Positions 1-64,000 of a DNA stretch of 64,000 bases are shown here, one piece after another (the stretch's first letter is position 1; each line of letters starts with the position of its first letter). The position numbers were made by a program, and so were the translations under genes. The DNA comes from Castellaniella defragrans. GTDB taxonomy: Bacteria; Pseudomonadota; Gammaproteobacteria; Burkholderiales; Burkholderiaceae_B. The notes under the pieces were generated by a model. That model did not search any database. It was not told the origin of the DNA and saw only the letters and a program-made list of their open reading frames with translations. The DNA is taken from positions 1 through 64,000 of the forward strand of contig NZ_JACHIB010000016.1 of the NCBI RefSeq assembly GCF_014203015.1, read 5' to 3'.

Positions 1-94
1 GACCAAGAGCGCCGAGGCCATCCTCGCGAAAGTCGCGCGTGCAAGAGCGGCCACAGCTGGGTATAAATAATCGTATTAATAAAACACCACACTA
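1..94 (+). mobile_element. Right end of an IS630-like insertion sequence
   Basis: The first 94 bases differ from what follows. A short reading frame resembling the C-terminus of IS630-type transposases ends at 70, then comes an AT-rich tail, then a CTAG tetranucleotide at 92-95. IS630-family elements are known to insert at TA, often inside CTAG, duplicating the TA. The interrupted gene on the other strand starts exactly at this CTAG. Only one end is in the window, so the terminal inverted repeat and the target duplication cannot be confirmed. Confidence 0.5.
2..70 (+). CDS. IS630-like transposase, C-terminal 22 residues (partial)
   Basis: The frame from base 2 reads TKSAEAILAKVARARAATAG and stops at 68-70 (TAA). 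The TKSAEAIL-K pattern resembles the extreme C-terminus of IS630-family transposases, which often ends with a W-T-K-[ST]-A-[DE]-x-I-L stretch. The catalytic DDE domain lies outside the window. The assignment rests on this short motif together with the CTAG junction just downstream, so it is moderate only. Confidence 0.45.
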   Translation, partial: TKSAEAILAKVARARAATAGYK

Positions 95-329
95 GCGCGG
101 CCGGCAGCAGGGCGGGATCCAGGCACAGCAGGGCCATGTCCAGGCGCTGGCCCTCCTGCAGGAAATCCAGCCGCTGGGGCATCTGCCAGCGGCCGTCGTC
201 GCCGATGCGCACGTCGGCGATCCGGCCCTTGAGCAGGGCGGGCGGCGTTCGCACGACGGGCAGTTCGCGTGAACTCAGGATCAGCAAGGAGCGCGGCTCG
301 AACAGGGCCGCCAGGCGGTGGCGCAGCAT
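95..329 (-). pseudogene. Acyl-CoA synthetase (NDP-forming)-like protein, N-terminal fragment cut by an IS
   Basis: Divergent from gltX. An ATG at 327-329 opens a frame beginning MLRHRLAALFEPRSLLILSS. It runs about 78 residues with host-like GC and codon use, up to the CTAG at 92-95, where it enters the AT-rich insertion-sequence tail. The opening L-F-x-P-R-S-[LV] pattern is typical of the CoA-binding N-terminus of NDP-forming acetyl/acyl-CoA synthetases, some of which are fused to GNAT domains. What I see is an intact 5' end and a junction. That the gene is dead is inferred from the insertion. The remainder may lie on the far side of the IS, outside the window. Confidence 0.45.
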
Positions 330-449
330 GGACAGGACTCCGGACGCCCCCGAACGGGTCGTCCCTTAAAATAGCATATCGACCTTCCGATTCTACAGGG
401 GTTCGCCGGCATTTTGTTGCAGTGCACCAACCCCACCCGAACCATCACC

Positions 450-1871
450 ATGACCGACTCCTCCACGCGCCCCGTGCGCACCCGCTTTGCTCCGTCCCCC
501 ACCGGCTACCTGCACCTGGGCGGCGCCCGCACCGCCCTGTTCTCCTGGGCCTTCGCCCGCCACTTCGGCGGCACCTTCGTGCTGCGCATCGAAGACACGG
601 ACCTGGAGCGCTCCACGCCCGAGGCCGTGCAGGCGATCCTGGACGGCATGCAGTGGCTGGACCTGAAGGCCGACGAGGGGCCGTTCTACCAGATGCAGCG
701 CATGGACCGCTACCGCGCCGTGATCGCCGACATGCTCGCCCAGGGCACGGCCTACCACTGCTACAGCACGCCCGAGGAAGTCGAGGCCATGCGCGAGCGC
801 GCCCGCGCGGTCGGCGCCAAGCCGCGCTACGACGGCACCTGGCGGCCCGAGCCCGGCAAGACCCTGCCGCCAATCCCGGCCGGCGTGCAGCCCGTGGTGC
901 GCTTCCGCAGCCCGCAGGACGGCGTCACCGCCTGGGACGACCTGGTCAAGGGTCCCATCAGCTTCGACAACGGCGAACTCGACGACCTGGTGATCGCCCG
1001 GCCCGACGGCACGCCCACCTACAACTTCTGCGTGGTGGTGGACGACTGGGACATGCGCATCACCCACGTCATCCGCGGCGACGACCACGTCAACAACACC
1101 CCGCGCCAGATCAACATCCTGCGCGCCCTGGGCGGCGAGCTGCCGCGCTACGGCCACGTGCCGATGATCCTGGGGCCGGACGGCGAAAAGCTCTCCAAGC
1201 GCCACGGCGCCGTCAGCGTCATGGAATACGACCGCATGGGCTACCTGCCCGAAGCCATGGTCAACTACCTGGCGCGGCTGGGCTGGAGCCACGGCAACGA
1301 CGAGCTCTTCACCCGCGAGCAGTTCGTGGAATGGTTCGATCCGCGCAACCTCAGCCGTTCGGCCGCCCAGTGGGATCCGAAGAAACTGAACTGGGTCAAC
1401 GCCCACGCGATGCGCGCGCTCGATCCGGCCGACCTGGCCGCGCGCGTCGCGCCGCGCATCGTCCGCCGGGGCGGCGATCCCGCGTCGGCCGACCTGCCGG
1501 CCATCATGGCGCTGCTGCGCGATCGCGGCGAAACCCTGGAAGACCTGGCCGAAGGCGCCATGCTGTTCTGCGGCCCCTACGCGCCCGCCGACGACGCCCT
1601 GCGGGCGGAAGTCCTGGACGACGCCGCGCGCGTCCTGCTAGAGGACTTCCGCCAGCGGGCCGAGGCCCTGCCCGCCTGGACCGAGGCGGAACTCGACGGC
1701 CTGATCAAGGCCATCCTGCGGGACCACGGCGCCAAGATGCCGAAGCTGGCGATCCCCCTGCGGGTGGCCGTCACCGGCCACAAGCACACCCCGTCCATCG
1801 GCGCCGTGCTGGCCCTGCTGGGCCGCGAAACCGTGCTGGAGCGCCTGGCCGCCAGCCTGGCCCGGTCCTGA
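450..1871 (+). CDS. gltX: Glutamate--tRNA ligase
   Basis: Charges tRNA-Glu with glutamate in the cytoplasm. The 473-residue product has the class I aminoacyl-tRNA synthetase signatures: [11 protein letters not shown] (HIGH motif, His22-Gly25) and KLSKR (KMSKS motif, about 247-251). A C-terminal anticodon-binding region completes the usual length for bacterial GluRS. An ATG 36 bases upstream would add 12 residues without homology, so the ATG at 450 is preferred. The gene stands alone, divergent from the interrupted synthetase fragment and convergent with the lipoprotein gene. The bases between 330 and 449 should hold its promoter, but I see no convincing -35/-10 pair. Confidence 0.97.
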
Positions 1872-1884
1872 GCCCGCCTGGCCC

Positions 1885-1912
1885 GGCGCGGATCCGGGTC
1901 CTGATCCGCGCC
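1885..1912. terminator. Hairpin between convergent gltX and lipoprotein gene
   Basis: Perfect 10-bp arms, GGCGCGGATC at 1885-1894 and GATCCGCGCC at 1903-1912, with an 8-base loop. There is no T tract on either side. The placement between two converging genes suggests a bidirectional transcription barrier or 3'-end stabiliser. Confidence 0.5.
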
Positions 1913-1964
1913 CGTCCCGCGCTTTCGCCGCGGGGCGCGGCGCGGGGATTCGTCCACGGATTCG

Positions 1965-2450
1965 CTAGAACGGCAGGCGGTAGCCCGGCGACATGCGTCG
2001 CGCCTTGACGGCGCCGGACGGGCCGTTCATGCGCAGTTCCGTCGCATCGACCCGCTCCACGCGGTGGCGGTTGGTGTAGATCGGGTCGTCCAGGTTCACC
2101 GGCGAGCCGTTCGATTCCAGGGTGCGCAGCACCAGCGTCTGCCCTTCGCGCGACCAGCAGCCGGCTTCGTACAGGCCCTGGGACGGCGTGCGCGGACGTT
2201 TGATCTGCTCGACGTAGCTCATGGTGCCGTCGGCGTTCAGCGTGTAGAGCGTGCGCAGCGCGCCCGCCACGCCTTTCTGCGAACTGACCGACAGCCAGTT
2301 GCCGACCAGGGGGTCGCCCGCCGCGGCGGGCGTGCAGGACGGCCGGGCGGCCTCGGCCGGAGGCTGGGCCGGCTTGATCGGCGCGCAGGCGGCCAGGGTG
2401 CCCAGGAGGACCGCGCAGGCGGCCCAGGCATGAATACGAATGCGATCCAT
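1965..2450 (-). CDS. Putative lipoprotein, unknown function
   Basis: 161 residues. The N-terminus (MDRIRIHAWAACAVLL, then a lipobox LAAC at residues 19-22) predicts a type II signal peptide with lipidation at Cys22, so the product should be anchored to the envelope. The mature part is about 140 residues and contains GDPLVGNWL and LNADGTMSYVEQ, which resemble a small lipocalin/META-like fold reporting a base level plus increments. I do not recognise a named family. The ATG at 2448-2450 is chosen because it directly precedes the signal peptide. The gene is divergent from the membrane-protein gene at 2586 and convergent with gltX. Confidence 0.75.
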   Translation of the reverse strand: MDRIRIHAWAACAVLLGTLAACAPIKPAQPPAEAARPSCTPAAAGDPLVGNWLSVSSQKGVAGALRTLYTLNADGTMSYVEQIKRPRTPSQGLYEAGCWSREGQTLVLRTLESNGSPVNLDDPIYTNRHRVERVDATELRMNGPSGAVKARRMSPGYRLPF

Positions 2451-2585
2451 TGCTTGATTCCCATCCATGACAAATGTCATCCAATACCCGGGATCGGCGC
2501 AGGGCCGCAGCGGGACCGCGGGGCCTGGCGGCCTACAATTTCCCGGTGCGCGCGCATCCAGCGGGCAAGCCATCATTCTACCGAC

Positions 2586-3026
2586 ATGAGCCACTCACTA
2601 CTCGTTACGCTGCACCTGTTCGCCGCCATCCTGTTCGTGGGCACGGTCTTTTTCGAGGTCCTCATCCTGGAAGGCATCCGCAAGCCGCTCGGCCGCGAGG
2701 CCATGCGCAACGTCGAGCTGGCCATCGGCCGGCGCGCGCGGCGCATCATGCCCTTCGCCATGATCGTGCTGTTCGGCGCGGGCCTGGGCATGGCCTGGCA
2801 ATTCCGCGAATCGCTTGCCCATCCCTTCGCCAGCAGCTTCGCCACGCTGCTGTGGATCAAGATCATCCTGGCCTTCAGCGTGCTGGGCCATTTCATCACC
2901 GCCATGACGCTCAGCGGCACCGGCAAGCTGAAATCGCGCCATTTCCAGCTCATCCACATCAGCGTTTTCTGCCACGTCGTCCTGATCGTCTTTCTCGCCA
3001 AGGCCATGTTCTACCTGACATGGTGA
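2586..3026 (+). CDS. CopD-like four-helix inner-membrane protein
   Basis: 146 residues with four hydrophobic segments (about 5-25, 50-70, 83-105, 122-144). His residues sit in or near the helices (HLFAA near the N-terminus, HFITA in the middle, QLIHISVFCH late). This architecture is that of the small CopD/DUF-type membrane proteins annotated near copper resistance or as haem-like four-helix bundles. The specific substrate cannot be read from the sequence. It starts at the ATG at 2586, divergent from the lipoprotein gene with 135 bases between them. The gene is followed by a non-coding stretch of about 360 bases. Confidence 0.7.
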   Translation: MSHSLLVTLHLFAAILFVGTVFFEVLILEGIRKPLGREAMRNVELAIGRRARRIMPFAMIVLFGAGLGMAWQFRESLAHPFASSFATLLWIKIILAFSVLGHFITAMTLSGTGKLKSRHFQLIHISVFCHVVLIVFLAKAMFYLTW

Positions 3027-3060
3027 ATCCGGCCGGACGGAGCGGGCACGCCGGAGCATT

Positions 3061-3173
3061 CGCGTGGAAATCGGCGCGAACGCCCGCTTGAAAATCCATC
3101 CGGCGACACGCGTGAAAACGTGCGTGGAAAACCGCCCCGAAATACCCGCGGAAACGGGGTCCGGAAATAGGAA
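3061..3173. repeat. 12-bp-phased A-tracts upstream of the histone gene
   Basis: Short A-runs, each usually preceded by G, occur at 3068, 3079, 3091, 3115, 3128, 3140, 3152 and 3164, that is every 11-13 bases with one step missed, in an otherwise GC-rich stretch. Phased A-tracts near the helical repeat are a known cause of intrinsic DNA bending. The stretch has no credible gene and lies 200-320 bases before the histone-like start codon. Confidence 0.55.
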
Positions 3174-3273
3174 CGCGACTTTTTCGAGACAGGCGCAATC
3201 GAATATCGATCTCATCGGGTGTCGCGCCTGGAATAGTGCTTGGAACGCGACAGGGCTTACGCTAGACTTGAAG

Positions 3274-3300
3274 GCGTGCAATATTCGTGATATTGCGCGC
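3274..3300 (+). promoter_or_regulatory. Hairpin or palindromic operator upstream of the histone-like gene
   Basis: GCGTGCAATAT at 3274-3284 pairs with ATATTGCGCGC at 3290-3300 across a 5-base loop, with a single G-T pair. It lacks a T tract and lies about 85 bases before the start codon at 3385, so it reads better as an operator or leader structure than as a terminator. No -35/-10 pair near it is convincing. Confidence 0.4.
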
Positions 3301-3384
3301 CTGCGCCATTTGAGATGAGCCGCACGCCCCGTGGGGGTCATATCAAATGGGTGGACACCCTCTTCGATCCCAAGGAGCATGACG

Positions 3385-4011
3385 ATGGCAACCGCCAAGA
3401 AGGCCTCTGTCGCACCGGCCAAGAAATCCGCAGCCCCGAAGTCCGCACCCAAACCGGCAGCCAAGAAGTCCGCCCCGGCCGCCAAGCAAGCCTCCCCCGC
3501 AACCTCCGTCAAGAAAGCCGCTCCGGCCAAGAAAGCCGCGCCCGCCAAAAAGGCGGCGCCGGTGAAAGCCGCCGCCAAGAAGGCCGCCCCCGCCAAGAAA
3601 ACCGCCGTCAAGGCCGCCGCCAAGAAAGCCGCGCCGGTGAAGTCCGCGGCCACCAAGGCCGCGCCGAAGAAAGCGGCCGCGACCAAGACCGCCGCGGCCA
3701 AATCCGCTGCAACCAAGACCGCCGCCACGAAGACCGCGGTGAAAAAGACCGCCGCCAAGACCGCCGCCCCGGCCAAGAAAACCGCGGCCAAGACCGCGGC
3801 GAAAAAAGCGCCGGCGAAAAAGGCCGCCGCCAAGAAGGCGGCCAAGGCCCCCGCGAAAAAGGCGGCCAAGCCGGCCGCCGCATCCGAGCCTGCGCCGGCC
3901 AAACCGGCAGCCAGGAAAGCCGCCGCCAAGCCCGACACGCCCGCTCCCGAGGCGCGCACCGACGCCAACCCCGCCGGCGCCTGGCCCTTCCCCACCGGCA
4001 AGCGGCCCTGA
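3385..4011 (+). CDS. Histone H1-like nucleoid protein, Ala/Lys/Pro repeats
   Basis: 208 residues, almost entirely Ala, Lys, Pro and Thr in degenerate KKAAPAKK and KTAA blocks from residue 5 to about 180. It ends in a less charged tail with [11 protein letters not shown]. This is the composition of the Bordetella H1-like proteins that bind and compact DNA and resemble the C-terminal domain of eukaryotic H1. Two in-frame ATGs exist. The one at 3385 is preferred because the Shine-Dalgarno AAGGAG at 3372-3377 is 7 bases away, against 1 base for the ATG at 3379. Repeat numbers in such genes vary between strains. A good terminator follows. Confidence 0.9.
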
Positions 4012-4058
4012 GCGCATCGGCCCGTCCTTTCCCCGGGGCGGGACATACGCGGCACACC

Positions 4059-4086
4059 AGGCCCGGCGGCATCCGCCGGGCCTTTT
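4059..4086 (+). terminator. Intrinsic terminator after the histone-like gene
   Basis: AGGCCCGGCGG at 4059-4069 pairs perfectly with CCGCCGGGCCT at 4073-4083 across the 3-base loop CAT, followed by a short T run (TTTT, 4083-4086). Confidence 0.85.
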
Positions 4087-4166
4087 CATTCGCCAGACAC
4101 GGGCGCTTGATGCGACAATGAGCGCTACTCAATGACCGCTGTTTTTCCGCAGCCTACGAGCACCGC

Positions 4167-4730
4167 ATGGCCCAAGACATCCTGCAGTTCCTGATCGACA
4201 TCGTTTTCCAGCTCTTCGGCATCGCCCTGATCCTGCGGGCCTGGATGTTCGCCATCCGCCTGCATCCCTTCAACCCGTTTTCCCAGGCCATCCTGCGGGC
4301 CACGGAATGGCTGGTGCGGCCGATCCGCCGGATCGTGCCCGGCAGCGGCCGGTTCGACTGGTCCAGCATCCTGGCCTGCTGGCTCACGGCGATCCTGTAT
4401 CTGCTGCTGACCTGGCTGGTCGCCATGGGCGGCCTGATGCCCGCCGCCTCGGCCATCGGCCCCCTGCTGCTGTCGGGCCTGCTGGTCGGCCTGAAATGGC
4501 TGTTCAACGTGATCGTCTGGGTGACGCTGATCCAGGCCATCCTGTCCTGGATCAATCCCCTGTCGCCCATCATGCCGGTGCTCTACACCCTGACCGCGCC
4601 GCTGCTCGATCCCATCCGCCGGATCCTGCCGCGCATGGGCGGGCTGGACCTGTCCCCCCTGGTGCTGCTGGTGCTGGCCCAGATCGCCATGATGGTGCTC
4701 AATCACCTGGTCTTCACGACCTTCGGCTGA
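4167..4730 (+). CDS. yggT: YggT family integral membrane protein
   Basis: 187 residues containing two YggT repeats. Each has a hydrophobic pair of helices and the basic turn motif near P-[IL]-R-R-[IL]-[VL]-P (RPIRRIVPGSG at about 51-61 and DPIRRILPRMGG at about 151-162). The family lies in the inner membrane; roles in osmotic tolerance and membrane organisation have been proposed, without a defined biochemical activity. The gene is monocistronic here, bounded by terminators at 4059-4086 and 4766-4794. Confidence 0.92.
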   Translation: MAQDILQFLIDIVFQLFGIALILRAWMFAIRLHPFNPFSQAILRATEWLVRPIRRIVPGSGRFDWSSILACWLTAILYLLLTWLVAMGGLMPAASAIGPLLLSGLLVGLKWLFNVIVWVTLIQAILSWINPLSPIMPVLYTLTAPLLDPIRRILPRMGGLDLSPLVLLVLAQIAMMVLNHLVFTTFG

Positions 4731-4765
4731 GCCGGGCCCGGGCGATCCACCCGGCCGATCACAAT

Positions 4766-4794
4766 GCAAAGGCCCGGCAATGCCGGGCCTTTGC
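4766..4794. terminator. Bidirectional terminator between yggT and the SlyB-like gene
   Basis: A perfect 13-bp stem, GCAAAGGCCCGGC at 4766-4778 with GCCGGGCCTTTGC at 4782-4794, and a 3-base loop. The AAA and TTT within the arms make it work in both directions between two convergent genes. Confidence 0.85.
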
Positions 4795-4831
4795 GCATCC
4801 GGGAAGCCCAGATCGATGACGGCGGCGCGAA

Positions 4832-5329
4832 TTACATCGGCACGACGCGGGTGGGGCCGCCGCCGCTGATCACCTGCACGCGCTGGCCGGAACTGAGCGG
4901 CACGTCGGCCGCCTGGGCGATGACGCGGGTTTCGCCGTTGTCCAGACGCACGGTGATTTCCAGGCCGTTGGTCTTGCCCACCTGGTTTTCGATCGCGTTG
5001 CCGGCCAGGCCGCCCAGCAGCGCGCCGCCGATCGAGGTCAGGATCTGGCCGCGGCCGCCGCCGATGGCGCTGCCCGCCACCCCGCCCAGCGCCGCGCCGC
5101 CGATCGCGCCGACGCCCGAAGGCTTGTCGGACTGGATGACCACGGAGCGCACGGACACCACGGTGCCGTAGCGCACGATCTGCTCCTGCTGGGCCTGGCC
5201 GTAGGTGTAGACCGAGCTGGAGGCGGACTGGTTGGCGCAGCCGGCCAGGGCGAGCAGCGACAGGGAGATCCCCGCGGCGGCGGCGAGGCGCGCCGCGCGG
5301 GACGAGAATGCATGGGTGAGGATCGCCAT
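4832..5329 (-). CDS. Glycine-zipper outer-membrane lipoprotein, SlyB/Pcp-like
   Basis: 165 residues. A type II signal peptide ends with the lipobox LAGC (28-31), giving lipidation at Cys31. After a short linker comes a glycine-zipper segment, GAIGGAALGGVAGSAIGGG and then GGALLGGLAGNAIE, typical of glycine-zipper 2TM domains. A C-terminal beta-rich part contains EITVRLDNGETRVI. This is the SlyB/Pcp arrangement; SlyB-type proteins support outer-membrane integrity. The start at 5329 is set by the signal peptide. It is the last gene of the minus-strand run that begins at tlpA. Confidence 0.88.
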   Translation of the reverse strand: MAILTHAFSSRAARLAAAAGISLSLLALAGCANQSASSSVYTYGQAQQEQIVRYGTVVSVRSVVIQSDKPSGVGAIGGAALGGVAGSAIGGGRGQILTSIGGALLGGLAGNAIENQVGKTNGLEITVRLDNGETRVIAQAADVPLSSGQRVQVISGGGPTRVVPM

Positions 5330-5350
5330 GGGCTGACTCCTGGAGTGAGA

Positions 5351-5374
5351 AAGAAACGCCCCCGAAAAGGAGGC
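5351..5374 (-). terminator. Possible terminator after the PfkB kinase gene
   Basis: On the minus strand GCCTCC and GGGGGC pair around a TTTTC loop and are followed by a T-rich stretch (TTTCTTTC). One U-G pair makes the stem weak. It would separate the kinase gene from the downstream lipoprotein gene only partly. Confidence 0.35.
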
Positions 5375-5384
5375 CGTGCCCGGC

Positions 5385-6332
5385 TCAGGCGAGCGGGCCC
5401 GCGTCGATGCCGTAGTGCGTCTGCAGCGCCGCCGCGACGTCGGTGCGCGACGGGCCATGGTTTTGCGGACCCCTGTGGGCGATTTTAAAGCTGCCCATGA
5501 CGTTCGCCAAGCAGCAGGCGTCGCGCAGGGACCAGCCGTGCGCCAGGCCGTACAGCAGGCCGGCGCGGTGCGCGTCGCCGCAGCCGGTCGGGTCCACGAT
5601 GCGGGCCGCGGGCGGGGCCGGAATGTCGGTGCGTTCCTCGCCCACGAACAGCGAGGCGCCCTCGCCGCCACGGGTCACCACCACCGCCTGCAGGCCGGCG
5701 GCGAGCGCCTGGATGGAGCGACCCGTGCGCTCCTCGATCACGCTGGCCTCGTAGTCGTTGGCGGTCAGGATGCTGGCCATGTCCAGCATGCGCAGCAGCT
5801 CGTCGCCGTCGAACAGCGGCATCGCCTGCCCCAGGTCGAAGATGAAGGGGATGCCCGCGGCCCGCAGGCGCTCGGCGTGGACGAACATGCCTTCCTTGGA
5901 ATCGGGCGAGACGATGGCCCAGCACGCGGCGTTGCCGCTCAGGTCGTTCTCGGCCGAACGCAGCATCGCCCCCGGGTGGAACGAGGCGATCTGGTTGTTT
6001 TCCTGGTCCGTGATGATGTGGCACTGCGCCGTGTAGGTGTCGGGCAGCACGCGCACCAGGCGGGTGTCGATGTCCAGCGCGCGCAGGCGCTGCAGGTAGT
6101 CGTCGGCATCCTGGCCCACGGTGCCGACGGGCACGGGCCGCCCGCCCAGCAGCTTCAGGCTGTAGGCGATGTTGCCGGCGCAGCCGCCGTATTCCTTGCG
6201 CAGCAGGGGCGCGAAGAACGACACGCTGAGGGACTTGATGTTGTCGGCCAGGATATGGTCGCGGAACCGGCCTTCAAACACGGCGATGGTGTCGAAGGCG
6301 ATGGAACCGCAGATCAGGACGTCCTTGGACAT
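5385..6332 (-). CDS. PfkB-family carbohydrate/nucleoside kinase (adenosine kinase-like)
   Basis: 315 residues of the ribokinase/PfkB superfamily, which phosphorylates a hydroxyl group of sugars or nucleosides with ATP. Visible motifs are the substrate-side GGCAGN (49-54) and the C-terminal DPTGCGD (247-253), the PfkB signature carrying the catalytic Asp253 and the anion hole. The overall pattern (NIKSLSVSFFAPLLRKEYGG and FHPGAM) is that annotated as adenosine kinase or carbohydrate kinase in related beta-proteobacteria. The exact substrate cannot be decided. It lies 15 bases downstream of the DUF3426 gene and is probably cotranscribed with it. Confidence 0.88.
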   Translation of the reverse strand: MSKDVLICGSIAFDTIAVFEGRFRDHILADNIKSLSVSFFAPLLRKEYGGCAGNIAYSLKLLGGRPVPVGTVGQDADDYLQRLRALDIDTRLVRVLPDTYTAQCHIITDQENNQIASFHPGAMLRSAENDLSGNAACWAIVSPDSKEGMFVHAERLRAAGIPFIFDLGQAMPLFDGDELLRMLDMASILTANDYEASVIEERTGRSIQALAAGLQAVVVTRGGEGASLFVGEERTDIPAPPAARIVDPTGCGDAHRAGLLYGLAHGWSLRDACCLANVMGSFKIAHRGPQNHGPSRTDVAAALQTHYGIDAGPLA

Positions 6333-6347
6333 GGCGGGGGAATTCCT

Positions 6348-7598
6348 TCAGGGATAGAAGAGGTCGAGCTGGTAGCCGTTGACGCGGACGCCGCTCACGG
6401 TCAGGGGGACGCGCACCAGGACTTCGCTGAGGGCGGCGAAGGGCTCGGCGGCGCGGGCGGCCCCCAGGTAGTCGGCGGGCGACAGGTTGCGGCGCACCAG
6501 CAGCGTGCCGGCGGCGTCCTTCAGGTCCAGGATCAGGGTCGGCCATTCCTGCGGCTGTTCGGCGCGGTTGCGCAGGGTGGCGTGCAGCACGAAATGCTGC
6601 TCGGCGGACGCCTGGCCGTCGGCCCCGCCTTCGGTCCGGCCGCCCTCGGCCCGCCCGGTCCCGGCGCGGCCGGCCGCGGCGCCGGCATCGGCCGCCTTGA
6701 GCGCGGAGCCGGTGATGGCGATGTGGGCGATGTCCCGCGCATAGGGCACCTGGCAGCGCAGCGGCACGCAGGCGCGTTCCAGCGCCGGCCGCAGCGCGGG
6801 CACCATCCGGGCGATCTGGGCACGGTAGACGTAGACGGCCTGCGCGGCCAGCAGGACGAGCAGCAGGATGAACAGCAGCCAGGCGCCGAAGCGCAGCAGC
6901 GCATCCCACCAGCCCGGGGCATCCTCGTCGCGCAGCAGGGGGGCGGCCGAGCCGCCCTGGCTGCGGTGCCCCGGCCGGGCCTCGACCACGAAGGGCGCCT
7001 CCTGGGGAGGCGGCTCGGCCCGGCCGAAGACCGGCGCGGCGCCGGCATCGGGCACCCAGCCCTCGTCGGCCAGGATTTCCTCGACCGGCCGCGGCGCCGG
7101 CCCGCCCGCCGCCTGGCCGAGACGGGGCTCGGGGCGGTCGTCGGGCCAGGGCGCGACGCCGATGCGGAACACCGGCGCCGGCTCGGACTGGGGCCGCCCC
7201 GCCACCGGGCGGCCGGAGCGGATCACCTGGGGCGGCGGCTCGGCCGCGGGCCCGGCGGGCCCGGCCGATGCGGCCGATGCGGTGAAGGACGGAGAGGCGG
7301 CGTAAGGCGCGGAAGGAACGGAGGGCGCGGACGGAGCGGGCGGGGCGGCAGAAGCGGGCGGAACGAAGGGGACGGATGATGCGAACGGGGCGGAGGGCGC
7401 GGACGGCGCTTGGGCGGCGGCCGGGCGCGGCGCCGCCGGGGACGCCGGCGTCTCGGACGCATCGGAGACCACCTCGGCATAGCCGTCGAAGATATGGGCG
7501 CACTGCACGCAGCGGATGTAGCCCTTGCGCAGCTGCAGGTCGGACAGGCCCGCCTGGAACACGGTCCCGCATTTCGGGCAGCGCGTGGTCAGGTCCAT
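6348..7598 (-). CDS. Zinc-ribbon plus DUF3426 single-pass membrane protein
   Basis: 416 residues in three parts. The N-terminal MJ0042-type zinc ribbon has Cys7, Cys10, Cys30 and Cys33. A long Pro/Ala/Ser-rich low-complexity linker spans about 50-225. A single transmembrane helix (about 231-253) is followed by a DUF3426 domain at the C-terminus, ending YQLDLFYP. The topology suggests a cytoplasmic zinc ribbon and a periplasmic DUF3426 domain. Function is unknown; the family is conserved next to prmA in beta-proteobacteria. The start at 7598 is chosen because the zinc ribbon begins immediately. Confidence 0.88.
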   Translation of the reverse strand: MDLTTRCPKCGTVFQAGLSDLQLRKGYIRCVQCAHIFDGYAEVVSDASETPASPAAPRPAAAQAPSAPSAPFASSVPFVPPASAAPPAPSAPSVPSAPYAASPSFTASAASAGPAGPAAEPPPQVIRSGRPVAGRPQSEPAPVFRIGVAPWPDDRPEPRLGQAAGGPAPRPVEEILADEGWVPDAGAAPVFGRAEPPPQEAPFVVEARPGHRSQGGSAAPLLRDEDAPGWWDALLRFGAWLLFILLLVLLAAQAVYVYRAQIARMVPALRPALERACVPLRCQVPYARDIAHIAITGSALKAADAGAAAGRAGTGRAEGGRTEGGADGQASAEQHFVLHATLRNRAEQPQEWPTLILDLKDAAGTLLVRRNLSPADYLGAARAAEPFAALSEVLVRVPLTVSGVRVNGYQLDLFYP

Positions 7599-7612
7599 CG
7601 CCACGGCGCCCT

Positions 7613-8527
7613 TCAGTCCCTGCGCCCCGTCAGGCAGACCCAGCCGTCGCGGGCCGCCCAGACGTGCAGGGGCAGGTGCGGCGCGTAGGCCTGGCAGACC
7701 TCGTCGGCCTGGCGCTCCAGCACGCCGGAGAGCGCCAGCCGCCCACCGGGGGCGACCCGCGCCGCCAGCATGGGTGCCAGGAGCTTGAGCGGATTGGAGA
7801 GGATGTTGGCGACCACCACCTGGCTGGCGCCGGCGGGCAGATCGTCGGGCAGGCAGGCCTGGACGTCCACGCGGTTGGCGGCCGCGTTGCGGGCCGTGGC
7901 CAGCACCGCCTGTTCGTCGATGTCCACGCCCCGGGTCGGGCCGGCGCCCAGCAGGCGCGCGGCGATCGCCAGGATGCCGGAGCCGCAGCCGTAGTCCAGC
8001 ACGGTCTCGCCGCCCTGCAGATGGGCCGCGAGCCATTCCAGGCACAGGTGCGTGGTGGGGTGGCTGCCGGTGCCGAAGGCCAGGCCCGGGTCGAGCTCGA
8101 TGCGCACGATGCCGTCCCGGGCGCCGGCCGCGGGCAGGCCGGCATCGTCGCGGTGCCAGCTCGGCACGATCCAGATGCGCTCGCTCACGACGATGGGGCC
8201 GAACTGGGACTGCGTCAGGCGCACCCAGTCGGCGTCCGGCACGTCGCGCAGGCGCCAGTCGCCCGCCCCCGGCGCGGGCCCGGCCAGGCCGTCCAGCGCG
8301 GCCAGCAGGTGGGCGGGATCGTCGCCGTCGGCCAGCAGGGCCACCAGGCGGTTGCGCCGCCAGGCGAGGACCTCGGGCTCCGTGCCCGGCTCGCCGAACA
8401 GCGCCCGTTCGTGCTCGGTGTCGCCGTCGGCGTCCTCGACGGACACCGCCAGGGCGCCGGCTTCCAGCAGGGCGTCGGACCAGGCCTCGGCCTGGCTTTC
8501 CGCGCAGTTCAGCACCAGCTCTCGCAT
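7613..8527 (-). CDS. prmA: Ribosomal protein L11 methyltransferase
   Basis: 304 residues. PrmA trimethylates ribosomal protein L11 using S-adenosylmethionine. The SAM-binding motif [14 protein letters not shown] lies in the C-terminal Rossmann half and is followed by the conserved NILSNPL (usual form NI-L-[AS]-NPL). The N-terminal third is the L11-recognition domain. The length matches the family. It lies between accC (8 bases upstream) and the DUF3426 gene, a common beta-proteobacterial arrangement. Confidence 0.95.
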
Positions 8528-8535
8528 GCCGGACC

Positions 8536-9882
8536 TCAGGCGCGCGCGGCGAGCTTCTGTTCGAGGTAGTGGATGCTGGTGCCGCCTTCGACGAATCGGG
8601 CGTCCTGCATCAGCTCGCGGTGCAGCGGGATATTGGTCTGCACCCCCTCGACGATCATTTCCGACAGGGCGATGTCCATGCGCATGATCGCCTGGTGGCG
8701 GTCGTCGCCATAGGTGATGAGCTTGGCGATCATCGAGTCGTAGTAGGGCGGCACGGTGTAGCCGGTGAACACGTGCGAATCCATGCGCACGCCCGGGCCG
8801 CCCGGCGTGTGCCAGTTGGTGATCCTGCCGGGGCTGGGCGTGAACTTGTACGGGTCCTCGGCGTTGATCCGGCATTCGATCGCATGGCCGCGCAGGTGGA
8901 CGTCGCGCTGGCGCAGGGTGAATTTCTCGCCGGCGGCGATGCGCAGCTGCTGCTGGACCAGGTCGATGCCGGTGATCATCTCGGTGATCGTGTGCTCGAC
9001 CTGGATGCGGGTGTTCATCTCGATGAAGAAGAATTCGCCGTTCTCGTAGAGGAATTCAAAGGTGCCGGCGCCACGGTAGCGCATCTGGCGGCAGGCCTCG
9101 GCGCAGCGTTCGCCGATGCGCTCGACCAGGGCGCGCCCGATGCCCGGGGCGGGCGCCTCTTCGATGATCTTCTGGTGGCGGCGCTGCATGGAGCAGTCGC
9201 GCTCGCCCAGCCAGACGGCCTTGCCCTCGCCGTCGGCCAGCACCTGGATCTCGATGTGGCGCGGGTTTTCCAGGAATTTTTCGAGGTAGACCTCGGGATT
9301 GTTGAAGGCGGCGCCGGCCTCGGTGCGCGTCATGGCCACCGCGTTGAGCAGGGCCGCCTCGGTGTAGACCACCCGCATGCCGCGCCCGCCGCCGCCGCCC
9401 GCGGCCTTGATGATGACCGGATAGCCGACCTCGGCGGCGATGCGCTGGATTTCCCTGGGGTCGTCGGGCAGCGCGCCGCCCGAACCCGGCACGACCGGCA
9501 CGCCGGCGGCGATCATCGCCTGCTTGGCGCTGACCTTGTCGCCCATGGTGCGGATGCTCTCGGGACGCGGTCCGATGAAGACGAAGCCGCTCTTTTCCAC
9601 GCGCTCGGCGAAATCGGCGTTTTCCGACAGGAAGCCGTAGCCGGGGTGGATGGCCTCGGCGTCGGTGACTTCGGCGGCCGAGATCAGCGCCGGCATGTTC
9701 AGATAGCTGTCGCGCGGCGTGGCCGGCCCGATGCAGACGGATTCGTCGGCCAGGCGCACGTATTTGGCATCGCGGTCGGCCTCGGAGTGCACGACCACGG
9801 TCTTGACGCCCAGCTCGCGGCAGGCGCGCAGGACCCGCAGGGCGATTTCGCCGCGATTGGCGATCAGGATTTTTTCAAACAT
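8536..9882 (-). CDS. accC: Biotin carboxylase subunit of acetyl-CoA carboxylase
   Basis: 448 residues. Carboxylates the biotin carried by AccB using ATP and bicarbonate, the first half-reaction of malonyl-CoA formation in fatty acid synthesis. It has the biotin-carboxylase N-domain ([14 protein letters not shown]), an ATP-grasp with the glycine-rich loop AGGGGGRGM, and the catalytic segments [19 protein letters not shown] and [15 protein letters not shown]. The start is set by the standard N-terminus and lies 5 bases after the accB stop, so the two genes are translated from one mRNA. Confidence 0.98.
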
Positions 9883-9887
9883 GGCGC

Positions 9888-10340
9888 TCAGGCGATGATG
9901 AACAGGGGCTGGCCATATTCGACCGGTTCGCCGTTCTCGACGAGGATTTCCTTGATGACGCCGGACTTGTCGGCCTCGATCTCGTTGAGCAGCTTCATCG
10001 CCTCGATGATGCACAGGGGATCGCCTTCCTTGACGGCCTGGCCGACCTCGACGAAGGCCGCGGCATTCGGATTGGGCGAACGGTAGAAGGTGCCGACCAT
10101 CGGCGCCTTGACCTGATGGCCCTGCGGAGCGGCGGGCGCCGGGGCGGCGGCCGGCGCGGGGGCGGCCGCGGGCGCGGCCACGACCTGGGCCGGCGCGGCG
10201 GCCACGGCCACCGGGGCGCCCGCGGCGGGCTGGGCGAACTTGACGATGCGGACCTTGCCCTCGCCCTCGGTGATTTCCAGTTCGGCGATACCCGAATCGG
10301 CCACCAGGTCGATCAGCGTTTTCAGTTTTCGGAGATCCAT
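9888..10340 (-). CDS. accB: Biotin carboxyl carrier protein of acetyl-CoA carboxylase
   Basis: 150 residues. The N-terminal segment [18 protein letters not shown] is followed by an Ala/Pro-rich flexible linker (about 38-77) and the C-terminal biotinyl domain. The biotin acceptor is Lys116 in EAMKL. It shuttles carboxybiotin between AccC and the carboxyltransferase AccAD. First gene of the accB-accC-prmA-DUF3426-kinase run. Confidence 0.98.
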
Positions 10341-10621
10341 GACGATAAATTCCTGTGTGCTGGCCCATACGGGGGGCGGGCCGTTCGATGGTCGGATCCG
10401 GGCGGCGAAAACAAATGCGCCGTCGGTCCGACCCCGGCGATGCGGGGAGAATCCACGACGGCCACATGTGTTGCTGCTGCCAGCGGGCAGCCCAGGACTC
10501 CTGCCCGAAGCCGCCTGATCCTGGGTATGAGGGTACCCTTCAAAGCGCCTTTTTACGCTAAAACCGCCGATTTGTCCATAAAAACAGCCCTGCGAGGGGC
10601 CGGAACGCTAATTATTGAAAC
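10341..10621. other. Intergenic region between the tlpA-like gene and accB
   Basis: 281 bases with no credible gene. It should hold the accB promoter on the minus strand. I see AT-rich patches around 10550-10580, but no -35/-10 pair I would defend. In many Burkholderiales aroQ occupies this position; no remnant of it is recognisable. Confidence 0.5.
10579..10601 (-). terminator. Possible terminator after the tlpA-like gene
   Basis: On the minus strand a GC stem with one bulge (GCCCCT against AGGGC, 3-base loop) is followed by GTTTTT. It lies about 20 bases past the stop codon of the tlpA-like gene. Confidence 0.4.
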
Positions 10622-11140
10622 TTAAAGTATCTGCCCCAGCCGGACCTCGATGTCGTCCGGCCTGAGTTCGCCCATGACCGAATCGGCGACGCGGCCGCGG
10701 CGGTCGAACAGCAGGGTGAACGGCAGGCCGCCGCCCTTGTTGCCCAGCTCGCGCATCAGCGGGATGCCCTGGGTGCCGGTGAGCAGCAAGGGATAGGACA
10801 CCTGCACCTTTTTCAGGAAGCGCTCGACGTTGGCCTGGGTGTCGATGGCCAGCCCGAGCACGGCCAGGTCGGGATGGCGCTGGTGCAGGGTTTCGAGCAG
10901 GGGCATCTCGCGCACGCAGGGCGCGCACCAGCTGGCCCAGAAATTCATCAGCACCGGCCGGCCCACATAGGCCGACAGGGCCTGGTCGCGGCCCTGCAGA
11001 TCGGCGAAGGTGCGGCCGAACACCGGATCGGCCGGCAGCATCGAGGCCGCCGCGCCGCGCGCGCCCGCCGCGAGCCCGAGCGTTGCCAGGGAAACCGCGT
11101 GCAAGAATTTCCGCCTGTCCATGTAGGGAACATGCTCCAT
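10622..11140 (-). CDS. TlpA-like periplasmic thioredoxin-fold protein
   Basis: 172 residues. The N-terminus has a twin-arginine-like signal (DRRKFLHAVSLATLGLAAG), so export to the periplasm is likely. The thioredoxin-fold domain carries the redox motif WCAPC (Trp71-Cys75) in FWASWCAPCVREMP, and a cis-Pro region in GGGLPFTLLFDRRG. Proteins of this AhpC/TSA-Redoxin type act as thiol-disulphide reductases, for example in cytochrome c maturation. The specific client is unknown. An alternative start at 11122 (MDRRKF) would put the signal peptide directly at the N-terminus and is equally plausible. Confidence 0.88.
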   Translation of the reverse strand: MEHVPYMDRRKFLHAVSLATLGLAAGARGAAASMLPADPVFGRTFADLQGRDQALSAYVGRPVLMNFWASWCAPCVREMPLLETLHQRHPDLAVLGLAIDTQANVERFLKKVQVSYPLLLTGTQGIPLMRELGNKGGGLPFTLLFDRRGRVADSVMGELRPDDIEVRLGQIL

Positions 11141-11330
11141 GCTGTCCGTCCGTCCCGCGGCCCGCAGGCCGCCCGGATTCGTCAGGCGCGCCAGGGTCCG
11201 CAGGGACCCAGGCGCGTCCGGCCTCGTCCATCATAGCATCGGGCCGCGGCGCGGGCCGGTCCGGGCGGCGGCGGCCCGCAAAGCGGAAGCCCCGGCCCGC
11301 GCACCCTTACAATACAGGCCGGAGGATACG

Positions 11331-12722
11331 ATGCACGTACACATACTGGGAATCTGCGGCACGTTCATGGGCGGCCTGGCCCTGATCGCCCGCGCGGCGG
11401 GCCATCGGGTCACCGGCTGCGACGCGGGCGTCTATCCGCCCATGAGCACGCAGCTGCGCCAGCAGGGCATCGACCTGATCGAAGGCTTCGACGCCGGCCA
11501 GACCGGCCTGGGCGCGGACCTGTACGTGGTCGGCAACGTGGTCAGCCGGGGCAATCCGCTGATGGAGGCCATCCTGGACCAGGGCCTGCCCTACACCTCC
11601 GGCCCCCAATGGCTGGCCGACCACGTCCTGGGCGGCCAGCACGTCCTGGCGGTGGCGGGCACGCACGGCAAGACCACGACCAGCGCCATGCTGGCCTGGA
11701 TCTTCGAGCAGTCCGGCGAGCCCGCCAATTTCCTGATCGGCGGCGTGGCGCCCGACCTGGGCGTCTCGGCCCGCTACGACCCGGCGCGGCGCCACTTCGT
11801 GATCGAGGCCGACGAATACGACACGGCCTTCTTCGACAAGCGCTCGAAGTTCGTCCACTACCGGCCGCGCACCGCCATCCTGAACAACCTCGAATACGAC
11901 CACGCCGACATCTTCCCCGACCTGGCCGCGATCGAGACCCAGTTCCACCACCTGGTGCGCACCGTCCCGGCATCGGGGCATCTCGTCCGGCCGGCGGCCA
12001 GCGACGCCCTGGACCGCGTCCTGGCGCGCGGCTGCTGGACCCCGGTCGAGACCTTCGGTCCGGGCGGCGACTGGCAGGCGGAGCCGGAAACGGACGACGG
12101 CCGGCGCTGCCGCATCCTGCACCGCGGCCGTCCGGCGGGAACGCTGGACTGGTCGCTCGCCGGCGCCCACAACCAGGCCAACGCCCTGGCCGCCCTGGCC
12201 GCCGCCCGGCACGCCGGCATCGCGGCGGAAGACGGCATCGCCGCCCTGAACCGCTTCCAGGGCGTGCGCCGCCGCCTGGAACTGCGCGGCACGCGGGACG
12301 GCGTGGCCGTCTACGACGATTTCGCCCACCACCCCAGCGCCATCGCCACCACCCTGGACGGCCTGCGCCGCCGCGTCGGCCCGCACACCCGCATCCTGGC
12401 GGTGATCGAGCCGCGCTCCAACACCATGAAGCTGGGCACGATGGCGGCCCGGCTGCCGGCGGCGCTGGCCGGCGCCGACCGGGTCTTCTGCCACGGCGCC
12501 ACCCAGGGCCGCCACGCCCTGGGCTGGGATCCCCGGCAGGTGCTGGCCGGCCTGGGCGAGCGCCTGTGGACGGGCGACGACCTGGACGCGCTGGCCGACG
12601 CCGTGTGCGACGCGGCGCAGCCCGGCGACCAGGTGCTCGTCATGAGCAACGGCAGCTTCGGCGGCATCCACCAGACCCTTCTCGACAGGCTGGCGCGCCG
12701 CCGCCCCCGGTCTTCCCCCTGA
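11331..12722 (+). CDS. mpl: UDP-N-acetylmuramate:L-alanyl-gamma-D-glutamyl-meso-diaminopimelate ligase
   Basis: 463 residues. Mpl recycles murein by ligating the tripeptide released from the wall back to UDP-MurNAc. It has the Mur-ligase fold: an N-terminal UDP-binding domain (HILGICGTFMGGLA, where MurC has GIGG), the ATP-binding loop GTHGKTT (110-116), and central and C-terminal ligase domains with DDFAHHP and EPRSNTMK. These distinguish Mpl from MurC. Shine-Dalgarno GGAGG lies just before the ATG at 11331. It leads a plus-strand run of envelope genes. A muropeptide permease gene (ampG) elsewhere in the window belongs to the same recycling route. Confidence 0.97.
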   Translation: MHVHILGICGTFMGGLALIARAAGHRVTGCDAGVYPPMSTQLRQQGIDLIEGFDAGQTGLGADLYVVGNVVSRGNPLMEAILDQGLPYTSGPQWLADHVLGGQHVLAVAGTHGKTTTSAMLAWIFEQSGEPANFLIGGVAPDLGVSARYDPARRHFVIEADEYDTAFFDKRSKFVHYRPRTAILNNLEYDHADIFPDLAAIETQFHHLVRTVPASGHLVRPAASDALDRVLARGCWTPVETFGPGGDWQAEPETDDGRRCRILHRGRPAGTLDWSLAGAHNQANALAALAAARHAGIAAEDGIAALNRFQGVRRRLELRGTRDGVAVYDDFAHHPSAIATTLDGLRRRVGPHTRILAVIEPRSNTMKLGTMAARLPAALAGADRVFCHGATQGRHALGWDPRQVLAGLGERLWTGDDLDALADAVCDAAQPGDQVLVMSNGSFGGIHQTLLDRLARRRPRSSP

Positions 12723-12746
12723 ACCCAGCGGTCCCCTTTCTCCTGT

Positions 12747-14624
12747 ATGCACGTTCTCTACGAAGACGCCGGCAAGCTCAAGGCCGAAACCATTTTCTCC
12801 GAAGCCGACACCTCGCTGCAGGTCGAATCGGCCAGCGGCAAGCGCAGCAAGATCAAGCGCAACGCCGTGCTGTTCACCTTCGAGCAGCCCGCGCCCGACA
12901 CCCTGCTGCCCGCGGCCGAAACCCTGGCGGCCACGCTGGACGCGGGCTTCCTGTGGGAATGCGCGCCACAGCAGGAATTCGAGGCCGCCGCCCTGGCCGA
13001 GGAATATTTCGGCCACGCGCCCGACGCGGTGGAGAAGACCGCCACCATCCTGGCCCTGTCGGCCGCGCCGGCCTATTTCCACCGGCGCGGCAAGGGCGCC
13101 TTCCGCCCCGCGCCGCCCGACATCCTGCAGGCCGCGCTGGCCGCCATCGAGAAAAAGCGCCGCCAGGCCGAGTTGCAGGCGGAATGGACCGAGGCGCTGC
13201 TGGCGGGCACGCTGCCCGACGCCCTGAAGCCCGTCGCCGCCACCTTCCTGGACCGGCCCGACAAGAACACGCTGGAATGGAAGGCCTTCGACGCCGCCGT
13301 GCAGCAGTCCGGCATCAGCCCCGAGCGGCTGCTGCTGTCGCTGGGCGTCTGGCCCCACCCCCTGGCCATGATGCGCGACCGCTTCCTGTCGGCCCACTTC
13401 CCCCGCGGCACGCAATGGCCGCCCGTGGAGGTGCAGGACTGGGGCGCGGACCTGCCGCAGGCCGAGGTCGAGGCCTATTCCCTGGACGACGCCAGCACCA
13501 TCGAGATCGACGACGCCCTGTCGGTCTCGATCCCCGCGCCCGGCACGGTCCGCGTCGGCATCCACATCGCCGTGCCGGCCCTGGCCGTCACGCGCGGCAG
13601 CGCGCTGGACGAGCAGGCGCGCGCGCGCATGTCCACCGTCTACATGCCGGGCGACAAGATCCCCATGCTGCCGCGCGAGCTGATCGCCGCCTTTTCCCTG
13701 GACGAGGGGCAATGGCGCCCGGCGCTGTCGCTGTACGTCACCGGCCGCGTGGCCGACGGCGAGATCCTGGAAGCCGAGACCCGTCTGGAACGCATCCGGG
13801 TGGCCGCCAACCTGCGCCACGGCCGCATCGACGAGGTCACCGAGGCCGCGCTGGCCGATCCGGCGGCGCCCCTGCCGCACGCCCACTGGCTGCGCCCCCT
13901 GTGGCAGCTCGCGCAGGCGCTGTGCGCGGTGCGCGACCGCACGCGCGGCAAGCCGGAAAACAACGACCGCATCGAATACGGCTTCGAGATCGACGGCCCG
14001 CCCGACGACCCCGATTCGATCGTGCGCCTGGTGCCGCGCCAGCGCAATGCCCCGCTGGACCGGCTGGTGGCCGAATACATGATCCTCGCCAATACGCAGT
14101 GGGGCGCCCTGCTGGCGCGCCACGGCGTGCCCGGCATCTACCGGTCCCAGCAGATGGGCCGCACGCGCATGTCCACCCAGGCGCTGCCGCACGAATCCAT
14201 CGCCGTGCCGCAGTACATCTGGTCGACCTCGCCGCTGCGCCGCTACGTGGACCTGGTCAACCAGGGCCAGATCCTGGCGGCGGCCGAGCACGGCGTCTCC
14301 GCGCGCCTGGCGGCGCCCTTCAAGCCCAAGGACGCGGACCTGTACGCCCTGATCGGCGCCTTCGATTCGCAATACACGCTGTGGGGCGAATTCCAGTCCT
14401 CGATGGAGCGCTACTGGTGCATCCGCTGGCTGCAGCAGCAGGGCCTGAAGGAAGTGCGCGCCCACGTGCTGCGGGAAAACCTGGTCCGGCTGGCCTGCGC
14501 GCCCTTCGTCACCCGCATCAACGGCCTGCCCGAATACGAGCGCGGCCACGAAGTGCGGCTGGATATCCTGGGCTACGATGAGATCGGCCTGGACATCGAG
14601 TGCCGCCTGCGGGAAGCGGGCTAG
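12747..14624 (+). CDS. RNB-domain 3'-5' exoribonuclease (RNase II/R family)
   Basis: 625 residues. The RNB catalytic signature DDASTIEIDDALSV (about 246-259) contains the Asp cluster that binds Mg2+. Downstream come HIAVPALAVTRG, STVYMPGDKIPMLP and the conserved RYVDLVNQ. The N-terminal part lacks a clear double cold-shock pair, and the family in beta-proteobacteria is annotated as ribonuclease catalytic domain-containing, distinct from canonical Rnb and Rnr. It degrades RNA processively from the 3' end. The gene follows mpl with 24 bases between them. Confidence 0.9.
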   Translation: MHVLYEDAGKLKAETIFSEADTSLQVESASGKRSKIKRNAVLFTFEQPAPDTLLPAAETLAATLDAGFLWECAPQQEFEAAALAEEYFGHAPDAVEKTATILALSAAPAYFHRRGKGAFRPAPPDILQAALAAIEKKRRQAELQAEWTEALLAGTLPDALKPVAATFLDRPDKNTLEWKAFDAAVQQSGISPERLLLSLGVWPHPLAMMRDRFLSAHFPRGTQWPPVEVQDWGADLPQAEVEAYSLDDASTIEIDDALSVSIPAPGTVRVGIHIAVPALAVTRGSALDEQARARMSTVYMPGDKIPMLPRELIAAFSLDEGQWRPALSLYVTGRVADGEILEAETRLERIRVAANLRHGRIDEVTEAALADPAAPLPHAHWLRPLWQLAQALCAVRDRTRGKPENNDRIEYGFEIDGPPDDPDSIVRLVPRQRNAPLDRLVAEYMILANTQWGALLARHGVPGIYRSQQMGRTRMSTQALPHESIAVPQYIWSTSPLRRYVDLVNQGQILAAAEHGVSARLAAPFKPKDADLYALIGAFDSQYTLWGEFQSSMERYWCIRWLQQQGLKEVRAHVLRENLVRLACAPFVTRINGLPEYERGHEVRLDILGYDEIGLDIECRLREAG

Positions 14625-14659
14625 GGCCCGGCCACACTACTTCGGGGAGTCGCGTTGCC

Positions 14660-15547
14660 ATGGACACGCTGCCGCTGCGACTGCTGGAATACCGGCACGA
14701 AGGCCGCGGCCGCATGGCGGCGGCCCTGCTGCTGTCCCTGGCCGCCCACGCCGCGCTGCTGGCCTGGCACGGCGCGCCCCCCGCGCCGCCGGCGACGCAG
14801 TCCTCCACGCTGGAAGTCACCCTGGTCAACAGCCGCAGCGAGCAGGCGCCGCTGAATCCGCAGGCGCTGGCCCAGCAGGATCTGGACGGCGGCGGCGACC
14901 AGGCGCAGGGCATGGCCTCGTCCCCCCTGCCCCGGACCACCGACGGCAGCGCCGAGGAAACCGTGCTGGCCGCGCTGCGGCGGCGGCAGGCCGAACTGGA
15001 GGCCGAGCAGCGCCGCCTGCTGGCGCAGCTGGAAGCCCTGGACACCGTCCCGGCGGCCCGCCCCGCCCCGGAACTGCTGGGCCGCAGCGCCGAGCCGGGC
15101 GAGGACGACCGCCAGCAGGACAGCCTGGTGCTCAGCGCCCGCATCGCCGCCCTGAAGGAGCGCATCGAGCGCTACAACGCCCTGCCCCGCCAGACCTTCA
15201 CCGCGCCGTCGGCCCGGGCGTCGGACGACGCCCGCTACGTCGAGGCCTGGCGCCAGCGCATCGAGCTGATCGGCACGCAGCACTACCCGCCCGAGGCGCG
15301 CGGCCGCATCTACGGCGACCTGCAGCTCACCGTCTACATCCGGCGCGACGGCAGCCTGGATCACATCGAATTCGACCGGCCCTCGGACAAGGCCGTCCTG
15401 AACAGCGCCGCCCGGCGCATCGTCGAACTGGCCGCGCCCTTCGACCCGCTGCCGCCGGAACTGGCGCGCCACACCGACATCCTCGCCATCACGCGGACCT
15501 GGCACTTCACCCGCGACGGCCTGGATACGGGGGCGGGGGCGCCATGA
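14660..15547 (+). CDS. TonB-like energy transducer
   Basis: 295 residues. A short cytoplasmic N-terminus is followed by a single transmembrane helix (MAAALLLSLAAHAALLAW, about 19-36, with the family's His in the helix). A long periplasmic linker contains a coiled-coil-like EELEAEQRRLLAQLEAL-type stretch (about 110-130), and a TonB C-terminal domain occupies about 205-295 (YPPEARGRIYGDLQLTVYIR). It probably couples ExbBD to an outer-membrane receptor or stabilises the envelope; no exbB or exbD is nearby. The ATG at 14660 follows GGGGAG. It overlaps mtgA by 4 bases (ATGA). Confidence 0.85.
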   Translation: MDTLPLRLLEYRHEGRGRMAAALLLSLAAHAALLAWHGAPPAPPATQSSTLEVTLVNSRSEQAPLNPQALAQQDLDGGGDQAQGMASSPLPRTTDGSAEETVLAALRRRQAELEAEQRRLLAQLEALDTVPAARPAPELLGRSAEPGEDDRQQDSLVLSARIAALKERIERYNALPRQTFTAPSARASDDARYVEAWRQRIELIGTQHYPPEARGRIYGDLQLTVYIRRDGSLDHIEFDRPSDKAVLNSAARRIVELAAPFDPLPPELARHTDILAITRTWHFTRDGLDTGAGAP

Positions 15548-16254
15548 GCGCGCCGGGCCGGAAAATCATCACCACCGTCCTGCTGGCGGCGCTGTGCGCC
15601 GCCTTCCTGTACCAGATCGGCCTGCTGGGCATGGTGGTCTGGTTCAACTTCCGCAATCCTTCCGCCACCCCCATCATGCGGGACACGCTCAACGCCCTGC
15701 GGGCCGACGATCCCCAGGCCCGGCTCGCCTACGAGTGGGTGCCGTACGAGCGCATCAGCACCCACCTGAAGCGCGCCGTGATCGCCTCCGAGGACAGCGG
15801 CTTCGTCGACCACGACGGCGTCGAATGGGACGCGATCCGCAAGGCCTGGACCTACAACCAGCGCCAGGCCGACCTGGGCCGCGCGCGGCGGCGCGGCGGC
15901 TCCACGATCACCCAGCAGCTCGCCAAGAACCTGTTCCTGTCGAATTCGCGCAACTACCTGCGCAAGGGCCAGGAGCTGATCCTCACCTACATGATCGAGG
16001 GCGTGATGAGCAAGCGCCGCATCCTGGAGCTCTACCTGAACGTGGCCCAGTGGGGCGCCGCCACCTTCGGCGCACAGGCCGCCGCGCGGCACTACTTCCG
16101 CACGGACGCGGCGCGCCTGTCGGCCGGGCAGGCCTCGCGCCTGGCGGCCATGCTGCCCAACCCCGCCTACTACGACCGCCACGGCGCCACCGCCTACCTG
16201 CAGTCCCACGCGGCCACCGTGCGCGCGCGCATGCGGCAGGTGGCGGTGCCGTAG
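15544..16254 (+). CDS. mtgA: Monofunctional peptidoglycan glycosyltransferase
   Basis: 236 residues. A single N-terminal membrane helix (about 9-33) precedes a GT51 domain that polymerises lipid II into glycan strands. Catalytic motif EDSGFVDHDGVEWDAIRKAW contains the essential Glu. Further conserved blocks are RGGSTITQQLAKNLFLS, RKGQELILTYMIE and RILELYLNVAQWG. There is no transpeptidase domain, which defines MtgA against class A PBPs. Translation is coupled to the tonB-like gene by the ATGA overlap. Confidence 0.96.
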   Translation: MSAPGRKIITTVLLAALCAAFLYQIGLLGMVVWFNFRNPSATPIMRDTLNALRADDPQARLAYEWVPYERISTHLKRAVIASEDSGFVDHDGVEWDAIRKAWTYNQRQADLGRARRRGGSTITQQLAKNLFLSNSRNYLRKGQELILTYMIEGVMSKRRILELYLNVAQWGAATFGAQAAARHYFRTDAARLSAGQASRLAAMLPNPAYYDRHGATAYLQSHAATVRARMRQVAVP

Positions 16255-16366
16255 GCGGGCGCGCCCGGAAAGGACGCCCCTCCGCCGGGAAACGCCGCGG
16301 GCGGACGCGGCCCCGGTCTTCGCCGCCGTTCGGGGTACTATTGAGGTTTCCTCCGCGTTTCCGTCC

Positions 16367-17542
16367 ATGCGCACGGCCCGTCGCTACATCGCCCGCGAAA
16401 TCTACCGCTCGACCGCCGTCGTGCTGGTGGCGCTGGTCGGCCTTTTCATGTTCTTCGCGCTGATCGAAGGCCTGGACAAGGTCGGCCAGCGCCTGACCCT
16501 GCTGAACCTGTTCTACCTGCAGGCCCTGGACGTCCCCAACCACCTGTACGAACTGCTGCCCATCGGCCTGCTGATCGGCGCGGTGCTGGCGCTGGCGGGG
16601 CTCGCGCAGCGCAACGAACTCACCATCCTGCGGGCATCGGGGGTCAGCGGCATGCGCCTGCTGGCGGCCCTGTGGCTGATCACCATCCCGCTGGTGCTGG
16701 GCGCCTTCGTCCTGTCGGAATTCATCACCCCGGCGGCGGAACTGCGCGGCAGCGAATCCCGCCTGGCGCTGCTGGGCCGCACCGACGGCGGCCGGCTGTC
16801 CAGCGGCTACTGGTTCAAGGAAGCCGACGACCGGGGCGGCACCCGCATCATCAACATCGGCCAGCTCTCCGGCAAGGGCCGCGTCGACGACGTGATGCTC
16901 TACGAATTCGCCGGAGACGGCGCGCTGCGGGCCACCGTCCAGGCCGCCGCGGGGCAGTTCGAGCAGGGACGCCTGGTGCTGCGCGACCTGACCGAGACGC
17001 GCATCCACCCGCAATCCGCCGACGCCCTGGCCGATGCCCGCATTCCCGCCGCGCCCATCAGCGAGCTTGTCCACCTGGACCAGCGCGTCGTCCCCACCTC
17101 GCTCACGCCCGAACGCCTGATCGCCCGCATCCTCACGCCCGAGCGCATGGCGATCTCGGACCTGCTGGACTACATCCGCTATCTGAAGCAGAACCAGCTG
17201 CAGACCGACCGCCAGGAAGTCGCCCTGTGGCGCAAGATCGCCTATCCCTTCACCCTGCTGGTCATGGTCACCATCGCCGCGCCGATCGGCTTCATGCAGA
17301 CGCGCCGCGGCGGGGTCGGCATCAAGGTGTTCGCCGGCATCATCCTGGGGGTGGGCTTCTTCATGCTCAACCAGCTGGCCCTGAACGCCGGCATGCTGGG
17401 CGACTGGCCGCCCTGGGCCACGGCGCTGGTGCCCAGCCTGGCCGGCCAGGCCGCCGCCCTGCTGGCCCTGCTGGGCATGGAGCACCGCCACCCGCTGTCC
17501 ATGTGGCTGCGCCAGCGCCGGCTCCAGCGGAGCCCCGCATGA
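16367..17542 (+). CDS. lptG: LPS export ABC transporter permease LptG
   Basis: 391 residues of the LptF/LptG (YjgP/YjgQ) family: three transmembrane helices, a periplasmic beta-jellyroll (about 130-270), then three more helices. With LptF and LptB2 it extracts LPS from the inner membrane and passes it to LptC. The N-terminal motif LYELLPIGLLIGAVLALAGLA and the following RNELTILRASGVS are characteristic of LptG rather than LptF. Unusually, no lptF is adjacent. It overlaps apaH by ATGA. Confidence 0.92.
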   Translation: MRTARRYIAREIYRSTAVVLVALVGLFMFFALIEGLDKVGQRLTLLNLFYLQALDVPNHLYELLPIGLLIGAVLALAGLAQRNELTILRASGVSGMRLLAALWLITIPLVLGAFVLSEFITPAAELRGSESRLALLGRTDGGRLSSGYWFKEADDRGGTRIINIGQLSGKGRVDDVMLYEFAGDGALRATVQAAAGQFEQGRLVLRDLTETRIHPQSADALADARIPAAPISELVHLDQRVVPTSLTPERLIARILTPERMAISDLLDYIRYLKQNQLQTDRQEVALWRKIAYPFTLLVMVTIAAPIGFMQTRRGGVGIKVFAGIILGVGFFMLNQLALNAGMLGDWPPWATALVPSLAGQAAALLALLGMEHRHPLSMWLRQRRLQRSPA

Positions 17543-18396
17543 CGCTTGCGTCCGTGTCCGAAGCATCCCCGGCGGCCGACGCCCCCGGGGGCGACGTCTG
17601 GGTCATCGGCGACGTGCAGGGCTGCGCGGGCGCGCTGCGCGCCCTGCTGGCCCATCCCGAGCTCGCCCGCCCCGACACCGAGCTGTGGTTCGCCGGAGAC
17701 CTGGTCAACCGCGGCCCCGATTCCCTGGGGGCGCTGCGCCTGATCCGCGCGCTGGGCGCCCGCGCCCGCCCCATCCTGGGCAACCACGACCTGCACCTGC
17801 TGGCCGTGGTGGCCGGAGTGCGCCCGCCGGGCAGGTCCGACACGATCCAGGACGTCCTGGACGCGCCCGACGCCGCCGAACTGATCGACTGGTTGCGCCA
17901 CCTGCCGCTGCTGGTGCGCGACCGCGGACACGTCATGGTGCACGCCGGCATCCTGCCCGCCTGGACCCTGGAGCAGGCCCAGGCCCTGGCCGGCGAGATC
18001 GAAACCGCGCTGCGCCGGCCCGACTGGCACCCCGCCCTGCACGACCTGTACGGCGAGGAGCCCCTGCAATGGGACGACGCCCTGCGCGGGCCGGACCGCA
18101 TGCGGGTGATCGTCAACGCCCTGACCCGCATGCGGGTCTGCCATGCCGACGGCCGCATGGACTTCCACCACAAGGGCGAACCCCACGCCACGCCGGGGAT
18201 GATGCCCTGGTTCGAGCTGCCCGGACGGCGCGACCCCGCCGTGCCGGTGATCTTCGGCCACTGGTCCGCCCTGGGGCTGCACATCCGTCCCGACGCGATC
18301 TGCCTGGATACCGGCTGCGTCTGGGGGCGTGCGCTGACCGCATTGCGGCTGCGCGACCACCGCATCATCCAGCAGGACTGCGCCGCCTGCCGCTGA
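17539..18396 (+). CDS. apaH: Symmetrical bis(5'-nucleosyl)-tetraphosphatase
   Basis: 285 residues. Hydrolyses Ap4A to two ADP. It has the metallophosphoesterase motifs GDVQGC, GDLVNRGPDS and GNHDLHLLAV, and the late GHWSALG and LDTGCVWG blocks of ApaH. A 16-residue N-terminal extension precedes the usual start at about VWVIGDVQG. It overlaps the lptG stop (ATGA), so it is translationally coupled, and it is convergent with the acyltransferase gene. Confidence 0.95.
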   Translation: MTLASVSEASPAADAPGGDVWVIGDVQGCAGALRALLAHPELARPDTELWFAGDLVNRGPDSLGALRLIRALGARARPILGNHDLHLLAVVAGVRPPGRSDTIQDVLDAPDAAELIDWLRHLPLLVRDRGHVMVHAGILPAWTLEQAQALAGEIETALRRPDWHPALHDLYGEEPLQWDDALRGPDRMRVIVNALTRMRVCHADGRMDFHHKGEPHATPGMMPWFELPGRRDPAVPVIFGHWSALGLHIRPDAICLDTGCVWGRALTALRLRDHRIIQQDCAACR

Positions 18397-18468
18397 GGCC
18401 GCGCGCGGCCCCGCCCGGCCGTGCAGCGGCCGCGATCCCCCCATGGATTCCCGCCGGGACCGGCGCGC

Positions 18469-19242
18469 TCACTCGCCGCGCACGGCCGCGCGGATGGCGG
18501 CATGCGCGCGGCGCGCCAGTTCGCCCCGCACCGGAGCGTCCTGCGGCGGGATCGGCGCCAGGAAGACGCATTCGACCGTCACGCCCCGGGCCCCGAGCAG
18601 GAACCACAGGTTCGCCACCAGGGTCTGTTCGCCGACGAAGGCCAGTTCCGGCGCCCGCCGGCCGCGCTTGAGGAAGCGCAGGGCCACCGGCTGCGTCGGC
18701 ACGCCGGCCCGCACGGCGGCGTCGAACAGGCCCGCGTGGAAGGGCAGCACGTCCGCGCCGTCCGTGGTCGTGCCTTCGGGGAACAGCCCGACGGCCTCGC
18801 CCCGCTCGAAACAGGCGCGCATCTGGCGGCCGGCGGTGCGCACCGCGTGCCGGGAGCGCCGGTCGATGAACAGCGTGCCCGCCCAGGCCACCAGCAGGCC
18901 GATCACCGGCCAGCGCCGGATGTCGCTCTTGGCGACGAAGGACGTGGTGCGCACGCCGTTGAGCACGAAGATGTCCACCCACGAGACGTGATTGGCCACC
19001 CACAGGACGGCGCCCCGTTTCACGGGCTCGCCCAGGCGGCGCACGCGGACCCCGCACAGCCATAGCAGTCCCCGCGACCACGCGCCCACGACCTGGCGCC
19101 GCCGGCGGCGGCTCAGGGCCGGAAACACCACCAGTTCGGTCGCCAGGCCCAGCAGGACCCAGACCGACACGCAGACGAAACGCAACAGGAACAGAAACGG
19201 CGCCACCGGCATCCTCCGCCCCGAACGGGCAATGGCGCTCAT
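18469..19242 (-). CDS. 1-acyl-sn-glycerol-3-phosphate acyltransferase (PlsC-like)
   Basis: 257 residues with this start. An N-terminal membrane helix (FLFLLRFVCVSVWVLLGLA) precedes a PlsC domain. The catalytic HX4D box is seen in NHVSWVDIF, acceptor binding in FPEGTTTDG, and the LFIDRRSR block is conserved. It should acylate lysophosphatidic acid or a related lyso-lipid at the inner membrane. Start choice is uncertain: ATGs at 19245, 19242 and 19212 are in frame. The last has GGAGG directly abutting it, which is too close to be ideal. Confidence 0.9.
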   Translation of the reverse strand: MSAIARSGRRMPVAPFLFLLRFVCVSVWVLLGLATELVVFPALSRRRRRQVVGAWSRGLLWLCGVRVRRLGEPVKRGAVLWVANHVSWVDIFVLNGVRTTSFVAKSDIRRWPVIGLLVAWAGTLFIDRRSRHAVRTAGRQMRACFERGEAVGLFPEGTTTDGADVLPFHAGLFDAAVRAGVPTQPVALRFLKRGRRAPELAFVGEQTLVANLWFLLGARGVTVECVFLAPIPPQDAPVRGELARRAHAAIRAAVRGE

Positions 19243-19300
19243 CATACCCGGGCGGGCGGCCTGGCCGCCGGGCGCGGGCGGGGGCTGGTCCGATCCGGCC

Positions 19301-19849
19301 TCACCGTGGACCGGCGGCGCCCGCACGCGCCGGGTCGTCGAGGTAGCGCTGCAGGATCACGGCGGCGGCCATGGCGTCGTCCGGCGCGCGGCTGCCCAGG
19401 AGCTGCTGGGCCTCCAGGCTGGAGCCGCGCTCGTCCACCAGCACCACGCGCACGCGGAAGCGTCCTTCGATCTGGTGCGCGAAGCGGCGGCTGTGCTGCG
19501 AGGCGGGCTGTTCGCCGCCATCCAGGGTGAGGGGCAGCCCCACGATCACGCGATCGGGCTGCCATTCGGCCAGCAGGGCGCCGACCTGGGCGAAACGCTG
19601 CGCGCGCGTGGCGGGCGTCAGGATGCACAGCGGGCGGGCATGGTTCGTCAGGGTGTTGCCCAGCGCCACGCCGATTTTCTTCAGGCCGAAATCGAAGGCC
19701 AGCAGCGTCTGCTCGGATGGGAGCGCTTCGGCCCGAGGGCCGGAGCCGCTCCGCCCCTGGGCGGGGGTGGCTTCGGCACCGGACAGACAGGGCCTCGCTC
19801 GATCCTGCCCGGAAGGGCAAGGCTCGCGCTGCGGCACGGGGTCAGGCAT
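19301..19849 (-). CDS. ruvX: Putative pre-16S rRNA nuclease RuvX/YqgF
   Basis: 182 residues. The RNase H-like YqgF fold is seen from about residue 50: LAFDFGLKKIGVALGN (first catalytic Asp), VGLPLTLDGGEQ, VVLVDERGSS (Glu) and DDAMAAAVILQRYL (Asp pair). It is thought to finish 16S rRNA 5'-end processing. It carries a 45-residue Pro/Arg/Ser-rich N-terminal extension absent from the usual family length of about 135-140. The start is kept because the ATG overlaps the yqgE stop by 8 bases, a normal coupling for this pair. Confidence 0.9.
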   Translation of the reverse strand: MPDPVPQREPCPSGQDRARPCLSGAEATPAQGRSGSGPRAEALPSEQTLLAFDFGLKKIGVALGNTLTNHARPLCILTPATRAQRFAQVGALLAEWQPDRVIVGLPLTLDGGEQPASQHSRRFAHQIEGRFRVRVVLVDERGSSLEAQQLLGSRAPDDAMAAAVILQRYLDDPARAGAAGPR

Positions 19850-20438
19850 GGCCCGCGTCGCTGGCCAGCATCGAGGCGCGGATGCCCAACTGGGCCAGGG
19901 CGGCGTCGTAGCGGTCCTCGGCGGGCGTGTCGAACAGGATGTCGTTGGACGCCAGCACGTTCAGCCAGGCGTTGCGGGCGAGCTCGTCTTCCAGTTGGCC
20001 CGCGCCCCAGCCGGCATAGCCCAGCGTCACCAGCAGCCGGGACGGGCCGTGGCCCGCGGCGACGTCCTGGAGCACGTCGCGGGACGTGGTGAGCGCCACG
20101 TCGCCGCCCAGCTCGATGCTGGAGCTGTATGTGCCGCGCGGCACGTGCAGCACGAAGCCGCGGTCGGTCTGCACCGGGCCGCCGAAGAAGACCGGCGCGT
20201 TGCGCACCGGGCCGATTTCCAGGGACAGGGTCAGGTCGATGCGCTGCAGCAGGTCGCCGATGGTGAGATCGGTGGGCCGGTTGATCACCAGCCCCAGCGC
20301 GCCGTGCTCGGTGTGTTCGCAGACGTAGATCACGGTATTGGCCAGCTCGCCCGACACCATCCCCGGCATGGCCAGCAGGAACTGCCGGGACAGGTCGATG
20401 CGTGAACCGGCGTCGGAAACATGCGGTACTGTCGTCAT
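19842..20438 (-). CDS. yqgE: YqgE/AlgH family protein
   Basis: 198 residues of the DUF179 family. Recognisable blocks are LSRQFLLAMPGMV, ANTVIYVCEHTEHGALGLVINRP, VFFGGPVQTDRGFVLH and LVTLGYAGWGAGQLEDEL. The family is a small cytoplasmic fold without an assigned catalytic activity and is nearly always paired with ruvX, as here. Shine-Dalgarno AAGGGG lies before the ATG at 20438. A MITE-like repeat lies immediately upstream. Confidence 0.95.
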   Translation of the reverse strand: MTTVPHVSDAGSRIDLSRQFLLAMPGMVSGELANTVIYVCEHTEHGALGLVINRPTDLTIGDLLQRIDLTLSLEIGPVRNAPVFFGGPVQTDRGFVLHVPRGTYSSSIELGGDVALTTSRDVLQDVAAGHGPSRLLVTLGYAGWGAGQLEDELARNAWLNVLASNDILFDTPAEDRYDAALAQLGIRASMLASDAGHA

Positions 20439-20466
20439 GGCGGTCCCCTTGTAGTCCGGCCCCGAG

Positions 20467-20627
20467 GGAGCCTCTGAATAAGTCGAGCGGAAAGCGGGCG
20501 CCGCGGATCGGGATGGGATGCAAGGCGCGAACCGCAGCCATGACCGGTGCCATGGCGAGGATGAGCAACGCCGCAGACCGCCCGAGTCCGCAGATGCACG
20601 CGGCGCGAGGACTTGTTCAGAGGTTCC
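20467..20627. repeat. 161-bp element with 18-bp terminal inverted repeats (MITE-like)
   Basis: GGAGCCTCTGAATAAGTC at 20467-20484 is matched by the complement of 20610-20627 at 16 of 18 positions. Between them are GC-rich sequences with no start, ribosome-binding site or conserved frame. It lies between the rubredoxin and yqgE genes, about 30 bases before the yqgE start. The size and ends are like non-autonomous repeats scattered in related genomes; only one copy is in this window. Confidence 0.55.
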
Positions 20628-20694
20628 CCGTGCCCATGATGCTAGAGTATCAGAAACGCCCTCGAACACCCACAGGGCCTGTGGGGACGAAGCC

Positions 20695-20859
20695 TCAGAT
20701 CTCGATCAATTCAAAGTCTTCCTTGCGGGCGCCGCATTCGGGGCAGACCCAGTTGGGCGGCACGTCCTCCCAGCGCGTGCCGGGCGCGATCCCGTCTTCC
20801 GGGAAGCCGGCCGCCTCGTCGTAGATCCAGCCGCAGATCAGGCACATCCAGGTTCGCAT
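20695..20859 (-). CDS. Rubredoxin
   Basis: 54 residues. Binds one iron by four cysteines: Cys6 and Cys9 in CLICG, Cys39 and Cys42 in CPECG, with the conserved YDEAAGFPEDGIAPGTRWEDVP loop segment between them. It acts as a small cytoplasmic one-electron carrier. The start at 20859 gives the exact family length. Longer in-frame starts upstream have no homology. Confidence 0.96.
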   Translation of the reverse strand: MRTWMCLICGWIYDEAAGFPEDGIAPGTRWEDVPPNWVCPECGARKEDFELIEI

Positions 20860-21044
20860 GGCAATCAAATCCTCATCTTCTCCGATCGGGCGGGCGCAGG
20901 GCGGTCCGCAGGGGAGCGCCCCGCATCCGGCCTCATGCATTCGACTCATTCGATTAGAATGGGTGCCATAGTACACAAACCGCCGTACCCCGACCGCTGT
21001 ACATCAACCGCCGGCCGTGGCGACCGGCCGCTTCTTCCGCCGTC

Positions 21045-21854
21045 ATGCCCGCGCCCGACTCCCCTTCCGTCCCCCTGCCCCTGATTTTCGGTCCGTTCGA
21101 TCCCAGCGGGGCCAGTCACCTGCCGATCGACGCGGTCATTTGCGCCGGCCTGGGCGCGCACGCCGGGTCGGTGGCCACCGCCATCCACGTCCAGGATACC
21201 GCCGGCACGGAAACCATCCAGCGCCTGACGCCGGACCTGATCGACGACCAGGCCCGCTGCCTGCTGGAAGACATGGCCATCGGCGCGCTGAAGATCGGCC
21301 CGCAGTACGACCCCGAAACCATCTCGACGCTGGCGCAGATCGCGGCCGACTACAGCGCGCTGCCCCTGGTGCTGCAGCTGAGCGCGCCGCCGCCGGTGTC
21401 CGACCTGGAAGACCTGGACCCCGAGGAAACCGTCGGCGCGCTGCTCGAACTGCTGGTGCCCCAGGCGCACATCGTCGTCGTCGACGCCCGCCTGCCGGAG
21501 CAATGGGCCGGCCAGGGCCTGCTGTCCTCGGCCCGGGCCGACGATCCGATCGGCGCCCTGCACGAATTCGGCGCGCCGCTGGTCCTGTGCTGCAATGCGG
21601 CGCTGGGCCCCGGGCTGAACGGCCTGATCCTGCACGCGCAGGAGCCGCCCGGCAGCCGCTGGCCCTGGCCCACTCCGCGCGTGCGCACGGGCGACGCCGA
21701 AAGCCTGCTCGCCACGGTGCTGTGCTGCCTGCTGGCGCGCGGGCTGGACCCGGCGGAGGCCGTCCCCCAGGCCGTGGCCACCGCCACCGCCCTGCTGGAG
21801 CGGCACTTCCACCCCGGCATGGGGCAGCGCATCCTGCTGCACGCCGCGCCATGA
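21045..21854 (+). CDS. ThiD-like hydroxymethylpyrimidine kinase, divergent
   Basis: 269 residues of the ribokinase-like ThiD family, which phosphorylates HMP and HMP-P for thiamine synthesis. The N-terminal block FGPFDPSGASHLPIDAVIC corresponds to the usual SDPSGGAGIQADLKT, with the substrate segment altered. VATAIHVQDTAG matches the VITALTAQNT block. In the C-terminal anion-hole motif the usual GTGC is replaced by RTGD (RTGDAESLLATV), which puts Asp where ThiD has Cys, as in PdxK and PfkB. It is followed by thiE, which supports a thiamine role, but activity as a normal ThiD is uncertain. Rubredoxin is divergent. Confidence 0.75.
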   Translation: MPAPDSPSVPLPLIFGPFDPSGASHLPIDAVICAGLGAHAGSVATAIHVQDTAGTETIQRLTPDLIDDQARCLLEDMAIGALKIGPQYDPETISTLAQIAADYSALPLVLQLSAPPPVSDLEDLDPEETVGALLELLVPQAHIVVVDARLPEQWAGQGLLSSARADDPIGALHEFGAPLVLCCNAALGPGLNGLILHAQEPPGSRWPWPTPRVRTGDAESLLATVLCCLLARGLDPAEAVPQAVATATALLERHFHPGMGQRILLHAAP

Positions 21855-21903
21855 CCGCCGCACGCCGCGCCATGACCGCCGCACGCCCCGCCATGTCCGC
21901 CGC
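21841..21903 (+). repeat. 21-bp tandem repeat, three copies, across the ThiD-like stop codon
   Basis: Units 21841-21861 and 21862-21882 are identical, and 21883-21903 differs at two positions. The unit is 7 codons long, so copy-number change would not shift frame. The first unit contains the stop codon TGA at 21852-21854. Degenerate relatives of the unit continue toward 21990. Confidence 0.8.
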
Positions 21904-22044
21904 ATGCCGCATTGCCTCACGCTTGCCCATGGCCATCGCATGCCGCGCCGATTCACGCGCCCTCATGCCCGCCGCATGCCGTGCCGCTTCGCGCTGCGCC
22001 ACGACGCATTCCGTCCCGGCCTCCCGCCGCAGGAGGGCGGTCCG

Positions 22045-22773
22045 ATGAGCGCGCGGGACACGACCCGTTTCCCGCGCGGCCTGTACGGCGTCACGCCCGA
22101 CTGGGCCGACACCGACCGCATGCTGGCCGCCATCGAACAGGCCCATGCCGGCGGCATGACCGCCCTGCAATGGCGCCGCAAGCACGGTGCCCAGGCCGAA
22201 CTGCGCGCCCAGGCCCGCGCGGTGCGCGAGCTGTGCCTGCGGCTGGGCCTGGTCCTGATCGTCAACGACGACTGGCGCCTGGCGGCCGACCTGGACGCCG
22301 ACGGCGCCCACCTGGGCCGCGACGACGGCGCCGTCGCCCAGGCGCGCCTGGCGCTGGGCTCGGACAAGCTGATCGGCTGCTCCTGCTACGACCAGCCCGG
22401 GCTGGCCGCCCGGCGGCTGCAGGACGACGCCGACTACATCGCCTTCGGCGCGATGTACCCGTCCCGCGTCAAGCCCGAGGCCGTGCACGCCACCCTGGGC
22501 CACGTCCGCGCCGGCCGCCGCCTGGCCGAGGCGCATGCGTCCGGCGCCCCCGCCGGCGCCATGGCCGGCCGCGAACCGCTCGCCGGCGCGCCGCGGCATC
22601 CGCGCGCGGCCGTGGTGGCGATCGGCGGCATCACCCCCGACAACGCCGCCCCCGTGATCCAGGCGGGCGCCGACAGCATCGCCGTGATCAGCGCCCTGTT
22701 CGAGGTCCCCGACATCCGCGCCGCCGCGCGGCGCTGCGCCGCCCTGTTCGACGCCGATGCCGGCCGCCCATGA
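22045..22773 (+). CDS. thiE: Thiamine phosphate synthase
   Basis: 242 residues. Joins HMP-PP and thiazole phosphate to thiamine phosphate. TIM-barrel motifs are LQWRRKHG near the N-terminus, [28 protein letters not shown] (usual GVS-[CT]-H), [14 protein letters not shown] and [11 protein letters not shown]. Slight departures from the family consensus and an Ala/Gly-rich insertion of about 20 residues before the last block ([17 protein letters not shown]) are seen. The ATG at 22045 is preferred to upstream ATGs because AGGAGGG lies 7 bases before it; the upstream part is repeat-derived. Confidence 0.92.
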
Positions 22774-22840
22774 ACTCCGTCCGGCCGCGTCCGACACGCG
22801 CCGGTCCTTCCCGAAACCCCGCAGCAACCGGAATCCCGCC

Positions 22841-24118
22841 ATGTCCCGCAACACTGAACTCTTCGACCGCGCCTGCCGCGCCATCCCGGGCGGCGTCAAC
22901 TCGCCCGTGCGCGCCTTCCGCTCCGTGGGCGGCACTCCGCCCTTCATCGCCCGCGCCCAGGGCCCCTACCTGTGGGATGCCGAAGGCACCCGCTACATCG
23001 ACTACATCGGCTCCTGGGGCCCGGCCATCCTGGGCCACGCCGATCCCGAAGTCGTCGCCGCCGTGCAGGCCGCCGCCGTGGACGGCCTGTCCTTCGGCGC
23101 GCCCACCGAGGCCGAGATCGAACTGGCCGAGGCCATCATCGAGCGCATTCCCTCGATCGAGCAGGTGCGCCTGGTCAGTTCGGGCACCGAGGCCACCATG
23201 TCGGCGATCCGGCTGGCGCGCGGCCACACCGGCCGCCCGAAGATCATAAAGTTCGAGGGCTGCTACCACGGCCACGCCGACAGCCTGCTGGTCAAGGCCG
23301 GCTCGGGCATGCTGACCTTCGGCAACCCCACTTCGGCCGGCGTGCCGCCCGAATTCGTGCAGCACACCCTGGTGCTGGACTACAACGACCTGGCCGCCGT
23401 CGAGGCCGCCTTCGCCCAATACCCCGAGGACATCGCCTGCGTCATCGTCGAGCCGATCGCCGGCAACATGAACATGGTGCGCCCGGCCGCCGGCTTCCTC
23501 GAAGGCCTGCGCGCCCTGTGCACGCGCCACGGCGCGGTGCTGATCTTCGACGAGGTCATGACCGGGCTGCGCGTGGGCCCGCGAGGCATGCAGGGCCTGT
23601 GCGGCGTCACGCCCGACATGACCACGCTGGCCAAGATCATCGGCGGCGGCATGCCGGTGGGCGCCTTCGGCGGCCGCGCCGAGATCATGGCCGGCATCGC
23701 GCCGCTGGGCGCGGTCTACCAGGCGGGCACGCTGTCGGGCAATCCGGTGGCGGTCGCCGCCGGGCGCGTCACCCTGCGCCGCCTGGCCGAGCCGGGCTTC
23801 TACGACGCCCTGCACCGGCAGACCGGCCTGCTGATCCAGGGCCTGGTCGAGCGCGCGCGGCGCCACGGCGTGGCCTTCAGCGGCGACTGGCAGGGCGGCC
23901 TGTTCGGCCTGTATTTCCGCGCCACGGTGCCGACCAGCCTGGCCGAGGTCTCCGCCAGCGACACCGACGCCTTCAAGCGCTTCTTCCACGGCATGCTGGC
24001 CGAAGGCGTGCATTTCGCGCCCTCGGCCTTCGAGGCCGGCTTCGTCTCGGCCACCCACGACGACGCCGTCATCCAGGCGACGCTGGACGCGGCCGACCGG
24101 GTCTTCGCCCGGCTGTAG
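22841..24118 (+). CDS. hemL: Glutamate-1-semialdehyde 2,1-aminomutase
   Basis: 425 residues. PLP enzyme that converts glutamate-1-semialdehyde to 5-aminolevulinate in the C5 haem pathway. PLP Lys265 lies in [18 protein letters not shown]. Other blocks are [46 protein letters not shown] and IFDEVMTG. The start at 22841 gives the standard N-terminus ([11 protein letters not shown]). It follows thiE with 67 bases between. Confidence 0.98.
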
Positions 24119-24223
24119 CAACAGCCCCGCACCTCGCCGCCCGCGAGCGGCTCCGATTCGGCGGGCATGCAGCGGTCCATTGGGACCCTTGCATGCCCGA
24201 TCTCATCTTAAATAGTCCGAACT

Positions 24224-24236
24224 TCAAGTTTCTTGA
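24224..24236. promoter_or_regulatory. Candidate MarR operator 1 (TCAAG-TTT-CTTGA)
   Basis: A perfect short palindrome in the 190-base gap upstream of the marR gene. It shares the TCAAG/CTTGA half-site with a second palindrome at 24272-24293. MarR proteins usually bind palindromes near their own promoter. Placement and half-site sharing are seen; binding is inferred. Confidence 0.4.
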
Positions 24237-24271
24237 CGCAGGACAAGGACATGCCGCTTCCGGTTCCCTAC

Positions 24272-24293
24272 ACTTGACGTGCTCTGATCAAGT
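24272..24293. promoter_or_regulatory. Candidate MarR operator 2 (ACTTGA N10 TCAAGT)
   Basis: Inverted half-sites ACTTGA at 24272-24277 and TCAAGT at 24288-24293, ending 17 bases before the marR start codon. Binding here would cover the ribosome-binding region or transcription start. Confidence 0.4.
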
Positions 24294-24310
24294 CCGCCAG
24301 GAGGCGCGTC

Positions 24311-24838
24311 ATGACCGACTACACCCAATACGCCGCTACCCAGCACCCCGCCGTCACCCCCCCGGTGCCGGATCTCGAAACCCAGGCCACCGGCCAGGAG
24401 CCGCAGGATCTGCGCCTGTGGCTGCGCATGCTCAGCTGCTGCACGCTGATCGAAAACGAACTGCGCAGCCGGCTGCGCACCGAATTCCAGACCACGCTGC
24501 CGCGCTTCGACCTGATGTCGCAGCTCACCCATGCCCCCAAGGGCCTGAAAATGAGCGAACTGTCCCGCCTGATGATGGTCACCAACGGCAACATCACCGG
24601 CATCACCGACCAGCTGGAAAAAGACGGCCTGGTCGAACGCCTGAAAGACGACTCGGACCGCCGCAGTTCGCTGATCCGCCTCACCATGAAGGGCCGCCGC
24701 TACCATCGCCGCATGCAGCGCGCGCACGCCACCTGGATCCAGTCCCTGCTGGGCGGCCTGGCGCCGTCCGCGCGGGCCATGCTGTTCGATCTCCTGGGCG
24801 ACCTGAAGCAATCCACCTACGCGCGCCTGCCGGCCTGA
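24311..24838 (+). CDS. MarR-family transcriptional regulator
   Basis: 175 residues. A winged helix-turn-helix occupies about 75-130: LSRLMMVTNGNITGITDQLEKDGLVER with the wing DDSDRRSSLIRLTMKGR. Flanking helices form the dimer. The 30-residue N-terminal extension is Pro/Thr-rich. MarR proteins respond to phenolic or other small ligands. No obvious target operon is adjacent (hemL upstream, argJ downstream), so autoregulation is the only target the sequence suggests. A strong terminator separates it from argJ. Confidence 0.9.
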   Translation: MTDYTQYAATQHPAVTPPVPDLETQATGQEPQDLRLWLRMLSCCTLIENELRSRLRTEFQTTLPRFDLMSQLTHAPKGLKMSELSRLMMVTNGNITGITDQLEKDGLVERLKDDSDRRSSLIRLTMKGRRYHRRMQRAHATWIQSLLGGLAPSARAMLFDLLGDLKQSTYARLPA

Positions 24839-24941
24839 ACGCCAGGACTCCCGCGCGCCGCGGGCCTGACGCACCCGGACCGCATGCGCGCGGCAAGGCG
24901 GACGGGCACCGCAACGCACCGCCCGATTCCGCAGATGCACC

Positions 24942-24977
24942 GCCCCCATTCGGCATAGAATGGGGGCTTATTTTTTG
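24942..24977 (+). terminator. Intrinsic terminator between marR and argJ
   Basis: GCCCCCATTC at 24942-24951 pairs perfectly with GAATGGGGGC at 24958-24967 around a 6-base loop, followed by TTATTTTTT. It ends only 19 bases before the argJ start codon, so argJ must be read from a promoter overlapping this structure, or terminator read-through contributes. Confidence 0.88.
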
Positions 24978-24995
24978 CTACGGATCCCCTCCGCC

Positions 24996-26222
24996 ATGGC
25001 CATCAACCTGATCATCCCGGCGCAAGACGCCATCCATCCGATTCCCGGCATCCGCATCGGCACGGCCGAGGCCGGCATCCGCAAGGCCGGGCGCCGCGAC
25101 CTGACCGTCCTGCTGCTGGACGAAGGCGCGTCGGTGGCGGGGGTCTTCACGCGCAACCGCTTCCGCGCCGCGCCGGTCCAGGTCTGCGAGGCCCACCTGG
25201 CCGCCGGCGCCGGCATCCGCGCGCTGGTCATCAACACCGGCAACGCCAACGCGGGCACCGGAGAACCCGGCCTGCGGGCCGCCCTCGACACCTGCCGCGC
25301 CCTGGCCGGCCGCCTGGGCGTGGCGCCCGAGCAGATCCTGCCGTTCTCCACCGGCGTCATCCTGGAGCCGCTGCCCGTGGACCGCCTGATCGCCGGCCTG
25401 CCGGCCGCGCTGGACGACGCCCGCCCGGACCACTGGTTCGAGGCAGCCCACAGCATCATGACCACGGACACCCAGCCCAAGATCCATTCCGTCCGGATCG
25501 AGCTGGGCGGCATCCCGGTCTCGATCACCGGCATCAGCAAGGGCGCGGGCATGATCCGCCCCAACATGGCCACCATGCTGGGTTTCCTGGGCACGGACGC
25601 GGGCCTGCCGCCGGGGCTGCTGCGCACCCTGGCCAAACGCATCGCCGACCAGTCCTTCAACCGCATCACGGTGGACGGCGACACCTCCACCAACGATTCC
25701 TTCATCCTCATCGCCACCGGCGCCAGCGGCGCGCACATCGAATCCGAACAGGACCCGCGCTTCGCCGCGCTGGCCGAGGCCCTGACGGCCGCCGCGCGCG
25801 ACCTCGCCCAGAAGATCGTGCGCGACGCCGAGGGCGCGACGAAATTCATGACCATCCGCGTCGAGCAGGCCGCCTCCACCGACGAGGCCCTGAAAGTCGC
25901 CTACGCCATCGCCCATTCGCCGCTGGTCAAGACCGCCTTCTACGCCTCCGACCCCAACCTCGGCCGCATCCTGGCGGCGATCGGCTACGCCGGCATCGAC
26001 GACCTCGACGTCTCGAAGCTGACGCTGTGGCTGGGCGACGTGCGGGTGGCCTCGCAGGGCGGCCGCGACCCCGGCTACCGCGAGGAAGACGGCCAGCGCG
26101 TGATGGCGGAAGCCGAGATCCTCGTGCGCGTCGCCCTGGGCCGCGGCGAGGTGGCCGACACGGTCTACACCTGCGATTTCTCGCACGAATACGTCAGCAT
26201 CAACGCCGACTACCGCTCGTAG
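24996..26222 (+). CDS. argJ: Bifunctional glutamate N-acetyltransferase/amino-acid acetyltransferase
   Basis: 408 residues. Transfers acetyl groups from N-acetylornithine to glutamate and can make N-acetylglutamate from acetyl-CoA in arginine synthesis. The protein self-cleaves before a conserved Thr. In this protein the nucleophile is probably the Thr in [17 protein letters not shown], with DAEGATKFM (Thr282) the other conserved Thr block. Other blocks: [24 protein letters not shown] and [11 protein letters not shown]. The end NADYRS is typical. The ATG at 24996 gives the standard N-terminus. Confidence 0.96.
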
Positions 26223-26269
26223 GCGCGTCGGGCCCGCCCGCGTCCGGAGAAACCCGGCGCAGAAACCGC

Positions 26270-26299
26270 TTGATTTACAAAAGGATTTCTGCGTAAAAT
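26270..26299 (+). promoter_or_regulatory. Candidate sigma-70 promoter for rplU-rpmA
   Basis: TTGATT at 26270-26275 and TAAAAT at 26294-26299 with an 18-base spacer, in an AT-rich patch 140 bases before rplU. The leader in between is not recognisably structured. Confidence 0.5.
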
Positions 26300-26440
26300 G
26301 CAGGGCTTGGCCATGTCCCCACTGGATTTGGCCGTTTTTGGCATACCCGGGCAGGTTCATCTGGGCCTTGCGCCTTGCGGCGATTGCGCCGCGCGCGCAG
26401 TTCCCGCCGCCCGACCCGGGCATTCTCACAGGAAATCCCC

Positions 26441-26752
26441 ATGTACGCGGTCATAAAAACCGGCGGCAAGCAATATCGTGTTTGCGCCGGCCAGAAACTG
26501 AAAATCGAACAGATACCGGCTGACATTGGGCAAGAAATCTCGCTCGACCAGGTGCTGTCCGTCGGCGAAGGCGAAACGCTGAAGATCGGCGCGCCCTTCG
26601 TCGAGGGCGCCGCGGTCAAAGCCACCGTTCTTGCACAAGGCCGTCACGACAAGGTCAAGATCTTCAAGATGCGCCGTCGCAAGCACTACCAGAAGCACCA
26701 GGGCCATCGTCAGAACTACACCGAGATCCGCATCGACGCCGTCGCGGCCTGA
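26441..26752 (+). CDS. rplU: 50S ribosomal protein L21
   Basis: 103 residues, the family length. Starts [14 protein letters not shown] and ends with the basic RNA-binding stretch [21 protein letters not shown]. It binds 23S rRNA in the large subunit. It is followed by rpmA 27 bases downstream in the standard rplU-rpmA-obgE order. AGGAAA precedes the ATG at 26441. Confidence 0.99.
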
Positions 26753-26779
26753 TCCGGTCATCGCATTTAGGAGCTCATC

Positions 26780-27040
26780 ATGGCACACAAAAAGGGCGGC
26801 GGCTCGACTCGCAACGGCCGCGATTCCGAATCGAAACGACTGGGCGTGAAAGTCTACGGCGGCCAGCAGATCTCGGCCGGCGGCATCATCGTCCGCCAGC
26901 GCGGCACCCAGTTCCACCCCGGCGTCAACGTCGGCATCGGCAAGGACCACACGCTGTATTCCCTGGTGGACGGCGTCGTGCAGTTCTCCATCAAGGGCGC
27001 GCAGAACAAGCGCACCGTCTCGGTGAACACGGCGAACTGA
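26780..27040 (+). CDS. rpmA: 50S ribosomal protein L27
   Basis: 86 residues. [20 protein letters not shown] is the conserved N-terminus that reaches toward the peptidyl transferase centre. No cleavable N-terminal extension of the Firmicutes type. AGGAGC Shine-Dalgarno lies 8 bases before the start. Followed by an intrinsic terminator. Confidence 0.99.
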
Positions 27041-27056
27041 TCGCCGCACGATCCGC

Positions 27057-27086
27057 AAAAGGCCCTGCTCTTCAGCAGGGTCTTTT
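27057..27086 (+). terminator. Intrinsic terminator after rpmA
   Basis: CCCTGCT and AGCAGGG (7-bp stem, loop CTTC) within flanking AAAAGG and TCTTTT. It separates the ribosomal-protein pair from obgE. Confidence 0.85.
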
Positions 27087-27161
27087 CGTTTGGCGCCCCG
27101 CCCGGGCGGCACCTCCGGGCACTCCCCGACCGGCCCGGCAGCGGCGCCCGATTTTGACTAG

Positions 27162-28427
<1,266 letters not shown>

Positions 28428-28494
28428 ACCCGCCAAGCCCGCCGAATCTGCTGAGCCTTCCACCCGAACCGCCCGCTTCGCCCCGCCCGCCATC

Positions 28495-29652
28495 ATGACT
28501 CGTCCGGATCCTTCCCCCTCCGTCGCCCGGGACGCGCAACGCCTCGTCCTGAAAGTCGGCTCCTCCCTGGTCACCAACGAAGGCCGGGGCATCGACCTGG
28601 AAGCCGTCGTCCAATGGGCCGAGCAGATCGCCGGCCTGCACGCCGCGGGCCGGCAGCTGGTGCTGGTGTCCAGCGGCGCCATCGCCGAGGGCATGGCGCG
28701 CCTGGGCTGGCCCCGGCGGCCCAGGCTCATGTCCGAACTGCAGGCGGCGGCCGCCGTGGGCCAGATGGGCCTGATCCAGGCCTACGAGGCCGCCTTCGGC
28801 CGCCATGGCGTGCGCACCGCCCAGATCCTGCTGACCCACGAGGACCTGGCCGACCGGCGCCGCTACCTGAACGCGCGCAGCACGCTGAACACCCTGCTGG
28901 CCCTGGGCGTGGTGCCCATCGTCAACGAGAACGACACGGTCGTCACCGACGAGATCCGCGTGGGGGACAACGACACCCTGGGCGCCCTGGTGACCAACCT
29001 GATCGAAGCCGACGTGCTGATCATCCTGACCGACCAGTCCGGCCTGTACAGCGCCGATCCGCGCAAGCATCCGGACGCGCGCTTCATCCACCGGGGCCAG
29101 GCCGGCGACCCGGCGCTGGAAGCCATGGCGGGCGGTTCGGGCAGCGCCATCGGCACCGGCGGCATGCTGACCAAGGTCCTGGCCGCGCGGCGCGCGGCCA
29201 ACAGCGGCGGCCACACCATCATCGCCTCCGGCCGCGAGCCCGCCGTGCTGCGGCGCCTGGCCTCGGGCGAGCCGATCGGCACCGAACTGCGCGCCGTCCT
29301 GCCGGTGCGCTCGGCGCGGCAGCGCTGGATGGCCAACCACCTGCGCCTGCGCGGGCGCGTCACCCTGGACGCCGGCGCCGTGCGCGCGCTGACCCAGGGC
29401 CACCGCAGCCTGCTGCCCATCGGCGTGATCGCCGTCGAGGGCGAGTTCGAGCGCGGCGACGTGGTGGCCTGCGTGGACGAGCACGGCGTGGAATGCGGCC
29501 GCGGCCTGATCAACTATTCGTCGGCCGACACGGCGCGCATCCTGCGCCAGCCCAGCGCCCGCATCGCGGAGATCCTGGGCCACCTGTCCGACCCGGAACT
29601 GATCCACCGCGACAACATGGTCGTGGCGCGGACGAGGCGGGACATAGGATAG
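28495..29652 (+). CDS. proB: Glutamate 5-kinase
   Basis: 385 residues. Phosphorylates glutamate in the first step of proline synthesis. The amino-acid kinase domain has [49 protein letters not shown] and [16 protein letters not shown]-terminal PUA domain (about 285-365) is present, as in long ProB proteins. It follows obgE by 67 bases, the usual order. A strong hairpin overlaps its stop codon. Confidence 0.97.
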
Positions 29653-29672
29653 TCCCCGCGGACTATCCTATG
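29643..29672. terminator. Perfect 13-bp hairpin overlapping the proB stop
   Basis: CATAGGATAGTCC at 29643-29655 and GGACTATCCTATG at 29660-29672, loop CCGC. The proB stop TAG (29650-29652) is inside the left arm. There is no T tract, so the role could be 3'-end protection or an attenuator between convergent proB and lrp rather than a classical terminator. Confidence 0.6.
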
Positions 29673-29760
29673 CCGGACGAATCGGAGCGCCTGACAAGGC
29701 GCGACGTGGGGAGCCGTTACGATTGAAGACAATCGTGCCTGCGACGCTCACCGGGCCTGC

Positions 29761-30249
29761 CTAGCGCTGCGCCGGGATGAACTGGGTCTCCTTGACCTCC
29801 TCCATCACCACGCAGCTCTTGGTCTGAGTCACCCCCGGCAGGCGCAGCAGGATGTCGCCCAGCAGGCTGCGGTACTGGCTGATTTCCTTGATCCGGGCCT
29901 TGACCATGTAGTCGAAATCCCCGGACACCAGGTGGCATTCGAGCACCTGCGGCACGCACAGCACCTCGCGGCGGAATTCCTCGAAGGTGCGCCCGGACTT
30001 GCTGGACATGCTGATTTCCACGAACACCAGCAGGCCGGCGTCCAGAGCGGCCGGCGACACCCGGGCATGGTAGCCCGTGATCACGCCGTCGCGCTCCAGG
30101 CGGCGCACCCGTTCGATGCAGGGCGTCACCGTCAGCCCCACCGCGTCGGCCAGTTCCGTCATCGACAGGCGGCCGTTCTGCTGCAGCAGGTCCAGGATGC
30201 GGCGGTCGATCTTGTCCAGGGCATGGACGGATTCCTTCTGTACGCGCAT
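29761..30249 (-). CDS. Lrp/AsnC-family regulator
   Basis: 162 residues. The N-terminal HTH (LDKIDRRILDLLQQNGRLSMTELADAVGLTVTPCIERVRRLERDGVI) is followed by the RAM/AsnC ligand domain (LECHLVSGDFDYMVKARI). It is divergent from dadA with a 259-base AT-rich gap, so it probably senses an amino acid (alanine or leucine) and activates dadA. The ATG at 30249 has GGAGA upstream; longer frames have no homology. Confidence 0.95.
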   Translation of the reverse strand: MRVQKESVHALDKIDRRILDLLQQNGRLSMTELADAVGLTVTPCIERVRRLERDGVITGYHARVSPAALDAGLLVFVEISMSSKSGRTFEEFRREVLCVPQVLECHLVSGDFDYMVKARIKEISQYRSLLGDILLRLPGVTQTKSCVVMEEVKETQFIPAQR

Positions 30250-30354
30250 GATCGTTCTCCAATTCACGGCCTTCGCAGGCCCGCGGCCGGCGCCCGAAAC
30301 CGCGTACGGGGGCGGCAAACCGGCCCGGAAATGGCCCGAAACGGACACCCTGCG

Positions 30355-30403
30355 CGGGTACGATGCGGCGCACCAGGATTTTGTCCTGCACGCCGGCGCC
30401 GGA
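30355..30403. repeat. 49-bp direct repeat, copy 1 (upstream of dadA)
   Basis: Identical over all 49 bases to 31772-31820, beyond the far end of dadA. The unit contains the hairpin CAGGA-TTTTG-TCCTG (30374-30388) and the palindrome CGCCGGCG. It lies between lrp and dadA and is non-coding in both positions. Confidence 0.9.
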
Positions 30404-30421
30404 GCCCGCAACCACCTCTAT

Positions 30422-30469
30422 GTTTTCATGAAAACTTCATTTTTTCATAAAAATTTATCTGGGTATATT
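30422..30469 (+). promoter_or_regulatory. AT-rich lrp-dadA control region with 14-bp palindrome and -10
   Basis: GTTTTCATGAAAAC at 30422-30435 is a perfect palindrome. It is followed by an A/T-rich run (TTTTTTCATAAAAATTT) and TATATT at 30464-30469, a likely -10 for dadA about 40 bases before its start. Lrp-type regulators bind AT-rich palindromic sites; that this is the operator is inferred from sequence and position between lrp and dadA. Confidence 0.55.
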
Positions 30470-30508
30470 GCCTATCATCATGAAAAATTAATCCACTGAG
30501 GGTGCATC

Positions 30509-31759
30509 ATGAAGGTTCTGGTTCTAGGGGCGGGCGTCGTGGGCGTCACGAGCGCCTACTACCTGGCCCGCCAAGGGCACGAAGTCACCGTGATCGACCG
30601 CGAGACCGGCACGGCGGAGGAAACCAGCTTCGGCAACGCCGGCCAGCTGTCCTTCGGCTATTCCTCGCCCTGGGCCGCGCCCGGCATTCCGCTGAAGGCG
30701 TTCAAATGGCTGTTCACGCCGCATGCGCCGCTGACGATCCGGCCCGACGGCAGCCTGTTCCAGCTGCGCTGGATGCTGGACATGTGGCGCAACTGCACGC
30801 CGGCCCGCTACGCCGCCAACAAGGACCGCATGCTGCGCCTGTCGGCCTACAGCCGCCAGTGCCTGCACGCGCTGCAGGCGGAGACCGGCATCCAGTTCGA
30901 GGGCCGGCGCCAGGGCACGCTGCAGGTCTTCCGCACCCAGAAGCAGATGGACGACGCCCAGCGCGACGTCCAGGCCCTGAGCGAGGCCGGCATCGCCCAC
31001 GAGCTGGTCGAGGGCGACCGCCTGGCCCGGTACGAGCCCGCGCTGGCCCAGGTGCGCCACAAGCTGGTCGGCGGCCTGCGCACGCCGGACGACGAGACCG
31101 GCGACTGCCGCCTGTTCACCCAGGCCCTGACGCGGCTGGCCGAGGCCGAGGGCGTGCGCTTCCGCTACGGCGAGACCATCCAGGCCCTGCAGACGGCGGG
31201 CGACCGCGTCACGGGCGTGCAATGCGCCTCGGGCCTGGAGCGGGCGGACGCCTACGTGGTCGCCCTGGGCTCCTATTCGCCCCTGCTGCTGCGCGGCGTG
31301 GTGGACATCCCCGTCTACCCCATGAAGGGCTATTCCATCACCGTGGACATCGCCGATCCCGAGCGCGCGCCGGTGTCCACCCTGCTGGACGAGACCTACA
31401 AGATCGCCCTGACCCGCTTCGACCGGCGCATCCGCGTCGGCGGCATGGCCGAGGTCGTGGGCTACGACACGTCCCTGGACCCGCGCCGCCAGCGGACCCT
31501 GGAGATGGTGCTGAACGATCTGTTCCCGGGCAGCTACGTCCCGGGCGACGTGAACTTCTGGACCGGGCTGCGTCCCAAGACGCCCGACAGCACCCCCATC
31601 GTGGGGCCCACCCGGCTGGGCAACCTGTTCCTGAACACCGGCCACGGCACGCTGGGCTGGACCATGTCCTGCGGCAGCGGCCGGCTGATCGCGGACATCG
31701 TGTCGGGCAAGCCGACCGACATCCGCCACGACGACCTGGGCGTCCAGCGCTACCGCTGA
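30509..31759 (+). CDS. dadA: D-amino acid dehydrogenase, small subunit type
   Basis: 416 residues. FAD-dependent oxidation of D-alanine and other D-amino acids to 2-oxo acids, feeding electrons to the respiratory chain at the inner membrane. The dinucleotide fold [16 protein letters not shown] (4-19) binds FAD. Other blocks are [33 protein letters not shown] and the C-terminal [26 protein letters not shown] precedes the ATG. Divergent from lrp and flanked by two identical 49-bp repeats. Confidence 0.96.
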
Positions 31760-31771
31760 ACGGCGGCTGCC

Positions 31772-31820
31772 CGGGTACGATGCGGCGCACCAGGATTTTG
31801 TCCTGCACGCCGGCGCCGGA
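31772..31820. repeat. 49-bp direct repeat, copy 2 (downstream of dadA)
   Basis: Perfect copy of 30355-30403, starting 12 bases after the dadA stop. Its hairpin (CAGGA-TTTTG-TCCTG) could also serve as a 3' structure for dadA. Confidence 0.9.
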
Positions 31821-31873
31821 CGATGGCCGCCCGGCGGCGGGCGGCGGCCGGCAGCGGCCGGCCCGGCGCCGGC

Positions 31874-32578
31874 TCAGATTTCCCAGACGTAGCCGTAGCC
31901 GCGCAGGGATTCCACCGGCGGCACCATGCCGGCCCGCTGCCCCCGCCAGCGCAGCCGGCTGATGACGCCGCGCGGCTTGGGGTCGTGCGGCCGGCGGCCG
32001 TAGGCATGCCGCCAGCCCTGGAGCAGGGCCTGGTTCAGCATGGCGTGGCTGGCGATGTGGCCGGGCGCCTCGAACAGGCAGACCAGGATCGCGCGCTCGG
32101 AGACGGTCAGGCGCAGCGACGTGCCGTCGCGGTGGCGCAGGCACCAGCCCTGGTCCTCCAGGCTCCACGGCCCGATGTCGTGCGTCGTGCCCGCCGCGGG
32201 GCCCGCGGCACGGTCCAGGCGGCGCAGGCGCAGGGCGCGCAGCACGGCGGCCAGCAAGGCGGGCGGATCGCCCTGCCGCATGACCCAGTCCACCCCGACC
32301 CGCAGCAGCGCCGTCAGTTCGCCCTGGCGCGCGGGGCCCATGACGGCCACCACGTCCAGGGGCAGGCTCATGTCGCGCGCCAGCCGCGCCACGCGGCAGT
32401 TGGCGGCCGCGTCCGCCATCAGCAGCACGGCGTCGCACGGCAGCATGCCGGCCCGGATCGCCTTCCGGTCGGCGGCGTCGATGGAACCGCAGCGCCGCAC
32501 TTCGCAGCCCTCGGCCCGCAGATACTGAAGATCGGCATTGTCTTCCGGCGCCAATGCCCAAACCTGGCGGCCTCGCAT
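31874..32578 (-). CDS. Winged-helix regulator with degenerate receiver domain
   Basis: 234 residues. The first 120 resemble a response-regulator receiver: acidic pair in APEDN at the N-terminus and LLMAD near the usual phosphoacceptor (Asp56). The conserved Lys near position 100 is replaced (WVMRQGDPP), so phosphorylation is doubtful. The C-terminal part (about 135-234) is an OmpR-type winged helix: LRLTVSERAILVCLFEAPG and then VISRLRWRGQ, VESLRGYGYVWEI. No histidine kinase is adjacent. It reads away from the XRE gene and overlaps nothing. Confidence 0.8.
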   Translation of the reverse strand: MRGRQVWALAPEDNADLQYLRAEGCEVRRCGSIDAADRKAIRAGMLPCDAVLLMADAAANCRVARLARDMSLPLDVVAVMGPARQGELTALLRVGVDWVMRQGDPPALLAAVLRALRLRRLDRAAGPAAGTTHDIGPWSLEDQGWCLRHRDGTSLRLTVSERAILVCLFEAPGHIASHAMLNQALLQGWRHAYGRRPHDPKPRGVISRLRWRGQRAGMVPPVESLRGYGYVWEI

Positions 32579-32665
32579 ATCAGCTCCTTGCCACTTCCGT
32601 GAGATATTACAAATGTATTATTTCATGAACACCAATGTACTTGAGCTTTTTAGTCCAATGCATGA

Positions 32666-33034
32666 GTGGAAACCTTTGCTGAACGGCTCCGGCATGCCCG
32701 GCTCCTGCGCGGACTGTCGCAGGAGACTTTGGCGCGCGCCTGCGGCCTGTCGCAAAGCGCCATCTCCAGTTACGAGAACGGCACCCGCCAATCCCCCAAG
32801 AAGCTGCTGAACCTGGCCCAGATCCTGGAAGTGGACATCTACTGGCTGAGCCGGGGCCTGGGCGACATGACGCCGCCCGCCGGCGCGACCGCTTCCGTGG
32901 CCGAAGGCGCCTGGCCCTTTCCCTCGATCGATCCCCGGCAATTCTGGACCCTCACCCGCAAGGACCGCCTGGTCGTGGAAAGCGCCGTCAGCGCCCTGAT
33001 CGACAGCCTGCTGATTTCGGGAAAAGAAGAGTAA
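32666..33034 (+). CDS. XRE-family HTH regulator
   Basis: 122 residues. The Cro/C1-type HTH occupies about 5-65: FAERLRHARLLRGLSQETLA, then LSQSAISSYENG and LAQILEVDIYWLSRG. The C-terminal 55 residues have no domain I recognise. Start is GTG at 32666; the codon before is an in-frame TGA, so this is the first possible start, and no good Shine-Dalgarno is visible. The 5' region is divergent from the winged-helix gene, and the pair may regulate each other. Immediately followed by an 82-bp tandem repeat. Confidence 0.85.
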   Translation: METFAERLRHARLLRGLSQETLARACGLSQSAISSYENGTRQSPKKLLNLAQILEVDIYWLSRGLGDMTPPAGATASVAEGAWPFPSIDPRQFWTLTRKDRLVVESAVSALIDSLLISGKEE

Positions 33035-33036
33035 AG

Positions 33037-33220
33037 AGGCCCCCACGCTGCGCAGCCTTTGGCCGCTTGCTGCCCCCCAAGGGGGCGCTTTTCGCCTTGG
33101 GGCGGCCCGGCGGCGAAAAGGCCCCCACGCTGCGCAGCCTTTGGCCGCTTGCTGCCCCTCAAGGGGGCGCTTTTCGCCTGGGGGCGGCCCGGCGGCGAAA
33201 AGGCCACCCACGCTGCGCAG
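33037..33220. repeat. 82-bp tandem repeat, about 2.2 copies
   Basis: Units start at 33037, 33119 and 33201 (the last only about 20 bases). Two full units are nearly identical. Each contains an imperfect GC hairpin around CCCCAAGGGGG and CCTTGGGG. The partial third unit runs directly into the thiC -10 at 33225-33230. No coding sense in either strand. Confidence 0.9.
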
Positions 33221-33224
33221 GCGG

Positions 33225-33230
33225 TATACT
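33225..33230 (+). promoter_or_regulatory. Probable -10 element of the thiC promoter
   Basis: TATACT lies 6 bases before the first paired base of the TPP riboswitch. That is the spacing needed for transcription to begin at or just inside the aptamer. The -35 region would fall within the end of the tandem repeat and has no clear TTGACA-like hexamer. Confidence 0.5.
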
Positions 33231-33236
33231 CCACTC

Positions 33237-35352
<2,116 letters not shown>

Positions 35353-35365
35353 GGACCGCGCCAGG

Positions 35366-35396
35366 CACTGATCAGCCCGCAAGGGACTGGTCAGTG
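35366..35396 (+). terminator. Possible terminator between thiC and the OmpA gene
   Basis: CACTGATCAG at 35366-35375 pairs with CTGGTCAGTG at 35387-35396 (one G-T pair), 11-base loop. No T tract. It lies between convergent genes. Confidence 0.5.
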
Positions 35397-35409
35397 TCCC
35401 GCCCCCTCC

Positions 35410-36063
35410 CTATTTCACCGCGTACAGGAACAATTCCACCCGGCGGTTCAGGGCGCGGCCTTCGGGGGTGCCGTTGTCGCCCACCGGGTTGGCGGCGCCG
35501 CGGCCCTCGGCCGTGAGCCGGCCGGCGGCGACGCCCTGGCCCGCCAGGTACTGCGTCACCGCGCCGGCCCGGCGCTGGGACAGCGGCACGTTGATGGCGT
35601 CGGTCCCGGTGGAGTCGGTGTGGCCGACCGCCTTGGCGCGCAGTTCGGGATGCTGGATCAGAGCCCGCGCCACGCTGTCCAGGACCGGCAGCAGCTCCGG
35701 CTTCAGCACGGCCTTGTTGGTGTCGAACGACACGTTGCTGGGAATGTTGACCTTCAGCGTGCCGTCGGGCATTTCGATGACGGCGATCCCCAGGCCGGAT
35801 GCGCCGGACTTCTCGACGTCCTGCTTGACCGCCTTCCAGTTGTAGCCGACGACGCTGCCCACCACGGTGCCGATGCCGGCGCCGATCAGCGCGGCCTTGC
35901 CGCTGTCGCCGATCAGCACCCCCAGCCCCGCTCCCAGGGCGGCGCCCGCGCCGGCCCCGATCGCCGTGTTCTGGCCCTGGGGCGACATGTTGGCGCAGGC
36001 CGCCAAGAGCACCAGGCTGCCGATCGCCGCCGTGCGGGCGGTCCGTTGCGTTAGTGTGCGCAT
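35410..36063 (-). CDS. OmpA-family lipoprotein with glycine zipper
   Basis: 217 residues. Lipobox LAAC (20-23) predicts lipidation at Cys23. A glycine-zipper segment (IGAGAGAALGAGLGVLIGD and GAGIGTVVGSVVG, about 34-70) is followed by a C-terminal OmpA peptidoglycan-binding domain (FDTNKAVLKPELLPVLD, VGHTDSTG, LSQRRAGAV, EGRALNRRVE). It likely tethers the outer membrane to the cell wall. Two ATGs overlap; the second (36063) is better spaced from AAGGAGA. Confidence 0.93.
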   Translation of the reverse strand: MRTLTQRTARTAAIGSLVLLAACANMSPQGQNTAIGAGAGAALGAGLGVLIGDSGKAALIGAGIGTVVGSVVGYNWKAVKQDVEKSGASGLGIAVIEMPDGTLKVNIPSNVSFDTNKAVLKPELLPVLDSVARALIQHPELRAKAVGHTDSTGTDAINVPLSQRRAGAVTQYLAGQGVAAGRLTAEGRGAANPVGDNGTPEGRALNRRVELFLYAVK

Positions 36064-36168
36064 CATTCATTCTCCTTGTCGTGCGGACGTGGACGGCGGC
36101 GCGGGAAGCCTCGCCGGCCGTGCACGTCGATGATTCCCGAAAAGGCGGAATGCTTCAACCCCGGGGGG

Positions 36169-36909
<741 letters not shown>

Positions 36910-36961
36910 GGGCGGAGGCTCCTGGGCGGCGGGACGGGGCCCGCCGGTACATACGGGAAGA

Positions 36962-38056
36962 TTAACGGTGCTGCCCCTGATCCAGCTGGCGTTCCAGCGA
37001 CAGGCTGTAGCGCGAGATCGAGTAGCAGAAGACGAAGTAGATGGCCGAGATGAAGAGGTAGGATTCCGTGCTGAAGCCGCGCCAGACGGCGTCGGACACG
37101 GCCGCCTTGGCCGCCTGGGTCAGGTCGAAGATGCCGATGATCACCACCAGGGACGTGTCCTTGAACAGGGAGATGAAGATCCCCACCAGCGGCGGGATGA
37201 CGATCTTCAGCGCCTGCGGCAGGATGATCTTGCGCATCTGCTGCCAGTAGCTCAGGCCCAGCGAATCGGCGCCCTCGTACTGGCCCTTGGGGATGGCCTG
37301 CAGGCCGCCGCGCACGGTCTCGGCCACGTAGGCCGCCGCGAACAGGATGATGGCGATCTGGGCGCGCAGCAGCTTGTCGATGGAAAAGCCTTCGGGCAGG
37401 AACAGCGGCAGCATCACCGAGGACATGAACAGCAGGCTGACCAGGGGCACCCCGCGGATCAGCTCGATGTAGATCACGCACACGGCCTTGACGCCCGGCA
37501 TGTGCGAACGCCGCCCCAGGGCGAGCAGCAGCCCGAAGGGAAAGGCGAAGGCGATGCCGAAGGTGGACAGGATCAGCGTGAGCGGCAGGCCGCCCCACTT
37601 GGCGTTTTCCACGTAGGTGAGGCCCAGGACCCCGCCCCACATCAGCACGCCCACCGCCGTCAGGACGACGACCCAGATCAGCGCCAGGAACGGTTTCCAG
37701 AACCAGCGGATGCAGCTGCAGACGATCGCCGCCACCAGGATCACGGAGGCCAGCAGCGGGCGCCACTGCTCGTCGTAGGGATAGATGCCGAACAGGATCA
37801 GGCGGTGCTTCTCGCGCACGAAGGCCCAGCAGTAGCCGCCGGTCTCGCGGCACTGGGCCGCCGTCGTGGCGGCGAAGTCGGGCTTCACGAACAGGTAGTC
37901 GATCAGGGCCGGAACCGCCAGCAGCAGGATCCACAGGGCCAGGATCGTCAGGATCGCGTTCAGCGGCGAGGAGAACAGCCGGCTGCGCATCCAGCCGATC
38001 ACGCCGGTGTCGGTGCGCGGCGGCAGGCGATCGGTGCCAGGGAGTGTGCGGTCCAT
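36962..38056 (-). CDS. aapM: Amino-acid ABC transporter permease AapM-like
   Basis: 364 residues. N-terminal TM helices and a long periplasmic insertion (Cys-containing, about 60-100), then a HisM-type permease core with the EAA-like loop [41 protein letters not shown]. Its start abuts the aapQ stop, so the two permease genes are translated together. Both are larger than the usual HisM/HisQ permeases, as in the Rhizobium Aap system. Confidence 0.92.
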
Positions 38057-39244
38057 CTATCGCTCCACCAGCGCGATGCGCTTGTTGTACCAGTTCATGA
38101 AGATCGAGATCGACAGGCTGACCACCAGATAGGCCGCCATGATGATCATGATGCCCTCGATGGCCTGCCCGGTCTGGTTCAGGATGGTGTTGGTGACGGC
38201 CACGATGTCCGGATAGCCGATGGCCACGGCCAGGGAGCTGTTCTTGGTCAGGTTGAGGTACTGGCTGGTCATGGGCGGGATGATGACCCGCATGGCCTGC
38301 GGCAGGATCACCAGCCGCAGGGTGCGCGCCCGCGACAGGCCGATCGAGGAGGCGGCTTCCCATTGGCCCTGGTTGACGGCCTGGATGCCGGAACGCACGA
38401 CCTCGCCCACGAAGGCCGAGGTGTAGGTCACCAGCCCCAGCAGCAGCGCCGAGAATTCCGGCGACATGTTCAGCCCGCCCTGGAAGTTGAAGCCCTTGAG
38501 TTCGGGCCGGTCCAGCTCCAGCGAGCCGCCGCTGATCCAGAAGGCCAGCAGGGGCACGGCGATCAGCAGGCCCAGCGCGGTCCGCCCCAGGGGGAATATC
38601 CTGCCGGTGGCGTCCTGGTGGCGGCGCGCCCAATGGGCCAGCAGCACGATCAGCACGATGGCCAGCGCCAGCCCGCCGAAGATCCAGTCCATGGCGTCGC
38701 CCTTGAGCCAGGGGATCTTGAAGCCGCGGTTGGAGATGAAAACGTCCGGCAGGGGCTGCAGCGCCTGCCGCGGGCCGGGCATGATCTCGGTGATGAGGGC
38801 ATACCAGAAGAACAGCTGCAGCAGCAGCGGGATGTTGCGCATGACCTCGATGTAGAGGCCGGCCATGCGGGAGATCAGCCAGTTCTTGGACAGGCGACTG
38901 ATGCCCAGCAGCGTGCCGAACAGCGTGGCGGCGATCACGCCGATCACGGAGACCTTGAGGGTGTTCAGCAGGCCGACCACGACCGCGTGGCCGTAGGTGT
39001 CGGCGGGTGAATATTCCACCATCGATTCGCCGATGGCGAAGCCGGCTTCCTCGTGCAGGAAGGCGAAGCCGGTGGAGATGTTGCGCGCCGCCAGATTGTG
39101 CAGCGTGTTGGAAGCCAGGTACCACACGCCCAGGGCGACCAGACCCAGGATCAGGACCTGGTAGATCAGCGCGCGCGTGGCCGGATCGTTCCAGGACCAG
39201 CGCCGCTGCGGCGCCCTGGGTGCGCGGGGTGTCGTTTCAGTCAT
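38057..39244 (-). CDS. aapQ: Amino-acid ABC transporter permease AapQ-like
   Basis: 395 residues. Several TM helices; the permease core carries the EAA-like loop VGEVVRSGIQAVNQGQWEAASSIGLSRARTLRLVILPQAM. It pairs with AapM to form the membrane channel. It ends directly at the start codon of aapM on the same strand. Confidence 0.92.
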   Translation of the reverse strand: MTETTPRAPRAPQRRWSWNDPATRALIYQVLILGLVALGVWYLASNTLHNLAARNISTGFAFLHEEAGFAIGESMVEYSPADTYGHAVVVGLLNTLKVSVIGVIAATLFGTLLGISRLSKNWLISRMAGLYIEVMRNIPLLLQLFFWYALITEIMPGPRQALQPLPDVFISNRGFKIPWLKGDAMDWIFGGLALAIVLIVLLAHWARRHQDATGRIFPLGRTALGLLIAVPLLAFWISGGSLELDRPELKGFNFQGGLNMSPEFSALLLGLVTYTSAFVGEVVRSGIQAVNQGQWEAASSIGLSRARTLRLVILPQAMRVIIPPMTSQYLNLTKNSSLAVAIGYPDIVAVTNTILNQTGQAIEGIMIIMAAYLVVSLSISIFMNWYNKRIALVER

Positions 39245-39283
39245 AGGATGCGGGCGATGAAGGCGGCAGGCGCCGCCGGAACC

Positions 39284-39310
39284 CGGCCGCCGGGAGAACC
39301 CCGGCGGCCG
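39284..39310 (-). promoter_or_regulatory. Intercistronic hairpin between aapJ and aapQ
   Basis: CGGCCGCCGGG (39284-39294) pairs perfectly with CCCGGCGGCCG (39300-39310), 5-base loop, without a T tract. It lies in the 92-base gap after the binding-protein gene. Such hairpins often protect the upstream binding-protein mRNA so that it is made in excess of the permease; that role is inferred. Confidence 0.5.
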
Positions 39311-39336
39311 AAAGGACCGAAGACCGGATCAGGCGA

Positions 39337-40353
39337 TCAGCGGATCGGCCAGGCGTACATCACGCCGCCCTTGGTCCACTGGGCGTTCAGGCCGCGCTCC
39401 AGCTTGAGCGGGGAGCCCATGCCGATGTTGCGCTCGAACGATTCGCCGTAGTTGCCCACCTGCTTGATGATGTTGTAGGCCCACTTCTTGTCCAGGCCCA
39501 GGCCCTTGCCCATGTCGCCGGACACGCCCAGGATGCGCTGGATGTTGGGGTTGGGGCTCTTGAGCATTTCGTCCAGGTTCTTGGAATCGATGCCGTATTC
39601 CTCGGCTTCGACCATGGCGTTCAGCGCCCAGCGCACGACCATGAACCATTCGTCGTCGCCCTGGCGGACCATGGGGCCCAGGGGTTCCTTGGAGAAGTCT
39701 TCCGGCAGGATGACGTAGTCGTCCGGGGTGGCGGAGGACGCGCGCAGGCTGCCCAGCTGGGACTTGTCGCTGGTGACGACGTCGCAGCGGCCGGACTCGA
39801 AGGTGCGGAAGCCTTCTTCGGAGGTGTTGATCACGACCGGCTTGAAGTCGAGCTTGTGGGCGCGGAACCAGTCGGCCAGGTTCAGCTCGGTGGTGGTGCC
39901 CTGCAGCACGCAGACCGCGGCGCCGCCCAGTTCGGTGGCGCTCTTCACGCCCAGGCTCTTCTTGACCAGCACGCCCTGGCTGTCGTAGTAGTTGACCCCG
40001 GCGCTCATCAGGCCCAGCGTGGTGTCGCGGGTCATGGTGGCGGTGGTGTTGCGGGTGAGCACGTCGACCTCGCCGGACTGCAGGGCGGTGAAGCGCTGCT
40101 GGGTGGTGAGCGGGGTGGCCTTGAACTTGCTGGCGTCGCCGAACACCATCGCGGCCACGGCACGGCACATGTCGACGTCGATGCCCTTCCAGACGCCCTT
40201 GCTGTCGGCCTGGGAGAAGCCCGGCAGGCCGGCGTTCACGCCGCATTGTACGAAGCCGCGCGCCTTGACGGCATTGTAGGTTTCACCTGCCTGAGCGGTC
40301 GTGCCGGCGAACAGCAGCGCGGCGCTGACGGCTGCGAGTTTCATGAATTTCAT
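39337..40353 (-). CDS. aapJ: Periplasmic amino-acid-binding protein AapJ-like
   Basis: 338 residues. Signal peptide MKFMKLAAVSAALLFAGTTAQA, cleavage after about residue 22. Mature SBP family 3 domain: GETYNAVKARGFVQCGVN, WKGIDVDMCRAVAAMVFGD and VLTRNTTATMTRDTTLG. Two Cys residues are retained. First gene of the operon. AAGGA precedes the ATG at 40353; an ATG two codons upstream is badly spaced. Confidence 0.94.
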   Translation of the reverse strand: MKFMKLAAVSAALLFAGTTAQAGETYNAVKARGFVQCGVNAGLPGFSQADSKGVWKGIDVDMCRAVAAMVFGDASKFKATPLTTQQRFTALQSGEVDVLTRNTTATMTRDTTLGLMSAGVNYYDSQGVLVKKSLGVKSATELGGAAVCVLQGTTTELNLADWFRAHKLDFKPVVINTSEEGFRTFESGRCDVVTSDKSQLGSLRASSATPDDYVILPEDFSKEPLGPMVRQGDDEWFMVVRWALNAMVEAEEYGIDSKNLDEMLKSPNPNIQRILGVSGDMGKGLGLDKKWAYNIIKQVGNYGESFERNIGMGSPLKLERGLNAQWTKGGVMYAWPIR

Positions 40354-40554
40354 AGTCATCCTTTCCCGATTGAGCAAGTGGCGTTGAACAACACGGAATA
40401 CAATCTCGTGGAATTGGTCCGTCTGGCCTAGATCGTAGCCTGCGACGGCAGGCCTCAAACATGCGGGATATCCCTGCACCCGCCATGGCATCCGGGTTGC
40501 GCCATGCCGCGGGGAGCCCCTGGGCACGGACCCGGATCGACCCGCAGGACACGC

Positions 40555-41310
40555 ATGATCGAATTTCAGCACGTCTTCAAATCCTTCGGCCGGGGGCGCA
40601 ACATCCTCGCCGACGTCAATTTCGGCATCGCGCCGGGGGAATTCGTGTTCGTCTCCGGCCCCTCGGGCGCGGGCAAGTCCACCCTGCTGAAGCTGGTCGG
40701 CGGACTGGAGCCCGCCAGCCGGGGCGCCGTCACGGTCAACGGCCACCGCATCGACCGCCTGTCGGCGCGCACGCTGCCCTACCTGCGCCGCACCGTGGGC
40801 CTGATCCTGCAGGACGCCCACCTGCTGTTCGACCGCAACGCCTTCGACAACGTCATGCTGCCGCTGGCCGTGCTGGGGCTGGACCGCGCCACGGCGGCGA
40901 CCCGCGCCCGCGCCGCCATGGAAAAGGTCGGCCTGCGCGGCAAGGAAGACCTGTCGCCCATCGAGCTGTCCGGCGGCGAGCAGCAGCGCCTGGCCATCGC
41001 CCGCGCCATCGTGGGCCGGCCCGCCATCCTGATCGCCGACGAGCCCACCGCCAACCTGGACCACGACAGCGCCGTCCACATCATGGACGTGTTCCGCGAC
41101 TTCAACCAGGTCGGCGTCACCACCCTGATCGCCTCGCACGACACCGCGCTCATGGCCCGCTACGCGCGGCGCACCCTGCGCATCGACGCCGGGCGCTTCG
41201 AGGACATCGCGGGGGTGCCGGGCCGGGCCGAGGGCGACCGAGGGGGCAGCATGAGCGCCAGCGATGCGAACGCGCCTGGCCGTCTCGACGGCAGCAGGGG
41301 GACGCCATGA
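40555..41310 (+). CDS. ftsE: Cell-division ATP-binding protein FtsE
   Basis: 251 residues. ABC ATPase working with FtsX to activate periplasmic murein hydrolases at the division site. Walker A GPSGAGKST (35-43), signature LSGGEQQR, Walker B AILIADEPTANLD. The tail beyond about 215 (EDIAGVPGRAEGDRGGSMS) is longer than in E. coli FtsE (222 residues) and low-complexity. Overlaps ftsX by ATGA. Confidence 0.95.
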   Translation: MIEFQHVFKSFGRGRNILADVNFGIAPGEFVFVSGPSGAGKSTLLKLVGGLEPASRGAVTVNGHRIDRLSARTLPYLRRTVGLILQDAHLLFDRNAFDNVMLPLAVLGLDRATAATRARAAMEKVGLRGKEDLSPIELSGGEQQRLAIARAIVGRPAILIADEPTANLDHDSAVHIMDVFRDFNQVGVTTLIASHDTALMARYARRTLRIDAGRFEDIAGVPGRAEGDRGGSMSASDANAPGRLDGSRGTP

Positions 41311-42215
41311 ATCGCTGGCTGAGACACCACCGCTACGCCCTGGCCGTGGCGCTGCGGCGCCTGCGCCTGCATCCCTTCTCGTCGCTGGCCAACATCGTGG
41401 TCATCGCCCTGATGCTGGCCGTGCCCATCCTGGGCGCCTCGGTCCTGCAGTCCAGCCAGCCGCTCGCCCGGCAGCTGGCGGTCGCGCCGGAACTGACCCT
41501 GTTCCTGAAGGCCGGCACGCCACCCACGGCGCAGCAGGCTCTGCTGGCGCGCGTGCGCGAAGAGGCCGGCGCGCGGATCGCCCAGGCCCGGCTGATCCCG
41601 CGCGACCGGGCCATGGCCCAGCTGCGCGCCGACCCGACCTGGGCCCGCGCCCTGGACGCCCTGCCCGACAACCCCCTGCCCGACGCCCTCATCGTCACCC
41701 TGCGCGATTCCGCCGCCCCGGCGCGCGAGGCGGCCGACCTGGCGCAGGCCTGGCGCCAGTGGCCGGAGGTGGAGGAAATCCAGCTCGACAGCGAGTGGGT
41801 GCGGCGCCTGGAATCCCTGCTCTCCTTCGTGCGGATGGGCCTGGGCATGCTGGCCGGCGCGGTGATCATCGTCGTGCTGGCGACCGTGTTCAACACCGTG
41901 CGCCTGCAGGCCCTGACCCAGCGCGAGGAAATCGCCGTCGCGCGGCTGGTGGGCGCCACCGAATCCTTCGTCCGGCGGCCCTTCCTGTACCTGGGCGCCC
42001 TGACGGGCCTGGCCGCGAGCCTGCTGGCGCTGCTGCTGGCGTGGCTCGCGCTGACGCCGCTGAACACGATCCTGGGCGGCTTCGCCCGCAGCTACGGCCT
42101 GGACTGGGCGATCCGCCTGCCGGCCGCCCCGGACCTGCTGCTGTCCGGCCTGCTGGTGGCCCTGCTGGGCGCCATCGCCGCGCGCCTGTCGGTCACGCGC
42201 CGCACCCGGTTCTGA
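41307..42215 (+). CDS. ftsX: Cell-division permease-like protein FtsX
   Basis: 302 residues with four TM helices (about 28-52, 180-205, 228-255, 273-296). A periplasmic loop lies between the first two. Conserved FtsX elements: VRMGLGMLAGAVIIVVLATVFNTVRL and REEIAVARLVGATESFVRRPFLY. It couples FtsE ATPase to cell-wall hydrolases. Translationally coupled to ftsE and to mutY (TGATG). Confidence 0.94.
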   Translation: MNRWLRHHRYALAVALRRLRLHPFSSLANIVVIALMLAVPILGASVLQSSQPLARQLAVAPELTLFLKAGTPPTAQQALLARVREEAGARIAQARLIPRDRAMAQLRADPTWARALDALPDNPLPDALIVTLRDSAAPAREAADLAQAWRQWPEVEEIQLDSEWVRRLESLLSFVRMGLGMLAGAVIIVVLATVFNTVRLQALTQREEIAVARLVGATESFVRRPFLYLGALTGLAASLLALLLAWLALTPLNTILGGFARSYGLDWAIRLPAAPDLLLSGLLVALLGAIAARLSVTRRTRF

Positions 42216-43345
42216 TGGCGCGCCGCACCGCCACGGCGCCGCGCCCGGACGCCTCCGTCCCGCCCGCCCGCCCCGCGGGCGCGTCGGCCGACGCCGCTTC
42301 CCGCATCGCCGCCTGGCAGCGCCGGGCCGGACGCCACGGACTGCCCTGGCAGCACACCCGCGATCCCTACCGCATCTGGCTGTCGGAAATCATGCTGCAG
42401 CAGACCCAGGCCGCCACCGTCGTCCCGTACTACGAGCGTTTCCTGGCCCTGTTCCCCACCGTCGTCGATCTGGCCGACGCGCCGCAGGACGCGGTGCTGC
42501 GGGCCTGGGCAGGCCTGGGCTACTACGCCCGCGCGCGCAACCTGCACCGCTGCGCGCAGGCGCTGCGCGACGGGCACGGCGGCCGCTTTCCCGCCACCGC
42601 CGCCGAACTGGCGCGGCTGCCCGGCATCGGCCCCTCGACCGCCGCCGCCATCGCCGCCTTCGCCTACGGCGAGCGCGCGCCGATCCTGGACGGCAACGTG
42701 CGCCGGGTGCTGGCGCGCTACTTCGCCGTCGAGGGCGACCCCGCGGCGGCGCGCACGGCGCAGCGGCTCTGGGACCACGCCCGGGCGCTGCTCGACGCCG
42801 CGCCCGCCGGCCTGGACATGGCGGCCTACACCCAGGGCCAGATGGACCTGGGCGCCACGATCTGCACCCGCACGCGGCCCGATTGCGCGCGCTGTCCGCT
42901 CGCGCCGGACTGCCAGGCGCGGATCCAGGGCCGCCAGGACGAGCTGCCGGCGCCGCGCACGCGCCGGGCGCAGCCGCTGCGCCACTGCTGGATGCTGATC
43001 GCGGAATGCGAGGGCCGCGTGCTGCTGGAGCGCCGGCCCGACGCGGGCCTCTGGGGCGGCCTGTGGACCCTGCCGCAATTCGAGTCCGCCGAGGCGCTGG
43101 CCGCCGCCCGCGATGCGCTGCCCGCCGGCGAGGCGCCGCAGGCGCTGGCCGCGTTCGACCACGTGTTCACGCATTTCCGGCTGCGCATCCAGCCCTGCCG
43201 GCTGCGGCTGGCGGGCGCCGCACCCGCGCCGGACGGCGCGGACCGGGCCTGGGCGCCCCTGGCGCAACTGGATGCCTACGGCATGCCGGCGCCGGTCGCG
43301 CGGCTGCTGGCCGGGCTGTACGCGGACACGCCGCCGCCGCGCTGA
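42215..43345 (+). CDS. mutY: A/G-specific adenine DNA glycosylase
   Basis: 376 residues. Removes adenine paired with 8-oxoguanine. HhH-GPD domain: catalytic Glu58 in IWLSEIMLQQTQ, the helix-hairpin-helix LPGIGPSTAAAIAAFAYG, and Asp in LDGNVRRVL. The 4Fe-4S motif CTRTRPDCARCPLAPDC follows (CX6CX2CX5C). C-terminal NUDIX-like domain (from about 245, VLLERRPDAGLWGGLWTLPQFE) recognises 8-oxoG. A 27-residue Pro/Ala N-terminal extension precedes the domain. Ends 4 bases before the convergent rodA gene. Confidence 0.96.
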   Translation: MARRTATAPRPDASVPPARPAGASADAASRIAAWQRRAGRHGLPWQHTRDPYRIWLSEIMLQQTQAATVVPYYERFLALFPTVVDLADAPQDAVLRAWAGLGYYARARNLHRCAQALRDGHGGRFPATAAELARLPGIGPSTAAAIAAFAYGERAPILDGNVRRVLARYFAVEGDPAAARTAQRLWDHARALLDAAPAGLDMAAYTQGQMDLGATICTRTRPDCARCPLAPDCQARIQGRQDELPAPRTRRAQPLRHCWMLIAECEGRVLLERRPDAGLWGGLWTLPQFESAEALAAARDALPAGEAPQALAAFDHVFTHFRLRIQPCRLRLAGAAPAPDGADRAWAPLAQLDAYGMPAPVARLLAGLYADTPPPR

Positions 43346-43349
43346 CCGC

Positions 43350-44492
43350 TCAGGGATCCGGGCGCGGCTGGTGCGCGCCGATGCTCATCAGCAGGCCGCA
43401 GGCCACGCCCAGCGTCATCAGCGCCGTGCCGCCGTAGCTCATGAAGGGCAGCGGCACCCCCACCACCGGCAGCACTCCGGTCACCATGCCGATGTTCACG
43501 AAGACGTAGACGAACATCATCATGGACATGGCGCCGGCCAGCAGCCGCCCGAACTGCGTGGGCGCCCGCACGGTGATGGTCAGGCCGCGCAGCACCAGCA
43601 GCGTGTACAGGATCAGCAGGGCCACCCCGCCGTACAGGCCGAATTCCTCGGCGAACACGGCGAAGATGAAGTCCGTGGTCCGCTCGGGGATGAAGTCCAG
43701 GTGCGTCTGGGTGCCCTGCATGTAGCCCTTGCCGTAGAGGCCGCCCGAGCCCACCGCGATCATGGACTGGATGGTGTGGAAGCCCTTGCCCAGCGGGTCC
43801 GAGCCCGGATTGAGCAGCACGCAGACGCGGTATTTCTGGTAGTCGTGCAGCACCACCCAGTCCACCTCCGGCTGGCAGATCTGGTCCTCGTAGGCCACCA
43901 GCGTCCCGAGCGCCAGCGTGACCGCCAGCACCGCCGGGATCAGCAGCTTGAACGACAGGCCGGCGAAATAGATGACGCAGAAGCCCGAGGCCAGCACCAG
44001 CAGCGCCGTGCCCAGGTCCGGCTGCTCGATGATGAGCCCCGCCGGCACCAGCAGCAGCACGCCGGCCACGAGGAAGTCCAGGATGCGGAAGCGGTTGGCC
44101 GACTGGCGCTGGAAATACCAGGCCAGCATCAGCGGCACGGCGATCTTCATCATCTCCGAGGGCTGGATGCGCACGAAGCCCAGGTTCAGCCAGCGGGTCG
44201 CGCCCTTGCTGGTCTCGCCGAACAGCATGACCGCCACCAGCAGCCCCACCCCGAGCGCATAGAACAGCGGCGCCGAGCGCATGATCCAGGCCGGGCGCAT
44301 CAGCGCGACGGCCCACATGGCCGCGAACGCCAGCATGAAGTTGCGCAGCTGGTCGGCGAAGCGCCAGTCGGTGTTGCCCACCGCCGAATGCATGGTGGCC
44401 ATGCCGACCAGGCCCATGACGACCAGCAGGGCGAGCATCGGCCAGTCCAGCACGGCGAACATGCGGCGCACCGCCAGCACGATCAGTTTCAT
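43350..44492 (-). CDS. rodA: SEDS peptidoglycan glycosyltransferase RodA
   Basis: 380 residues, about ten TM helices. SEDS polymerase of the elongasome, with the conserved QPDLGTALL in the middle and GGLYGKGYMQGTQTHLDFIPERTTDFIFAVFAEEFG near 230-265. Closing PFMSYGGTALM. It overlaps the mrdA stop by 4 bases (ATGA) and is the last gene of the mreBCD-mrdA-rodA cluster. Confidence 0.96.
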   Translation of the reverse strand: MKLIVLAVRRMFAVLDWPMLALLVVMGLVGMATMHSAVGNTDWRFADQLRNFMLAFAAMWAVALMRPAWIMRSAPLFYALGVGLLVAVMLFGETSKGATRWLNLGFVRIQPSEMMKIAVPLMLAWYFQRQSANRFRILDFLVAGVLLLVPAGLIIEQPDLGTALLVLASGFCVIYFAGLSFKLLIPAVLAVTLALGTLVAYEDQICQPEVDWVVLHDYQKYRVCVLLNPGSDPLGKGFHTIQSMIAVGSGGLYGKGYMQGTQTHLDFIPERTTDFIFAVFAEEFGLYGGVALLILYTLLVLRGLTITVRAPTQFGRLLAGAMSMMMFVYVFVNIGMVTGVLPVVGVPLPFMSYGGTALMTLGVACGLLMSIGAHQPRPDP

Positions 44493-46528
44493 GGGTTTTC
44501 CTCCTGGGCGCCGTCCTCGGGCGCCGAGGCCTCGTCGGGCAGGGGCGCGGGTTCGGGCGCCTCCTCGTCGTCGGGGGCCGGCTGCGCGTCGGGCCGCCCC
44601 GGCGCGGCCGCCGGCGTCGGGCCCGCCTGGGCGGCCCGCGCGGCCTGTTCCGCCCGCAGGCGTTCGGCGCGCTGCGCCACGCGGGCCGGATCCAGCCAGT
44701 AATCGAACACCGTCCGGGCGATCGGCGCGGCCACCGAGGCGCCCCAGCCGCCGTTTTCCACGATCAGGGCCACCGCGATCTGGGGGTCCTCGACCGGCGC
44801 GTAGGCCATGAACAGCGCATGGTCGCGCAGGCGCTCGTCGACCGCCTGCGCCTTGTACTTGGCGCCGCGCAGGCTGTAGACCTGGGCCGTGCCGGTCTTG
44901 CCGGCCGCCTGGTAGGCCGCGCCCTCGAAGGCGCGCCGCGCCGTGCCCTTGCGCACCACGTCCACCATGGCCTCGCGGATCACGCGCAGGTTGTCCGGTT
45001 TCAGGTCGATGGTGTATTGCGGCCCGACCACGGGATAGCTGAAGCGCCCGGTGAGCGGATCGATGATCCGGCGCACCAGGTGCGGCTTCATGTAGACGCC
45101 GTCGTTGGCCAGCACCGAGGTCGCCTGCGCCAGCTGCAGCAGGGTGAAGGCGTTGTAGCCCTGCCCCACGGTGACGGACACGGTCTCGCCGCGGTACCAG
45201 TGCTGCTGCTCGGGCTTCTTGTAGGTCTTGCGCTTCCAGGCGCGCGAAGGCAGCACGCCGCGGCGCTCGCCGTCCAGGTCGATGCCGGTGATCTGGCCGA
45301 AGCCGAACCGCCCGGTGAAGTCGTGCAGGGCGTCCACGTCCATCTGCGCGCCCAGCGAGAAGAAGTAGGTGTCGGAGGACACGACGATGGCCCGGTGCAT
45401 GTCGGTCGGGCCGTAGGCCGCGCCGCCGGCGTTGCGGAACTTCTGCCCGGCCAGCTCGAAGTAGCCGGGGTCGGGGATCAGTTCCCGCGCCGAGCGCAGG
45501 CCCATTTCCAGGGCGGCCAGGCCGACGAAGGGCTTGTAGGTCGAGCCGATGGGATAGGTGCCGTACAGCGGCCGGTTGATGAGCGGATGGTCGGGCGATT
45601 CGTTCAGCTTGCGCCAGTTTTCCACGTCGATGCCGTCCACGAACAGGTTCGGGTCGAAGGACGGCGAGGACACGAAGGCCAGGATCTCGCCCGTATGCGG
45701 CTGGATGGCGACCAGCGCGCCGCGCCGGCCCTCGAACTGGGCCTCGGCCAGCTGCTGCAGGCCGATGTCCAGGGACAGTTCCAGGTTGGCGCCGGGCACC
45801 GGGTCGGTGCGGCTCAGTTCGCGTACCGGCCGCCCGCCCGCCGTGACTTCGAGTTCCTCGATCCCGGTGCGGCCGTGCAGGGCCTTTTCCCAGGTCTTCT
45901 CGACGCCCTTCTTGCCGATGACCAGCGTGCCCCGGTAGTTGCCGAGCTGGCCGGATTCATCCAGCTCCTGCTGGTCCTCCTCGGAGATGCGGCCGACGAA
46001 GCCCAGCACGTGCGCGGCCGATTCGTGCATGGGGTAGGAGCGCACCCAGCGCGCCTCCAGGCTGACGCCGGGAAAGCGGTAGGCGTGGACGGCGAACCAG
46101 GACGCCTCGATGTCGTTGAGGTTGTTGCGCAGCAGGACCGGCGCGTAGCGGCCGCTCTGCTGGTACAGGCGCATGAACTTGCGCCGGTCGCCCTCGCTCA
46201 GGTAGACCAGCTCGCCGAGGCGGTCGAGCACGTCGTTGATGTCGCCCCGGATCTGGGCGCGCGTCACCGTCAGCGTGTAGTCGCGCAGGTTCTGCGCGAG
46301 CACCGCGCCGTTGCGGTCGGCGATCTGCCCGCGCCGGGGCGGCACGGGCACGATGGTGATGCGGTTCTGCTCGGCGCGCGCCGACAGGGTGTCGTAGCGC
46401 ACGACCTGCAGGTACCACAGGCGCCCGGCCAGCAACAGCAGACAGACCAGGGCGAACAGCCCCGCGACCCACGCGCGCAGCAGCACCGTCTGCCGCTGGC
46501 GGTGGCCGGTCTTGCGGAACTCGAACAT
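44489..46528 (-). CDS. mrdA: Penicillin-binding protein 2
   Basis: 679 residues. Monofunctional class B transpeptidase of rod-shaped growth. N-terminal TM helix (about 20-42); dimerisation/linker domain RRGQIADRNGAVLAQN; transpeptidase motifs STYKPF (SxxK), SSDTYFF (SxN region) and KTGTAQV (KTG). The Pro/Ala/Glu-rich tail after about 630 is variable. It pairs with RodA. Confidence 0.97.
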   Translation of the reverse strand: MFEFRKTGHRQRQTVLLRAWVAGLFALVCLLLLAGRLWYLQVVRYDTLSARAEQNRITIVPVPPRRGQIADRNGAVLAQNLRDYTLTVTRAQIRGDINDVLDRLGELVYLSEGDRRKFMRLYQQSGRYAPVLLRNNLNDIEASWFAVHAYRFPGVSLEARWVRSYPMHESAAHVLGFVGRISEEDQQELDESGQLGNYRGTLVIGKKGVEKTWEKALHGRTGIEELEVTAGGRPVRELSRTDPVPGANLELSLDIGLQQLAEAQFEGRRGALVAIQPHTGEILAFVSSPSFDPNLFVDGIDVENWRKLNESPDHPLINRPLYGTYPIGSTYKPFVGLAALEMGLRSARELIPDPGYFELAGQKFRNAGGAAYGPTDMHRAIVVSSDTYFFSLGAQMDVDALHDFTGRFGFGQITGIDLDGERRGVLPSRAWKRKTYKKPEQQHWYRGETVSVTVGQGYNAFTLLQLAQATSVLANDGVYMKPHLVRRIIDPLTGRFSYPVVGPQYTIDLKPDNLRVIREAMVDVVRKGTARRAFEGAAYQAAGKTGTAQVYSLRGAKYKAQAVDERLRDHALFMAYAPVEDPQIAVALIVENGGWGASVAAPIARTVFDYWLDPARVAQRAERLRAEQAARAAQAGPTPAAAPGRPDAQPAPDDEEAPEPAPLPDEASAPEDGAQEENP

Positions 46529-46543
46529 GCCGCCCCCCGGCCG

Positions 46544-47107
46544 TCAGACCGGCCCCGCGCCATCGCCGCCCAGGCGGCGCGGGTGCAGGGACATGAGGAT
46601 GTCGGGCAGGGGCCACAGCGCCCCGGTGAACAAGGCCGACCAGAGCCATTCCCAGCCTTCCCAGGCGCCGTTCAGCCAGGCGCCCAGCAGGCTGGAGACC
46701 GTGCAGGCGGCCACGAACACCGGCAGGATCTGGAGGGCCTGCAGCCAGGTGTTGAAGTGCCGCAGCCGCGGGCTCAGCCGCAGCACGCCGTAGGCGGCCA
46801 GCACGTAGCACAGGGCGTGCAGGCCGAGCAGGCCGGCGTCCTGGACGTCCATCAGCAGGCCGAAGACGAAGGCCGTCGTCAGCCCCACGCGGGTGGGCGC
46901 GTGCAGGCACCAGTAGAGCAGCAGCAGCAGCAGCACGTCGGGCACCGGCTGCCAGAGCCGCCAGGGCAGCAGCGAGGCCACCCACACCAGGATCAGCGAG
47001 CCCCACACCAGCCAGCCGGAGGCGGCGCTCTGGAACGCGCCGGCGTCCACCGGCTGCAGGTCCATCAGGGAGGAACCGCCCGTGCGCCTATTGCTGCTCG
47101 AGGGCAT
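46544..47107 (-). CDS. mreD: Rod shape-determining protein MreD
   Basis: 187 residues, five or six hydrophobic helices (LVWGSLILVWVASLLPW, VPDVLLLLLLYWCLHAPTRVGLTTAFVFGLLMDV, LHALCYVLAAYG). Inner-membrane component of the elongasome. The start at 47107 is favoured by GAGGAG 8 bases upstream and gives a 20-base overlap with mreC; a start at 47065 has a poor Shine-Dalgarno. Confidence 0.88.
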   Translation of the reverse strand: MPSSSNRRTGGSSLMDLQPVDAGAFQSAASGWLVWGSLILVWVASLLPWRLWQPVPDVLLLLLLYWCLHAPTRVGLTTAFVFGLLMDVQDAGLLGLHALCYVLAAYGVLRLSPRLRHFNTWLQALQILPVFVAACTVSSLLGAWLNGAWEGWEWLWSALFTGALWPLPDILMSLHPRRLGGDGAGPV

Positions 47108-47972
47108 GCTCGATCTCCTCGGGGCGGGGCACGTCGTCCACGTCCACGCGCAGGACCAGGAAATGGCGGTAGCGCTCGGGATGCGACAGCGGCTCGGCGA
47201 TCGCCATGGCGAAGCCGGTGCCCGGATCGCGCTCGACCCTTTCGATGCGGCCGACCGACAGGCCCGAAGGGAACAGGCCGCCGATGCCGCTGGTCACCAG
47301 CACGTCGCCCACGCGCAGGTCCACCCCGGCCGACAGGTAGCGGACTTCGAGCTTGCCGACCTCGTTGCCGCCGAACGCGATCAGCCGCAGCCCGTTGCGC
47401 AGCACCTGGACGGGGATGGACACCTGGTCGTCGATCAGCAGGGCGGCCTCGGAGGTGAACGGCGTCACCCGCACGATCTGCCCCACGACCCCGCCCTCGT
47501 CGATCACCGGCATGCCCGGGGCGATGCCGGCGCGCGAGCCCTTGTTGAAGATCAGGCGATGGCTGAAGGCGTTGGAAGGCACGTAGAAGACTTCGACCGC
47601 CACGGACTGCTGGGCGATGGATTCGGACACGTTGAGCAGGCGGCGCAGCTGTTCGTTTTCGGTGGCCAGCTGGGCCGCATGGGTCGAGAGCTGGGCCATT
47701 TCGATGCGCTGGCGGCGCAGGGCTTCCTGTTCGTCGCGCGCCAGCGCGGCCGCCTGCGACCAGCTGTCGAAATATTCCAGCGCGTCGCGCGGCGCCAGGG
47801 CGATGCGCTGGAAGGGATAGAGAACCATGGACAGGGCGCTGCGCACCGGCCCCAGCACGGACCAGTGCGCGTCGGTCACGACCATCCCGAGACACAGGAC
47901 CAGCAGCAGGACCAGCCGGACTTCGATGCTGGGGCCGCGCTTGAAGAGTCTCAGGGTTCCCGGTTCATGCAT
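47088..47972 (-). CDS. mreC: Rod shape-determining protein MreC
   Basis: 294 residues. N-terminal anchor helix (about 16-32), a coiled-coil stretch (about 65-110, EEALRRQRIEMAQLSTHAAQ) and the beta-domain with NAFSHRLIFNKGSRAGIAPGMPVID and LVTSGIGGLFPSGLSVG. Bitopic scaffold linking MreB to PBP2. Confidence 0.96.
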   Translation of the reverse strand: MHEPGTLRLFKRGPSIEVRLVLLLVLCLGMVVTDAHWSVLGPVRSALSMVLYPFQRIALAPRDALEYFDSWSQAAALARDEQEALRRQRIEMAQLSTHAAQLATENEQLRRLLNVSESIAQQSVAVEVFYVPSNAFSHRLIFNKGSRAGIAPGMPVIDEGGVVGQIVRVTPFTSEAALLIDDQVSIPVQVLRNGLRLIAFGGNEVGKLEVRYLSAGVDLRVGDVLVTSGIGGLFPSGLSVGRIERVERDPGTGFAMAIAEPLSHPERYRHFLVLRVDVDDVPRPEEIEHALEQQ

Positions 47973-47996
47973 GACGAGGAACGCCCGGCCGGCCGG

Positions 47997-51129
<3,133 letters not shown>

Positions 51130-51130
<1 letters not shown>

Positions 51131-52587
51131 TGGATTGGGAAATCGTCATCGGGCTGGAAACCCACGCCCAGCTCTCCACGCGGTCGAAAATCTTTTCCCG
51201 CAGCAGCACGCGCTTCGGCGCCGAGCCCAACACCCAGGCCAACGCCGTGGACATGGCCCTGCCCGGCTCGCTGCCGGCCATGAACCGCGGCGCGGTGGAA
51301 CGCGCGATCCAGTTCGGCCTGGCCGTGGGCGCCCGGGTGGCCGAGCGCTCGGTGTTCGCGCGCAAGAACTATTTCTACCCCGACCTGCCGAAGAACTACC
51401 AGATCAGCCAGTTCGAGCTGCCGATCGTGGTGGGCGGGCAGCTGTCCTTCTTCGTGGGCGAGCAGGAACACACGGTGCGCCTGACCCGCGCCCACCTGGA
51501 AGAGGACGCGGGCAAGTCGCTGCACGAGCATTTCACCGGGCCGCACGGGGAATCGTCCAGCGGCATCGACCTGAACCGCGCCGGCACGCCGCTGCTGGAA
51601 ATCGTGTCGGAACCCGAGATGCGCTCGGCCGCCGAGGCCGTGGCCTATGCGCGCACGCTGCACGGGCTGGTGGTGTGGCTGGGCATCTGCGACGGCAACA
51701 TGCAGGAAGGCTCTTTCCGCTGCGACGCCAACGTGTCGGTGCGCCCGCGCGGCCAGGCCGAATTCGGCACGCGCTGCGAGATCAAGAACCTGAATTCCTT
51801 CCGTTTCCTGGAACGCGCGATCCAGTACGAGGCGCGCCGCCAGATCGAGCTGATCGAGGACGGCGGCAGGGTGGTGCAGGAAACGCGCCTGTACGACGCC
51901 GACCGCGACGAGACGCGCAGCATGCGCACGAAGGAAGATTCCGACGACTACCGCTATTTCCCCGATCCGGATCTGCCGCCGCTGGTGGTGGCGCCGGACT
52001 GGATCGAGCAGGTGCGCCAGGCGATGCCGGAGCTGCCGGCGGCCAAGCGCGCGCGCTTCGAGGCCGACCTGGGCCTGTCGGCCTACGACGCGGCCCAGCT
52101 GACGCTGCACCGCGCGACGGCGGACTATTTCGAGGCCGCGGCGGCCGCCCTGCCCGCCGACCAGGCGAAGCAGGCCGCCAACTGGATCCTGGGCGAGCTG
52201 TCCGCCGCGCTGAACCGCGACGGCCTGGACATCGGCGCGTCGCCGGTGTCCCCGCGGCGCCTGGCGGCGCTGATCGCGCGGGTGCTGGACGGGACGATCT
52301 CGACGAAGATCGCGCGCGACGTGTTCGCGGCGATGTGGACGGGCGAGTCGGGCGGCGATCCGGACACGATCATCGAGTCGCGCGGGCTGCGCCAGATCAG
52401 CGACACGGGGGCGATCGAGGCGATGATCGACACGGTGCTGGCGGCCAATCCGGCGATCGTGGAGGAATACCGGGCGGGCAAGCAGAAGGCATTCAATTCG
52501 CTGGTCGGCCAGGTGATGAAGGCGGCCAAGGGCAAGGCGAATCCGCAGCAGGTGAACGAGATCCTGAAGCGGAAGCTGGATTCTTGA
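51130..52587 (+). CDS. gatB: Asp-tRNA(Asn)/Glu-tRNA(Gln) amidotransferase subunit B
   Basis: 485 residues. Kinase and tRNA-binding subunit: [20 protein letters not shown] at the N-terminus, [25 protein letters not shown] and [15 protein letters not shown]-terminal YqeY-like tail. The stop falls inside a 25-bp tandem duplication. Confidence 0.98.
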
Positions 52588-52630
52588 TCGGTCTTGGCCG
52601 GGGCTTTCTTGATCGGTCTTGGCCGGGGCT
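52581..52630 (+). repeat. 25-bp perfect tandem duplication at the gatB stop
   Basis: 52581-52605 and 52606-52630 are identical. The gatB stop TGA (52585-52587) is in the first copy, so the duplication does not change the protein. Confidence 0.95.
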
Positions 52631-52641
52631 GTCATCTCGGC

Positions 52642-52860
52642 CGGCGTGCGCCCCCGCCCGGCGCGCAGCTCGCCCGGTCCCGGCTTTGCCGGGACTGCCC
52701 GGGCATCATGGCCTCATCAGGGCGCTCGCCAAACTCGCAAGGCGGTCAGTCCCCCGGACTGACCGCACCCGTCTTGCTCGAACAGTGGCTCGCTTGCCTC
52801 CCTGCTGAGGCCATGCTGTCCGGCGGACTCGAACAGCGCGCCGGGCGGGGGCGCACGCCG
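52642..52860. repeat. Nested inverted-repeat element between gatB and pyrE
   Basis: Outer arms 52642-52666 and 52836-52860 are perfect 25-bp reverse complements. Inside are two more perfect hairpins: GTCCCGGC-TTT-GCCGGGAC (52677-52695) and CGGTCAGTCC-CCC-GGACTGACCG (52743-52765). Weaker pairing extends the outer stem inward (TGAGGCCATG and its counterpart CATGGCCTCA). There is no coding sense. It lies between convergent gatB and pyrE. Confidence 0.9.
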
Positions 52861-52941
52861 TCCTGACGCAATTACGATGACCGTACCTGAGACCAGGATG
52901 GGCGACCCGCTTTGGGCGCTCGGTCCGGTCGGATCAGACAC

Positions 52942-53610
52942 TCAAACCCCGTAACGCGCCCGGTACGCCGACACGGCGTCGCGGTGCTTGGCCAGGGTGG
53001 CGTCGTCTTCCAGCAAAGCCATGATGTCGGCCAGCGAGGCGATGCTGACCACGGGGATGCCATAGGCCCGTTCGACCTCCTGGACGGCCGAGCCCTCGGA
53101 CAGCGCGTCGTCCGCGCCGGCGCGTTCCATGCGGTCCAGGGCGATCAGCACGGCGGCGGGCTGGGCGCCGGCGGCACGGATCAGGGCGACGGATTCGCGC
53201 ACGGACGTGCCCGCCGTGATCACGTCGTCGATGACCACCACGCGACCCTTCAACGGTGCACCGACCAGCGTGCCGCCTTCGCCGTGGTCCTTGGCTTCCT
53301 TGCGATTGAAAGCGAACGGCACCGCGCGGTCGGCCCGCGCGGGATGGTTCGACAGGGCGATCGCGGCGGTGGTGGCCAGGGGGATGCCCTTGTACGCGGG
53401 GCCGAACAGCATGTCGAAGTCCAGCCCGGAATCGGCCAGCGCCTGGGCGTAGAACTGGCCCAGGCGGCCGACGCTGGCGCCGTCGTTGAACAGGCCCGCG
53501 TTGAAGAAATACGGGCTGCGGCGGCCGGATTTCATCGTGAAGTCGCCGAAATTCAAGACGCCCTGTTCCAGGGCGAAACGGACGAAGGCTTGGGCGCGGG
53601 AACCAGGCAT
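52942..53610 (-). CDS. pyrE: Orotate phosphoribosyltransferase
   Basis: 222 residues. Makes OMP from orotate and PRPP. The PRPP motif [16 protein letters not shown] is seen at about 125-140; [18 protein letters not shown] and PAYKGIPLA are substrate blocks. The start at 53610 is the family N-terminus. Confidence 0.97.
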
Positions 53611-53796
53611 GGCGAATGATCTCTGTGCGGGAAAGGGCACATTATCGGATATTTGCGCGGGATCCGAACGGGGCGGAGGCGGAGGCGCGGCATGCTCCCA
53701 TGCGCCATGGCGGGCGCCCGTCGCCCCGGCACGCATGAAGCGCGGCCGTGCGGCTATCATGTCCTTTTCGTTCCTGCCGACCTGCAAGGCCATCTC

Positions 53797-54594
53797 ATGC
53801 GCCAACCCGTCTATTTCCTGTCCCACGGCGGCGGCCCCTGGCCCTGGATGCCCGAAAAGCGGGACGCCTACGCGCCCCTGACCGCCGCGCTGCAGGCGAT
53901 CCCCGCCGCCCTGCCCTGCCGTCCCGCGGCGATCCTGATGGTGTCGGCGCACTGGATCACGCGCGGCGGCGTGCTGCTGGGCAGCCACCCGCAGCCGGAC
54001 ATGCTGTACGACTACTACGGCTTTCCCGCCCACACCTACGAAATCCGCTACCCCGCGCCCGGCTCGCCGGAACTGGCCGCGCGCACGGCGGATCTGCTGC
54101 GGGCCGACGGCATCCCCGTGGACTTCGACCCGCAGCGCGGCTTTGACCACGGCGCCTTCGTGCCCGCCCACGTCATGTTCCCGGCAGCGGACATCCCCAT
54201 GGTCCAGCTCTCGATCGAACGCGGCTTCGACCCCGACTGGCACCACCGGCTGGGTGCCGCCCTGGCGCCGCTGCGCGACGAGAACATCCTGATCGTCGGC
54301 AGCGGGCTCAGCTACCACAACCTGCGCCTGTTCGGCCCGGCGGGACGCGAGCCGTCCATCCGGTTCGACACCTGGCTGCGGGACGCAATGACGCCGGCCT
54401 CGGCAGCGGAGCGCCACGAGCGGCTGCGGGACTGGGAACAAGCCCCCGCCGCCCGGATCGCCCACCCCATGGAAGACCACCTGGTGCCCCTGTTCGTCGC
54501 CAACGGCGCGTCGGGCGACGGCCCCGCCACGCTCTGCCATCACGAAACCGGGGCGGCGGGCGGGCTGACCGTGTCCAGCTTCCGATTCGATTGA
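53797..54594 (+). CDS. Class III extradiol ring-cleavage dioxygenase (DODA/YgiD type)
   Basis: 265 residues of the LigB superfamily. Metal-ligand His residues are in LSHGGGP and GFDHGAFVP; other family motifs are [17 protein letters not shown] and [10 protein letters not shown]. YgiD-type enzymes cleave 4,5-DOPA-like catechols; the natural substrate here is unknown. Divergent from pyrE. Confidence 0.92.
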
Positions 54595-54689
54595 GCCCGG
54601 GCCGCCTCCCGGCTGGCGGGCACCTCGTCTCGAGCCCCGTGAGCCGGGTAGGTTAAAGTTCAAGCTGCAATGACCAACCGGACACCCAC

Positions 54690-55481
54690 GTGCTGCGCAT
54701 CACCTCCCTGAACGTCAACGGCATCCGCTCGGCCTTCCGCAAGGGGCTGGCCGACTGGCTCGCCGACGCCCGCCCCGACATCGTCTGCCTGCAGGAAATC
54801 AAGATCCAGGACGGCGACCTGGCCGAGGACGTGCGCCATCCCGACGGCCTGACCGGGCACTTCCACCACGCCGAGAAAAAGGGCTACAGCGGCGTGGGCC
54901 TCTACCTGCGCCAGCCGGCCGACGCCATCACCGCGGGCATGGGCTGCCCCGAATTCGACGCCGAAGGCCGCATCCTGCGCGCAGACTGGCCCGGCCTGAC
55001 CGTCGTCAGCGCCTACCTGCCCTCGGGCTCCAGCGGCGACGAACGCCAGGCCGCCAAATACCGCTTCCTCGACCACTTCGAGGCCTGGCTGGACGGGCTG
55101 ATGCAGGAACACCGCGACACCGGCCGCGAATTCATCATCTGCGGCGACTGGAACATCGCCCACAAGGAAATCGACCTGAAGAACTGGAAAGGCAACCTGA
55201 AGAACAGCGGCTTCCTGCCCGAAGAGCGCGCCTGGCTGAGCAAGATCTTCGACGAACACGGCTGGGTGGACGTCTACCGCCGCCTGCACCCGGACGCCAC
55301 CGGCGAGGCCTACACCTGGTGGAGCAACCGCGGCCAGGCCTGGGCCAAGAACGTCGGCTGGCGCATCGACTACCACATCGCCACCCCCGGCATCGCCGCG
55401 CGTGCGCGCGCCGCCTCCATCCACCGCGAACCCCGGTTCAGCGACCACGCGCCTCTGACGATCGATTACGATTGGTCATAA
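54690..55481 (+). CDS. xth: Exodeoxyribonuclease III
   Basis: 263 residues. AP endonuclease and 3'-5' exonuclease of base-excision repair. Motifs: [23 protein letters not shown] (catalytic Glu), [23 protein letters not shown] and RFSDHAPL (catalytic His). Start is GTG at 54690, fixed by the family N-terminus; no clear Shine-Dalgarno. Confidence 0.96.
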
Positions 55482-55584
55482 AAGCGCGGCCTAAAGAAAG
55501 TACACTCGACGTCGTAGAAGAGAGCAGATCCGTTTTTCGCCGCCCGCCTCACCGCGTGAAGGCCGCATTTTTACAGGAGTTCCC

Positions 55585-55788
55585 ATGTCCGATTCCATCG
55601 AAGGCACCGTCGCCGCGGCGACCGGCCTGCAAAACTGGAACATGATGCAGGAAAAAGACAACCTGCTGCTGCGCAAGGTCCTGGACGGCCAGGCCAACAC
55701 CATCCTCAGCCTGGTCAACTCGGTGCCCTCGGTCCCGCAACTGGCAAACGGCGGCATGGTGGGCACGCTGCTGCACACGACCGCCTGA
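55585..55788 (+). CDS. YjfB-like small protein (putative motility protein family)
   Basis: 67 residues. The pattern LLRKVLDGQANTILSLVNSV, followed by a Pro-rich turn (VPSVPQL) and a Gly/Thr C-terminus (GTLLHTTA), matches the YjfB family (about 60-70 residues), whose members are often annotated as putative motility proteins without a known activity. AGGAG precedes the ATG. It is followed at once by a strong terminator. No flagellar gene is adjacent. Confidence 0.7.
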   Translation: MSDSIEGTVAAATGLQNWNMMQEKDNLLLRKVLDGQANTILSLVNSVPSVPQLANGGMVGTLLHTTA

Positions 55789-55810
55789 CGAAAGCTTTTC
55801 TCCGTGGATT

Positions 55811-55836
55811 GGGGCCTGGGTTTCCAGGCCCTTTTT
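55811..55836 (+). terminator. Intrinsic terminator after the YjfB-like gene
   Basis: GGGCCTGG at 55812-55819 pairs with CCAGGCCC at 55824-55831, loop GTTT, followed by TTTTT. It marks the left edge of the AT-rich island. Confidence 0.92.
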
Positions 55837-56201
55837 CGTGGGTGGTTGGGGTGGCTCGATCATTGCACAGACTGCTTTCGGCCAGGAACAGTCAGATGTA
55901 CTGGACATGGTGGCGAGGATTGATGCCAACCTTCGTCCGCGTTAATCGCAACCAAATCAGACCACCATGATCAAGGGAACTTCGGACATGATGTAAACAA
56001 CCCACCCATTTTTTCGTAGCAGGCCCATTCCAGCTCCATCTGGCAGACGTCTGTTTACAGGTAGTGTTATCCACACCTGGTATATTTGAACGAACCAGCA
56101 GATGCCGGCTTACAGGCAGACCCTACGGATACTGCAGCTCCAGCACAATATCAGCCTTCTAGTACAACTAACCGTCGCGCCCTTAAATACAGAGCAACTT
56201 A
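55837..56201. other. AT-rich intergenic stretch upstream of the ATPase gene
   Basis: 365 bases with no gene and clearly lower GC than the surrounding chromosome. It contains the palindrome CAGACGTCTG at 56044-56053, a single consensus DnaA box TTATCCACA at 56067-56075, a TATATT (56081-56086) that could be a -10, and two copies of TTACAGGYAG (56055-56064 and 56110-56119). No Shine-Dalgarno is clear before the ATG at 56202. Confidence 0.6.
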
Positions 56202-57722
56202 ATGAACACACTCACAAAACTTGAATTACCGAAGCGTTGGGAATTGCTGGAACAAAGAGCGCAGGCAGCCGGGCTTGACGCTGGTCTCTTTGTTGAGCGA
56301 GTCGATAGTGCGGCAGATCGCATCGATTACCTTCTGCAACGCGTGAAAACCGGCGGTGGAGGTCTATTTGAAGTGTTCTATGGCCTGTCCGGCAGTGGCA
56401 AGACAACTTTTCTCAAAACACTCCCCAAACAGTTTCAGCAGATTCGAGTCTCGTCTTTTCCGAAGGACATGGACTTAAGCACGCTTCCAACGTTCATTCA
56501 CGATACGTACGTTCCGGGGGACACGAGTGCCCGAGTCATCTTGATCGAGCGCCGAGACAATCCATCGCAGCGAGATATACAGAACCTTAGTGAAACCTTC
56601 GCGGAACTGCTCGAGGTATTTCGTGATCCCAAAGGGGCTGCACTTGTCCTCTGGCCCGTTACTCGTGAGCCTTCTGCACATAAAATCGCGGAGGAGGCTT
56701 GGACGACCGGACGCGATTCCATGGCCGACACTCGCTCTAGAGGTTTCTATAACTTCACCGGACTCCCAAAAGAGCGCTTCTATGCAGTCGCAGACACCAC
56801 CACCCGAAATTTAACCGGAGACGGCCTCGAAACCTTTGGCGTCACGCCTGAAGTAGCGAACGATCTATTGGCTGAAGCTCAAACTATTGCAGATTTCTTC
56901 AACGCCGTCGATCTCTATGCCGAAATGCAGCGAGAAAAAACCTGGTCGATTCTCAAGACAAAGGTACGGGCTCGCCTTTGGGTTGTACTGCCGGGCGACG
57001 TTCCTTCTGCAATCCGCTCTACCGTTTTGTCACTAACTCAGGGTTCGCGAAATAGAGTAGACATTGAGTTGGTGGCAGAGTTTATTGATCAGCCTGACGA
57101 GAAGGCACCCATATATGTTGCCGATTGGAAGGCAAGACGTTCCGCGATGGCACACATTCTTAGGGCAATTGACTTGCGGCTATTCGAATTACCGCCGAAT
57201 GTCTCCCTCGCGGCCGTCCGCGCATATGGTGAGGCCTCCGTCAAGGAAAAGCTTAAACAGCCCGCAGCCAAACTTGAAGATGCTAAGACTGCTATGCGCA
57301 ATAGCAAACTTTACAAAGAGATTGAAGCGGAACTTGGTATTAACAAAACACCGTTCGCTGGCGCTAGTCGGGACGTAGAGGAAACGTCAAATGAGTATCG
57401 TCGGATACAAGCAGTTGCATCCAAAGGCGACAAGTCTTTGAATAAAGCTATCGGACTTCTGCTTTCTGAGTGCCTGAAAGAAGATGCCCCGACAGTCAAG
57501 GTTGTGAGCGAAAAGCAATCACTTCCGAACTGCGACCTGAAGCCTGATGTTTGTCTGCACATTAATGACCTAGACTACATCTGCATCGAACCAACATGGC
57601 GTTCGACGGATAAGGGCATTCCAGGAGAACTGGACGGCGGGCAAAACACCCTGGCTGCTTCACATATGAAGAAATATCTTCTGGACAAGGCAATGCAGTA
57701 CATCAAGGCTCTTGGCATTTGA
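56202..57722 (+). CDS. P-loop ATPase with PD-(D/E)XK-like C-terminus, unknown function
   Basis: 506 residues, single gene in an AT-rich island (codon use unlike its neighbours). Seen: Walker A GLSGSGKT (61-68) preceded by a beta-strand FEVFY; a Walker B-like strand RVILIERRD (111-119); a second hydrophobic strand AALVLWPVT (about 146-154) of the P-loop core; a helical middle (340-440, Lys/Glu-rich). Near the C-terminus, KPDV (447-450) and then YICIEPTWRST (459-469) give PD(x)13E-x-T, which resembles the PD-(D/E)XK nuclease core with Thr in place of Lys. A Lys/Tyr-rich helix KKYLLDKAMQYIKAL ends it. P-loop assignment is secure; nuclease assignment is inference. No family name is recognised, and no partner gene is next to it. 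Confidence 0.8.
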   Translation: MNTLTKLELPKRWELLEQRAQAAGLDAGLFVERVDSAADRIDYLLQRVKTGGGGLFEVFYGLSGSGKTTFLKTLPKQFQQIRVSSFPKDMDLSTLPTFIHDTYVPGDTSARVILIERRDNPSQRDIQNLSETFAELLEVFRDPKGAALVLWPVTREPSAHKIAEEAWTTGRDSMADTRSRGFYNFTGLPKERFYAVADTTTRNLTGDGLETFGVTPEVANDLLAEAQTIADFFNAVDLYAEMQREKTWSILKTKVRARLWVVLPGDVPSAIRSTVLSLTQGSRNRVDIELVAEFIDQPDEKAPIYVADWKARRSAMAHILRAIDLRLFELPPNVSLAAVRAYGEASVKEKLKQPAAKLEDAKTAMRNSKLYKEIEAELGINKTPFAGASRDVEETSNEYRRIQAVASKGDKSLNKAIGLLLSECLKEDAPTVKVVSEKQSLPNCDLKPDVCLHINDLDYICIEPTWRSTDKGIPGELDGGQNTLAASHMKKYLLDKAMQYIKALGI

Positions 57723-57842
57723 GCAAACTTCGATGCGTAATCGTAAGCCCCCTCTGAGTAGACACCAGCCAGTAGAGTTTCGAAATCTCCCGGAGGATTG
57801 CCGTGCGTTATATCAATAACCCAGCATCCACTACCGTCAGCC
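57719..57842 (-). pseudogene. Possible gene remnant downstream of the ATPase gene
   Basis: The minus strand across this stretch reads as about 40 residues of protein-like sequence (WVIDITHGNPPGDFETLLAG, then YSEGAYDYASKFAQ) with no start or stop of its own. It may be the decayed end of a gene, or chance. The GC content is intermediate between the island and the host. No function is suggested. Confidence 0.3.
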
Positions 57843-57849
57843 CGACGCT

Positions 57850-57952
57850 CCCGCACCCCGACGGGGCCTGTTGGAGGGGCGGGAAGCCGTAGGCCGAGGG
57901 CGCACGCGACCTGCGTCCGAGCCGCACCGACCAGGCCCCGTCGGGGTGCGGG
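57850..57952. terminator. Large inverted repeat between the island and the BASS transporter gene
   Basis: Perfect 21-bp arms at 57850-57870 and 57932-57952, both reading CCCGCACCCCGACGGGGCCT and its complement, with a 61-base centre. It lies 26 bases past the BASS stop codon and could end its transcript; it also marks the right edge of the island. Confidence 0.8.
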
Positions 57953-57978
57953 GGCGGCGGGCGGGTTAAAAACCCAAA

Positions 57979-58992
57979 TCAAGCAGCGGCACGACGCCGC
58001 CCGGAACCCTGATCCTGCTGCCCCGCCCGCAAATAATGCTGCGCCAGTACCGCGCACACCATCAGCTGGATCTGGTGGAAGATCATCAGCGGCAGCAGCA
58101 CCGGCCCGATGGCGCCCGCGCTGAACAGCACGCCGGCCATCGGCACGCCGGTGGCCATGCTCTTCTTCGAGCCGCAGAATACGATCGTGATCTCGTCCGC
58201 CCGGTTGAAGCCCATGCGCCGCGCCGACCACGTATTGAGCACCAGCACCAGCGCCAGCAGCCCGCAGCAGGCCACCACCAGCCAGGCCAGCGACACCGTA
58301 TCCACCGTCTGCCACAGCCCGCCGATCACCGACTCGCTGAAGGCCGTGTAGACCACCAGCAGGATCGAGCTCTGGTCCACGCTGGTGACGAGCTTGCGGT
58401 GACCGTCCATCCAGCGGCCGATCACCGGCCGCATCAGGTGGCCGGCGACGAAAGGCAGGAAGATCTGCACGCTGATGCGGCCGATCGCCTGCAGCAGCGA
58501 ACTGCCGCCCAGGGCGGACGTGTCCGCGCCCAGAAACAACTGCAGCAGCAGGGGAGTGATGACGATGCCGACGATGCTGGAAGCAGAGGCCGCGCAGACC
58601 GCCGCGGGCACGTTGCCGCGCGCGATGGATGTGAAGGCGATGGCCGACTGGACCGTGCCGGGCAGCACCGTCAGGTAGACGATGCCCACGTAGAGCGGCT
58701 CGCCCAGCAGCGGCAGAAGAACCGGCCGAAGCACCCACCCCAGGATGGGGAAAATCACGAATGTCCAGATGAAGATCACGCCGTGCAGCCGCCAGTGCGT
58801 GGCGCCTGCGATGATGGCCTCGCGGGATAGCTTGGCCCCATGCAGGAAGAACAGCAACGCGATGGCTGCAGCCGTGAGCCGTTCAAAGAACACCGCGCCC
58901 TGGCCGTGGGCCGGCAAGACCGTGGCGGCCGTGACGACCGCGATCAGGATCAGGGTGAAACGATCGAACAGCAGACGTAATTTCGACATCAT
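57979..58992 (-). CDS. Bile acid:sodium symporter (BASS) family transporter
   Basis: 337 residues, about ten TM helices (for example LILIAVVTAATVLPA, AAIALLFFLHGAKLS). The SBF-like fold (PSEP7-type) has the conserved LTVLPGTVQSAIAFTSIARGN and the TM4b/9b-type breaks VFCGSKKSMATGVPMAG. Substrate unknown; related proteins export or import organic anions or coenzyme A precursors. ATGs at 58992 and 58989 are both possible. Divergent from the AraC regulator gene, which may regulate it. Confidence 0.92.
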   Translation of the reverse strand: MMSKLRLLFDRFTLILIAVVTAATVLPAHGQGAVFFERLTAAAIALLFFLHGAKLSREAIIAGATHWRLHGVIFIWTFVIFPILGWVLRPVLLPLLGEPLYVGIVYLTVLPGTVQSAIAFTSIARGNVPAAVCAASASSIVGIVITPLLLQLFLGADTSALGGSSLLQAIGRISVQIFLPFVAGHLMRPVIGRWMDGHRKLVTSVDQSSILLVVYTAFSESVIGGLWQTVDTVSLAWLVVACCGLLALVLVLNTWSARRMGFNRADEITIVFCGSKKSMATGVPMAGVLFSAGAIGPVLLPLMIFHQIQLMVCAVLAQHYLRAGQQDQGSGRRRAAA

Positions 58993-59073
58993 GAAAGTGG
59001 GCGCTCCGGCGGTCCGGGGCTCTCGCAGAGAAGGTTAAACTGGCTGGGAAGCCATGTTTGGCGGTAAACAGCT

Positions 59074-59967
59074 ATGAAACATTCTCGAACGGACATGCAA
59101 AGCGGCATCCAGGGCGCCGCGGACACCGTCCGGGCCAGCGGCAACCCCGGCAAAAGCCCAGGCAATGCCGCCGTTCCGGGCCGGCGCGGCGGCCTGCGCC
59201 GCCTGCCCCGGCCCGTCTACGGCCACATCGACAGCCAGTCGAACATCCTCATCCCGCGCCATCACAAGCACACCTGGGCGCAGCTGTCCTACGCCACCCA
59301 GGGCTACCTGCAGGTCTGGACGCCGGACGCCCGCTTCGTTGCCCTGGCGCAGCGCGCGGTCTGGATCCCGGCCGGGGTCACGCACCAGGTGCGGCAATCG
59401 TCGCACACCGTCATCCGCAGCCTGTACCTGGACGCCGACGCCCTGGGCCTGGACTGGCCCGCCTGCCGGGTGCTGGCCGTCAGTCCCCTGCTGCACGAAC
59501 TGATCCGGCGCTTCAGCACCCTGCCCATCGAATACGACCCCGACGGGCCGGACGGCCGCCTCGCCCGGGTGCTGGTGGACCAGCTGGCCGTCAGCCCGGA
59601 CGCCGGACTGATCCTGCCCTGGCCCACCGACCCGCGCCTGCAATCCGTCTGCCACCAGCTGCAGAGCCATCCCGACAGCGCCCTGGACCTGGGCGCGTTC
59701 AGCCGCCGCCTGGGCGTGTCGGACAAGACCCTGACGCGCCTGTTCCAGCGGCAGACGGGGCTGGGATTCCGCCTGTGGCGCCAGCGCGCCCGGCTGGTGC
59801 ACGCCCTGCCGCTGCTGGAACGCGGCGAGCGCATCACCGACGTGGCGCTGGCCTGCGGCTACGACAGCCTGTCGTCCTTCATCGCGGCCTTTCGCGCGCA
59901 CACCGGCGTCACGCCCCGGGCGTTCGCCGCCGGCGCGCGGGAAGACGACCCGCCCCTACCCGGCTGA
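59074..59967 (+). CDS. AraC-family transcriptional regulator
   Basis: 297 residues. N-terminal cupin-like region (YGHIDSQSNILIPRHHKHTWAQ, about 45-120) precedes the C-terminal AraC DNA-binding domain: first HTH near LDLGAFSRRLGVSDKTLTRLFQRQTG, second near ITDVALACGYDSLSSFIAAFRAHTGVTPRAFA. About 35 Gly/Arg residues precede the cupin. Divergent from the BASS gene with an 81-base gap, so it probably controls that transporter in response to a small ligand. Confidence 0.92.
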   Translation: MKHSRTDMQSGIQGAADTVRASGNPGKSPGNAAVPGRRGGLRRLPRPVYGHIDSQSNILIPRHHKHTWAQLSYATQGYLQVWTPDARFVALAQRAVWIPAGVTHQVRQSSHTVIRSLYLDADALGLDWPACRVLAVSPLLHELIRRFSTLPIEYDPDGPDGRLARVLVDQLAVSPDAGLILPWPTDPRLQSVCHQLQSHPDSALDLGAFSRRLGVSDKTLTRLFQRQTGLGFRLWRQRARLVHALPLLERGERITDVALACGYDSLSSFIAAFRAHTGVTPRAFAAGAREDDPPLPG

Positions 59968-60028
59968 ACCGCCGGAACACAGCGACCGGGCAGGATGAGA
60001 ACCGCCCGGAAGCACGCCCGGCGCAGCC

Positions 60029-61318
60029 TCAGGCCGACGCATCCAGCTCCCGGATCCGGCCGCGCATCCACCACAGCAGGCCCAGCCCCGGCAGGGCGAT
60101 CGCCACGGTCAGGACGAAGAAGACCGGCCAGCCGAACGCGGCCACCAGCACTGGCGTCAGCGGCCCGGCCAGATAGGTGCGGCCCACGGCCGAGAGCGCC
60201 GACAGCAGCGCGAACTGCGTCGCGGAGAACTGCGCCTGGCACAGGGCCATGAGCAGCGCCACGAAAGCCGCCGTGCCCAGGCCGCCGCACAGGTTTTCGA
60301 CCGCCACCACCACCGCCATGGAATACAGGTGCGGCGGCGTCACGGCCAGCAGCCAGTAGCCGAGGTTCGAGACCGCCTGCAGCAGGCCGAAGGCCATCAG
60401 GGCGCGGTACAGGCCCAGGCGCGTCATCAGCGCGCCGCCGGCCAGCGCGCCGACGATGGTGGCGACCAGGCCGAAGACCTTGTTGACCATGCCGACCTCG
60501 GTGACGTCGAAGCCGGCGCCCCGGATCAGGAAGGTGGTGGACAGCGCGCCCGCGAACGCGTCGCCCAGCTTGTAGAGCACGATGAGCAGCAGGATGGCCC
60601 AGGCCCCACGCCGGCCGAAGAATTCCTTCAGCGGCTCGGCCACGGCTTCGCGCAGGGTGCGCGGCGGCAGGGCGGCGCGCTCGGGCTCCGGCGCCCACAG
60701 GGTCGCCAGGGACGCCAGCGCCATCAATCCGCCCATCAGCATGTACATGGCGCCCCAGCCCAGCCACTGGTCGGCCAGGATCAGCGCCAGGCCGCCGGAC
60801 ACCACCATCGCCAGCCGGTAGCCCATGACCTTCAGCGCCGCGCCCGCGGCGCGCTCGTCCTGGCGCAGCACGTCGGTGCTGTAGGCGTCGAAGGCGATGT
60901 CCTGGGTCGCGGACAGGAAGGCCACCCAGACCGCCAGCAGGGCCAGCACCCGCAGTTCCGAGCCGGGGTCGAACAGGCCCATGGCGGCGATCGAGGCCGC
61001 CAGCAGCCACTGCGTCAGGAAGACCCAGCCGCGCCGCCGCCCCAGCCAGGGAGGCGCGTAGCGGTCCACCAGCGGCGCCCAGAGGAATTTCAGCGTGTAG
61101 GCCGTGCCCGCCAGCGTCAGGAAGCCGATGCTCTGCAGCGAGACCTGCGCCACCGTGGCCCAAGCCTGCAGCGTGCCGGAGGTCAGCGCCAGCGGCAAGC
61201 CGCTGGCAAAGCCCAGGACCAGCAGGGGGGCGACGCGCCGGCCGCCGTAGACCCGCCAGCCTTGCGTCGGAGCCCCGGCGCCGGCCACGCCCGTATCCGC
61301 GCCCCGCGCCTGCGTCAT
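60029..61318 (-). CDS. ampG: AmpG-family muropeptide permease (MFS)
   Basis: 429 residues, twelve or so TM helices. Family blocks: LLVLGFASGLPLALTSGTLQAW, LKFLWAPLVDRYAPPWLGRRRGW, SATQDIAFDAYSTDVL and VMGYRLAMVVSGG. Imports anhydromuropeptides for murein recycling, linking to Mpl. It overlaps the metW stop by ATGA and so is the third gene of the metXW operon. Confidence 0.93.
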   Translation of the reverse strand: MTQARGADTGVAGAGAPTQGWRVYGGRRVAPLLVLGFASGLPLALTSGTLQAWATVAQVSLQSIGFLTLAGTAYTLKFLWAPLVDRYAPPWLGRRRGWVFLTQWLLAASIAAMGLFDPGSELRVLALLAVWVAFLSATQDIAFDAYSTDVLRQDERAAGAALKVMGYRLAMVVSGGLALILADQWLGWGAMYMLMGGLMALASLATLWAPEPERAALPPRTLREAVAEPLKEFFGRRGAWAILLLIVLYKLGDAFAGALSTTFLIRGAGFDVTEVGMVNKVFGLVATIVGALAGGALMTRLGLYRALMAFGLLQAVSNLGYWLLAVTPPHLYSMAVVVAVENLCGGLGTAAFVALLMALCQAQFSATQFALLSALSAVGRTYLAGPLTPVLVAAFGWPVFFVLTVAIALPGLGLLWWMRGRIRELDASA

Positions 61319-61977
61319 GCGCGCCCGCCGTCGGGCGATTTGAAGCGGTAGACCGCGAGCTGGCTGCGCCAGCCGCGCAGCCAATGGATTTCCCGCTCGC
61401 CGCGGAACGTCGCCAGGTGCGTCACCCGCAGCCCCAGCCGCGCCGCCAGGTCCTGGAAGTCCCGCAGGGTGCACAGGTGGATGTTGGGCGTGTCGTACCA
61501 CTGGTAGGGCATCTGCTCGTTGACCGGCATGCGCCCGCGCAGGATCGACCAGCCGTGCGGCCAGTAGCCGAAATTGGGGAAGGACACGATGCCGTAATGG
61601 GCCACCCGCGCCATTTCCCGCAGGATGTGTTCCGTGTGGTGCATGGACTGCAGGGTCTGCGACAGCACCACCGTGTCGAACTGGCGGTCGTCGAACAGCG
61701 CCAGGCCTTCTTCGAGGTTCTGCTGGATCACGCGCACCCCGCGCCGCACCGCCGCGATCATGCGCTCGTCGTCGAGTTCGACCCCGGCGCCGCGCACCTG
61801 GCGGGTGCGCTGCAGGTAGTCGAGCAGCCGGCCGTCGCCGCACCCGAGGTCCAGCACGCGGCTGCCCGGCTCGATCCATTCGGCGATCCGCAGCAGGTCG
61901 ATCCGCAGCGGCGAATCCTTTTCCGCGGCCCCGTCCGGGGCGGCCGATTGCGGCACCGCCGCCTGCAGCGTCGTCAT
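61315..61977 (-). CDS. metW: Methionine biosynthesis protein MetW
   Basis: 220 residues. SAM-dependent methyltransferase fold: [15 protein letters not shown] and [24 protein letters not shown]. MetW partners MetX in homoserine acetylation in beta- and gamma-proteobacteria. Coupled by ATGA overlaps to metX and ampG. Confidence 0.95.
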
Positions 61978-63314
61978 GCCCGCACCTCCGAGGCCGACAT
62001 CCCCGAGGCCGAAATTTCGGATGCCGACATCACCGATGCCGATGCTCCCGGTGCAGGCGTTCCCGCCGCCAGCACCCCCGTCACGCGGCGGCGCTCGCCC
62101 AGGCCCAGGCGGGCGGCGATGCCGTCGTAGTAACCCTGCACCACCGCGTGGTAGCGCCGGTCGCCCAGCAGGAAGGCGTCGTGGCCGTGCGGCGCGTCGA
62201 TCTCGGCGTAGGTGACTTCGCGCTGGTTCTTCAGCAGGGCGCGGACGATCTCGCGCGAATGCTCGGGGGCGAAGCGCCAGTCGGTGGTGAAGGACACCAG
62301 CAGGAAGCGCGCCTGCGCGGCCGCCAGGGCGCGCGCCAGATCGCCGCCGTGCGCGCGCGCCGGATCGAAATAATCCAGGGCGCGGGTCAGCAGCAGGTAG
62401 GTGTTGGCGTCGAAATAGCGGGAGAACTTTTCCCCCTGGTGGCGCAGGTAGGACTCGACCTCGAATTCGACGTCGTAGTTGTAGCGGTAGTCGCCCGTGG
62501 GGCCGGGCGCGCGCTGCGCGCGGCCGAACTTCGAGGCCATGACCTCGTCGGACTGATAGGTGATGTGGCCCACCATGCGCGCCACCGACAGGCCATTGGC
62601 CGGCACCACGCCGTGGGCGTGGTAATCCCCGCCGCGGAAATCCGGATCGGTCAGGATGGCGCGGCGGGCAACTTCGTTGAAGGCGATGTTCTGCGCCGAC
62701 AGGCGCGCCGTGCTGGCGATCACGATGCAGTCGCCCACCCGTTCCGGGCAGGTGATCGCCCAGCTGAGGGCCTGCATGCCGCCCAGCGAGCCGCCCATCA
62801 CGGCGGCGAAGCGCTCGATGCCGAAATGGTCGGCCACGCGTGCCTGGGCATGCACCCAGTCTTCGACCGTCAGCAGCGGGAACGACGCCCCCCAGGGGCG
62901 GCCGGTGGCGGGATCGATCGTGGCCGGCCCCGTGGAGCCGAAACACGAGCCGAGGTTGTTGATGCCGATGACGAAGAACCGGTCGGTGTCCACCGCCTTG
63001 CCGGGGCCGACCATGTTGTCCCACCAGCCGATCCGGTCGGGGCGCTCGGCGTCCATCCCGGCCACGTGGTGCGAGGCGTTCAGGGCGTGGCAGATCAGCA
63101 CCGCGTTGCTGCGCGCGGCGTTCAACCGGCCGTAGGTTTCCACCGCCAGGGTGTAGGACGGCAGCACCTGGCCGCTGGACAGCGTGAGGGGATCGGAGAA
63201 ATGCAGGAACTGCGGGGAGACGAAGCCCACGCTGCCTTCCGGCACGGTACGCGGGTCGATGGCGGGGGCGGCCGGCTCGCAGGCGGGCACGGGGGAAACG
63301 GCAGTCGTGGTCAT
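61974..63314 (-). CDS. metX: Homoserine O-acetyl/succinyltransferase
   Basis: 446 residues, alpha/beta-hydrolase. Nucleophile Ser in [14 protein letters not shown]; catalytic Asp and His near [17 protein letters not shown] and [12 protein letters not shown]. Acylates homoserine in methionine synthesis. The core ends near residue 405; the remaining tail contains the pentapeptide repeat [20 protein letters not shown], which is outside the family fold. Preceded by a SAM-II-like riboswitch. Confidence 0.96.
61988..62047 (-). repeat. 15-bp tandem repeat in the metX 3' end, four units
   Basis: Units 61988-62002, 62003-62017, 62018-62032 and 62033-62047 are degenerate copies (about 60-85% identical to each other). 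Each encodes SAS plus two residues, so the protein gains a pentapeptide per unit and remains in frame. Confidence 0.85.
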
Positions 63315-63316
63315 GG

Positions 63317-63375
63317 GACCTCTTTAGCTGGATTTATGGAGCGCCCGCAAGCGGATCAGGCAAATCGGCGCCAAT
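63317..63375 (-). promoter_or_regulatory. metX: SAM-II-like riboswitch upstream of metX
   Basis: On the minus strand GGCGCC (63367-63372) pairs with GGCGCT (63340-63345), the P1 of the SAM-II fold. Between lie GATTT and GCCTGATCC; after P1 come ATAAAT and AGCTAAAGAGG, which match the SAM-II consensus order (GCGC, ATAAA, AGCTAAA-AGG). CCT in the loop can pair with AGG to form the pseudoknot. The AGAGG is also the metX ribosome-binding site, 5 bases before ATG, so SAM binding would block translation. SAM-II is typically ahead of metX/metA. Confidence 0.78.
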
Positions 63376-63384
63376 TCGTGTTTC

Positions 63385-63390
63385 ATTCTA
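63385..63390 (-). promoter_or_regulatory. Probable -10 of the metX promoter
   Basis: TAGAAT on the minus strand lies about 10 bases upstream of the riboswitch, as needed for transcription to start at its 5' end. A TTGCCA hexamer (63410-63415) is 19 bases further up, a little long for a -35. Confidence 0.4.
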
Positions 63391-63430
63391 GCACCGCGGC
63401 CTGCCACGCTGGCAAGCCTGGTCAGCCCTG

Positions 63431-63500
63431 TCATGCCCGCCGGATCATGTCCGATTGATCATGCCCGACTGATCATGTCCGCCGGATCATGCCCGGCCAC
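63431..63500. repeat. 14-bp degenerate tandem repeat, five units
   Basis: Units start at 63431, 63445, 63459, 63473 and 63487, each opening TCATG[CT]CCG. It is non-coding and lies in the 550-base gap between metX and the LuxR-type gene. Confidence 0.85.
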
Positions 63501-63602
63501 CGGTGCCGCGCCAGCGGCGGCGCCGGGCCGCCTGGGACCGCCGTACTCCGCGCCGGGCGGCGTCCGGGGCGTGTTCCCGCACCACGGACCGGCCGGCATC
63601 GA

Positions 63603-63635
63603 CCTCAAACCAGCCTCAAACCAGCCTCAAACCGA
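63603..63635. repeat. 11-bp tandem repeat, three units
   Basis: CCTCAAACCAG at 63603-63613 and 63614-63624, then a variant at 63625-63635. Looser CCCCAAAAC-type repeats continue at about 63689-63733. The rest of the gap up to 63850 is AT-richer and may hold promoters; no gene is seen. Confidence 0.8.
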
Positions 63636-63850
63636 GCCCGGAAGGGCCTCAAAGCCGCATTGAATCCGCCTCAACAGATTCCAAACCGACCCCAAAACAC
63701 CCCAAAACCGACCCCAAAACGCGCCCAAAACAGCCTCAAGCCAGGCCAGACTTAAGGCACATCAACGTTTTCCACATTCCCTATTCGACAAACGCGACGA
63801 TGGTGATACATTTGCTCACGATAACTTTCATTAGGGCATATAAGAAACAA

Positions 63851-63858
63851 GGGGGGGG
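63851..63858 (+). repeat. G8 homopolymer just upstream of the LuxR-type start
   Basis: Eight consecutive G residues lie 8 bases before the ATG at 63867. Such tracts are prone to slipped-strand change; at this position a change would alter the spacing or the ribosome-binding site rather than the reading frame. Confidence 0.6.
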
Positions 63859-63866
63859 CGCGTCAC

Positions 63867-64000
63867 ATGAAGCGGCTGACCGAGCGGGAACACGAGTGCC
63901 TGTACTGGGCGGCACAGGGCAAGACCAGTTGGGAAATCGGGCGCATCCTGGGCATCAGCGAGCGAACCGCCAACTTCCACATCGCCAACACCTGCGACAA
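63867..64000 (+). CDS. LuxR-type HTH protein, 5' part (cut by the window end)
   Basis: 44 codons are in the window. From the ATG the product reads [19 protein letters not shown], then [20 protein letters not shown], the GerE/LuxR-type HTH as found at the C-terminus of quorum-sensing LuxR proteins. Here it begins at residue 3 and an in-frame stop is at 63822, so there is no upstream sensor domain: either a stand-alone HTH regulator, or a protein with additional domains after the HTH. The 3' end is outside. Confidence 0.8.

Follow-up and report, generated by a model that had tools for sequence, protein, structure and literature searches.

The gene and its insertion site

The window (the whole stretch of DNA that was analysed, 64,000 nt) contains one gene whose composition sets it apart from its surroundings. 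This ORF at 56202..57722 (+ strand) has an ATG start and encodes a protein of 506 aa, with a predicted AAA+ ATPase domain followed by a PD-(D/E)XK-like C-terminal domain; it has relatives in other genomes and is under purifying selection. Its GC content is 50.6%, compared to 69.3% for the window. When stretches of 1,521 nt were sampled across the window, those with the lowest GC were at the gene, about 4.5 standard deviations below the mean (69.4%, SD 4.2%). The first-pass annotation had reported a 506-residue gene of clearly low GC here, and both the ORF and its composition agree with that description.

The inserted DNA is longer than the gene. In an alignment with the sister genome G114, homology of the flanks ends at 55854 and picks up again at 57835, which leaves a cassette of 1,980 bp (approximately 55855–57834, 50.4% GC) containing the 1,521-nt gene and 347 bp upstream of it. 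The left flanking core gene (55585..55788, + strand) encodes a small protein of 67 aa and has an orthologue in the corresponding position of G112, G113, G114, G116 and G117. A Pfam search with this protein gave no match; it presumably resembles the YjfB-type motility proteins. An intrinsic terminator of this gene, GGGGCCTGGGTTTCCAGGCCCTTTTTCG, lies at 55811..55837 (+ strand), and the insert starts ca. 20 bp past it. The right flanking core gene (57979..58992, − strand) encodes a symporter-like membrane protein, which we take to be of the bile-acid:sodium symporter type. The symporter gene and an xthA-type gene on the left side are both present in all 10 genomes of the genus.

On the right, an inverted repeat at 57840..57962 has 31-nt arms (94% identity) with 61 nt between them. 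This repeat is single copy in the genome, which rules out a dispersed element, and it also adjoins the different cassette of G114; it may act as a terminator or mark a junction. The window contains no tRNA gene, and a search of the region 55400–58100 for RNA families gave no match.

A genome search showed that the gene is absent from all nine congeners. Just 0.4 kb or so separates the xthA-type gene from the symporter gene in G116 and G117. The G114 genome has a different insert at identical junctions, of 2,003 bp and 48.7% GC. The main gene of that insert (L054:2548–3876, 442 aa, 48.5% GC) had no match in a Pfam search and matches HEC-07 of PADLOC (E=2.4e-22); HEC-07, like PDC-S33 below, is a PADLOC candidate label. 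The same interval contains a GGDEF-type gene in G119 and a lipoprotein-like ORF in G113. Because the contents differ between G114, G119, G113 and G116/G117, the gap between the 67-aa gene and the symporter gene is a variable site at which low-GC cassettes alternate in the genus. As such it is marked as a putative swap point for defence-type cassettes. Two earlier expectations, that the gene is isolated low-GC cargo between core genes and that its presence at the locus is patchy among relatives, were borne out by the junctions and by its absence from the congeners.

Relatives of the gene

Nine relatives were found, with 19–73% identity, in Beta-, Gamma- and Alphaproteobacteria, on phage contigs and on Nostoc plasmids. 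The closest are those of Candidimonas humi (73%), which belongs to the same family as the host, and Pseudomonas khazarica (72%), followed by an alphaproteobacterial MAG (58%) and Xanthobacter sp. (53%). The copy in Fulvimarina endophytica (L019:3193–4727, 59% identity in the best segment) is broken by a frameshift and is decaying. More distant relatives are encoded on two IMG/VR contigs, L025 and L026 (40% and 36%), in G842, a genome of the same order as the host (24%), and on Nostoc plasmids (19%, two near-identical copies counted as one). Each of these was retrieved with a genome search or a profile scan, while scanning the genome and viral collections with a single sequence retrieved no relatives.

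The gene is rare. It is present in 2 of 268 genomes in the family of the host, 2 of 399 in its order, and 1 of 151 in the family of G842, and none of 50,697 phage records matched it. Among the weak matches from the wide genome scans, those that were inspected proved to be ABC transporter ATPases, an aminopeptidase-type protein and, among the 399 genomes of the order, two ABC exporters; these were dismissed.

In all nine relatives the GC content of the gene is below that of its flanks. The Pseudomonas and Candidimonas copies are 89% identical, with dN of 0.05–0.07 and dS of 0.8–1.0 in each of three regions (dN/dS ca. 0.05–0.09). Since the ratio is low in all three, the ATPase, the middle region and the tail are all maintained, each under purifying selection.

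The protein had no family match above the cut-off in Pfam, NCBIfam, PADLOC or PHROGs, where the weak matches were to the P-loop, in keeping with the first-pass annotation, which had recognised no named family. No system protein of PADLOC 2.0 was matched, apart from Walker A-sized matches to mad3 (E=0.008) and VakA (0.03). In PHROGs, ‘DNA transposition protein’ and ‘Sak4-like’ were matched weakly and over the Walker A region only, and a sequence search of the PDB gave nothing beyond P-loop matches.

AAA+ ATPase domain and middle region

An AlphaFold2 model built from eight sequences had a mean pLDDT of 85.6 and a pTM of 0.69 (an earlier two-sequence model, with a mean pLDDT of 37.9, was unusable). 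Residues 1–253 (56202..56960, + strand), where pLDDT is mostly above 80, are predicted to form an AAA+ ATPase domain similar to those of Orc/Cdc6 and RFC. A Foldseek search with the whole model matched Orc/Cdc6, RFC, RuvB, FtsH and p97, matches that were driven by the AAA+ part. The Walker A motif is GLSGSGKT at 61–68, and its glycines and the GKTTF segment are invariant in the eight-sequence alignment. The Walker-B-like strand, placed at 110–121, is predicted in the model at 110–115 and is followed by ERRDNP, with an acidic residue at 116 or 117. A sensor-1-like residue, T154 (Asn in Nostoc), comes after a strand at 148–153. The motifs assigned are Walker A, Walker B and sensor 1, with no arginine finger or sensor-2 residue. 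The Walker A motif and Walker-B-like strand noticed in the first-pass annotation are both present in sequence and model; its ‘ATPase/GTPase’ is better described as AAA+.

The middle region or linker, residues 254–410 (56961..57431, + strand), is modelled as one alpha-beta segment followed by helices, with low confidence at 294–309. Conserved residues in this region are W309, R312, R313 and D324.

Predicted C-terminal PD-(D/E)XK-like domain

The last 96 residues (411–506; 57432..57719, + strand) were delimited as a PD-(D/E)XK-like domain from the model and the eight-sequence alignments. They are modelled as a helix (411–428), three strands (433–435, 450–455 and 458–464) and a second helix (486–504). 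This alpha-beta-beta-beta-alpha order is that of the PD-(D/E)XK core minus its last strand, since the fourth core strand is not predicted. P448 and D449 lie directly before the second strand and E463 lies on the third, so that the alignment has both acidic residues where PD-(D/E)XK proteins have them, one before strand 2 and a D/E on strand 3.

Residues that are invariant in this part of the eight-sequence alignment A5 are L441, L446, P448, D449, C461, E463, T465, W466, R467, Y492, L494, K496 and Y500, which include the patterns C461-x-E463-x-T465-W466-R467 and Y492-x-L494-x-K496-xxx-Y500. P448, D449, E463 and T465, which the first-pass annotation had singled out in a single sequence, are thus all among the few invariant columns (59 of 506 in eight sequences, down to 24% identity), so that the motifs are not due to chance. 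Conservation by itself is no proof of a nuclease.

The motif-III lysine expected two positions after E463 is a threonine in the eight members and a histidine in Nostoc. The Nostoc member also has VD for PD and an ExHHK shifted by one, and keeps K496. R467, which is a lysine in Nostoc, or K496 may substitute for the motif-III lysine, and permuted active-site residues have been documented in the PD-(D/E)XK superfamily, for example in PfoI (PMC6344858).

Pfam searches with the full-length protein and with its C-terminus gave no nuclease match. An hhalign comparison of the C-terminal profile to two DUF4143 nucleases and a SEC-C protein encoded beside one relative gave no signal and is weakly informative because the targets were single sequences. 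The putative nuclease assignment rests on predicted topology and conserved residues. The first-pass annotation had proposed a degenerate PD-(D/E)XK core from PD at 448–449 and E-x-T at 463–465 in a strand. The residues (E-P-T for the latter) and their place on a strand were confirmed, and the predicted topology and conserved acidic residues are consistent with such a core, while neither the fold nor the profile comparisons matched it to a nuclease and threonine stands in the place of the motif-III lysine.

Comparison with known systems

Single-gene proteins that join an ATPase to a PD-(D/E)XK domain are a known kind, represented by AAA_14/DUF4143, archaeal ATPase_2/DUF234 and AAA-ATPase_like/PDDEXK_9. 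The family described here matches none of these, and its motif III is altered. AAA_14/DUF4143 and ATPase_2/DUF234 proteins share its plan of one gene, 400–500 aa, with an Orc/STAND-like AAA+ domain first and PD-(D/E)XK last, yet the protein has no match above the cut-off to their profiles. The host genome encodes one DUF4143 protein elsewhere. In hhalign comparisons with DUF4143 proteins the Walker A region alone aligns; they have the canonical DLI...ExK, whereas the protein in the window has D...ExTWR and a helix lysine. AAA-ATPase_like/PDDEXK_9 (PF09820/PF08011) proteins also have, in one gene and a similar total length, an ATPase and then PD-(D/E)XK, but the protein has no Pfam match.

Resemblance to other defence systems is more general. 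OLD-family nucleases, GajA and PARIS AriA/AriB also couple an ATPase to a nuclease-type effector and occur in prophage and satellite hotspots (PMC9122126), but they combine ABC/SMC-type ATPases with TOPRIM, whereas the model of this protein has AAA+ and a PD-(D/E)XK-type strand topology. Avs/STAND nuclease sensors, which are carried in P4/P2 hotspots (PMC9122126), join an AAA+-related NTPase to a nuclease-type domain; they differ in having an N-terminal nuclease and large C-terminal repeat sensors, neither of which is found here. McrBC couples an AAA+ protein to a PD-(D/E)XK nuclease, but with two genes, a GTP-specific McrB and an N-terminal modified-base reader, while in the window there is one gene with no partner and no recognised reader domain.

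Genomic neighbourhoods of the relatives

Each relative has different neighbours, and there is no partner gene conserved among the nine. No conservation is seen in the 450 bp upstream, even between copies that are 72–89% identical; the gene therefore travels alone, with no co-travelling part.

Several relatives are associated with phages or prophages. In the IMG/VR prophage L025 the relative is in a cargo zone (5801–11289) with tail genes on one side and an integrase on the other, in the order baseplate/tail genes, Dam-type methylase, a gene with no Pfam match, the relative, a weak HEPN match, a protein that we read as GIY-YIG-like, and the integrase. Defence systems are known to reside in small cargo loci with a conserved phage gene on either side (PMC9122126). 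The IMG/VR phage contig L026 has a terminase gene as well as the relative. The Pseudomonas relative is at a prophage edge, with prophage tail and endolysin genes on one side and cinA-recA on the other.

Other relatives are found on plasmids, near transposases or among core genes. On the Nostoc commune plasmid (L027:5893–8429) the relative is followed by a gene for a RelA/SpoT-domain protein that matches the PADLOC candidate PDC-S33 (E=5e-128), possibly forming a two-gene unit with it; on the other Nostoc plasmid (L028) a different gene is annotated next in line. The Fulvimarina endophytica copy comes after a DNA cytosine methylase gene and has an IS transposase on the other side. In Xanthobacter, the alphaproteobacterial MAG and G842 the relative stands alone among core genes. 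Close to mutS and an IS3-type transposase, the Candidimonas humi relative has the gene of a DUF6414 protein on one side and that of a SEC-C protein on the other. These two neighbours (L007:14190–15116 and 17626–19500), of which the SEC-C protein has a possible D...EAK nuclease motif, may represent an unrecognised cargo cluster near mutS.

The first-pass annotation had asked whether homologues are enriched next to known defence genes. Relatives are near defence candidates and prophages; at none of the loci does a classical multi-system defence island adjoin. As the family is rare, its apparent association with defence rests on a handful of neighbourhoods. Low GC also marks the defence hotspots of Pseudomonas (PMC10250203).

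Proposed function

We consider it moderately probable that the gene product is an ATPase-nuclease effector that acts as a single protein in defence against phages or other mobile elements. The earlier suggestion of an undescribed anti-phage or anti-plasmid effector gains from the relatives in prophage cargo, on a phage contig, at a prophage edge and beside PDC-S33, and from HEC-07 at the same site in G114; the active nuclease that it implies was not supported by any match.

Such a gene would spread horizontally as solitary cargo. The AAA+ domain would bind ATP and would probably respond to some feature of the invading DNA or of the replication of that DNA, either by assembling on it or by being switched by it. 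Once triggered, it would release the C-terminal domain to cut nucleic acid, under ATP control, the target being either that of the invader or, upon infection, that of the host. Cleavage would use D449 and E463 for metal, together with T465 and R467 of the same strand; K496, in the final helix, might stand in for the missing lysine. Since no methylase, antitoxin or any other partner is conserved with it, the protein would be off by default and would have to be restrained by its ATPase or middle region before the trigger.

A defence or inter-element conflict protein could also have a C-terminal domain of PD-(D/E)XK-like fold that has lost its catalytic activity and only binds nucleic acid or protein, with the AAA+ domain remodelling or blocking its target. 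This is unlikely, although the threonine in place of the motif-III lysine, the further departure of the Nostoc member from the motif and the lack of a Pfam nuclease match are all in its favour. D449, E463, T465, R467 and K496 are invariant down to 24% identity in a domain that is under purifying selection, which resembles an active centre more than a relic, and permuted active sites such as that of PfoI (PMC6344858) exist in the superfamily.

We think it less likely still that this is an unremarkable accessory gene, niche-adaptive or orphan, with a role such as DNA repair or stress response, which occupies variable sites by chance. The unrelated genes at the site in G113 (lipoprotein-like) and G119 (GGDEF) fit this explanation, while the very patchy distribution across classes and phyla, the low GC in every host, the prophage cargo positions and the defence-candidate neighbours argue against it. 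An accessory ATPase of a mobile element, for transposition targeting or for replication or recombination and with no defence role, is very improbable: the weak PHROG matches and the copies on prophages and plasmids would suit it, but no integrase or transposase is alongside in the window, Xanthobacter, the MAG or G842, and a core phage or transposon role predicts more phage copies than the zero found in the phage records.

The defence effector reading has a more specific and more tentative form, which may hold but to which we give somewhat less than an even chance. The proteins would make up a new family of defence enzymes that act on their own: an AAA+ domain of Orc/Cdc6 type would directly sense incoming DNA, or the replication of that DNA, and would drive a PD-(D/E)XK-like nuclease with a rebuilt site (D...ExTWR...K, with the lysine on the last helix), the whole being carried between phyla as a one-gene cassette. 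If active, it would be a minimal system of one protein and no partner genes, with a nuclease centre that dispenses with the customary lysine. At the Pseudomonas cDHS1 site, 87% of genes have no known immune role (PMC10250203). One gene of this kind now has a family, an architecture, residues to mutate and natural hosts.
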